DNA of 43,608 nucleotides from Opitutus sp. GAS368 (lineage in GTDB: Bacteria; Verrucomicrobiota; Verrucomicrobiia; Opitutales; UBA953). Below are positions 1 through 43,608 of this stretch, piece by piece. Below the pieces are notes generated by a model. The model was not told the origin of the DNA and made no database searches. It saw only the letters and a program-made list of their open reading frames with translations. The stretch lies in contig CALQIY020000005.1 of the NCBI GenBank assembly GCA_943330755.2, forward strand, positions 1-43,608. Reading direction: 5' to 3'. A program made the translations under genes and the position numbers. Within the stretch, counting starts at the first letter, position 1. Each line of letters starts with the position of its first letter.

Positions 1-69
1 CCCGCCAGGTGGCGGCGGAGCGGGCAGGGTGATACCGAGTTCGGCCAGCTTGGATTCGATGCGGCTCAT
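1..69 (-). CDS. RidA/YjgF-family protein, N-terminal fragment running off the left edge
   Basis: Reverse strand from the ATG at 69 reads MSRIESKLAELGITLPAPPPPGG, resembling the RidA-family N-terminus (M..IE.KLAELGI.LP.PP.P.G). Absent from the ORF track because it is truncated. Confidence 0.6.
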   Translation of the reverse strand, partial: MSRIESKLAELGITLPAPPPPGG

Positions 70-216
70 CGTTGGCAACTCTGGACCGTGCCGACCTCGA
101 GCGCGAGCGCATCGTTGGTTTCGGAATAGGGAACCGTGCCTCCGCAGCATGGCCAAAGTGGACCTCTGAGTGCTTCAATGGCACCGTCAGTTCGAACCTG
201 TTTTTGTTTTAAGACC

Positions 217-1089
217 ATGCCCAATCCCTGGACCGGAAAAGGAAACCCCTACACCCGCACCGAAGTCATCGAACGCCTCCGCGACACGATGTCCAAGGGC
301 AAGGCGATCATCGCCGCCGGCGCCGGCACGGGCATCAGCGCGAAGTTCATCGAGCGCGGCGGGGCCGACCTCGTCATCGTCTACAATTCGGGACGCTTCC
401 GCATGGCCGGCCACGGTTCGACCGCCGGCATGATGGCCTACGGTGACGCCAATGCCGTCGCGATGGAGATCGGCGAATACGAGGTCCTCCCCGTCGTCGA
501 AGAAATCCCCGTCATCTGTGGCGTCCACGCCACCGACCCGCGTCGCCGCATGTGGCATTGGCTCGGCAAGGTGAAGGACATGGGCTTCTCGGGCATCAAC
601 AACTTCCCGACCCACACCATCATCGACGGCAAGTTCCGCCAGATTCTCGAAGAGACCGGCATGAGCGTGAAGAAGGAATTCGAGACCGTCGCCCTCGCCC
701 GCAAGATGGAGATGTTCACCATCGTCTACGTGGGTTCGCCCGAAGAATCCCGCGCCATGGCGGAAGCCGGCGCCGACGTCATCATCGCCCACGTGGGCAC
801 CACCGTCGGTGGTTCCATTGGCGTGACCAACGCCACGATGAGCCTCCCGGAAGCCGCCAAGATCACCCAAGGCATCATCGACGCCGCCAAGTCCGTCCGC
901 AAGGACCTCATCTTCCTCAGCCACGGTGGCCCGATCAACACGCCCGAAGACGCCGCCTTCATCAACGAGCACACCGACACCGATGGGTTCGTCGGGGCCT
1001 CGAGCTTGGAACGCATGGCCGTCGAGCACTCGCTCACGGAGCTCACGCAGCGCTTCAAGCAGATCCCCGTGAAGCGTAAGCACTTCTAA
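217..1089 (+). CDS. Phosphoenolpyruvate hydrolase-like TIM-barrel family protein
   Basis: ORF 136..1089; likely start is the internal ATG at 217 (MPNPWTGKGNPYTRTEVIERL). Motifs GAGTGISAKFIERGGADLVIVYNSGRFRMAGHGS and HVGTTVGGSIG are typical of this family. Confidence 0.88.
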   Translation: MPNPWTGKGNPYTRTEVIERLRDTMSKGKAIIAAGAGTGISAKFIERGGADLVIVYNSGRFRMAGHGSTAGMMAYGDANAVAMEIGEYEVLPVVEEIPVICGVHATDPRRRMWHWLGKVKDMGFSGINNFPTHTIIDGKFRQILEETGMSVKKEFETVALARKMEMFTIVYVGSPEESRAMAEAGADVIIAHVGTTVGGSIGVTNATMSLPEAAKITQGIIDAAKSVRKDLIFLSHGGPINTPEDAAFINEHTDTDGFVGASSLERMAVEHSLTELTQRFKQIPVKRKHF

Positions 1090-1099
1090 GCCCTTCGCC

Positions 1100-2305
1100 A
1101 TGGCCACGATCGCAGTACTCGGCACCCTCGATTCCAAGGGTGAGGAACATGTTTTTGTCGCCGGGCTCATCGCCGCCCGCGGGCACAAGCCCTTGCTGAT
1201 CGACGTCGGCACGGGCGGCCCCGCGACGATCCAGGCGGACATCACCCGCGAACAGGTGGCCGCGGCCGCGGGCATCGACTTGGCCGCCCTGCTCGCCCGC
1301 AAGGACCGCGGGGAATGCGTGGTCGCCATGACCAAGGCCGCCCCGGCGCTGGTCGCCAAGCTCGCGGCGGAAGGACGGATCCACGGCATCATCTCCCTCG
1401 GCGGTGGCGGCGGCACGGCCATCGGCACGGCCGCGATGCGCGCCCTGCCCTTGGGCTTCCCTAAGCTCATGGTCTCGACGCTCGCCGCCGGCAACGTCGC
1501 CCCCTACCTCGGGACCAAGGACATCACCATGATGCCCAGCATCGCCGATGTGGCCGGCCTCAACCGACTCTCCCGCGTCATCTTCACCCGCGCCGCCGGC
1601 GCCATCTGCGGCATGGTCGAGTCCGAACCCGTCATCGACTCCGCCCGTCCCTTGGTCGTCGCCAGCATGTTCGGCAACACCACCGCGTGCGTCACCGAAG
1701 CCAAGAAGGTCCTTGAAGCCGCGGGCTATGAAGTCCTCGTCTTCGCGGCCACCGGAGCCGGCGGCCGCATCATGGAATCCGTCATCGAGAGCGGCATCGT
1801 CTCGGGCGTGCTCGACCTCACCACGACCGAGTGGGCGGACGAACTCGTCGGCGGCGTCCTGAACGCCGGCCCCGAACGCATGGATGCCGCCGCCAAGGCC
1901 CAGGTGCCCGTCGTCGTCGGACCGGGCTGCCTCGATATGGTCAACTTTGGTGAGCAGGCTTCGATTCCCGCGAAGTTCTCTGGCCGCAAGTTCTACATCC
2001 ACAACCCGCAGGTCACGCTCATGCGCACGACCGCCGCGGAGTGCGCCGAACTCGGCCGCATCGTGGCGGAGAAGGCCAACGCCTACACCGCGGGCGCGGT
2101 CATCATGCTCCCGACCAAGGCGATCAGCGTCATCAGCGCCGAGGGCAAGCCCTTCCACGACGCCGCGGCGGACCAAGCCTTGTTCAGCGCCTTGAGGCAG
2201 CACGCCCGCGTGCCGGTCCGCGAGTTCGCCGAGGAGATCAACAGCCCGGCCTTCGCCCAAGCCTGCGCCCAGCAGCTCATCGAGCTGATGCAGGCGAAGA
2301 AGTAA
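1100..2305 (+). CDS. Tm-1-like ATP-binding domain protein (UPF0261 family)
   Basis: 401 aa; MATIAVLGTLDSKGEEHVFVAGLI, IISLGGGGGTAIGTAAMRALPLGFPKLMVSTLAAGNVAPYLGTKDI. Confidence 0.9.
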   Translation: MATIAVLGTLDSKGEEHVFVAGLIAARGHKPLLIDVGTGGPATIQADITREQVAAAAGIDLAALLARKDRGECVVAMTKAAPALVAKLAAEGRIHGIISLGGGGGTAIGTAAMRALPLGFPKLMVSTLAAGNVAPYLGTKDITMMPSIADVAGLNRLSRVIFTRAAGAICGMVESEPVIDSARPLVVASMFGNTTACVTEAKKVLEAAGYEVLVFAATGAGGRIMESVIESGIVSGVLDLTTTEWADELVGGVLNAGPERMDAAAKAQVPVVVGPGCLDMVNFGEQASIPAKFSGRKFYIHNPQVTLMRTTAAECAELGRIVAEKANAYTAGAVIMLPTKAISVISAEGKPFHDAAADQALFSALRQHARVPVREFAEEINSPAFAQACAQQLIELMQAKK

Positions 2306-2312
2306 CCGGCGG

Positions 2313-2350
2313 GACGAGGGAGGCTTGCCCTCCGTCGGGTTGGGTCTTTT
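2313..2350 (+). terminator. Candidate intrinsic terminator after the Tm-1-like gene
   Basis: GACGAGGG-aggcttg-CCCT(c)CGTC: 8-bp stem with a 1-nt bulge, followed by TCTTTT at 2345-2350. Confidence 0.4.
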
Positions 2351-2358
2351 GTAGGCCG

Positions 2359-3657
2359 ATGCGTTTGTGCGCTTTCCTTTCCTTGGCCTTCGGGCTGTGC
2401 ATCGGCACTGCCATGGACGCCAAGGAACTGTTTGTGGCGCCGAATGGGTCGGACGAACAGGCGGGGACGATCGACAAACCCTTGGCATCGCTGATGAAAG
2501 CCCAGGACCTCGCCGCCCCGGGCGACACGGTCTGGATCCGCGGCGGCACCTACAAAGCCAAGCCCGATAAGTTCGCCCGCGCCCAGCGGGCCTGGATCTA
2601 CATCCATTACTTCAACAAAAGCGGGAAAGCCGGCCAGCCCATCCGCTACTGGGCCTACCAGGATGAGAAGCCCGTCTTCGATTGCTCGGACGTCAAACCG
2701 CCCAACCGCCGCATCAACGCGTTTCAAGTCCTGGGCTCCTGGCTGCACTTCCGTGGCTTCGAGGTGACGGGCACCCAGGTGAACTTCATGGGGCACGGGC
2801 AATCCTGCAACGTCGAGAACCACGGCAGCCACAACGTCTTCGAACGGCTCAGCCTCCACGACAGCCAAGCCATCGGCATCTACGCGTTGGATGGATCCGA
2901 CAACCTCTTCCTGAATTGCGACGCGTACAATAACTTCGACTACACGTCCGAGGACGGTCGCGGGGGCAATGTCGACGGCTTCGGCGGCCACCCGTCCAAG
3001 GGGGCGACGAACAACGTCTTCCGCGGGTGCCGCGCGTGGTTCAACAGCGACGACGGCTACGACTGCATCTCCTCCCGGGAAAGCGTGCGCTTCGAGAACT
3101 GCTGGGCGCTGTACAACGGTTATGGACCGAAGTTCGAAAAGCGCGGCGACGGCAACGGCTTCAAGGTCGGGGGTTACGGCAATACGCCGCTGCAGCCCGT
3201 CCCCGACCCCGCGCCCCGCCACGTCACCGAGGGATGTCTCGCGGTCCGCAACAAGGCCAGCGGCTTCTACGCCAACCACCACCTCATCGGTGGCGACTGG
3301 TCGTACAATTCAGCCTACCGAAACTCGAACGACTTCAATTTCCTCATGCGCCCGCCGGACAACTCCGCGGACATCGATGGCGTGGGCCACCGCATCGTGG
3401 GCAACCTCAGCTACCGCGGCATCCGCGACGTGACCAAACTCGACGTCGCCCGGTGCGAACTCACGGCCAACGCCTTCGCGACGGAGAAGAAGTTCACGGA
3501 CGCCTCCTTCGAGAGCCTCGATGAGTCCGCGCTGATCGGTCCGCGCCAAGCCGACGGCAGCCTGCCCAAGATCGCTTTCCTCAAGCCGAGGGACGCCAAA
3601 TTCGCCAGCGAAGCCGGCTATACGGCGTACGCGGGGAAGAAGCCCGCCAGCAAGTGA
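2359..3657 (+). CDS. Secreted right-handed parallel beta-helix protein, PL9-like pectate lyase family
   Basis: Internal ATG at 2359 gives a signal peptide (MRLCAFLSLAFGLCIGTAMDA), then ELFVAPNGSDEQAGTIDKPLASLMKAQDLAAPGDTVWIRGGTYK and beta-helix rungs (FRGFEVTG, NVFERLSLHDSQAIGIYALDGSDNLFLNCDAYNN). Confidence 0.85.
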   Translation: MRLCAFLSLAFGLCIGTAMDAKELFVAPNGSDEQAGTIDKPLASLMKAQDLAAPGDTVWIRGGTYKAKPDKFARAQRAWIYIHYFNKSGKAGQPIRYWAYQDEKPVFDCSDVKPPNRRINAFQVLGSWLHFRGFEVTGTQVNFMGHGQSCNVENHGSHNVFERLSLHDSQAIGIYALDGSDNLFLNCDAYNNFDYTSEDGRGGNVDGFGGHPSKGATNNVFRGCRAWFNSDDGYDCISSRESVRFENCWALYNGYGPKFEKRGDGNGFKVGGYGNTPLQPVPDPAPRHVTEGCLAVRNKASGFYANHHLIGGDWSYNSAYRNSNDFNFLMRPPDNSADIDGVGHRIVGNLSYRGIRDVTKLDVARCELTANAFATEKKFTDASFESLDESALIGPRQADGSLPKIAFLKPRDAKFASEAGYTAYAGKKPASK

Positions 3658-4562
3658 GCGCCCCGAACCCGCCAGCAGGCCCGAGCTCGCTCCGTTGGGT
3701 TTACCTCGCGATGGGCTTCAACCTCGTCGCCTGGGGCATGTCGTGGGTGAACGTCCGCGCCATCGTCCATGAAGTCGGCGCGGGTGAACTCGGCGCCCTG
3801 CGCTACCTCATCGCTTCGACGGTGATGTCGGCCGTGTGGGTTTTTCGTGGGCGCCCCCTACCCGCGCTCGGCGACGTCCCGCTGATCGCCCTGCTGGGCC
3901 TCTTCGGGTTCACGCTCTACAACCTCGGCATCAATTTCGGCGAACGCACCGTCGACGCCGGCACCGGCTCGATGCTCATCTCCTGCGTGCCGATCCTCGT
4001 CGTGCTCTTCGGGGTGACCACCGGGCGTGAGCGGGTCACGCCGTTCGCCTGGCTCGGCATCTTCGTCTCCATGCTCGGCGTGGCCTTCACTTCGGGCGCT
4101 TTCGATCATGGCCTGACCCTCAACCAAGGCACAGCCTTCATCTTCGGTTCGGCGGTTTGCGCGGCCGTGCAGACGCTCCTGAGCAAGGCGCTGACCAAGC
4201 GCTACTCCGCGATCGATGTGACCACGTGGGCCATCTGGTGCGGGACGCTCGGCCTGCTGCCCTTCGCCCAAGATCCGCTCGGCACCGCGGGTCGCCTGTC
4301 CGCCCCTGCTTGGGGCCACCTGCTCTTCCTTGGGGTCGTCCCGGCCGCCCTCTGCTACACCCTCTGGGCCTGGGTCCTGCAACGCCTCCCTATGACCGTG
4401 GTCATGGGCTCCGTCTACGTGATCCCGCTGTTTTCGGTCCTCTTCAGCTGGGCCATCCTCGCCGAAAAGCCGGCCGCCGCCGCGCTGACGGGTGGCGTGC
4501 TGACGCTGGTCGGCGTGGCGATCGTGCAGACCTTGGGTGCGCCCAAACCGGCCGCCCGCTAG
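3654..4562 (+). CDS. EamA/DMT-family transporter
   Basis: 302 aa with about 10 hydrophobic segments; LGLFGFTLYNLGINFGERTVDAGTGSMLISCVPILV is typical. The GTG start at 3654 overlaps the upstream TGA (GTGA). Confidence 0.88.
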   Translation: MSAPNPPAGPSSLRWVYLAMGFNLVAWGMSWVNVRAIVHEVGAGELGALRYLIASTVMSAVWVFRGRPLPALGDVPLIALLGLFGFTLYNLGINFGERTVDAGTGSMLISCVPILVVLFGVTTGRERVTPFAWLGIFVSMLGVAFTSGAFDHGLTLNQGTAFIFGSAVCAAVQTLLSKALTKRYSAIDVTTWAIWCGTLGLLPFAQDPLGTAGRLSAPAWGHLLFLGVVPAALCYTLWAWVLQRLPMTVVMGSVYVIPLFSVLFSWAILAEKPAAAALTGGVLTLVGVAIVQTLGAPKPAAR

Positions 4563-4564
4563 GC

Positions 4565-6568
4565 TTAGTTCCCGCGATACTCCCAGGCTTCGTTGAAGAA
4601 GCCGGCGTCGACGATATTCCCGGGCTTCTGCGCGTTGGGCGGGGTACCGAAATCCACCACGGCCCAATCGGGTAGCTTCGGCACCTGCCGGGCATTGTTG
4701 AGGTAGTCGTATTCGCGGTACGTGAAGGAACTGTTGATCACGACGTACTTCTGGGGATTCAAGGGATTGGGGTAGACCAGGATCGGCGCATGGTCGGCGG
4801 CGGTGTAGGTCTTGCCGTTGACGACGAGCTTATCGGCGGTCCACTGGATCGGGAGTTGGGCGACGACGCGGGCGAGGAGCGCGTTGCTCTGCGGATCGCC
4901 CCAGAGCACGAGGTTATGCGCGGCGATGTCTTCCTCCTTCACGTCCTTGTCGAGCTTCACGGGAGCGAACCCGCGGAACTGCCGGCGCCATTCCCAGGAA
5001 GCGCGCTCCAGCTCGGACTTCACCCAAGCACCGGCCTTCTCGTTCAAGGGCTTCCCGGACGGCGACACAAAGAGGAACGCGTCCATGAAGGCGTCGTCGA
5101 TGGGCCCCGAGAGGCCGTGCTTCTTGACCAAGCCCGCCGCCGGCAGGGCCTTCACCAACGTCCAGCGACCCTTGCTATGGGTCAAGGTGGCCTTCCAGGA
5201 ACGATCGGAGGCCGGACGCGGCCCATCGACATCTTGGCCGTCGATGCGGATCACCACCTTCTCGCGCACGTCGAAGGGCGCTTGGCCGGGCGCGAAGTCG
5301 AGCGTGAGGGCGGCGACGTTGTTCGTCTTCACGGTCACGGCCTGCTCCTTGCCGGCGATTTCCGCCACGACCCGGGCGGCCTCCCAGTGGGTCTCCATCC
5401 GATCCACCTGGACCCAGTGCATGCGGTTATAGCGGAGGAAGTAAGTGACGAAGCTGACCTCGTTCGGGGTCGGGTTACGGCCCTTGGCCGCAATCGCGTC
5501 CAAGCGACGTTCCATCTCCGCCAACGAATCGGGGTGGATCTTATGGGCGGTCTGCGGGCCGATGATATGGACGAGGTCGATGTTCTCGGCCAAGAGGTGC
5601 TTGGCCATGATGTCGGCGGCCTGCTTCTGCTTGTCGAGCTCACCGCTGTAGGCGATGGTCGGGGCGTTGGCGAAGTTGGCCGCGACGTCCGTGGCGTTAT
5701 ACCAGGACCAGAGGGCCTGCTGGTACGCGGGGATCTTGGACACGTCTTCGGATTGGAAGACGTTCAGGAACTGCGGGGTCTCGGCGAAGCCCGCACCCGG
5801 ATTGATCGCGCACCAGCGGTCGGTGTAGTGCGCCCCGAACTGCCAGACCGCCGCGCCCCCCATGCTGAAGCCGCGAATGAAGAGGCGGTCCGCGTCGATC
5901 GCGTAGGACTTCCGGGCGTGCTCATAGGCCTCCCAGAGGTCGACTTCCCCCGCGAACTTGTTGGCGCAGCAATAGCGGCCGTAGGGGTGCAGGACGAAGC
6001 GGTTGGTCGCGGGAATCTGGCCAACGCTCTTGCGGCGCTCCTGGAGGAAGCTGAGCTCGCTCAACATTTCGGCCCGACCATGGCACCAGAAGTCCAGCCG
6101 CAGCGGCGCGCCCACGTAGGACTCCGGCACGACCATGCCATAGGGTTGGATCGAACCATCGATCCGGGAGCGGTAAGCGCGGACGACCGGGCCCTTCTGC
6201 GTGGTCCACGGGGCTTCGCCCTTGGCCAAGGCGGCGGCGCGGGCCTTGCCTTCGGCGATGAGTTCATGGGCCGTCTTGAATTCGGTGTTCTTGAAGAACT
6301 CGTTGTAGCGGACCGCCCAATCGACGGCCTTATGGAAGATCTCCACATCCGGGAGGAGTTCCGCCAACCGCGGGTTCTTGGCCTGGGCCTTGGCGGCGTT
6401 GTCGATGGCCACGCGCAATTCGATGACCGCCTGCTGGAGGGCCTTCTTGTCGACCTCGGGCACCGGCACGCCGGGTGGCGGCACGGGGCGGACGGCATCG
6501 GCGGCATTATCCTTGGGGCCATCGGCGAAGACGACGGTGGCGAGCAAAAGCAACAGGAACGGGCGCAT
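4565..6568 (-). CDS. Secreted alpha/beta hydrolase, prolyl-oligopeptidase-like peptidase/esterase
   Basis: Internal ATG at 6568 begins a signal peptide (MRPFLLLLLATVVFADG); nucleophile elbow GFSMGGAAVWQFGAHY. Confidence 0.8.
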   Translation of the reverse strand: MRPFLLLLLATVVFADGPKDNAADAVRPVPPPGVPVPEVDKKALQQAVIELRVAIDNAAKAQAKNPRLAELLPDVEIFHKAVDWAVRYNEFFKNTEFKTAHELIAEGKARAAALAKGEAPWTTQKGPVVRAYRSRIDGSIQPYGMVVPESYVGAPLRLDFWCHGRAEMLSELSFLQERRKSVGQIPATNRFVLHPYGRYCCANKFAGEVDLWEAYEHARKSYAIDADRLFIRGFSMGGAAVWQFGAHYTDRWCAINPGAGFAETPQFLNVFQSEDVSKIPAYQQALWSWYNATDVAANFANAPTIAYSGELDKQKQAADIMAKHLLAENIDLVHIIGPQTAHKIHPDSLAEMERRLDAIAAKGRNPTPNEVSFVTYFLRYNRMHWVQVDRMETHWEAARVVAEIAGKEQAVTVKTNNVAALTLDFAPGQAPFDVREKVVIRIDGQDVDGPRPASDRSWKATLTHSKGRWTLVKALPAAGLVKKHGLSGPIDDAFMDAFLFVSPSGKPLNEKAGAWVKSELERASWEWRRQFRGFAPVKLDKDVKEEDIAAHNLVLWGDPQSNALLARVVAQLPIQWTADKLVVNGKTYTAADHAPILVYPNPLNPQKYVVINSSFTYREYDYLNNARQVPKLPDWAVVDFGTPPNAQKPGNIVDAGFFNEAWEYRGN

Positions 6569-6723
6569 GGCTGGGGTTGACCTATTTGAGCGAAAGGAAG
6601 GAACGGAAGGAAGGACATTCCACCCACCGGCGCCCCAACGCCCCGTTGCCAGCCCCCGGACACCCCCCCTGCACCGCCCATTTGACTCGCCTCCCCCGCC
6701 TCGGTCGCTCACTTCTCCGCGAC

Positions 6724-8535
<1,812 letters not shown>

Positions 8536-8540
8536 TTTAT

Positions 8541-8722
8541 AGAGGGGGTAGCGGTTAGGGGTTAGCGGATAGGGGTTAGGGGATGGGGGATGGGCGGAAG
8601 CGTTTGGGGTAAAACAAAAACAGAGCGCAGATCACGGCTTTCGATTCCACGAATTCCGTGACCTGCACTCTGCAGTCTTCCCCATCCCCTACCCGCCATC
8701 CCCCACCCCCTATCCCCTATCT
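8541..8722. repeat. Long imperfect palindrome with degenerate heptamer tandem arms
   Basis: Left arm of 7 heptamers at 8543-8591 (AGGGGGT AGCGGTT AGGGGTT AGCGGAT AGGGGTT AGGGGAT GGGGGAT). Right arm of 5 complementary heptamers at 8684-8718 (ATCCCCT ACCCGCC ATCCCCC ACCCCCT ATCCCCT). Inner 17-bp stem 8621-8637/8656-8672. Confidence 0.85.
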
Positions 8723-8725
8723 AAA

Positions 8726-9283
8726 TCACTTCCCCTTGCCGCCGCGATTGCCGAACTGGGCCATACGCTGCTCGAGGGCATCGAGGACCTTGTCCACGGT
8801 TTCGTCGGTGATATCAGGATCGGCCGCGATGATCGCTTCCTTCTGGGCCTTGCGCACTTCCTTGGAGGCTGCGGCAATGTCGGCTTCGATATTCGTCTTT
8901 TCGGCGTCGGTGGCGCCTTCGAGTTCCTTGCGGATTTCGCGGACCTTATTCCGGGCGGCGGTGACGCCTTCGTCACGGAAGGTCTTCATCAAGGCCGCGC
9001 TGCACTTGGTGAGCTGCTCGGGGCTGACGCCCGGAATTTCTTGGGGCAAGAAGCCGTTGCCCTTACCTTTGGTGCCGCCCGTGAAACCACCCTGCGTCTT
9101 GCGCTGACCATCAGCGGCGGGAGCGGCGGCCTGCGGCTCGGTCGACGGGGCGCCGGCGGCGACGCGAGGCGCGGACTTGGCGGCGGGAGCGGCCACCGGA
9201 GCGGACTTCTTGGAGTCCATGATGAAGTAGGTGGCGGCAGAGCCAAGGGCGGCGGCGAGCAGGAGGGAGAGGATGTTCTTCAT
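8726..9283 (-). CDS. Hypothetical exported or membrane-anchored helical protein
   Basis: 185 aa; N-terminal hydrophobic segment MKNILSLLLAAALGSAATYFIM, Ala/Pro-rich linker, then a charged helical C-terminus ending GNRGGKGK. Confidence 0.75.
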   Translation of the reverse strand: MKNILSLLLAAALGSAATYFIMDSKKSAPVAAPAAKSAPRVAAGAPSTEPQAAAPAADGQRKTQGGFTGGTKGKGNGFLPQEIPGVSPEQLTKCSAALMKTFRDEGVTAARNKVREIRKELEGATDAEKTNIEADIAAASKEVRKAQKEAIIAADPDITDETVDKVLDALEQRMAQFGNRGGKGK

Positions 9284-9441
9284 GGGGGGGAGGTTGTCTT
9301 TATAACCCCATGACCTGCGAAAGGTTTTAGAATTGTGCGTACCCCCTGAACCTTGACACCCCCAACCCCTCTCTCAGTTTGGAAGACGCTGCGCCCCTCG
9401 AGTCACCCCTGACTCCCCTACCCGCTCGCCCCCCTTTCCCC

Positions 9442-10464
9442 ATGCTGCGCCCCCTGCTTCTTGTCCTGATTGGACTCCAATGTCTGGCTCAGACGACCCC
9501 GACCACCCCCCTCTGGCTGACCTATCAAGGCGGCGAAGGCCCCGGCAAGGGGAAGCACATCGTGCTCATCGCGGCTGACCAGGAGTACCGCAGCGAACAG
9601 TCGATGCCGATGCTCGCAAAGATCCTCAGCACCCATCACGGCTTCGACTGCACCGTGCTCTACGCCGTCGACGAGAACGGCTTGGTCGACCCCCGCATGC
9701 CGGTCTACCCCGAGAAAGGAAAAGAGAAGGAGTTCAAGACTCACCACATTCCCGGCCTCGAACACTTGGCGAAGGCCGACCAGGTCATCTTCTTCTGTCG
9801 CCTACTGACCCTGCCGATGGTCGAGCGCGAACAAATCGTGCAGTATATCGATTCCGGCAAACCTTTCATCGCGCTGCGTACCGCCAATCATGGCTTCCAC
9901 GCCGCCTTGCCCTACAAGATCAACGGCAAGCAGGTCAACTGGGGCGAAGAGGTGCTCGGCGGAAGCTTCCGCGGGCACCACGGGCGCTACCATGCCGACT
10001 CCACCCGCGGCATGATCGTCGAAGCCATGAAGGACCATCCGATCCTCGCCGGGGTCAGCGATATCTGGGGCAACTCCGATGTTTACCGCACCTACAAGGA
10101 AGGCACCAGTTTGCCCGCCGGCTGCACCGCCCTCGTCTGGGGCCAGCCCTTGATGGGCCGCAAACAGGATGACGCGCCCAACCCCAAGCTCGAGCCCCTG
10201 CCCGTCGCTTGGTTCAAAACCTGGCGAACCAGCACCGGCAAGGACGCCCGCGTGTTCCAGTCGACGATGGGCAGCGGGGACGACTTCCGGAACCCCGGCC
10301 TGCGCCGCCTCGTGATCAACGCCGCCTACTGGGGCATGGGCATGGAGTCGGCCATCAACCCCAAGAGTTCCGTCGAGACCGTCGGCACCTACGAGCCCCT
10401 CGCCACGGGCTTTGACTACGTCAAACTCGGCATCAAACCGAAGCCCGTGTCGGACTACCGCTAG
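9442..10464 (+). CDS. ThuA-like domain protein, secreted
   Basis: Internal ATG at 9442 begins a signal peptide (MLRPLLLVLIGLQCLAQTTP); GKHIVLIAADQEYRSEQSMPMLAKILSTHHGFDCTVLY and GKPFIALRTANHGFH are ThuA-like. Confidence 0.85.
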   Translation: MLRPLLLVLIGLQCLAQTTPTTPLWLTYQGGEGPGKGKHIVLIAADQEYRSEQSMPMLAKILSTHHGFDCTVLYAVDENGLVDPRMPVYPEKGKEKEFKTHHIPGLEHLAKADQVIFFCRLLTLPMVEREQIVQYIDSGKPFIALRTANHGFHAALPYKINGKQVNWGEEVLGGSFRGHHGRYHADSTRGMIVEAMKDHPILAGVSDIWGNSDVYRTYKEGTSLPAGCTALVWGQPLMGRKQDDAPNPKLEPLPVAWFKTWRTSTGKDARVFQSTMGSGDDFRNPGLRRLVINAAYWGMGMESAINPKSSVETVGTYEPLATGFDYVKLGIKPKPVSDYR

Positions 10465-10491
10465 ACGCCCGCCGAGGCTGAACCAACCCGG

Positions 10492-12762
10492 TCACTTCGT
10501 CGGGATGGCGTGGATGGTGTTCACGATACGGCCGGACACATCGACGCCATCGGCGCTGCGGAGGTTATACTTGAGCGACATCTGCATGCACGGCGCCAAA
10601 TCCACCAGATGCAGGATGGCGGTGCGGCCATCGGCGGAGAGTTCGACCCGGGAAACCTTCACGAGGTCGTGCTTGGCCTGCGCCATCTGCTCCTTGCTGA
10701 ACTCGGGCTTGCCATCCTTATTGACCTCCGCGGCCTGAGTCGGCGGCGCTTGAGTCGAGAGCTCCGGCGAACCGTAAGCGGCCGACCACAGGTAGTTCCA
10801 GGCTTCGACGTTCCAGCTGCCGGGATCTTTCGCCACGGCGGCATCCAAAGCCTCACCAAAGCGGACTTCCACCTTGCCCGCACTGACCTTCAAGTCCAAC
10901 GGCGTGCGGACCTTCTCGCCGGTGTAACGGACGCGCTGGAGGCAACCGTTCTTCACGGCGGTCGTCTGCCAACCGCGGAGTCCGACGACATAGAGCTGGC
11001 CATCCTTCGGATTGAAACGGGCGCGCATGGCGCCGCTGTCGAAGTTCACGTTGAAACGCGTCAGGCCGCCCTGCATCTGCGGCTGACCCCGGAATTCCAC
11101 TTCCTGCGGCAAGACCCCATAGAGCGAGCACATCCCGTAACTAAGGTGCAAGAGACGACCTTTCCACGGGCCCCACTGATCGGACGTCACCCAGACCTGA
11201 CCTCCGCTGGAGTTATCGACGTCCTTCGGCATCCAACACAGCGGACGATCGTAATCGGTCGGCTCGGTCGCACGGTGCGCCAACGGCGGGACACCGTAGA
11301 AGCCTCCCGACTTGATCCAGTTCAACCGGCAAACCGGGGTCCAAGTGCCTTCGTTGTCTCCGCTGGTCAACTGACCAGTCGGACCAAGCCCCAGGCCGTT
11401 CGGGGCGCGGAAACCCGTCGCGACGACGGACAGGCTCGCGCCATCAGGCGTAACCTTGAACAGCGCTCCATGGTGATCGCAGAGGTCATCAAACCCACGG
11501 CCACCCTTCTTCACCGGACCAGCCTTGGCGAAATAAAGGTTTCCGGCGCCGTCCGCCTGCAGGTCGAAGACGAACTCATGGAAGTTCTTGGTGACCTGAA
11601 TATCGGAATTCAAGACCGCGTAAGTCTGGGCGCTGCCTTGACCATTGGCGCCCGGGAGCAGTTTCCAGAGGCCGTCGCGACAAGTGACATGGACGATGCC
11701 GTTCATGACCTTGAGACCGAGCGGGTGATAGAGCCCCGTGGCGAAGCGTTCCCAGGTGACCTGCGCCAACTGGGCGTCGAGTCCCGAGCCAATCCAGACA
11801 TCGCCATGGAACGTGCAGATCGCGACGCGACCGTCTTCGAAGAAGTCGACGCCACTCACATACATGGGCGCCTTCCAGGCGTTATCCTCGGGCAGCTTGA
11901 TGCGATCGGTGACGTACGGCTCGCCCGTCTTCGTCGAGAGTTCGCCCTTGGTGACGATTTTCTTGGTGGAGAAATCGACGAAGCCATGGGAGCCGTGGTC
12001 CTCCGGCCAACCCGTGGGACGAGCCGCCCCCACCGGGGCATAGGCAATCTCCACCTGCTGTTTACCGGCGGGAATGCGATAGACCTCCCAACCATCCAGT
12101 TGCTCGCGCCGACCCGGACCGCGGACGCCGATGCGGTCCGCGTCTTGGGCGCGCCCCAACAACACCGTCACGCCCGTGGCCGTGTCGGTGGTCAGGGCCC
12201 GGACGATGACCTGGGCCTCGTTCGAATCGACGACCCGGGGAATTTCGCTGACACGGTCAGCCGCACCCGTCACCGCAAAGGAAAGCACGCCATCGCCCTT
12301 GGGCTGAAAACCGACCAGGCGGTAATGCCCCGCGCCGAGGTGACCGTAGCCGGTACGGCGACTCAGCTTGGCCGCGTTCTCACCCACCGCGAGACCGGCA
12401 AGGTCGTCGTCCGTCGAGAAATACACCGCCCCCAAGGCCGACGGGTATTCACCGCGGGACATCAGGTTCATCTCGGTGACAAACTTGCCTGACCAGCCAC
12501 CGACGACGCGGGCGAGTTCAGTGTCGTAGGCGATGGCATGCTTGCCGTCGTCGCCGAGGCGCAGGGCCAAGCCCTTCAGCGCCGTATGCTCGGCCGTCCC
12601 GTCGGGCTTACGGTCGACACCGATGGTGCCGAAGATCCAGCGACCCGGCGCTTCGGCGGGCTCCTTGCCGGCGGACTTAGCCGGAGCCTTCTTGGCCGCC
12701 TGGGCAAAGAGCAGCGGGACAGCGAGCAGCAGGCAACACAGGGAACGCAGGGCGGAGCGCAT
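10492..12762 (-). CDS. DUF6797-type secreted beta-propeller-like protein
   Basis: 756 aa; signal peptide MRSALRSLCCLLLAVPLLFAQA, N-terminal GRWIFGTIGVD...KGLALRLGDDGKHAIAYDTELARVVGGW, then glucose/sorbosone-dehydrogenase-like repeats. No CxxCH motif seen. Confidence 0.8.
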   Translation of the reverse strand: MRSALRSLCCLLLAVPLLFAQAAKKAPAKSAGKEPAEAPGRWIFGTIGVDRKPDGTAEHTALKGLALRLGDDGKHAIAYDTELARVVGGWSGKFVTEMNLMSRGEYPSALGAVYFSTDDDLAGLAVGENAAKLSRRTGYGHLGAGHYRLVGFQPKGDGVLSFAVTGAADRVSEIPRVVDSNEAQVIVRALTTDTATGVTVLLGRAQDADRIGVRGPGRREQLDGWEVYRIPAGKQQVEIAYAPVGAARPTGWPEDHGSHGFVDFSTKKIVTKGELSTKTGEPYVTDRIKLPEDNAWKAPMYVSGVDFFEDGRVAICTFHGDVWIGSGLDAQLAQVTWERFATGLYHPLGLKVMNGIVHVTCRDGLWKLLPGANGQGSAQTYAVLNSDIQVTKNFHEFVFDLQADGAGNLYFAKAGPVKKGGRGFDDLCDHHGALFKVTPDGASLSVVATGFRAPNGLGLGPTGQLTSGDNEGTWTPVCRLNWIKSGGFYGVPPLAHRATEPTDYDRPLCWMPKDVDNSSGGQVWVTSDQWGPWKGRLLHLSYGMCSLYGVLPQEVEFRGQPQMQGGLTRFNVNFDSGAMRARFNPKDGQLYVVGLRGWQTTAVKNGCLQRVRYTGEKVRTPLDLKVSAGKVEVRFGEALDAAVAKDPGSWNVEAWNYLWSAAYGSPELSTQAPPTQAAEVNKDGKPEFSKEQMAQAKHDLVKVSRVELSADGRTAILHLVDLAPCMQMSLKYNLRSADGVDVSGRIVNTIHAIPTK

Positions 12763-12812
12763 GGGGATGAGGCGAGCAAAGCCCTCCCTTCCGTCGTGGC
12801 AACACCCGAGGC

Positions 12813-13583
12813 TTACTTCTTACGCTTCTCGAGGTCGTCGACGCCGGGGAGGATGTACTTACCTTCCTTGCCCAGGGGCTTGATGCGACGCTCGCTCTCT
12901 TGGCGGTTCTTGGTCGCCAGATCCTGAGCCTTTTTCGACGTATCGATGGGGCCATCATTCCTGGAGTCATCTCCGGAATTCCCTTCAACCTTCCCGCCAG
13001 ACACGACAGGGATGGCCGGCTTATTGCGATCTTCCCACCAATCATAGGCATCCTTCTCCGCCTGGGCGACCTGCGCGGGCTTGAGCTCCGCCTTCAATTG
13101 CGCCTGCAGCTTCCCGACTTCATGCGGAACCAAGCCCGTCATGCGCTGGAGCAGGCAAAAGAAATAGGCCTTGGGCTTATCGACCGTCCCGAGTTCCCCG
13201 GACGCATGCAGCAAGGCCAAGCGACCCGCATAACCCGTCTCCACCCTCCCCCGCTCGTGCAGGCGCTGCAGCCATTCGTGGGCCTCGGCCACATCGCGAT
13301 CTTCGGGCTTCCCGTCGAGGCGCGCCCTGATGATATCGCTCATCGCGACGTAATACCCTTGGCGGGCGGACTTACGGAACCAACCCATGCCGTCTTCGAA
13401 GTGCAGATGGATTCCGCCCTTTGCGTACATTTCGAGGTAATACCTGCCCACCCGTTCCTGAGCCTCACGATTACCCGCCATGGCCTCATGGTACTCAGGA
13501 ATCGGCGTCGGGGCAGGACCGGGATCGCCGGCCGCCACCGTCAGCAACGGGAACACCCCTAACGCAAGGCACAGTCGGAACAT
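12813..13583 (-). CDS. Secreted Sel1-like repeat protein
   Basis: 256 aa; signal peptide MFRLCLALGVFPLLTVAAG and Sel1-like motifs (NREAQERVGRYYLEM, GMGWFRKSARQGYYVAM, EAHEWLQRLHERG). Confidence 0.65.
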   Translation of the reverse strand: MFRLCLALGVFPLLTVAAGDPGPAPTPIPEYHEAMAGNREAQERVGRYYLEMYAKGGIHLHFEDGMGWFRKSARQGYYVAMSDIIRARLDGKPEDRDVAEAHEWLQRLHERGRVETGYAGRLALLHASGELGTVDKPKAYFFCLLQRMTGLVPHEVGKLQAQLKAELKPAQVAQAEKDAYDWWEDRNKPAIPVVSGGKVEGNSGDDSRNDGPIDTSKKAQDLATKNRQESERRIKPLGKEGKYILPGVDDLEKRKK

Positions 13584-13589
13584 GCGGCA

Positions 13590-13672
13590 CTAAACAGGCC
13601 CGCCCCGGTCTGGGCAAGTCCGATAGGGACGCCAAGCCGGGGCGGGAGTTATAAAAGCACTCTACTGTTTAG
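13590..13672 (-). promoter_or_regulatory. Nested inverted repeat linking the stop of the upstream gene to the start region of the next
   Basis: Outer 8-bp CTAAACAG 13590-13597 / CTGTTTAG 13665-13672, the latter containing the stop codon of the 13669-17754 gene. Inner 10-bp CCCGCCCCGG 13599-13608 / CCGGGGCGGG 13637-13646. Confidence 0.55.
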
Positions 13673-16600
13673 AGGCTCTGCAGGTAGGCCGTGAGGTCGG
13701 CGACGCCCTGATCGGTCAAGCCGAGCATGGCGGGCGAGTACATGAGCGACTTCTCGAGCTTCTCGACGGACTTGATGCGGTCGGCGGGGACGGTCTGGAT
13801 GGCGCCGCCGATGCCCTTGATCATCGTGGGGTCGCCTTGCGTGAGCACCATGCCCGTGAGCACGAGGCCATCCTTGGTCACGAGGCGCGAGCCTTCGTAA
13901 CCATGGGAGATCGACGCCGACGGCTGCGCGATGGCTTGGATGATGGTCTCGGCCGACTGCTGGCGACCATAGGTCGTCAGGTTGGGGCCATACTCGATGC
14001 CCTGATCGCCGATGCGGTGGCAGGTATAGCAGACGGCGATCGCGGCGGCCCCCCGCTTCGCGTCACCCTTCAGTTTGGCGATGGTCTCGACGGACGACAG
14101 CGGCTTGACGCCGACGGGCTCCGCAGGGAAGTCGCTCGCCGTCAGCTTCACCTGGCTGGCGTCGTAGAGACCGCGGGCCTTCAGGACCTTATCGACCTCG
14201 AAGCCCTTCCAATCATTGCCCTTACGGTTGTTCAACCACCAGCTGGCGATCTCCTTGAATTCCTTCCGTTGCGAGAGTTCGACCATGGCGCCGACCGCTT
14301 CCGGGCTATTCGTGAAGGCCAAGGCCGTGACCATCTGCTTGGTCTGGGCGGCATCCAACTTGCCGGAAGCCAGGCGGGCGCGGATACCGGCGGCGCCGGC
14401 CGGCACGTGCAGACGCCAGGTCAGGCCGGCGAAGGCTTCGCTCCAGGTGGCGGGATCGCCGCCCATGGTCTTGCTGAGCGCGGCGTAGAGTTCAACCTCC
14501 CGGCCGGTGGCGCCGAGGCCAACGGCTTCCAAGTAAGCGCGGTCCTTGCCATCGAAACGTTGGGCCACTTCCACGAGGGCGGCGAGCGCTTCCGGCCCCT
14601 TGAACTCGCGCAAGGCCAACGCCACTTCGCGCCGAACCGCGGGCGAAGCGTCCTTGGCGTTCGCCACCGCGAGGTTGAGCACGTCGCGGTTCGCGGCCCG
14701 GAGCGCGCGGAAGGCGATGAGGCGACGCTGGTCGTTCGGCGAACGCAGTTCGGCGGAGACCAAGGCGGCGCCCTTGTCGCCCAACTGGGCGAGCAACCAA
14801 ACGGCGCGGGAAGCCACGTAGGGATTGGCATCCTTCAGCAAAGCGGACACCGCGGGGATGGCGGCATCGCCTTGGGCCTTGAGCCGGGCGAAGCCGGCGC
14901 CACGAATGTTGTTGGCCGGACTACGGAGCGCGAGGATCTGACCCTCGGTGGTGTTGAGGTCGATCTTCGGGACGACGGACTTGAAGCCCTTCGGGGCCAG
15001 GCGGTAGATCGTGCCGCTGTATCGATTGTCGCGCGTGCCGTGACCGCCCACGCCTGGGTCGTACCAGTCGGCGAAGTAGAGGGCGCCGTCGGGACCGACG
15101 GTGATGTCCGCCGGACGGAACATCGTCTTCAGCACGCCCGTGGCACGGCCGCCGAGGAAGTCCGAGCCCGCCCATTCCTTCTCCTTATTGGAAGTGATGA
15201 AGTCGAAGCGCTCGAGTTTCATCCCTGCGCCATCCGGCTTGGGGAAGTAACCGAAGACGACGTTCTTACCGGCCTCGCAGGCCAAGAGGAGGCCGTTCCA
15301 CTTGTCGCCAAGGGCGCCGTTCTCATAGAAGGCCACGCCCGTCGGGGAACCCCCGCCATAGACATCGCCGGCGGGCATGGTGCCGGGGTCGTCTTGACGC
15401 CACTCGGCGGTCGGCGTGTCCTGACCGGGACGCTTATCGGCGCCCCAGGAGCGCTTGCCATCGGCCGAGGCGAACCCCGCGTTGCCGCCTTCCATGATCA
15501 AGGAGACGCGGCAGGCGGGCGGATCGTCGTTGTCGCTCTGGTAGAGGTCGCCGAAGGAGTTGATCGCCTGCTCGTAGCTGTTGCGGTAGTTGTGCCCGAC
15601 GATGCGGAGGTCGGAACCATCGGCGTTCATCCGCACGGAGAAGCCGCCGATCCAGACGTTGCCGTCGTCGCTGCGCTTGCCGGCGATGTTGCCGAGCATG
15701 TAGGGACTGCCCATGTAGAAACGGCGACCCGCTTTGTCGGTGAATTCGGCGCCGGTATTGCCTTGGTTGAAGTTCCAGCGACCATCGGGGCCCGTGGTCA
15801 CGCTGTGCAACGAGTGGTCGTGCTGGCGGCCGTTGAAGCCCGTGAGCAACACCTCGCGCTTGTCCAGCGCCGGATTGAAGACCCCATCGCGGTTCACGTC
15901 GGTGTAGACGAGCAGGTCGGGCGGTTGCGAGACCACGATCTTGCCGTCGATGGCGGCCACGCCCAAAGGCGAAGCCAAGTTCCCGTCCTGCAGGAAGACC
16001 GTCGCCTTGTCGGCCTTACCCGCGCCCGTCGTATCCTCGAGGACGACGATACGGTCGCCTTCCTTGCGGCGGCCGGCCTTACCGCGGTAGTTCACGCCCT
16101 CGGCGACGAACAAGCGCCCTTGCTCGTCGAAGTCGATGTTGGTCGGATTATAGAGCATCGGCGAAGTCGCCCAGACCGTGACCTCGAAGCCTTCCGGTAC
16201 GGTGAAAAGTTCCGGCGGGACGAGCATCGGACCATCTTCGATCGCCACGGCCTTTTCTTCGTCGGGCTTCTGGGTGAAGACCAAGAAGCGCATCGCGGCT
16301 AGGCTGCGCTTACCGCCGCGCTCCATGCCGCCGTCATCGATGGCGACTTGGGTGCGGAAGCCGACCACGCCGGCGGGGAGATCGTAGGCGATCACCGACG
16401 TCGCGTGCGTGCCGATGCCGTTGGCGTACACCTTGCCGTCCACCTTGAGCGGACCCTTGGAGTTGTTCTTCCCCACGAGCACGGCGCCGTGGCTCGCCGA
16501 AGCGGACTTCCACTTCAGGTCGATGAGGTTCTTCGTCGTGCCATCGGCCATGAGCAACGTGGGCTCCACCCAGGAGGCCCAGTCGCAGTTGCTGTCGCCG

Positions 16601-17754
16601 AGGTCGGAGACCATCAGGTACAGCTCCTTGGCGCCCTTGAGGTCGGCCGTGAGCTCGGTCAGGCGCGCCTTGTCCTTGGTCGTGATATCCTTGGACTGCG
16701 CCACCGGCTTGCCGGCGGCCGTTTTGGCGGCGGGCGGCGCGGCTTTCGGAGCGGCCGGGGCGGCGGGCGCGGGAGCACCTGCGGCGGGGCGGCCAAACTT
16801 GGCTTCGCGATCCGTCTGGATGGCGGCGGCGGGGATCTTCGCGAACTCCCCGGGCTGCGGGAGCTTCAGTCGCGGCGGGTTCTTACCCTTCTCATCCAAG
16901 TTGGCGTTAAGCTCGTCTTCCGAGACCGGCGTGGACTTCACGCCCGCGGCGGGCACTTCGACCTTGGCGGCCCAGACGATGGCGTTGAGGGCCAAGGTGC
17001 GAAAGCCGTCGATGGCCCAGTTGCGATGGTTATGGCCACCGGAGAAACCGACGCCGCGGCCGCCGTCGGCGCGCTCGATGCCCCACATCAAGGTCTGCAC
17101 CTTGCCGAGGCCATCCACGCCATGCTCGTTCCAGAGGTTGATGTACTTCTTCACGTTCTCGCGGGTGGGCACGGCCGTGACGAGGTCGAGCACCTTGCTG
17201 CGATCGGCCGGAAAGCGCATGTTGTAGTAGAACTCATCGTAAGCCTGCACGAGCCCGGTGACGCCGCGGGCGACCGGATGGTTCGGCAAGGCCTTCAGGT
17301 CGGCCACCCAGTGCGGGTTCACGGACCAACCCGTCTCGAAAGCGCCGCCGATCCAAGGACGGTAATACTGCTCGCCTTCCTTGGCGTCCGGGTGGACGGC
17401 GTAATGCATGAAGACGAGGCCCGTGCCCTTCTTGGCCAACTCGTCCACCTTCTTCCAACCCTTGCCGACGACGCTGGTGCCGTCGGCGTAGATCACCAGA
17501 CACTTGATGCCGTCGAGGACGGACTCGTCCTTGGGCCAGCCGCTCACGACCACGGCCTTCAAGCCAAGGCCGCTCTGCTCATTGATCGCCTTGGCCAGCA
17601 ACTGGCAACCGGCGTTGAACTCATGCTCGCCGGGGCCGTGGGAACGACCGCCCGCCAGGAAGACGATGTCCGCGGCGGCGTGGGCGCCGAGGGAAACGAG
17701 CAAACAGGACGCCACGGCGGCGAGGCGGGTCCAAGGACGGAGGATATTATTCAT
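13669..17754 (-). CDS. Multidomain secreted ThuA / NPCBM-like / PVC-type sugar dehydrogenase / HEAT / cytochrome c (CxxCH) protein
   Basis: Internal ATG at 17754 (MNNILRPWTRLAAVASCLLVSLGAHA). N-terminal ThuA (DIVFLAGGRSHGPGEHEF), A/P-rich linker, NPCBM-like segment (LYLMVSDLGDSNCDWASWVEPTL...NGIGTHATSVIAYDLP), propeller (FDEQGRLFVAEGVNYRG, YFADWYDPGVGGHG), HEAT-like repeats, C-terminal CYTCHRIGDQGIEYGPNL. Confidence 0.92.
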   Translation of the reverse strand: MNNILRPWTRLAAVASCLLVSLGAHAAADIVFLAGGRSHGPGEHEFNAGCQLLAKAINEQSGLGLKAVVVSGWPKDESVLDGIKCLVIYADGTSVVGKGWKKVDELAKKGTGLVFMHYAVHPDAKEGEQYYRPWIGGAFETGWSVNPHWVADLKALPNHPVARGVTGLVQAYDEFYYNMRFPADRSKVLDLVTAVPTRENVKKYINLWNEHGVDGLGKVQTLMWGIERADGGRGVGFSGGHNHRNWAIDGFRTLALNAIVWAAKVEVPAAGVKSTPVSEDELNANLDEKGKNPPRLKLPQPGEFAKIPAAAIQTDREAKFGRPAAGAPAPAAPAAPKAAPPAAKTAAGKPVAQSKDITTKDKARLTELTADLKGAKELYLMVSDLGDSNCDWASWVEPTLLMADGTTKNLIDLKWKSASASHGAVLVGKNNSKGPLKVDGKVYANGIGTHATSVIAYDLPAGVVGFRTQVAIDDGGMERGGKRSLAAMRFLVFTQKPDEEKAVAIEDGPMLVPPELFTVPEGFEVTVWATSPMLYNPTNIDFDEQGRLFVAEGVNYRGKAGRRKEGDRIVVLEDTTGAGKADKATVFLQDGNLASPLGVAAIDGKIVVSQPPDLLVYTDVNRDGVFNPALDKREVLLTGFNGRQHDHSLHSVTTGPDGRWNFNQGNTGAEFTDKAGRRFYMGSPYMLGNIAGKRSDDGNVWIGGFSVRMNADGSDLRIVGHNYRNSYEQAINSFGDLYQSDNDDPPACRVSLIMEGGNAGFASADGKRSWGADKRPGQDTPTAEWRQDDPGTMPAGDVYGGGSPTGVAFYENGALGDKWNGLLLACEAGKNVVFGYFPKPDGAGMKLERFDFITSNKEKEWAGSDFLGGRATGVLKTMFRPADITVGPDGALYFADWYDPGVGGHGTRDNRYSGTIYRLAPKGFKSVVPKIDLNTTEGQILALRSPANNIRGAGFARLKAQGDAAIPAVSALLKDANPYVASRAVWLLAQLGDKGAALVSAELRSPNDQRRLIAFRALRAANRDVLNLAVANAKDASPAVRREVALALREFKGPEALAALVEVAQRFDGKDRAYLEAVGLGATGREVELYAALSKTMGGDPATWSEAFAGLTWRLHVPAGAAGIRARLASGKLDAAQTKQMVTALAFTNSPEAVGAMVELSQRKEFKEIASWWLNNRKGNDWKGFEVDKVLKARGLYDASQVKLTASDFPAEPVGVKPLSSVETIAKLKGDAKRGAAAIAVCYTCHRIGDQGIEYGPNLTTYGRQQSAETIIQAIAQPSASISHGYEGSRLVTKDGLVLTGMVLTQGDPTMIKGIGGAIQTVPADRIKSVEKLEKSLMYSPAMLGLTDQGVADLTAYLQSL

Positions 17755-17825
17755 AAGAATGATGGGGTGAGCCGGGGTACGGCACCCCTCACAGACAGCG
17801 GATAACCGTAAAGGTTGGAAGGAAA

Positions 17826-17855
17826 AACCCCGCGCGAGCCAAAGAACCCCGCGCG
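17826..17855. repeat. 11-bp direct repeat in divergent intergenic region
   Basis: AACCCCGCGCG at 17826-17836 and 17845-17855, 19 bp start to start. Confidence 0.6.
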
Positions 17856-17930
17856 CACCCCCTCCTGACCTGATTTGAGCCCAGTTTGACATTGGAGGAA
17901 CAATCCTAGGGTGTTCTTGTTAGACCCTAT

Positions 17931-20900
17931 ATGAAAGCCCCTGCCGTCCTGCTGCTGGCGGGCCTCGCCCTGACCGGGCGTTTGGCCGGGGCTGACCCTG
18001 TCCCGACGGCCGCCCAACTCGAATTCTTCGAGAAAGAGGTCCGCCCGGTCTTGAGCGAAAACTGCTACGAGTGCCACGGACCCAAGAAACAGAAGTCGGG
18101 TCTGCGCCTGGACTCGAAAGCGTTCATCCTCAAAGGCGGCGAAATCGGGCCCGTCGTCGTCCCTGGCCAGCCCGAGCGGAGTCGCCTCATCCTCGCGATC
18201 AACCACGCCAAGCAGAAGGACGTCGAAGCCATGCCGAGCGAGGACAAGAAACTCGCTCCGAAGGAAATCGCCGCGCTCACCGAGTGGGTCCGCCAAGGCC
18301 TGCCCTGGCCGACGACGGGCCAACCCGAGTTGACCGACCCGCGCAAGCACTGGGCCTTCCTACCGCTGGCCGCGCCCGCCCTCCCGAAGGTCGCCGCGAC
18401 CGACCGTGTGCGCAATGACGTCGACCGCTTCGTCCTCGCGCAGCTGGAAGCGAAGGGCCTGACCTACTCCCCGGAAGCCCCGAAGGAAACGCTGATCCGT
18501 CGCGCTTACTTCGCCTTGCACGGCTTGCCGCCCTCGGCCGCCGATATCGAGCGCTTCGTCGCGGACCGCGACCCGCAAGCCTACGATCAGTTGGTCGACC
18601 GCCTGCTCGCCGCGCCCGCCTTCGGTGAACGCTGGGGCCGCCACTGGCTCGACGTCGCGCGTTATGCGGACACCAAGGGCTATGTCTTCGAAGAGGAACG
18701 TCGGTACGCCTATGCCTACACCTACCGCGATTGGGTGGTCGGCGCCTTCAATCAGGACATGCCGTATGACCGCTTCCTCAAACTGCAGCTCGCGGCGGAT
18801 GCGTTGGTGACCGGCGAAGACACCCGCGACCTCGCGGCCCTCGGCTTCCTGACCCTCGGTCGGCGCTTCCTCAACAACCAGCAGGACATCATCGACGACC
18901 GCATCGACGTCGTCATGCGCGGCACGCAAGGGCTCACCATGGCCTGTGCACGGTGCCACGACCACAAATCCGACCCCCTGCCCTCCACGGATTACTACGC
19001 GCTGTACGCCATCTTCAATTCAAGCGAGGAGCCCAAGGACAAGCCCCTGCTGAAGCCCTTCACCCCGACGAAGGATACCGAGGAATTCGAAAAGGAGCTC
19101 GCCACCAAGGAAGCCAAGGTCGTGGATTTCCGGACCAGCCGGCGCGAAGGGTCCTTCTCGGCCGTCAAGACCACCGCTTACCTCGGGGTCCTCCGCCGCT
19201 CCCTGGCGGATGCGAAGTTCGACGACGCCCAGGAAGCCAAACGCCTCGCGCTCTACCCCGCGATCCTCGCCGGTTGGAAGAAAACCTTGAAGCCGCGCCT
19301 CGTCGCGACCGACGCGCAATTCGGACTCTGGGCCCGCCTCGTCGGGACGCCCGATGATGCCTTCAAGGCCAAGCTCTCCGCCGAACTCCTCGCGAAGTCG
19401 GCCACGCCGATCGACCCGGCGCTCCAGGCCGCCGTGACCAAGAAGCTGCCGACGAAGTTCGACGAACTCGTCGCCGTCTACGGCGAAATCCTCGCCAGCG
19501 CCCGCGGCAACCCGACGCTGGAACTCAAGCCTTGGCGGGCACTCATCGAGGCCCCCAACGGCCCGACCACGCCGACCGCCGATAGCCTCGTCGGCTCCTA
19601 CGTCGTCGCGGACGCCCAGAAGCACCGCGCCTTGATCCGCGAAGTGGAAGCCTTCAAGGCGAGCCCGAAGAGCCCGCCGCGCGCCATGGCGATGGTGGAC
19701 AAAGCCCAACCCGTGAACGGCACCGTCTTCCTCCGCGGCAATCCGGGACGCCCCGGCAAGAACGTGACCCGTCACTACCTCGAAATCCTCGCGCCCGACG
19801 GCAAGCCGACCGACTTCAAACGCGGCAGCGGCCGCCTCGAGCTGGCGGAAGCCATCGCCAACGCCAACAACCCGCTGACCGCGCGGGTCATGGTCAACCG
19901 CGTGTGGGACCAGGTCTTCGGTCAACCCCTGGTCGAGACCCCCAGCGATTTCGGCGTGCGCACCGCCGCCCCCTCCCATCCGGCGCTGCTCGACGGCCTC
20001 GCCACCCGCTTCATCGCCGAGCAGTGGTCGACCAAGAAACTGATCCGCTCACTGGTGACTTCGGCGGCCTTCCGCCAAGCTTCGGAGACGCACAAGGCCG
20101 GCCTGACCAAGGACCCCGAGAATCGCCTCCTGTGGCGCATGAACCGCCGGCGCGCCGACTTCGAGACCATGCGCGACAGCATCCTCGCCGTTGCGGGTCA
20201 GCTCGAACCGAAGCTCGGCGGCCAACCCTTCGACCTCGTCGCCAATTTCGCCACCCCGCGGCGCACCCTCTATGCCATGATCGACCGCCAAAACCTGCCG
20301 GCGGTCTTCCGTACCTTCGACTTCGCCAATCCGGATTACCACGTCGCCCGGCGCAACCAAACCACGACGCCGCAGCAAGCGCTCTGGATGTTGAACCACC
20401 CGTTCACCCGTCAACAGGCGGATAAACTCGCGGAACAGCTCACCCCCACCGCGACCGATGAAGCAAAGGTCCGGCAACTCTACCGGACGGTCCTCGGTCG
20501 CGACCCCAAATCGGCGGAGATCAAACAAGCCCTGACCTACGTCACCGAAGTCCGCCAAGCCCCCGCGCCCGCCAACTGGTTGAGCGGGATCGGCGGCTAC
20601 GACCCCAAAACAAAGAGAGTCACCTTCACCGAGATGAAAGTGCTCAAGAAGGATGCCCTGACTCCGACCGATAAGTATCCGGATGCCGCGAGCGGGAACG
20701 GCCATGCGACGCTGACGGCAAAGGGCGGCCACCCGGGCAACGATGCGCAGCACGCCGTCATCCGACGTTGGTCCGCGGGCGGCGGCGGTGAATTCCGGAT
20801 CGATGGCGAGCTGAAGGTTCCCACCCCGCAAAGCCAGGGTGTGCGGGCCCGCATCGTTTCCGCGCAACGAGGCCTGCTCGGCGAATGGACCTGCCTCGGC

Positions 20901-21152
20901 GGCGCGGCGGTGTCCGTTGTCCTGGAGAAAGCCGTCATCGCCCCCGGCGACACCGTGGACTTCATCCTCGACGACCTCAACGGGCCGAACAGCGACAGCT
21001 TCAGCTGGGCGCCGGTGCTCAAGGATGCCCGGACCGGCGAGGTCATCGATGCGGCCGCCGGTGGTTTCAACCGCAAGGGTTCGCCGCAGTCCCCTTGGTC
21101 CTCGCTCGCGCAGATCCTCTTCGCCAGCAACGAATTCAACTTCGCGGAATAA
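17931..21152 (+). CDS. DUF1549/DUF1553 protein with planctomycete-type cytochrome c domain (copy 1)
   Basis: 1073 aa; [77 protein letters not shown], C-terminal [17 protein letters not shown]. Confidence 0.95.
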   Translation: [1073 protein letters not shown]

Positions 21153-21154
21153 GC

Positions 21155-22591
21155 ATGCACCACGACCCCTCCTTCATCCATAGCCGCCGGGAGTTCCTGC
21201 GGAAGTGCGGCATGGGCCTCGGCGGTCTGGCCTTCGCCTCGTTGCTGCAGCGCGACCTCCAGGGCGCCCCCATCTCCGTGAACCCGCTGCACCCGCTGGC
21301 GGCCCGGCGCGCCCCGCTCCCTTCGAAGGTCAAGCACGTCATCCACATCTTCGCCAACGGTGGTCCGTCGCACGTCGACACCTTCGACCGCAAGACCTCG
21401 CTCGACAAATACCACGGCCAGAAACTGCCCGGGGACTACATCGCCACCGAACGCAAGACGGGGGCCGCCTTCCGTTCGCCGTTCACCTGGAAACGCTACG
21501 GCAAGAGCGGCCTCGAAGCCAGCGAGCTCTTCGCCAAGACGGCGGCCTTCGCCGATGACCTCTGCGTCATCCGCTCCATGCAGGCGAACGTCCCGAACCA
21601 TGAGCCTTCCCTGCTGCTGATGAATTGCGGCGAAGCCCGGCAGGTCCGTCCCAGCTTGGGCTCATGGGTGACCTACGGGCTGGGCACCGAAAACGAGAAC
21701 CTCCCGGGCTTCATCACCCTGTGCCCCGGCGGCTACCCGATCCAGGAAACCCAGAATTGGCAGTGCGGGTTCTTACCCGGCGTCTACCAAGGCAACTACG
21801 TCGACTCCTCCAAGAAAACCGTCGAGGAACTCATCGAGAATATCCGCAACGCCGGCCTCTCGCGGCCGGCGCAGCGCAAGCAGCTCGACCTCTTGGCGCG
21901 GATCAACGCCTCGCACCAGACGCTCCACCCGCAGGACGCGGCCCTCGAAGCCCGCGCCCAGTCGTTCGAGATGGCCTACCGCATGCAGCTCGAGGCCACC
22001 GATGCGTTCGACATCAGCCGCGAGGCCATCTCGACCCGCGAGATGTACGGCGACACCACCCAAGGCCGCCAATTCCTGATCGCCCGTCGCCTCGTGGAAC
22101 GGGGCGTCCGTTTCGTCCAGCTTTGGCATGGCGCTGGCCAGCCGTGGGACAGCCACGACGACCTCGAAGTCCAACACCGCAAGTTAGCGCACGAGTCCGA
22201 CCAACCGATCGCCGCGCTCCTCGCCGACCTCAAGCGCTCCGGCATGCTCGACTCCACGCTCGTCATCTGGGGCGGCGAGTTCGGACGGACCCCGACCGTC
22301 GAACTCCCCACCCCGGGCTCCAACGCCGGCAAGATCAACGGCCGCGACCACAACCACCACGGCTTCAGCATGTGGATGGCGGGTGGTGGCGTGCGCGGCG
22401 GCACCACCTACGGCGAGACCGATGAATTCGGCTTCAAGTCCGTCAAGGACGTCGTCCACGTGCACGACCTCCATGCGACGATCATGAAGCTCCTCGGCTT
22501 CAACCACGAAGAGTTCACCTTCCGTCACGCCGGCCGCGACTATCGCCTCACCGACGTCCACGGCAAGGTCGTGCAGGCGCTGATCGCCTGA
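21155..22591 (+). CDS. DUF1501 protein (Tat-type signal, copy 1)
   Basis: Start at ATG 21155, 2 nt after the previous stop. SRREFLRKCGMGLGG Tat motif; HIFANGGPSHVDTFDRK; WGGEFGRTPTVE. Confidence 0.93.
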   Translation: MHHDPSFIHSRREFLRKCGMGLGGLAFASLLQRDLQGAPISVNPLHPLAARRAPLPSKVKHVIHIFANGGPSHVDTFDRKTSLDKYHGQKLPGDYIATERKTGAAFRSPFTWKRYGKSGLEASELFAKTAAFADDLCVIRSMQANVPNHEPSLLLMNCGEARQVRPSLGSWVTYGLGTENENLPGFITLCPGGYPIQETQNWQCGFLPGVYQGNYVDSSKKTVEELIENIRNAGLSRPAQRKQLDLLARINASHQTLHPQDAALEARAQSFEMAYRMQLEATDAFDISREAISTREMYGDTTQGRQFLIARRLVERGVRFVQLWHGAGQPWDSHDDLEVQHRKLAHESDQPIAALLADLKRSGMLDSTLVIWGGEFGRTPTVELPTPGSNAGKINGRDHNHHGFSMWMAGGGVRGGTTYGETDEFGFKSVKDVVHVHDLHATIMKLLGFNHEEFTFRHAGRDYRLTDVHGKVVQALIA

Positions 22592-22677
22592 CCTGGCCGG
22601 CCGGAGGTTCGGTGCCGGTCACTTCACGCTTCCCCTCCGCCGCAGGTCGGCCAACCTAGGGCCACCCCCGACCCACT

Positions 22678-23538
22678 ATGCGTCGCCTGCTTGCCCTCTG
22701 CCTATCCATCCTCGCCGGATACGGCTTCGCCGCCGAAACGCCGACCGATTTGAAAGTCATCAAGGACGTCGTCTACCGAACCGGCGATGACCTCACGGCC
22801 TACGAGGCGGAACGCTGCAGATTGGACGTCACCTTGCCGGCCCAAAGCGGCCAGCCCTTCGCGACGTATGTCTGGCTCTACGGTGGTGGCCTAAAGAATG
22901 GCGGCAAAGGACTCGCCTCCGAACATTGCGCGGAAATCGCCGCGAGCTTCGCCCGCGAAGGCATCGCCGTCGTCGTACCCGACTACCGTCTCAGCCCCAA
23001 GGCCCAATACCCCGCGTATGTCGACGATGCCGCCGCCGCCTTCGCTTGGACCGTCCGGCATATCGCCGAACACGGGGGCGACCCACGCAAAGTCTTCATC
23101 GGCGGACATTCCGCCGGCGGTTACCTCGCGCTCATGGTGGGCTTCGACGCCAGCCGGCTCAAACCTTATGGCCTCGGCCTCAAGGACGTGGCTGGGATCG
23201 CCCAAGTCAGCGGCCAAGTCTTCACGCACTACACCGTCCGCGAAGAACGTGGCCAAGGCCGCTACCGCGTGACTTCCGACGAAGCCGCGCCGGCCTTCCA
23301 CGTGCAGAAGACCTTGCCGCCGGTGCTCTCCCTCTATTCCGACAACGACATGATCGGACGGGCCGAGGAGAACCAATTCCTGGTCGCCATGCTCAAGGGC
23401 GCCGGGCACGTCGAAACCTACTCGCTCAAGGTCACGGGGACGGACCATGGCAGCATCGGACACAACCTCCGCTTCGCCCAGGATCCCGGACATCAGGCCG
23501 TCGTCCAGTTCATCCGCAAGCAGGCCGCAAGCCGCTGA
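22678..23538 (+). CDS. Secreted alpha/beta hydrolase (esterase/lipase-like)
   Basis: 286 aa with signal peptide; YVWLYGGGLKNGG oxyanion region and GGHSAGGYLALMVG nucleophile elbow. Confidence 0.87.
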   Translation: MRRLLALCLSILAGYGFAAETPTDLKVIKDVVYRTGDDLTAYEAERCRLDVTLPAQSGQPFATYVWLYGGGLKNGGKGLASEHCAEIAASFAREGIAVVVPDYRLSPKAQYPAYVDDAAAAFAWTVRHIAEHGGDPRKVFIGGHSAGGYLALMVGFDASRLKPYGLGLKDVAGIAQVSGQVFTHYTVREERGQGRYRVTSDEAAPAFHVQKTLPPVLSLYSDNDMIGRAEENQFLVAMLKGAGHVETYSLKVTGTDHGSIGHNLRFAQDPGHQAVVQFIRKQAASR

Positions 23539-23540
23539 GC

Positions 23541-24563
23541 ATGCGCCCGACGCTCTTCATCGTCGCCTCCTTATTCGTCGTCTGCGCCGGGCACGCGAAG
23601 ACCTTGGCGGAAGCCGCTGAATCCTTGGCGACCAAACTCCCCGCGGGTTGCATCGTCACCGCCGAGCAGACGCCGCAAGGGACGCGCTTCGCGCTGGTCG
23701 GACAATCCCCCGACCCCACGCAAGCCCCCGAAACCTTGGTCTTCGAAATCGCGTCGCTGACGAAGATCTTCACCGGCATCCTGTTGGCCGAAGCCGTCCG
23801 GGAAAAGAAAGTGACCCTCGACACCACGGTGGCGGAACTGCTGGGTCGCGATTTCAAGTTCGCCGACGAACGCGTGGCCCGGATCACGCTCAAGCAACTC
23901 TCCACGCACACCAGCGGCCTACCGCGCATGCCGGACAACTTCACGAGCGGCTTCAAGGGGTATGCGGGTTACGACGAAGCGCAGATGCTGGCGTGGTTGG
24001 CTCAAGCGAAGCTGAAACAAGACGGGCCGTATGCCTGCAGCTATTCGAACATCGGCGTCGCCCTGCTCGGACACCTCGTGGCCAAGCAATACGGCAAGCC
24101 ATGGACGGAATGCGTCGGGGAAAAAGTGTGCAAGCCGCTAGGACTGACGCACACACAACCGAGCCACCTGCCCAGCCTCGGCACCTTGGCTCCCCCCTTC
24201 AGCGGCGCCAAGCCGGGAATCGTCACCACCTTCCAAGCCTTTGCTCCCGCGGGCAGCCTTCGCAGCACGGCGGCGGACATGCTGAAGTTCGGCCAAGCCT
24301 TGGCGCACCCCGAACGCAGCCCGTTGAAGGACGCGCTGACATTGGCCTTGCAGGCGCATGCGGACTCCAACGGCAATGGCGGCAAGGTCGGCCTCGGCGC
24401 CTTTCGGGCCGGCCCGCCCGAGCGCGTCGCCTACGTGCATGACGGCGCCACGGCGAGCTACCGCTCCTCCATCCAAGTCATCCCCGCCCTGGACAGCGTA
24501 CGCATCGTCCTGATGAACAATAACACGATGGAAGGCAGCGATGTCCTCAAGGCCATGAAATAA
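23541..24563 (+). CDS. Serine hydrolase, class C beta-lactamase/esterase family
   Basis: Start at ATG 23541, 2 nt after the previous stop. EIASLTKIFTGILLAEAV (SxxK), YSNIGVALLGHLV (YxN), HTSGLPRMP. Confidence 0.88.
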   Translation: MRPTLFIVASLFVVCAGHAKTLAEAAESLATKLPAGCIVTAEQTPQGTRFALVGQSPDPTQAPETLVFEIASLTKIFTGILLAEAVREKKVTLDTTVAELLGRDFKFADERVARITLKQLSTHTSGLPRMPDNFTSGFKGYAGYDEAQMLAWLAQAKLKQDGPYACSYSNIGVALLGHLVAKQYGKPWTECVGEKVCKPLGLTHTQPSHLPSLGTLAPPFSGAKPGIVTTFQAFAPAGSLRSTAADMLKFGQALAHPERSPLKDALTLALQAHADSNGNGGKVGLGAFRAGPPERVAYVHDGATASYRSSIQVIPALDSVRIVLMNNNTMEGSDVLKAMK

Positions 24564-24568
24564 GCCAG

Positions 24569-24633
24569 CCCCCATCCCCTTTCCCCTATCCCCTATCCCC
24601 TTTTCACTCCGGTCCCCCTTTTCGCCCCCTTTT
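24569..24633. repeat. Five heptamers (CCCCTAT type) plus two CCCCCTTTT units
   Basis: CCCCCAT CCCCTTT CCCCTAT CCCCTAT CCCCTTT at 24569-24603; CCCCCTTTT at 24614-24622 and 24625-24633. Confidence 0.75.
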
Positions 24634-24644
24634 CAACCCTCCCC

Positions 24645-26732
24645 ATGCTTCGTCTCTTCGCCCTGCTTCTCGCCCTCCCCGGCCTACTCCGAGCCGAAGC
24701 CCCGCAACCGACCTACGACATCGTCGTCTACGGTGGCACCTCGGCCGCCATCATCGCCGCCGTCCAGGCCAAGAAGATGGGCAAGACCGTCATCGTGGTC
24801 AGTCCCGACCAGCACCTCGGCGGCCTCTCGAGCGGAGGATTGGGCTTCACCGACTCCGGCGACAAATCGGTCATCGGCGGCCTCTCGCGTGACTTCTATC
24901 ACCGCGTCTGGCAGGCCTACCAAAAACCGGAAGCCTGGAAGCATGAAGCGAAGGAGAAGTTCGGCAACAAAGGCCAAGGCACGGTCGCGATGGATGCCTC
25001 CGAGCGCACGATGTGGATCTTCGAACCTTCGGTCGCCGAAAAAGTCTTCGAAGACTACGTGAAGGAAAACCAGTTGATCGTCGAACGCAACGAATGGCTC
25101 GACCGCGCCCACGGGGTCGAGAAGCAGGACGGGCGCATCGTGGCCATCACCACCTTAAGCAAGCGCCGCTTCGCCGGCCGGATGTTCATCGACGCCACCT
25201 ACGAGGGCGACCTGATGGCCGCCGCCGGCGTCAGCTACACCGTCGGACGCGAAGCCAACGCCGCCTTTGACGAGACCCTCAACGGCATCCAACTCGCGCA
25301 CGCGAAGTCGCACCAGTTCACCGGCAAGGTCGACCCCTACGTCATCGAGGGCGACCCGAAGTCCGGCCTCCTGCCGCGCATCCAGGAGGGCCCGGTGGGC
25401 GGCACGGACGGCGACGGCGACAAGAAGATCCAAGCCTACAACTTCCGCATGTGCCTGACCAAGGTCGCGGCCAACCGCGTCGAGTTCCCGAAGCCGCCGG
25501 GCTATGACCCCAAGCAGTACGCCCTCTTGGCCCGCGCGTTGGCGCAAGGCTCCACGCACGTCTTCGGCAAGTTCGACCTCATCCCGAACGCCAAGACCGA
25601 CACCAACAACCATGGACCGTTCAGCACCGACAACATCGGCATGAATTGGGATTACCCGGACGCTTCCTACGAGCGCCGGCGCGAGATCATCGCGGAGCAT
25701 CGCCAATACCAGCAGGGATACCTGTATTTCTTGGCCAACGACCCCTCCGTCCCCGCCAAGATCCGCGAAGGCTTTGCGCAATGGGGGTTAGCCAAGGACG
25801 AGTTCACCGACAACGGTCACTGGCCGCACCAGATCTACGTCCGCGAAGCCCGACGCATGACCGCGGACGTCGTGGTCAACGAGAACCACCTCAAGCGCAA
25901 GATTCCGACCCCGCGCTCCGTCGGCATGGGCTCGTACAACATGGATTCCCACAACGTGCAGCGCATCGTCGTGAAGGACGCCGACGGCAGGGCCTACGTC
26001 CGCAACGAAGGCGACGTCCAGGTGAACCCCGGCCGACCCTACCCGATCGAATACGGTTCCCTCATCCCCAAGAAGGCGCAGTGCACGAACCTCCTCGTCC
26101 CCGTCTGCGTCAGTTGCACGCATATCGCCTACGGCTCGATCCGCATGGAGCCCGTCTTCATGATCCTGGGCCAGTCCGCCGCCACCGCCGCCAGCTTGGC
26201 CATCGACCAGAAAGTCGCCGTGCAAGACGTCCCTTACGCCGACCTGAGCGCGAAGCTCCTTGCCGACGGCCAAATCCTGGATCGGGCCGCCGCTCCCAAA
26301 GCCGCCCGCCGCGAAGGCAAGCAACTCCCCGGCATCACCGTCGATGATGCCGAGGCCAAAGTCACCGGTACGTGGACCGAGAGCGTCGCCTCCCCCTCCT
26401 TCATCGGCGCCGGCTACCGCCATGACGGCAAGGGCGAGCACGGGCCGGTCACCGCTCGCTTCGAGACCAAACTCCCTCAGCCCGGGAAATACGAGGTCTT
26501 CCTGGCCCTCGTCCCCAACGCGAACCGAGCCTCGAACGCCGCCGTGACCATCGCGCATGCCGGGGGCACGACCGCAAAGAAGGTGAACCTCAAGGACAAG
26601 ACCACCACCAACCTGCTCAGCCTCGGCATTTATAGCTTCGCGGACACCCCCCCCGCCAGCGTCACCATCGACAACCAAGGGGCGGACGGGTATGTCGTCA
26701 TCGACGCGGTGAATTGGGTTTTGAAGCCCTAA
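24645..26732 (+). CDS. Secreted FAD-dependent oxidoreductase with C-terminal golvesin/xanthan-lyase-like domain
   Basis: 695 aa; signal peptide, YDIVVYGGTSAAIIAAVQAKKMGKTVIVV, HLGGLSSGGLGFTDSG, MFIDATYEGDLMAAAGVSYTVGRE; C-terminal beta-rich YVVIDAVNWVLKP. Confidence 0.9.
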   Translation: MLRLFALLLALPGLLRAEAPQPTYDIVVYGGTSAAIIAAVQAKKMGKTVIVVSPDQHLGGLSSGGLGFTDSGDKSVIGGLSRDFYHRVWQAYQKPEAWKHEAKEKFGNKGQGTVAMDASERTMWIFEPSVAEKVFEDYVKENQLIVERNEWLDRAHGVEKQDGRIVAITTLSKRRFAGRMFIDATYEGDLMAAAGVSYTVGREANAAFDETLNGIQLAHAKSHQFTGKVDPYVIEGDPKSGLLPRIQEGPVGGTDGDGDKKIQAYNFRMCLTKVAANRVEFPKPPGYDPKQYALLARALAQGSTHVFGKFDLIPNAKTDTNNHGPFSTDNIGMNWDYPDASYERRREIIAEHRQYQQGYLYFLANDPSVPAKIREGFAQWGLAKDEFTDNGHWPHQIYVREARRMTADVVVNENHLKRKIPTPRSVGMGSYNMDSHNVQRIVVKDADGRAYVRNEGDVQVNPGRPYPIEYGSLIPKKAQCTNLLVPVCVSCTHIAYGSIRMEPVFMILGQSAATAASLAIDQKVAVQDVPYADLSAKLLADGQILDRAAAPKAARREGKQLPGITVDDAEAKVTGTWTESVASPSFIGAGYRHDGKGEHGPVTARFETKLPQPGKYEVFLALVPNANRASNAAVTIAHAGGTTAKKVNLKDKTTTNLLSLGIYSFADTPPASVTIDNQGADGYVVIDAVNWVLKP

Positions 26733-26850
26733 AGACGAAGAACGTGGTTTAACCGAGATTAATGGCTCTAAACGTAGCGCAATTGCCCATGGGCGGTTGC
26801 CATTGGCATTGAAACAACCTGCTTACGAGGTTGTCATAGATGACCCTGCC

Positions 26851-29800
26851 ATGTCGCCCAGTTTGCGCCCCCTGTACCTCCTAGCCGTTGCCGCCCTCGG
26901 CCTGCCCGTCCTGTTCGCCGCCGACCAGGCCGACGACATCGTCCGCTTCAACCGCGACATCCGTCCGATCATGTCGGACACCTGCTTCCACTGTCACGGC
27001 TTTGACGCCAAGTCGCGCAAGGGTGACCTGCGCCTCGACATCCGGGAATTCGCCCTCAAGGCCGGCAAGAGCGGCGAGATCGCCATCGTCCCGGGCAAGC
27101 CCGAGGAATCCGAGATCATCAAGCGCCTCTTCACGAAGGATGAGGACGAACTCATGCCGGCGAAGGAGTCGCACAAGACCCTGACCCCTGAACAGAAGGA
27201 GCTCTTCCGTCGCTGGGTGAAGCAAGGCGCCGTCTACGAAGCCCACTGGGCCTACACGCCCCTGAACGCGGTGACGGTACCGGCGATGCCCGCGGGCGGC
27301 CGCAACCCGATCGATGCCTTCATCGGCGCCAAGCTGGCCGAGAAGAAGATCACGCCTTCCGCCGAAGCCTCCAAGGAAAAGCTGCTGCGCCGTCTCTCGC
27401 TGGACCTCACCGGCTTGCCCCCGACGCCGGCGGAACTCGCCGCCTTCCTCGCCGACCAGTCTCCCAACGCCTACGAGAAGCAAGTCGATCGCCTCTTGGC
27501 TTCACCCCACTACGGTGAACGCATGGCCGTGTGGTGGTTGGATATCGCCCGCTTCGCCGACACCGTGGGCTTCCACGGGGACCAGAACCAGCGCATCTTC
27601 CCTTACCGCGACTACGTGATCAACGCGTTCAACGCGAACAAGCCCTTCGACGCCTTCACCCGCGAGCAGCTGGCGGGCGACCTCCTTCCGAACTCGACGG
27701 AGGAACAGAAGGTCGCCTCTGGTTACAATCGCTTGAACATGATGACCCGCGAAGGCGGCGCGCAGCCCAAGGAATACCTGGCGAAGTACGGCGCCGAGCG
27801 CGTCCGCTCGGTGTCCGCCGCTTGGTTGGGTTCGACTTTTGGCTGCGCCGAATGCCACGACCATAAATTCGACCCGATCAAGGCCGCCGACTTCTACACC
27901 CTGCAGTCGTTCTTCGCCGACGTGAAGCAATGGGGCGTCTACGCCGATTACGCCTACACCCCGGAGCCGGAGCTCCGCGGCGTGAACAACGATTCGCCCT
28001 TCCCGCCTGAAATCAAAACCACCAGCCCTTACCTGAAGAAGCAGGACGCCCGGGCCCGTCAGGAAATCGCGGCCTTCGCGCAAGCCAAGACGGACTCCGC
28101 CAAGGTCGCCGCTTGGATCGCCGCCCTGCGACCCTTCGCCCAGAAAAACGCCGACGGCTGGCTGCAGCCGGCGGGTAGTTATGAAATCCACAAGGCGGCG
28201 ATGGCGGCCACCCCCGCCAAGAAAGGCGCCAAAGCCGCGCCCAGCCCGAGCGCAGGAACGGCCGTCGCGGCTTCGCTGCAACCATTCGCCGCCGGCCAAC
28301 CGGTCGCCCTGAAGAAAGCCCCCGCGAAAGGTGAGAGCCTGGTCGTCGCCCTCAAGCCTGGCGCCCTCCGGGTCGCCGCCGTGCGCCTCGCCTTACCCGA
28401 AGCCAAAGCAGGCAGCCGCAGCAGCCTCACCGTCGCCTTCGCGCTCCGGACCGCCGCCGGCAAGGAACGTAAGCTGGTGGCTGGGTTCGCGGATGCCGCC
28501 GCGAAAGACCTCAAGCATGCCGGCGGTGCCGAGATCTTGGGCATCGGCAACACCTGGTCCCTGACGGTCCAGGCGACGGGTACGGCATCGGCTGTCTGGC
28601 CATTGGACACCCCCGTTGACCTCGCGGAAGGCGACACCCTGCTGGTCGCCATCGACGGTGCGAGCACCCAGCCGATCCAAGTTTCCGTCACGCCCTTCGG
28701 TGGCTACGACCCGTTGACCGTCGGCACGCCTCCCCAGTCGCCCGGCGACCAAGCCGTCGCCTACCTTTGCGCGGTTCAGCCGGCGCGTCCCGACTTCGAG
28801 CAAGTCAAAGTCATGGCCGCCAAATTGCGCGAGTATCGTCGCGGCGTGGCGTGGTCGCTCGTGACCGAAGCCCGGGCCCCGCTCACCGTGCGCATCCTCC
28901 CGCGCGGCAACTTCCAGGACACCACCGGTCCGGTCGTCCTCCCCGCCACCCCGTCATTCCTGCCGGGCTACCGGCAGAGCACCGAGCAGCAACGCCTCAC
29001 GCGCCTCGACCTCGCCCACTGGCTGACCTCGAAGGAGAACCCGATCACGGCGCGCACCTTCACCAACCGGCTCTGGCAAATCTTCCATGGCACCGGACTT
29101 TCCGCGGTCCTCGATGACCTCGGCTCGCAAGGTGAACTGCCCTCCCACCCGGAACTGCTCGACTGGCTGGCCGTCGAATTCCGCGACCATGGCTGGGACG
29201 TCAAGCGCATGGTCCGCCTCATGGTGACCAGCCGGACGTATCGCCAAAACAGCAGCCTGCGGCCGGAGCTCAAGGACATCGACCCCGCCAACCGCCTCTT
29301 GGCTTCCCAGAATCCCCGGCGTCTGGATGCGGAATTCATCCGTGACAACGCCCTCGCCATCGCCGGCCTCCTGAACGCCGAGGATATCGGCGGCCCGAGC
29401 GTGAAGCCGTACCAGCCCGATGGCTACTACGAGCCCCTGCAATTCCCGAACCGCACCTACGTCGCGAGCAAGGACGCCGAACAATGGCGGCGTGGACTCT
29501 ACATGCACTGGCAGCGCATGTTCCTGCATCCGATGCTGGTCAATTTCGATGCGCCGGCCCGCGACGAGTGCGTCGCGCTGCGCAGTTCGAGCAATACGCC
29601 CCAACAGGCGCTGACGCTCCTGAACGACCCCACCTTCGTCGAAGCCGCCCGCGTCCTCGCGGCCCGCCTCCTCGCGAAGCCTGCGAAGGAAGACCGCCTC
29701 AACGCCGCCTTCATCCTGGCGGTCGGCCGCGGCATCAAGCCAGCCGAACGGTCGGCTCTGGAAAAGCTCATCGCCGACCAGCAGGCCTACTACTCGGCCA

Positions 29801-29934
29801 ATCCCGCGGAGGCCACCAAGCTCCTGAAGATCGGCCTGACGCCGCCGCCGACCGACGACCCCGCCGTCCACGCCGCCTGGACGCAGGCCTGCCGCGTGCT
29901 CCTCAATTCCCACGAAGTCATCACGCGCTATTAA
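26851..29934 (+). CDS. DUF1549/DUF1553 protein with planctomycete-type cytochrome c domain (copy 2)
   Basis: Internal ATG at 26851 (MSPSLRPLYLLAVAALGLPVLFA); FNRDIRPIMSDTCFHCHGFDAKSRKGDLRLD; HYGERMAVWWLDIARFADTVGFHGD; CAECHDHKFDPI. Confidence 0.94.
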   Translation: MSPSLRPLYLLAVAALGLPVLFAADQADDIVRFNRDIRPIMSDTCFHCHGFDAKSRKGDLRLDIREFALKAGKSGEIAIVPGKPEESEIIKRLFTKDEDELMPAKESHKTLTPEQKELFRRWVKQGAVYEAHWAYTPLNAVTVPAMPAGGRNPIDAFIGAKLAEKKITPSAEASKEKLLRRLSLDLTGLPPTPAELAAFLADQSPNAYEKQVDRLLASPHYGERMAVWWLDIARFADTVGFHGDQNQRIFPYRDYVINAFNANKPFDAFTREQLAGDLLPNSTEEQKVASGYNRLNMMTREGGAQPKEYLAKYGAERVRSVSAAWLGSTFGCAECHDHKFDPIKAADFYTLQSFFADVKQWGVYADYAYTPEPELRGVNNDSPFPPEIKTTSPYLKKQDARARQEIAAFAQAKTDSAKVAAWIAALRPFAQKNADGWLQPAGSYEIHKAAMAATPAKKGAKAAPSPSAGTAVAASLQPFAAGQPVALKKAPAKGESLVVALKPGALRVAAVRLALPEAKAGSRSSLTVAFALRTAAGKERKLVAGFADAAAKDLKHAGGAEILGIGNTWSLTVQATGTASAVWPLDTPVDLAEGDTLLVAIDGASTQPIQVSVTPFGGYDPLTVGTPPQSPGDQAVAYLCAVQPARPDFEQVKVMAAKLREYRRGVAWSLVTEARAPLTVRILPRGNFQDTTGPVVLPATPSFLPGYRQSTEQQRLTRLDLAHWLTSKENPITARTFTNRLWQIFHGTGLSAVLDDLGSQGELPSHPELLDWLAVEFRDHGWDVKRMVRLMVTSRTYRQNSSLRPELKDIDPANRLLASQNPRRLDAEFIRDNALAIAGLLNAEDIGGPSVKPYQPDGYYEPLQFPNRTYVASKDAEQWRRGLYMHWQRMFLHPMLVNFDAPARDECVALRSSSNTPQQALTLLNDPTFVEAARVLAARLLAKPAKEDRLNAAFILAVGRGIKPAERSALEKLIADQQAYYSANPAEATKLLKIGLTPPPTDDPAVHAAWTQACRVLLNSHEVITRY

Positions 29935-29937
29935 GCC

Positions 29938-31380
29938 ATGCACCCTTACGACCCCATCGCGCATACGCTGTCGATCAACCGACGCAGCTTCCTGACCAAG
30001 AGCGCCTATGGCTTGGGCGGCGCCGCCTTCGCCATGCTTGCGGCCAAAGGCTTGGCCGCCACCGACGCACCCGGCCCCGCGAATTTCTCCAAGGGAGTGC
30101 TGAAGTCCCCGCACTTCCCGGTGAAGGCCAAACGCGTCATCTACCTCTGCATGGCGGGCGGCCCTTCCCACCTCGAGACCTTCGACTGGAAGCCCGCCCT
30201 CAAAAAACTCGACGGCCAAGCCTTCCCCGAGTCCTTCACCAAGGGCCAGCAACTCGCGCAGCTCCAAGGCGCCGTGCTCAAGGCCCGCGGTTCGTTCGTC
30301 GATTACAAGAAGTACGGCAAGGCCGGCATCGAGATCAGCGACCTCTTCCCGCACATCGGCGGCCAAGCCGATGACCTCTGCGTCATCCGCTCGATGCAGA
30401 CCGAGCAGATCAACCATGACACGGCGCACGCCTTCATGAACACCGGCTCGATCATCAAGGGCCGCCCCAGCATGGGCTCATGGCTCCTGTATGGTTTGGG
30501 CTCCGAGACCGAGAACCTCCCCGGTTACATCGTCCTCACCTCGGCCGGCAAGACGGGCCTCCAGCCCATCTCTTCCCGCCAGTGGTCGAGTGGCGCCTTA
30601 CCCAGCAAATACCAAGGCATCCTGTTCCAATCCAAGGGTGAAGCGGTGCACTACATCGGCAATCCGCAGGGCGTCTGCCAAAGCACCCAGCGACAGGTCG
30701 TCGATGAGATCCGCCGCCTCAACGGCAACCTCGCCGAAGAAACGGTCGACCCCGAGATCGCGACCCGCATCGCCCAGTATGAACTCGCGTTCAAAATGCA
30801 GTCGAGCGTGCCGGACCTCCTGGATTTCAAGAACGAGTCGCCCAAGACCCTCGAGAAGTACGGCATCAAGGAAGTCGGCGACGGCTCCTTCGCCTCCAAT
30901 TGCCTCATGGCCCGCCGCCTCGCCGAGCGGGGCGTGCGGATGATCCAACTCTACCATCGCGCGTGGGATCACCATGGCGGCATCGAAGACGGCATGCGTT
31001 CGGCCGCGAAGGACGTGGACCAAGCGACCGCGGCGTTGATCGCCGACCTCAAGCAACGAGGCATGCTGGAAGACACCCTCCTGCTTTGGGGTGGCGAATT
31101 CGGCCGCACCCCGATGGGCCAAGGCACCGGCCGCGACCACCATATCCTCGGCTTCAGCGTCTTCCTGGCCGGCGGCGGCGTGAAGTCCGGCACCGTGTAC
31201 GGCAACACCGACGAACTCGGTTATCGCTCCGTCGAGAACATCGTCGATGTGCATGACCTGCACGCCACCATGCTCGCGCTCCTCGGCATCGAACACACGC
31301 GCCTGACCGTGAAGCTTCAAGGCCTCGACATCCGCCTGACGGGAGTCGCCGGCAAGCTCGTCAAGGGCATCATGGCTTAA
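29938..31380 (+). CDS. DUF1501 protein (Tat-type signal, copy 2)
   Basis: 480 aa; NRRSFLTKSAYGLGG, CMAGGPSHLETFDWKP, WGGEFGRTPMGQGTGRDHH. Confidence 0.94.
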   Translation: MHPYDPIAHTLSINRRSFLTKSAYGLGGAAFAMLAAKGLAATDAPGPANFSKGVLKSPHFPVKAKRVIYLCMAGGPSHLETFDWKPALKKLDGQAFPESFTKGQQLAQLQGAVLKARGSFVDYKKYGKAGIEISDLFPHIGGQADDLCVIRSMQTEQINHDTAHAFMNTGSIIKGRPSMGSWLLYGLGSETENLPGYIVLTSAGKTGLQPISSRQWSSGALPSKYQGILFQSKGEAVHYIGNPQGVCQSTQRQVVDEIRRLNGNLAEETVDPEIATRIAQYELAFKMQSSVPDLLDFKNESPKTLEKYGIKEVGDGSFASNCLMARRLAERGVRMIQLYHRAWDHHGGIEDGMRSAAKDVDQATAALIADLKQRGMLEDTLLLWGGEFGRTPMGQGTGRDHHILGFSVFLAGGGVKSGTVYGNTDELGYRSVENIVDVHDLHATMLALLGIEHTRLTVKLQGLDIRLTGVAGKLVKGIMA

Positions 31381-31384
31381 CGCG

Positions 31385-32152
31385 ATGGCCTTGCCTGACC
31401 AGCCCATCCCCACGGACGTCTGCCGGACGCGTGGCGAGATGGGCCAGCAGGCGGCCGCGCACGTCTGCGCGCTCCTGGCGCGCACGCTCGCCCTGCAACC
31501 CAGGGCTCGGCTGGTCTTCGCCTGCGCCCCGTCGCAGAACGAATTCCTGGCCGAGCTCATCCTCCAAAGCCGTGGCCGCGTGGACTGGTCGCGCGTCGAC
31601 GGCTTCCACATGGATGAGTATATCGGACTTGGCGCAAAACACCCCGCCAGTTTCCGCACCTACCTGCGCCGGCACTTCCTCGACCACGTCGCCCTCGGCA
31701 GCTTCGCTGAAATCCACGGGGAAGCCCCTGACCCCGCCCAGGAAGCCGCCCGCTACGCCAGCTTGCTCAAGGCCGCCCCCATCGACCTCATCTGCCTGGG
31801 CATCGGTGAAAACGGCCACATCGCCTTCAACGACCCGCCCGTGGCCGACTTCGACGACCCCCTCCTCGTCAAGGTCGTCCACCTCGATCACGCTTGCCGG
31901 CAGCAACAACTGAATGACGGTTGCTTCGCAACCTTGGCGGATGTCCCCAAGCAAGCCCTGAGCCTAACCATCCCCGTCTTCCGCCAAGCCCGGCACCTGA
32001 GCGTCGTCGTGCCGGGCCTGCGTAAAGCCCAAGCCGTCGCGGCCGCCTGCCTCGGACCGCTGACCCCGAAGTGCCCCGCCGCGATTCTCCGGACGCACCC
32101 AAGCGTGCGCCTGTTCCTGGACGAGTTCTCCGCCCTGCAGCTCACGGCCTAG
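31385..32152 (+). CDS. nagB: Glucosamine-6-phosphate deaminase/isomerase-like (NagB superfamily) protein
   Basis: 255 aa; VDGFHMDEYIGLG, IDLICLGIGENGHIAFNDPP. It starts 4 nt after the DUF1501 stop. The exact substrate is not certain. Confidence 0.8.
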   Translation: MALPDQPIPTDVCRTRGEMGQQAAAHVCALLARTLALQPRARLVFACAPSQNEFLAELILQSRGRVDWSRVDGFHMDEYIGLGAKHPASFRTYLRRHFLDHVALGSFAEIHGEAPDPAQEAARYASLLKAAPIDLICLGIGENGHIAFNDPPVADFDDPLLVKVVHLDHACRQQQLNDGCFATLADVPKQALSLTIPVFRQARHLSVVVPGLRKAQAVAAACLGPLTPKCPAAILRTHPSVRLFLDEFSALQLTA

Positions 32153-32250
32153 GCGACGCCCAAGGTATAGAGGGAATAGCCATCATTTATTTGCCGGCAC
32201 CGCCCCCTCTTTAGCCTTCTCATGAGTCGGGGTTGGGCTAACTTCAGCCC

Positions 32251-32943
32251 ATGTCCCCACGTACCCTCCTCCCACTCTGGGCGGCGATCTTCTCGTCCGT
32301 CCTCGCCTCCCCCTTAGCCATGGCGGCCGACGCCCCGGCCGCGAGCGCCGCGGTTGCCGCCGCCACGCCCAGCGCGAAGGTCGAACTCTTCAACGGCAAG
32401 GACCTCGCCGGCTGGACCTCCTTCCTGAAGGGCGGCGCTCCCGCCGCGGAAACTTGGTCGGTCAAAGACGGCCTCTTGGTCTGCGCCGGCAAGCCCAACG
32501 GCTTCCTCCGCACCGAGAAATCCTACAAACAATATAAGTTCACGGTCGAATGGCGCTTCACCAAGCCCGGCAATACCGGCGTCGTCGTCCACATGACCGC
32601 GCCCGACGCCATCTGGCCGAAGAGCATCGAGTGCCAAGGCATGCACAAGAACCAAGGCGACTTCTACCTCTGGTCCGGCGCCACGGCCAAGGAAGGCGTC
32701 GCGCTGAAGGCCAAGGACGGTACCGTCCGTGGCTACCGCATCGGCAAACAGCTCGACGCGGAAAAGCCCGCCGGCGAATGGAACACCTTCACCACGATCT
32801 GCGACAAGGACACGGTGACCATCCTCGTCAACGGCAAGGAAGTGAATAAGGCGACCGGCCTGAACCTGACCGAAGGCACCATCGGCCTCCAATCCGAAGG
32901 CGGCGCCTTCGAAGTGAAGCGCTGCACGCTCGAACCGCTCTAA
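32251..32943 (+). CDS. DUF1080 protein (single domain; Pfam family also named 3-keto-disaccharide hydrolase)
   Basis: 230 aa with signal peptide; VELFNGKDLAGWTSFL, VKDGLLVCAGKPNGFLRTEKSYKQYKFTVEWRF, GEWNTFTTICDKDTVTILVNGKEV. Confidence 0.93.
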   Translation: MSPRTLLPLWAAIFSSVLASPLAMAADAPAASAAVAAATPSAKVELFNGKDLAGWTSFLKGGAPAAETWSVKDGLLVCAGKPNGFLRTEKSYKQYKFTVEWRFTKPGNTGVVVHMTAPDAIWPKSIECQGMHKNQGDFYLWSGATAKEGVALKAKDGTVRGYRIGKQLDAEKPAGEWNTFTTICDKDTVTILVNGKEVNKATGLNLTEGTIGLQSEGGAFEVKRCTLEPL

Positions 32944-32960
32944 TCCCCCTTCCCCACTCC

Positions 32961-34262
32961 ATGCGTCTCCTCGCCCTCCTCCTCGCCTCCGTCGCCCTGA
33001 CGGCCGCACCCACGCCCCCCGAAGGCTTCACCTCGCTCTATAACGGCAAGGACCTCACCGGCTGGCGCGGCGGCGACACCTCCGACCACCGAGCCTACCT
33101 CGCCCTCGCGCCCGAAAAGCGCGCCGAGCGCGATAAGGCCTGGACCGCCGACATGCTCGCCCACTGGAAGGCCGAAGGCGACGAACTCGTCAACGACGGC
33201 AAGGGCAAGTACGCCACCACCGATAAGGAATACGGCGACATCGAGTTGACCCTCGAGTACAACATGGCGCCCCTCGGCGACTCCGGCATCTACCTGCGCA
33301 ACGTGCCGCAGGTGCAGATCTGGGATCCCGCGAACGCCAAGGAAAAGAAGAACGGCGCCGACAAAGGCAGCGGCGCGCTCTGGAACAACGGCCTGAACAA
33401 CGGCAAGTTCCCGCTCGTCCTCGCCGACAAGGCTCCGGGCGAATGGAACACCCTGCGCATCGTCATGGTCGGCGCCCGCGTCAGCATCTGGCTCAACGGC
33501 AAGCAGACCGTCGATCACGCCAGCCTCGAGAACTACTACGACCGGAAGGTGGCCGTCCCGGCCAAGGGCCCGATTTGCCTCCAGACCCATGGCGCCCCGA
33601 TCCGCTGGCGCAATATCTTCGTCCGTGAAATCAATGGCGCCGAAGCCAACAAGTACCTCGCCGCGAAGGGGACCGAAGGCTTCAAGGCCATCTTCAACGG
33701 CAAAGACCTCACCGACTGGAAGGGCGCGACCGACCAATACGAAGTCGTGGACGGCGCGATCTTCTGCAAGCCCGGCAAAGGCGGCAACCTCTTCCACAAG
33801 GACGACCTGACCGACTTCGTCGCCCGCCTCGAATTCAAGGTGCCGGCCGGCGGCAACAACGGCCTCTGCCTCCGCTTCCCCGGCACCGGCAACACCGCCT
33901 ACGTCGGCATGTGCGAACTCCAAGTGCTGGACGACAACTACGACAAGGTGAAGGGCAAGATCGACCCGCGCCAAGTCCACGGCTCGGCTTATGGCATGGT
34001 CGGCGCCCAGCGCGGCTACCAGCGTCCCATCGGCGAATGGAATTACCAGGAAGTCACCGTCAAGGGCTCGACCATCAAGGTTGAACTCAACGGCTTCGTC
34101 ATCCTCGACGCCGACCTCAGCAAGGTCGACATGGCCACGGTCATGGGCAAGAGCGCCCACCCGGGCAAGGATCGCAAGAACGGCTTCTTCGGCTTCGCCG
34201 GTCACGGTGATGCCGTCGGTTTCCGCGCCCTCTCCATCAAGTCCCTCGCCGAAGCCAAATAA
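32961..34262 (+). CDS. Protein with two tandem DUF1080 domains
   Basis: 433 aa; FTSLYNGKDLTGWRGG...GEWNTLRIVMVGARVSIWLNGKQT and FKAIFNGKDLTDWKGA...GEWNYQEVTVKGSTIKVELNGFVI. Confidence 0.93.
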   Translation: MRLLALLLASVALTAAPTPPEGFTSLYNGKDLTGWRGGDTSDHRAYLALAPEKRAERDKAWTADMLAHWKAEGDELVNDGKGKYATTDKEYGDIELTLEYNMAPLGDSGIYLRNVPQVQIWDPANAKEKKNGADKGSGALWNNGLNNGKFPLVLADKAPGEWNTLRIVMVGARVSIWLNGKQTVDHASLENYYDRKVAVPAKGPICLQTHGAPIRWRNIFVREINGAEANKYLAAKGTEGFKAIFNGKDLTDWKGATDQYEVVDGAIFCKPGKGGNLFHKDDLTDFVARLEFKVPAGGNNGLCLRFPGTGNTAYVGMCELQVLDDNYDKVKGKIDPRQVHGSAYGMVGAQRGYQRPIGEWNYQEVTVKGSTIKVELNGFVILDADLSKVDMATVMGKSAHPGKDRKNGFFGFAGHGDAVGFRALSIKSLAEAK

Positions 34263-34265
34263 GCG

Positions 34266-37200
34266 ATGCGCGTCCGTCGGTCGTCCCTCCTGGTCCTGCT
34301 CGCCGCCGCCTCCGCGGTGCTCGCCGAGGACCGCGTCGAATTCAACCGCGACATCCGCCCCATCTTCTCCGACACCTGCTACGCCTGCCACGGGCCGGAC
34401 GAAGCGAAGATGAAGGGGAAGCTCCGGCTCGACTCGCTCGAGGCCGCGCGGCGGGGCGGGAAGTCGGGCGACCCTGCGATCGTCCCCGGGTACCCCGAGC
34501 GGAGCGCGGTGATGAAGCGCCTGCTGACGACGGATGCGGACGATCACATGCCCCCTGCGGAGTTCCACAAGGTGCTCTCGAAGGAGCAGATTGAATTGGT
34601 GGCCCGCTGGATCAAAGAAGGCGCCGTCTACCAAGGCCACTGGGCCTTCCAAACGCCGAAGAAGTCGGCGGTCCCCGCCATCCCCGCGGGGGGCAACGCC
34701 ATCGATGGTTTCGTCGCCCAAACCCGCGCCGCCAAAGGCTTGAGCGGCACTCCCGAAGCCCCCCGCACCACCCTCCTCCGCCGTGCCGCGCTGGACCTGA
34801 CGGGCCTGCCGCCCACCGAAGCGGACCTCGCCGCCTTCTTGGCCGACACTTCACCCGATGCATGGTCCAAGGCCTTGGACCGCCTCTTGGCTTCGCCGCA
34901 CTACGGCGAGCGCATGGCCGCCCAATGGCTCGACTTCGCCCGCTATGCCGACAGCAACGGTTTCCAGAGCGACACCACCCGAACGATGTGGCCCTGGCGC
35001 GATTGGGTCATCCGCGCCTACAATGCGAACAAGCCTTTCGATGCCTTCACGATCGAACAACTCGCCGGTGACCTGCTGCCCAATCCGACCGAAGACCAGA
35101 TCGTGGCGACGGGTTTCAACCGCAACCACCGCCTGAACGGCGAGGGAGGCCGCATCGTGGCCGAGTGGGCCGTTGAAACCGTCATCGACCGCGTCGAGAC
35201 GACTGGTTCGACCTGGATGGCGCTGACGATGAATTGCTGCCGTTGCCACGACCATAAGTACGACCCGATTTCCCAAAAGGAATTCTATCAGTTCTTCGCT
35301 TACTTCAACTCCAACGACGAAACGGGCGTGCTCGGCGAATTCGGTGGGGCCGCATCGACCCGTAAGGGCGGCAACACCGCCCCCACCTACACCTTTGCGA
35401 CGCCTGCGGCCAAGGCCCGCCTCGCCGAAGTCGAGAAAGCCATCGCCGAAGCGGAACTCGCGGCGAAGGCCGCGACCAAGAATGTCGCCGCAGCGCAAGG
35501 CGCCTGGGAGCGGAAGCTCCGGCAAGGCTTCGCCGGCAAGACCACAACCTGGGCCGCGCTCACCGGCGCCCAAGCCATCAGCAAAGGCGGCGCCACCCTC
35601 AAGCAACAAGCCGACGGCAGTTGGCTCGCGGGTGGCACGAACCCGGACAAGGACGTCTACACCGTCACCGCTCCGGCTCCGGCCGGCGAACTCACGGGCC
35701 TGTTGCTCGAAGTCATGCCCGACGCTTCCTTGCCCACGCAAAGCCTCGGACGGGCTCCGAACGGCAACTTCGTGCTGAGCGGCGTGGATGCCGTCCTGAC
35801 CTTGGCGGACGGCAAGAAGGTCGAGCTCGATTTCGTCGATGCGCAAGCGGACTTCAGCCAAGAGGGCTGGCCCATCAAGAGCCTCGTGGAAGGCGGCCTG
35901 GCCACCAAGGCCGCCAAGGGCGCCAAAAAAGCCCAGGCTGCCCGCGCCAAGAACGGCACCGGCTGGGCCATCGGGGGCAATGTCGCCGAAAATCGCACTC
36001 CGCGCAAAGGCCTCTTCGTGCTCACGCCCACGGCTGTCCCGGCCGGCGCGACGCTGACCATCACGTTGCGCTGCGAAACCCTCGCCAACCATAATGTCGG
36101 GCGCTTCCGCCTCAGCACGACGGGACTCCCCGCGAGCCTCGTGAGCCTCAAGGACACGCCGCAAGCCACCGAACTCCGCGCCCTCATCCTCAAGGATCCC
36201 GCGAAGCGGACGGCCGATGAACGCAAGGCGCTGGCCAAGGCCTTCAGCGAAAGCCCCGAACACCCGAAGCGTTCCGCCGACGCTCATCTCGCCAGCCTGC
36301 AGAACACCAAGAATATGCTCCCTGGCCTCATCGACGTCATGGTGATGAAGGAGCTGGCGCAGCCGAAGGACGCCTTCGTGCTCGACCGCGGCGAGTACGA
36401 CAAACCCAGCGTCAAGGTGGAACGCAAGTTGCCCGCCGTCCTCCCACCCCTGCCGCCCGGTGAACCGAATAATCGACTCGGCTTTGCCCGCTGGCTCGTC
36501 AGCGGCCAACACCCGCTCACCGCCCGCGTCTGGGTCAACCGCGCTTGGGAAAACTTCTTCGGCACGGGCCTCGTGAAGACCTCGGAGAACTTTGGCTCGC
36601 AAGCCGAATGGCCCAGCCACCCGGAATTGCTCGACTGGCTCGCCGTCGACTTTGCCGAAAACGGCTGGGATATGAAACGTCTGCAGAAGCTCATCCTGAT
36701 GAGCCAAGCCTACCGCCAAAGCACGGTCGTGACCCCCGAGAAATTGGAGAAGGACCCCGAGAACCGCTGGATCTCCCGCGGGCCACGTTTCCGACTTCCG
36801 GCCGAGACCATCCGCGACCAAGCCCTGGCCGTGAGCGGACTGCTGGTCCCCAAGGTCGGTGGCGTCAGCGTGAAGCCCTACATGCCGGAAGCCGTCTGGG
36901 ACGAGACGAGCGTCTACGGCGATATGCGCAACTACACGGCCGACACCGGCGAAGGCCTCTACCGGCGCTCGCTCTACACCATCTGGAAGCGTACCGCGGC
37001 CCCGCCCTCCATGCTCCTCTTCGACTCCGCCACCCGCGAGGTCTGCACCGTGAAGCGCTTCCGGAGCAACACGCCGATGCAGGCCCTCTCGCTCCTGAAT
37101 GAAGTCACCTTCGTGGAAGCGTCGCGCAAATTGGCCGAACTCACGCTGCGCCAAACCGGCACCACCGACCAACGCTTGGCCTGGGCCTTCCAACGCGTCA

Positions 37201-37415
37201 CCAGCCGTCCGGGCACGCCCGCGGAACTCGCCGTCCTGCGCAAGGGACTCGACCGACGCTTGACGGCCTACGCGGCCGACCTCCCCGCGGCGAAGAAGCT
37301 CCTCGCCAATGGCCAAAGCGCCGTGCCGACCGACCTGGACCCGGCGCAACTGGCCGCGTGGACGGTAACCGCCAACGTCCTCCTCAACCTCGACGAAACC
37401 GTCACCCGCGAATGA
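34266..37415 (+). CDS. DUF1549/DUF1553 protein with planctomycete-type cytochrome c domain (copy 3)
   Basis: 1049 aa; FNRDIRPIFSDTCYACHGPDEAKMKGKLRLDS; HYGERMAAQWLDFARYADSNGFQSD; CCRCHDHKYDPI; VWVNRAWENFFGTGLVKTSENFG. Confidence 0.95.
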   Translation: MRVRRSSLLVLLAAASAVLAEDRVEFNRDIRPIFSDTCYACHGPDEAKMKGKLRLDSLEAARRGGKSGDPAIVPGYPERSAVMKRLLTTDADDHMPPAEFHKVLSKEQIELVARWIKEGAVYQGHWAFQTPKKSAVPAIPAGGNAIDGFVAQTRAAKGLSGTPEAPRTTLLRRAALDLTGLPPTEADLAAFLADTSPDAWSKALDRLLASPHYGERMAAQWLDFARYADSNGFQSDTTRTMWPWRDWVIRAYNANKPFDAFTIEQLAGDLLPNPTEDQIVATGFNRNHRLNGEGGRIVAEWAVETVIDRVETTGSTWMALTMNCCRCHDHKYDPISQKEFYQFFAYFNSNDETGVLGEFGGAASTRKGGNTAPTYTFATPAAKARLAEVEKAIAEAELAAKAATKNVAAAQGAWERKLRQGFAGKTTTWAALTGAQAISKGGATLKQQADGSWLAGGTNPDKDVYTVTAPAPAGELTGLLLEVMPDASLPTQSLGRAPNGNFVLSGVDAVLTLADGKKVELDFVDAQADFSQEGWPIKSLVEGGLATKAAKGAKKAQAARAKNGTGWAIGGNVAENRTPRKGLFVLTPTAVPAGATLTITLRCETLANHNVGRFRLSTTGLPASLVSLKDTPQATELRALILKDPAKRTADERKALAKAFSESPEHPKRSADAHLASLQNTKNMLPGLIDVMVMKELAQPKDAFVLDRGEYDKPSVKVERKLPAVLPPLPPGEPNNRLGFARWLVSGQHPLTARVWVNRAWENFFGTGLVKTSENFGSQAEWPSHPELLDWLAVDFAENGWDMKRLQKLILMSQAYRQSTVVTPEKLEKDPENRWISRGPRFRLPAETIRDQALAVSGLLVPKVGGVSVKPYMPEAVWDETSVYGDMRNYTADTGEGLYRRSLYTIWKRTAAPPSMLLFDSATREVCTVKRFRSNTPMQALSLLNEVTFVEASRKLAELTLRQTGTTDQRLAWAFQRVTSRPGTPAELAVLRKGLDRRLTAYAADLPAAKKLLANGQSAVPTDLDPAQLAAWTVTANVLLNLDETVTRE

Positions 37416-38878
37416 ACTGCAACGACCGCGATTTCTTCGGCCTCGACGACGCCACCCGGCTCGCCCTGTCCCGCCGCACCTTCCTGAAACGCTCGGCGGG
37501 AGGGATCGGCCTCGCCGCCCTCGGCTCAATCCTCGCCCCAACCGCCTTCGCCGGAAAACCCGAAGCACCGGGCTTCCCCAACTTCACGCCCAAGGCCAAG
37601 AAGATCATCTACCTGTTCCAATCGGGTGCACCGTCGCAGATGGACCTCTTCGACCCCAAGCCCGGGATGGACAAATTCCGGGCGCAGGACCTCCCCGCAT
37701 CCATCCGCCAAGGACAGCGCCTGACCACGATGACCTCGGGGCAGAAGAGCTTCCCCGTCGCCCCTTCGATCTTCAAGTTCAAGCAACACGGACAGTCCGG
37801 CCTATGGTTCAGCGAAGTCATGCCGCACATGGCGGGCAAAGCCGACGAATGGTGCATGGTCCGTTCGATGTTCACCGAGGCCATCAACCACGACCCCGCC
37901 ATCACCTTCATGCAGACCGGCAGCCAGTTGGCCGGTCGTCCGTCCATCGGTTCTTGGGCCAGCTACGGACTCGGCAGCGAAAACGACAACCTCCCGAACT
38001 ACGTCGTGATGTCCTCGTTCGGCAGTGGCCGCCCCGACGACCAACCGCTCTACGACCGCCTCTGGGGCGCGGGCTTCCTGCCCTCCAAGCACCAGGGCGT
38101 GAAGTTGCGCAACAAAGGCGAGCGCGTGCTCTACCTCAAGGACCCCGAAGGCATGAGCCGCGACATTCGCCGCGAATCCCTCGATGAGATTTCCGCGCTC
38201 AACCAACAGCGCCACGGCGTGCTCGGCGATCCGGAAATCCAGACCCGCATCGCGCAATACGAGCTGGCGTTCCGCATGCAGACCAGCGTGCCGGACCTGC
38301 TCGATTTCTCCAAGGAACCGCAGCATGTGCTCGACCTCTATGGTCCGGACGTGAAGCGCCCGGGTTCCTACGCCTCGAACTGCCTGCTCGCCCGCCGGCT
38401 CTGCGAGCGCGATGTCCGTTTCGTGCAGCTCTTCCACATGGGCTGGGACCACCATGGCGGCCTGCCGAAAGCCCTGCGCGGGCAGTGCAACGACACCGAC
38501 CAGGCGACCGCGGGCTTGCTCACGGACCTCAAGCAGCGCGGCTTGCTGGACGACACGCTCATCGTCTGGGGCGGCGAATTCGGCCGCACCATCTACTCGC
38601 AAGGCGCGCTGACCGAGACCAACTACGGCCGCGACCACCATCCCCGCTGCTTCACGGTCCTCATGGCCGGCGCCGGCGTCAAGAAAGGCCATGTCGTGGG
38701 CGAGACCGACGACTTCTGCTACAACATCGTCAAGGACCCCATCCACGTGCACGACCTCAATGCGACGATCATGCACCTCATGGGCGTCGAGCATACCCGC
38801 CTGACCTACCGCTACCAAGGACGCGACTTCCGTCTCACGGATATCCACGGGGAAGTGGTGAAGAAGGTCTTAGCCTGA
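37412..38878 (+). CDS. DUF1501 protein (Tat-type signal, copy 3)
   Basis: Start at ATG 37412 overlapping the upstream stop (ATGA). SRRTFLKRSAGGIGLAALG Tat motif; LFQSGAPSQMDLFDPKPG; WGGEFGRTIYSQG. Confidence 0.94.
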   Translation: MNCNDRDFFGLDDATRLALSRRTFLKRSAGGIGLAALGSILAPTAFAGKPEAPGFPNFTPKAKKIIYLFQSGAPSQMDLFDPKPGMDKFRAQDLPASIRQGQRLTTMTSGQKSFPVAPSIFKFKQHGQSGLWFSEVMPHMAGKADEWCMVRSMFTEAINHDPAITFMQTGSQLAGRPSIGSWASYGLGSENDNLPNYVVMSSFGSGRPDDQPLYDRLWGAGFLPSKHQGVKLRNKGERVLYLKDPEGMSRDIRRESLDEISALNQQRHGVLGDPEIQTRIAQYELAFRMQTSVPDLLDFSKEPQHVLDLYGPDVKRPGSYASNCLLARRLCERDVRFVQLFHMGWDHHGGLPKALRGQCNDTDQATAGLLTDLKQRGLLDDTLIVWGGEFGRTIYSQGALTETNYGRDHHPRCFTVLMAGAGVKKGHVVGETDDFCYNIVKDPIHVHDLNATIMHLMGVEHTRLTYRYQGRDFRLTDIHGEVVKKVLA

Positions 38879-38879
38879 T

Positions 38880-39004
38880 CGGTTGATTGGTTGGATCGTT
38901 GATTCGTTGAATGGTGGGTAATGCAGGAGCGATGCTGCCTGCAGAGGCATCATGCCCCTCCATCCAACCCCTTACTCCATTCAACGAATCAACCAATCAA
39001 CCGG
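38880..39004. repeat. Long palindrome with octamer tandem arms in convergent intergenic region
   Basis: Left arm GGTTGATT GGTTGGAT CGTTGATT CGTTGAAT (38881-38912); right arm is the complement of GGTTGATT GGTTGATT CGTTGAAT (38977-39004). Perfect 27-bp pairing except for an 8-nt bulge (GGATCGTT, 38893-38900). Confidence 0.9.
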
Positions 39005-39033
39005 TGCCGCGGACTCCGTACTCCACCCCAACC

Positions 39034-40473
39034 TCACTTCCCCATCTGCTCGCGATACATGACCTTGAAGGGGTTCTCGGCGGGCCCGACGGCCTTCTCG
39101 TTCACGAGTGATGGCTGAACGTCCGCCCACCACCGCTCGAAGTGTTCGGACAAGGCCTTGACCACCGCCGGGTGATCGGCGGCGACATTGGTTTGCTCAG
39201 CGTAATCCTTCTTCACGTCGAAGAGCAGCCAACGCGGCCCTTGGGCGACGGCGGCCGGTTTGGCGCCCGGCTGCAGGCTGGAGACCAGGTGCCACTGGTC
39301 GGTGCGCACCGAACAGCCGACATACTTACCTGTTTCGGGCGAAGCGCCACGATTCCACCGACCAACATGTGTCACCAACGTGCGAGAGGGCCAAAGGACG
39401 CTGACCGGACCGATCCGCATGAAGGGAGCCAGACTCTGCCCCTCGACTTGCGAGCGGAGCGACTCGGGCAAGGGTGTCCCGGTAAGCGCCAGGACGGTTG
39501 GCGTGAAATCGATGCTGGAGGCCAGCGTATCCACATCGCGGGCTTCCAACGTCCCGGGCCAGCGCCAAAACGCATTCGCCCTCGTCCCACCCAGGAAGGC
39601 CGTGCCTTTGGCGCCGCGCATGCCGGCATTGTGAACGGCCTGCCCCGCGGCGGTGCCGTTGTCGTTCATAAAGACGACGAGGGTGTCCTTCGCGACGCCC
39701 AGTTGCTCCAACTTGGCGAGGAGCCGCCCGACGTTCTCGTCGATGTTGTGGATCATGCCGTAGAAGTGCGCGAGCTGCGCGTTGGGCGTCTTCCCGGCAT
39801 AGCGCGCCGCATCTTCCGGCTTGGCCGTGTAGGGGGCGTGCGGGGCGTTGGTGGCCACGTGGCAATAGAAGGGCCGCTTGGCGGCGACCTCCTGTTCGAT
39901 CCATTTCGCGGCGCGCTCGAAGAAAACATCGGTGCAGAACCCCTGCGTCTTCTCGAATTTGCCGTTATGTAAAATGGCCGGATTGAAGTAGGTGTTGCCG
40001 GGAGCGTCTCCGCAGCTGCCCGCATAAGTCTGGCCAATGCCCCCGGCGCCGTGGATGAAGACCTCGTCGAAGCCGCGTCGACCCGGCTGGTATTCCGCCT
40101 CATCGCCCAGATGCCACTTGCCGAAAATCGCCGTCCGGTAACCGGCCTTCTGCAGAATCTGCGGCAGGGTCGTGGCGGCCAACGTCAGGCGCTCCCGCTC
40201 GAAGATGGTATGCGTCACGCCGTTCTTGAACTCATGCCGCCCGGTCAGCAAAGCGCTGCGCGTCGGGGCGCACGTCGGCGAGACGTGGTAATCGCTAAAC
40301 CGACAACTCTCGGCCCGCAAGCGATCCAGGTTCGGCGTTTTCAGCACCGGGTTGCCATGGGCGGAAAGGTCACCGTAACCTTGGTCGTCGGTCAGGATAA
40401 ACAAGACGTTCGGCTGGGCTGGTCCCGCGAGCAGACAAACACAGGAAAGGAACAGCCAGGTGATGCAGCGCAT
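39034..40473 (-). CDS. Secreted sulfatase (arylsulfatase family)
   Basis: Internal ATG at 40473 with signal peptide (MRCITWLFLSCVCLLAGPAQ); PNVLFILTDDQGYGDLSAHGNPVLKTPNLDRL; formylglycine motif SPTCAPTRSALLTGR; FGKWHLGD. Confidence 0.95.
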   Translation of the reverse strand: MRCITWLFLSCVCLLAGPAQPNVLFILTDDQGYGDLSAHGNPVLKTPNLDRLRAESCRFSDYHVSPTCAPTRSALLTGRHEFKNGVTHTIFERERLTLAATTLPQILQKAGYRTAIFGKWHLGDEAEYQPGRRGFDEVFIHGAGGIGQTYAGSCGDAPGNTYFNPAILHNGKFEKTQGFCTDVFFERAAKWIEQEVAAKRPFYCHVATNAPHAPYTAKPEDAARYAGKTPNAQLAHFYGMIHNIDENVGRLLAKLEQLGVAKDTLVVFMNDNGTAAGQAVHNAGMRGAKGTAFLGGTRANAFWRWPGTLEARDVDTLASSIDFTPTVLALTGTPLPESLRSQVEGQSLAPFMRIGPVSVLWPSRTLVTHVGRWNRGASPETGKYVGCSVRTDQWHLVSSLQPGAKPAAVAQGPRWLLFDVKKDYAEQTNVAADHPAVVKALSEHFERWWADVQPSLVNEKAVGPAENPFKVMYREQMGK

Positions 40474-40533
40474 GGGGTCGGCCCAAGTTACCCGACCCCC
40501 AGGGCGATTCCAGAACGAACTACCGCCCGGGGC

Positions 40534-40563
40534 TGGACAGGACAACCCCGCTGACCCTATAAA
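40534..40563 (+). promoter_or_regulatory. Candidate sigma-70-type promoter for the 40577 gene
   Basis: TGGACA (40534-40539), 18-bp spacer, TATAAA (40558-40563); 13 nt from the -10 box to the ATG. Confidence 0.5.
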
Positions 40564-40576
40564 GCAAACTCCTGCG

Positions 40577-42151
40577 ATGCACCCCCTCCGTTCGCTCCTT
40601 TGCCTGCTCCCTGCCCTCGCCCTTGGGCAAGGCCAGCCCGTCGGCGCGGACCTCTACCGGCAGTATTGCGCCGCCTGCCACGGCCAAGAAGGCCGCGGGA
40701 TCGCCGCGGTGTTTCCGCCCCTCGCCGGCGCCGACTTCCTGGCCACACAACGCGCCAAAGCCTTGCGCGCCCCGCTGGAGGGCTTGCGCGGCGACATCAC
40801 GGTCAATGGCCAGAAGTATAACGGCTGGATGCCGCCGGTCACTTTGACCGACGAACAACTCGCCGCCGTCTTCAATCACATCTTCAGCCAATGGGGCAAC
40901 CGTCACCCGGCGACCTCCGTGCAGGAAATCGCGGCACTCCGAAGCCAGACGAAGTATCCGACGCATGCGCAACTGCTCGCCGCGATGTCGCCCGACGTGC
41001 TTCCCGCCGCGCCCGCGGGCTGGAAATTCACCGTCGCGGCGCCGCTGGATTTCCAGCCCACCCGCCTCGTGGCCCATCCCGACGGCAAGCACGTCGTGAT
41101 CCTAGCCGCCACCGGCGACCTCTGGTCGTGGAACATCGCGACCCACGACGTCAAACTACTCTGGTCCGGCAAGGACATCCTCGACCCCAAGCTCGGCGAT
41201 ACCACTTGTCTTGGACTGGGTACCGATGACCGCGGTCGACTCTACTTCATCAGCAATCAAGGCAACAAAGCCAAGCAACCCGTCTTCAATGAAGTCACGA
41301 TCTGGCGGACCGAACCTTGGACCGGCGAGGGCGGTTGGTCCAAGCCGCAGGCATGGTTCCGGACGGGCTACAACTTCGGCGTCGGCCCCTACAACCATGG
41401 CGTCAACCACATCGCCCAAGGCCCCGATGGCCTGATGTATGTGAGCAGCGGCTCACGCACCGACGGCGGGGAAGAAGGCAATTCTCCGAACTACGACAAG
41501 TCGGGCGAAAACGCGCTCACCGCGAAACTCTGGCGGCTCGACCCCCAGAGCGCCGCCCCGCGCATCGAAGTCGTCGCCCACGGCCTCCGCAATACCTACC
41601 ACTTCAGCTGGGACCACCAAGGCCGACTCCTCGGAGTGGAGAACGGCACGGATGCGGACACCCCCGAGGAATTGAACTGGATCAAGCCGGGCAAGCACTA
41701 TGGCTTCCCCTACGAGTTCGGGGACTGGACGACCAAACCCTACCCGCATACCCCGGACGCCCCACAGGGCCTGCAGTTCGTCCGCCCGTTCAAAAACCTC
41801 GGGCCGGACGCCAACGACCGCGGGGGCAGCGCGACCTTCACGCCGCACTCCTCGCCCTCGACCATCCTGGAACTCGGGGCCGACTGGCCGGCGCCGCTGG
41901 GCGGCAGTTTTCTGATCAGCCGTTTCGGCAATTACCTCAAGGACCAGAGCGGCTTCGACCTCATCCAAGCCCGCCTCGACTTCACCCGACAGGAGGCCGT
42001 CGTCACGACGGTCGCGACGCCGCTCGCCCGCCCCATCTCCATGATCACCCTGCCGGGCCATCGCGTGCTCATCGCGGAATACTGCCGCGGCAACTCGTTG
42101 GCCGCAGGCACGAGCACGCCCGGCCGGCTGATCCTGCTCGAACCCAAGTAA
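40577..42151 (+). CDS. Secreted cytochrome c / PQQ-type soluble sugar dehydrogenase fusion
   Basis: Start at ATG 40577 (MHPLRSLLCLLPALALGQ); YRQYCAACHGQEGRGIAAVFPPLAG; GPYNHGVNHIAQGPDGLMYVSSGSRTDGGEEGN; ELNWIKPGKHYGFPYEFG. Confidence 0.9.
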   Translation: MHPLRSLLCLLPALALGQGQPVGADLYRQYCAACHGQEGRGIAAVFPPLAGADFLATQRAKALRAPLEGLRGDITVNGQKYNGWMPPVTLTDEQLAAVFNHIFSQWGNRHPATSVQEIAALRSQTKYPTHAQLLAAMSPDVLPAAPAGWKFTVAAPLDFQPTRLVAHPDGKHVVILAATGDLWSWNIATHDVKLLWSGKDILDPKLGDTTCLGLGTDDRGRLYFISNQGNKAKQPVFNEVTIWRTEPWTGEGGWSKPQAWFRTGYNFGVGPYNHGVNHIAQGPDGLMYVSSGSRTDGGEEGNSPNYDKSGENALTAKLWRLDPQSAAPRIEVVAHGLRNTYHFSWDHQGRLLGVENGTDADTPEELNWIKPGKHYGFPYEFGDWTTKPYPHTPDAPQGLQFVRPFKNLGPDANDRGGSATFTPHSSPSTILELGADWPAPLGGSFLISRFGNYLKDQSGFDLIQARLDFTRQEAVVTTVATPLARPISMITLPGHRVLIAEYCRGNSLAAGTSTPGRLILLEPK

Positions 42152-42338
42152 GCCCGGCGGCGGGCGGCCGACCCTCGCGTTCGCTCGTATCGACCTGCCT
42201 TCCCGGGCCTGTTTTGTCGCTTGGGCGGCGTTTTCACGACCGCCGCTGACGAACCCGTCGCTGCGATAATGAGCCCCGGTACCTATTCTTATACAAAATA
42301 TGGCGGATTGAAACCGGCGAAGCCGCCGCCAAGCTGGC

Positions 42339-42743
42339 ATGACCATGGAAAACAACTACGCCGTGACCGATCCGCTCAGCTTCATCGAATACGGCATCTA
42401 CTTCGTCGTCGCCCTCGCCATCACGATCTGGGTCGGGCGGACCCTCTTCCGCAGCGGCCGCGCCTTCCTCGTCGACGCCTTCCACGGCAACGCGGCCATG
42501 GCCGACTCGGTCAACAACCTCCTGATCATCGGCTTCTACCTGGTGAACTTCGGCTTCATGCTGCTCTTCCTCTCGACCGGCACGCCGCCCACGCGTGGCC
42601 TCACCGTCGCCGAGCACCTCAGCTGGAAGTTGGGCATCGTCGTCATCGTCCTCGGCGTGATGCACCTGATCAACCTCATCGTCCTGAACGGCCTCCGCAA
42701 CCGCGGCCTGAACAGCACGCCGCCGCCCATCCATAAGGCCTAA
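42339..42743 (+). CDS. Small hypothetical membrane protein (about 3 TM segments)
   Basis: 134 aa; hydrophobic segments FIEYGIYFVVALAITIWVG, NLLIIGFYLVNFGFMLLFL, LGIVVIVLGVMHLINLIVL. Alternative start at 42345. Confidence 0.75.
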   Translation: MTMENNYAVTDPLSFIEYGIYFVVALAITIWVGRTLFRSGRAFLVDAFHGNAAMADSVNNLLIIGFYLVNFGFMLLFLSTGTPPTRGLTVAEHLSWKLGIVVIVLGVMHLINLIVLNGLRNRGLNSTPPPIHKA

Positions 42744-43549
42744 GCGTTCGGCCGCTTTCGTAAGACGAAACTCCGGTAGCTGAGTTCCCCGCTTAAGGCG
42801 TCACGGTGCAACCGCGACCCCTTGACGCCGGCGAAGTCGAGCCCCAGCCGGTGCAGGAACCACGGGAAGCACGTCCGGATCATCTCCGTGTAGCGCGGGG
42901 TGTTCAGTTCCATGCCGCGCACCACCTCGGGATTGATGAGTCGCATCCGCTCGAGACGTAGATGGGGATGGTGCGCCAGGTCATCCACCCAAGCAGCCAC
43001 CTGCCCCGGATAGCGGAGATCGGCATGGACCAAGCGTCCCCCCGGCTTGAGCACGCGGGCGGCTTCATCCAAGAATTTACGGAAATCGGGGTAGCAGTGT
43101 GATGCCTCGACATTGACGACGACATCGAACGAACCATCCGGAAAAGGCAGCGCCATGGCATCGCCCTGGACAAACCGCAGGTTGGCCAGCGGATGGCGGC
43201 CTTGGCAGTGGCGAATGCCCTCGGGATTGAGGTCCAGGCCCACGTATTCCGCCGGACCAAAGGTCCGCGTAAGGTAGGCGGCCCCGCCCCCATGGCCACA
43301 ACTGACCTCAAGCACGCGGGCGCCCGTCAAACCGGCCTTCGCCGCGACGTGGTGGTAGAGCTGGATGTTCGGACGGAACGGCTCGTCGGCTGGCGCCAAG
43401 GGTATGCCCAGCGGCGGCTTCGCTTCGAAAGCGTAGTTGAGGAAATCGATGCCTTGGGTCCGCACCCGCCGGGTGAAGAACGGATACCACCAGCGCCACA
43501 GCGCTTGCCGCAGCGCGGGCCGGCCGAGGATCTCTTCGATCAGCGCCAT
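42740..43549 (-). CDS. Class I SAM-dependent methyltransferase
   Basis: 269 aa; ARVLEVSCGHGGGAAYLTRTFGPAEYVGLDLNPEGIRHCQ, GDAMALPFPDGSFDVVVNVEASHCYPDFRKFLDEAARVLKPGGRLVHADL. Confidence 0.93.
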   Translation of the reverse strand: MALIEEILGRPALRQALWRWWYPFFTRRVRTQGIDFLNYAFEAKPPLGIPLAPADEPFRPNIQLYHHVAAKAGLTGARVLEVSCGHGGGAAYLTRTFGPAEYVGLDLNPEGIRHCQGRHPLANLRFVQGDAMALPFPDGSFDVVVNVEASHCYPDFRKFLDEAARVLKPGGRLVHADLRYPGQVAAWVDDLAHHPHLRLERMRLINPEVVRGMELNTPRYTEMIRTCFPWFLHRLGLDFAGVKGSRLHRDALSGELSYRSFVLRKRPNA

Positions 43550-43608
43550 ACCCCTTGCTCCACCAAAGCTTTGGTTGCGGCCGCGGACCAGCCGCGATTG
43601 GCGACGGG
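43540..43608 (-). CDS. Possible C-terminal end of an upstream gene running off the right edge
   Basis: Open frame from the edge reads PVANRGWSAAATKALVEQGVWR*; its TGA lies just inside the methyltransferase start (10-bp overlap). Only 22 codons, so weak. Confidence 0.3.
   Translation of the reverse strand, partial: PVANRGWSAAATKALVEQGVWR

Follow-up and report, generated by a model that had tools for sequence, protein, structure and literature searches.

The element studied here lies between two convergent genes in the window, the 43,608-nucleotide stretch of DNA that was analyzed, which corresponds to contig C5 in G000, a metagenome-assembled genome (MAG) of 2.32 Mb. The gene to its left encodes a DUF1501 protein and the gene to its right a sulfatase. 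The named relatives of the DUF1501 protein come from freshwater Opitutae MAGs, with the best match (97% identity) in Opitutia bacterium UBA957, and the source genome is a freshwater Opitutae MAG of the UBA953/UBA957 type. The stop codons of the two genes face each other across 155 bp (38879-39033), as the original prediction of a convergent gap requires. The features discussed below are as follows.

37412-38878, + strand: DUF1501 gene, left convergent neighbor, stop codon at 38876-38878 (gene call; Pfam PF07394, 4e-157)
38880-38914, + strand: left arm, four octamers of the GTTGR-NNN family
38892-38899, + strand: 8-nt bulge in the RNA fold, one unit more than the right arm holds; its placement may shift by about 1 base
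38915-38976, no strand: interior, which contains the small imperfect palindrome TGCAGGAGCGATGCTGCCTGCAGAGGCATCATGCCCCTCC; no multiple copies in the genome at the search sensitivity applied
38977-39003, - strand: right arm, three octamers of the GTTGR-NNN family, inverted
39013-39024, - strand: ACTCCGTACTCC, an apparent two-unit remnant of an array of TACTCYG heptamers, which occupies the gap in two relatives (G020, G031)
39034-40545, - strand: sulfatase gene, right convergent neighbor, stop codon at 39034-39036 (gene call; Pfam PF00884, 8.7e-60)
8536-8725, no strand: second element of like layout, also in a convergent gap, its arms built of GGGGWTR heptamers

The left arm reads CGGTTGATT GGTTGGAT CGTTGATT CGTTGAAT GG and the right arm, when reverse-complemented, CGGTTGATT GGTTGATT CGTTGAAT GG. 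Removal of 8 nt from the left arm (GGATCGTT or a shifted equivalent) leaves exactly the 27 nt of the right arm, and the two arms pair over 27 bp without a mismatch, apart from the 8-nt bulge. Sequence and fold therefore confirm the predicted arms of four and three octamers, with a bulge of a single unit, and the small palindromes described inside the element are also present. The whole element spans about 125 bp and its stem encloses a loop of about 60 nt. Folded as RNA, the + strand of the gap reaches -68.2 kcal/mol (z -5.88) and the - strand -76.4 kcal/mol (z -5.96); 200 dinucleotide shuffles produced no fold as stable. The element had no Rfam family at threshold and no match among phage records.

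Intergenic arrays have preferred periods and a common polarity

The genome was analyzed as sampled stretches, using a lag-based array scan and a simple codon-usage gene caller of our own rather than a standard program. Across 392 kb of G000, the scan detected 18 arrays in gaps, every one of period 7 or 8, and 15 in genes, with periods of 6, 9 or 12 throughout. When it was enlarged to about 636 kb of G000, with stretches from five further genus members and a wider range of periods, the gap excess at periods 7 and 8 (and 14) persisted in G000, and 6-bp and 12-bp families turned up in three of the other genomes (G016, G011 and G018). Mononucleotide-shuffled gaps yielded one array across five rounds, and two other genera of the order yielded none in 33.8 kb of gaps and two in 22.5 kb. 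The expectation that inverted tandem arms of 7-9 bp would recur was thus borne out by many further intergenic 7- and 8-bp arrays in the sampled genus genomes. Among gaps of at least 30 bp, in a sample that includes 29.6 kb of contigs picked for holding octamers, arrays were present in 21 of the 82 convergent gaps, 30 of the 418 co-directional ones and 6 of the 168 divergent ones, an enrichment in convergent gaps.

The arrays also have a common orientation. Their G-rich strand runs inward from both gap borders in 61 cases and outward in 11 (p=1.5e-9), and this is true in every gap type. With eight unit families used as tokens in 73 gaps, a set made up partly of loci picked for GTTG arrays, the plus-array came before the minus-array in 95 cases and after it in 3; for GTTG-type arm pairs the order was GTTG..CAAC in 14 cases and CAAC..GTTG in none. 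Since co-directional and divergent gaps show the same polarity, a purely 3′-end role does not cover all arrays, and for the same reason we rejected a sense-oriented 3′-UTR array as the source of the inversion. Several gaps hold more than one family stacked around the center, with GACA/GAGG-type arrays outermost, then GTTG, and ACCGG-type arrays innermost.

The original prediction had placed this element and the one near 8541 in a class defined by architecture rather than by sequence. The 8541 element does share the layout, with an unrelated sequence and a different, 7-bp unit, and the same inverted layout recurs, most often in convergent gaps, with many unrelated units (GTTGRNNN, GGGGWTR, GAKTACR, GACAAGGG-type, GAGGNCCN and others). 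However, the GTTG family is defined by its sequence as well, its cores being strongly conserved while spacers and interior drift.

Some further arrays were seen in passing. The 8536-8725 element contains an interior hairpin in which, relative to G020, both sides of the stem are apparently altered (GATCAC..GTGACC versus AATTAC..GTAATC), a possible compensatory change. At 24564-24644 of the window, a lone C-rich heptamer array without an inverted partner directly follows a stop codon in a co-directional gap. The window gaps that could be compared with those of G009, G020 and G031 are mostly conserved and array-free. Some gaps in G015 and G016 (L288 1258-1553, L271 1435-1779 and L287 1520-1968) consist almost entirely of concentric inverted arrays of several families around a REP or ACCGG-type center. 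Contigs of the G009 and G032 MAGs often end within GGGGATA heptamer arrays (C12, C56, C104 and C114 of G009; C11, C26, C35 and C45 of G032), so the arrays probably break assemblies and are undercounted.

The octamer core is conserved at orthologous sites

We compared the DUF1501/sulfatase gap across about 25 relatives. The orthologous gap of UBA957 also carries this element, with four units on the left and two on the right, against four and three in the window. One octamer thus differs, in one arm only, which answers in the negative the earlier question of whether both arms change together. Seven species have in this gap a 189-bp GTTG element with different spacers and an inner border of GTTGGCCAGA..TCTGGCCAAC; G020 and G031 have TACTCYG heptamer arrays, other relatives GAGG-type or 12-bp arrays, and in three species the gap measures only 3 nt.

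Three orthologous GTTG loci, represented by 7, 5 and 3 species and labeled uniformly, were pooled for a test of conservation. Variable columns numbered 6 of 110 in the core (GTTGR), 24 of 48 in the 3-nt spacers and 164 of 258 in the interior (core versus spacer, p=4e-10; core versus interior, p=5e-28), where conservation is somewhat inflated because the ortholog sets hold array-retaining species only, and where columns do not count as independent events on a tree. The five-species locus by itself gave p=0.088 for core versus spacer. In the seven-species alignment, a set that splits into two sequence groups, core columns vary far less than those of spacers or interior. The RNAalifold consensus of the orthologs pairs the cores exactly, and these pairs are essentially invariant, with no compensatory changes in the arm pairs. 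The data therefore favor a reading of the sequence at 8-nt pitch over selection on pairing only, and these alignments do not demonstrate selection on arm pairing alone. The best reading of the alignments is that the GTTG arrays are kept by selection on the core at 8-nt pitch. The element looks like a maintained signal rather than a mere copying accident, because the five core letters are nearly unchanged in related species while the flanking letters drift.

GTTG arrays recur in distant genomes of the class

Three GTTGR cores at 8-nt pitch matched 0-124 times per genome within the genus and almost never in 20 other genera of the order. A restriction of GTTG octamers to the genus had been considered on this basis; it was dropped when a search of 286 genomes of the class showed a patchy distribution, with dozens of matches in several distant genomes. 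In two of these, which belong to distant families of the class (G332: L363, L364 and L366; G163: L367 and L368), the same inverted octamer hairpins lie between genes, with GTTGANNN repeated three to four times and an inner border of AGGA..TCCT, at 60% and 44% G+C, respectively. Octamer counts were high in G028, G026, G014, G332, G163, G198, G210 and G258 and zero in G019, G020, G025 and G152; the genus is represented by 37 genomes. The high GTTGR counts of G175 and G270 reflect long uniform direct arrays, which are not the same thing. GAKTACR arrays and GGGGWTR arrays each occur in nine genus genomes, and neither was found in the 20 other genera searched.

A model for the element and its alternatives

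We give roughly even chances to the interpretation that this is a dispersed palindrome of REP-like kind, with arms of tandem octamers and a core under selection, most likely as a 3′-end RNA hairpin or a protein-binding array. The element would be one dispersed intergenic copy of a design whose octamers each join a fixed core, GTTGR, to a 3-nt spacer that varies, the two arms being mirrored around an expendable interior. In transcripts that run in from either gene, the element should fold as a long hairpin, interrupted so that helices of about 5 bp follow one another at 8-nt pitch. The repeated core would then be recognized by its sequence, most likely by a putative nucleic-acid-binding protein, so that transcripts are ended or protected at the 3′ ends of genes. 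Copies would spread by copying within the genome, slippage would alter the number of units in single arms, and other palindromes could insert in the interior. The sequence comparisons show the anatomy of the element, its dispersal, polarity and enrichment in convergent gaps, the conserved core at fixed spacing, the change of units in one arm independently of the other, and the replacement of an interior. Transcription of the element, its folding as RNA in the cell, the binding protein and the effect on transcripts are the parts of this model that we infer. More tentatively, and with the balance somewhat against it, the element may represent an undescribed signal class of the Verrucomicrobiota: mirrored GTTGR arrays at an exact 8-nt pitch, read by a putative repeat-recognizing protein at gene ends, and one of several 7/8-nt families with a common polarity (G-rich strand inward from both flanks) and concentric stacking around gap centers. 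That the core is conserved at fixed spacing across species whose surrounding sequence has turned over, and that unrelated families obey one mirror polarity, gives testable grounds for a repeat-reading factor or a transcript-end signal in an abundant, mostly uncultured freshwater lineage; it also provides a clean comparative setting in which to ask why short-repeat arrays persist.

The main rival is an array that acts as duplex DNA. A multimeric protein would read GTTGR every 8 bp, the mirrored arms would form a symmetric platform (a roadblock, or one for nucleoid or supercoiling functions), and RNA folding would be incidental. We consider this unlikely, though it deserves serious weight: selection acts on the core sequence at fixed spacing rather than on covarying pairs, and polarity is the same in convergent, co-directional and divergent gaps. 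However, an 8-bp pitch turns successive sites around the helix, which is unusual for a co-operative DNA array; no protein is known for such a role; and the enrichment in convergent gaps and proximity to gene ends suit transcripts better.

A non-autonomous mobile element of the REPIN or MITE kind, in which the tandem-octamer arms are ends recognized by a transposase and the locations are tolerated insertion sites, is in our judgment rather improbable. Its copies would be dispersed, with a unit vocabulary specific to each genome, as observed, and the 3-nt gap of some species at the DUF1501/sulfatase site (a comparison at species level), the patchy occurrence in the class and an interior insertion in a relative are in keeping with it. 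The insertion was found at a second locus, where a REP island occupies the interior of the GTTG element in G010 (L322) and is absent from G001 (L305); the left arm of L322 is intact, and the right arm was not seen in the stretch read. However, the arms and not the interior give genome-wide matches, the interior not being common to the copies, and cores that stay conserved at old orthologous sites imply that a copy has a role once it has been inserted. A Y1/RAYT transposase was rejected as the cognate enzyme: the palindrome GGGGTCAGRCCGCTYC..GARGCGGTCTGACCCC, likely the cognate REP family, adjoins the two Y1 transposase genes on contig C86 of G000 (L129 and L130), flanking the L130 gene on both sides, and octamer arrays do not.

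Intergenic short tandem repeats of bacteria are usually seen as slippage noise or typing markers. The original prediction had the element form by slippage or inversion at hairpins. In the neutral form of this explanation, replication slippage and template switching at a hairpin would multiply short units and copy them from one side of the stem to the other. Part of this stood: the single octamer gained or lost in one arm relative to UBA957 is slippage-like, unit number varies, and families swap at one site. As the main cause, however, the process is quite improbable. The right arm of the window scores 26 against an array on contig C132 and 20.5 against its own left arm, and the complementarity of sibling arms was not significantly higher than that of shuffled partners (54/500); co-evolution of arms within an element was accordingly set aside, as not significant overall and contradicted for the window pair by the C132 match. 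Twenty arms of G000 share a small vocabulary of units (GTTGAATG, GTTGATTC, GTTGATTG and GTTGGATG), and because octamer arms genome-wide draw on this common stock, the near-perfect match between the arms is not special to the window's pair. Taken together, the C132 match, the unit vocabulary and the result for sibling arms point to copying between loci, not local inversion, behind the perfect stem. The conservation of core over spacer and the identical polarity of unrelated families also argue against a neutral origin. Finally, an ordinary bidirectional intrinsic terminator serving both genes is very improbable: a strong hairpin in a convergent gap would suit one, and at a different orthologous locus species that lack the octamer element carry a terminator of hairpin plus T-tract in its place, but neither strand of this gap holds a T-tract or terminator-like site (0 found), the loop is about 60 nt rather than short, and arrays and ordinary terminators show no significant mutual exclusion (8/24 versus 27/58, p=0.33).

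Relation to known repeats

The interpretation of a REP-like element with a selected core invites comparison with described repeats. The P6b stem-loop of the Nostoc trnL (UAA) group I intron is built from heptanucleotide repeats of Class I (TDNGATT) or Class II (NNTGAGT) (PMC4476775). As here, its stem arms consist of degenerate short tandem units, single arms gain or lose units, and unrelated unit sequences replace each other at one site within one architecture (PMC4476775). In contrast, P6b occupies one intron position, with 7-nt units in a stem inside a ribozyme (PMC4476775), whereas we find hundreds of intergenic octamer and heptamer arrays, with no intron and with a conserved core and free spacer; the present element lies between the DUF1501 and sulfatase genes, not in a tRNA-Leu group I intron.

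Among dispersed palindromes between gene ends, the nearest are the GTAG/CGTC-tagged REPs, including GTAG-20 of Opitutus terrae, which are single palindromes of 20-40 bp for which RNA-level roles were proposed (PMC3733652). Like these REPs (PMC3733652), our element is an intergenic palindrome with a G-rich 5′ side, dispersed in many copies mainly in convergent and co-directional gaps near gene ends; unlike them, it has arms of tandem octamers without a tag, which start with CGGTTGATT rather than GTAG or CGTC, and such elements reach up to 125-190 bp overall. The octamer repeat flanks no cognate RAYT gene, the Y1_Tnp genes of C86 lying beside the other palindrome. The GGGNATC heptamers of Xanthomonas and Nostoc, direct arrays discussed as G-quadruplexes, are also degenerate short tandem units, intergenic and near stop codons, with about four units preferred (PMC4692102), but GTTG octamers lack G-runs and their arms are inverted; a G-quadruplex as common denominator was rejected for the GTTG element on the former ground. 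The TAACTGA repeats of Beggiatoaceae share with our arrays a fixed core and an intergenic location; they are 7 nt long, head-to-tail only (with one inverted case reported) and beside start codons, and binding of a post-transcriptional regulator has been proposed (PMC4679880). Among degenerate intergenic short repeats, these GGGNATC and TAACTGA repeats are the nearest relatives. Short tandemly repeated repetitive (STRR-type) heptamers are degenerate 7-bp units in direct tandem between genes; the units here are 8 bp and the arms inverted, and 7-bp families of like layout occur elsewhere in the genome. Because the defining features of Nostoc P6b, GTAG/CGTC REPs, GGGNATC repeats and TAACTGA repeats each fail, the element is a variant and not a member of these systems. 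Our search found no literature on such arrays in Opitutales or Verrucomicrobia, an absence that is weak evidence. Separately, a recurrent palindrome with heptameric arms and a conserved interior, TCAAAGGGAGACCGGAGACCGGATGATTGGCTGG..CCGGTTTCCGGTCTCCCTTTGA, was observed among loci L270-L289 (for example L277 1389-1529) and looks like a separate REPIN-type family.
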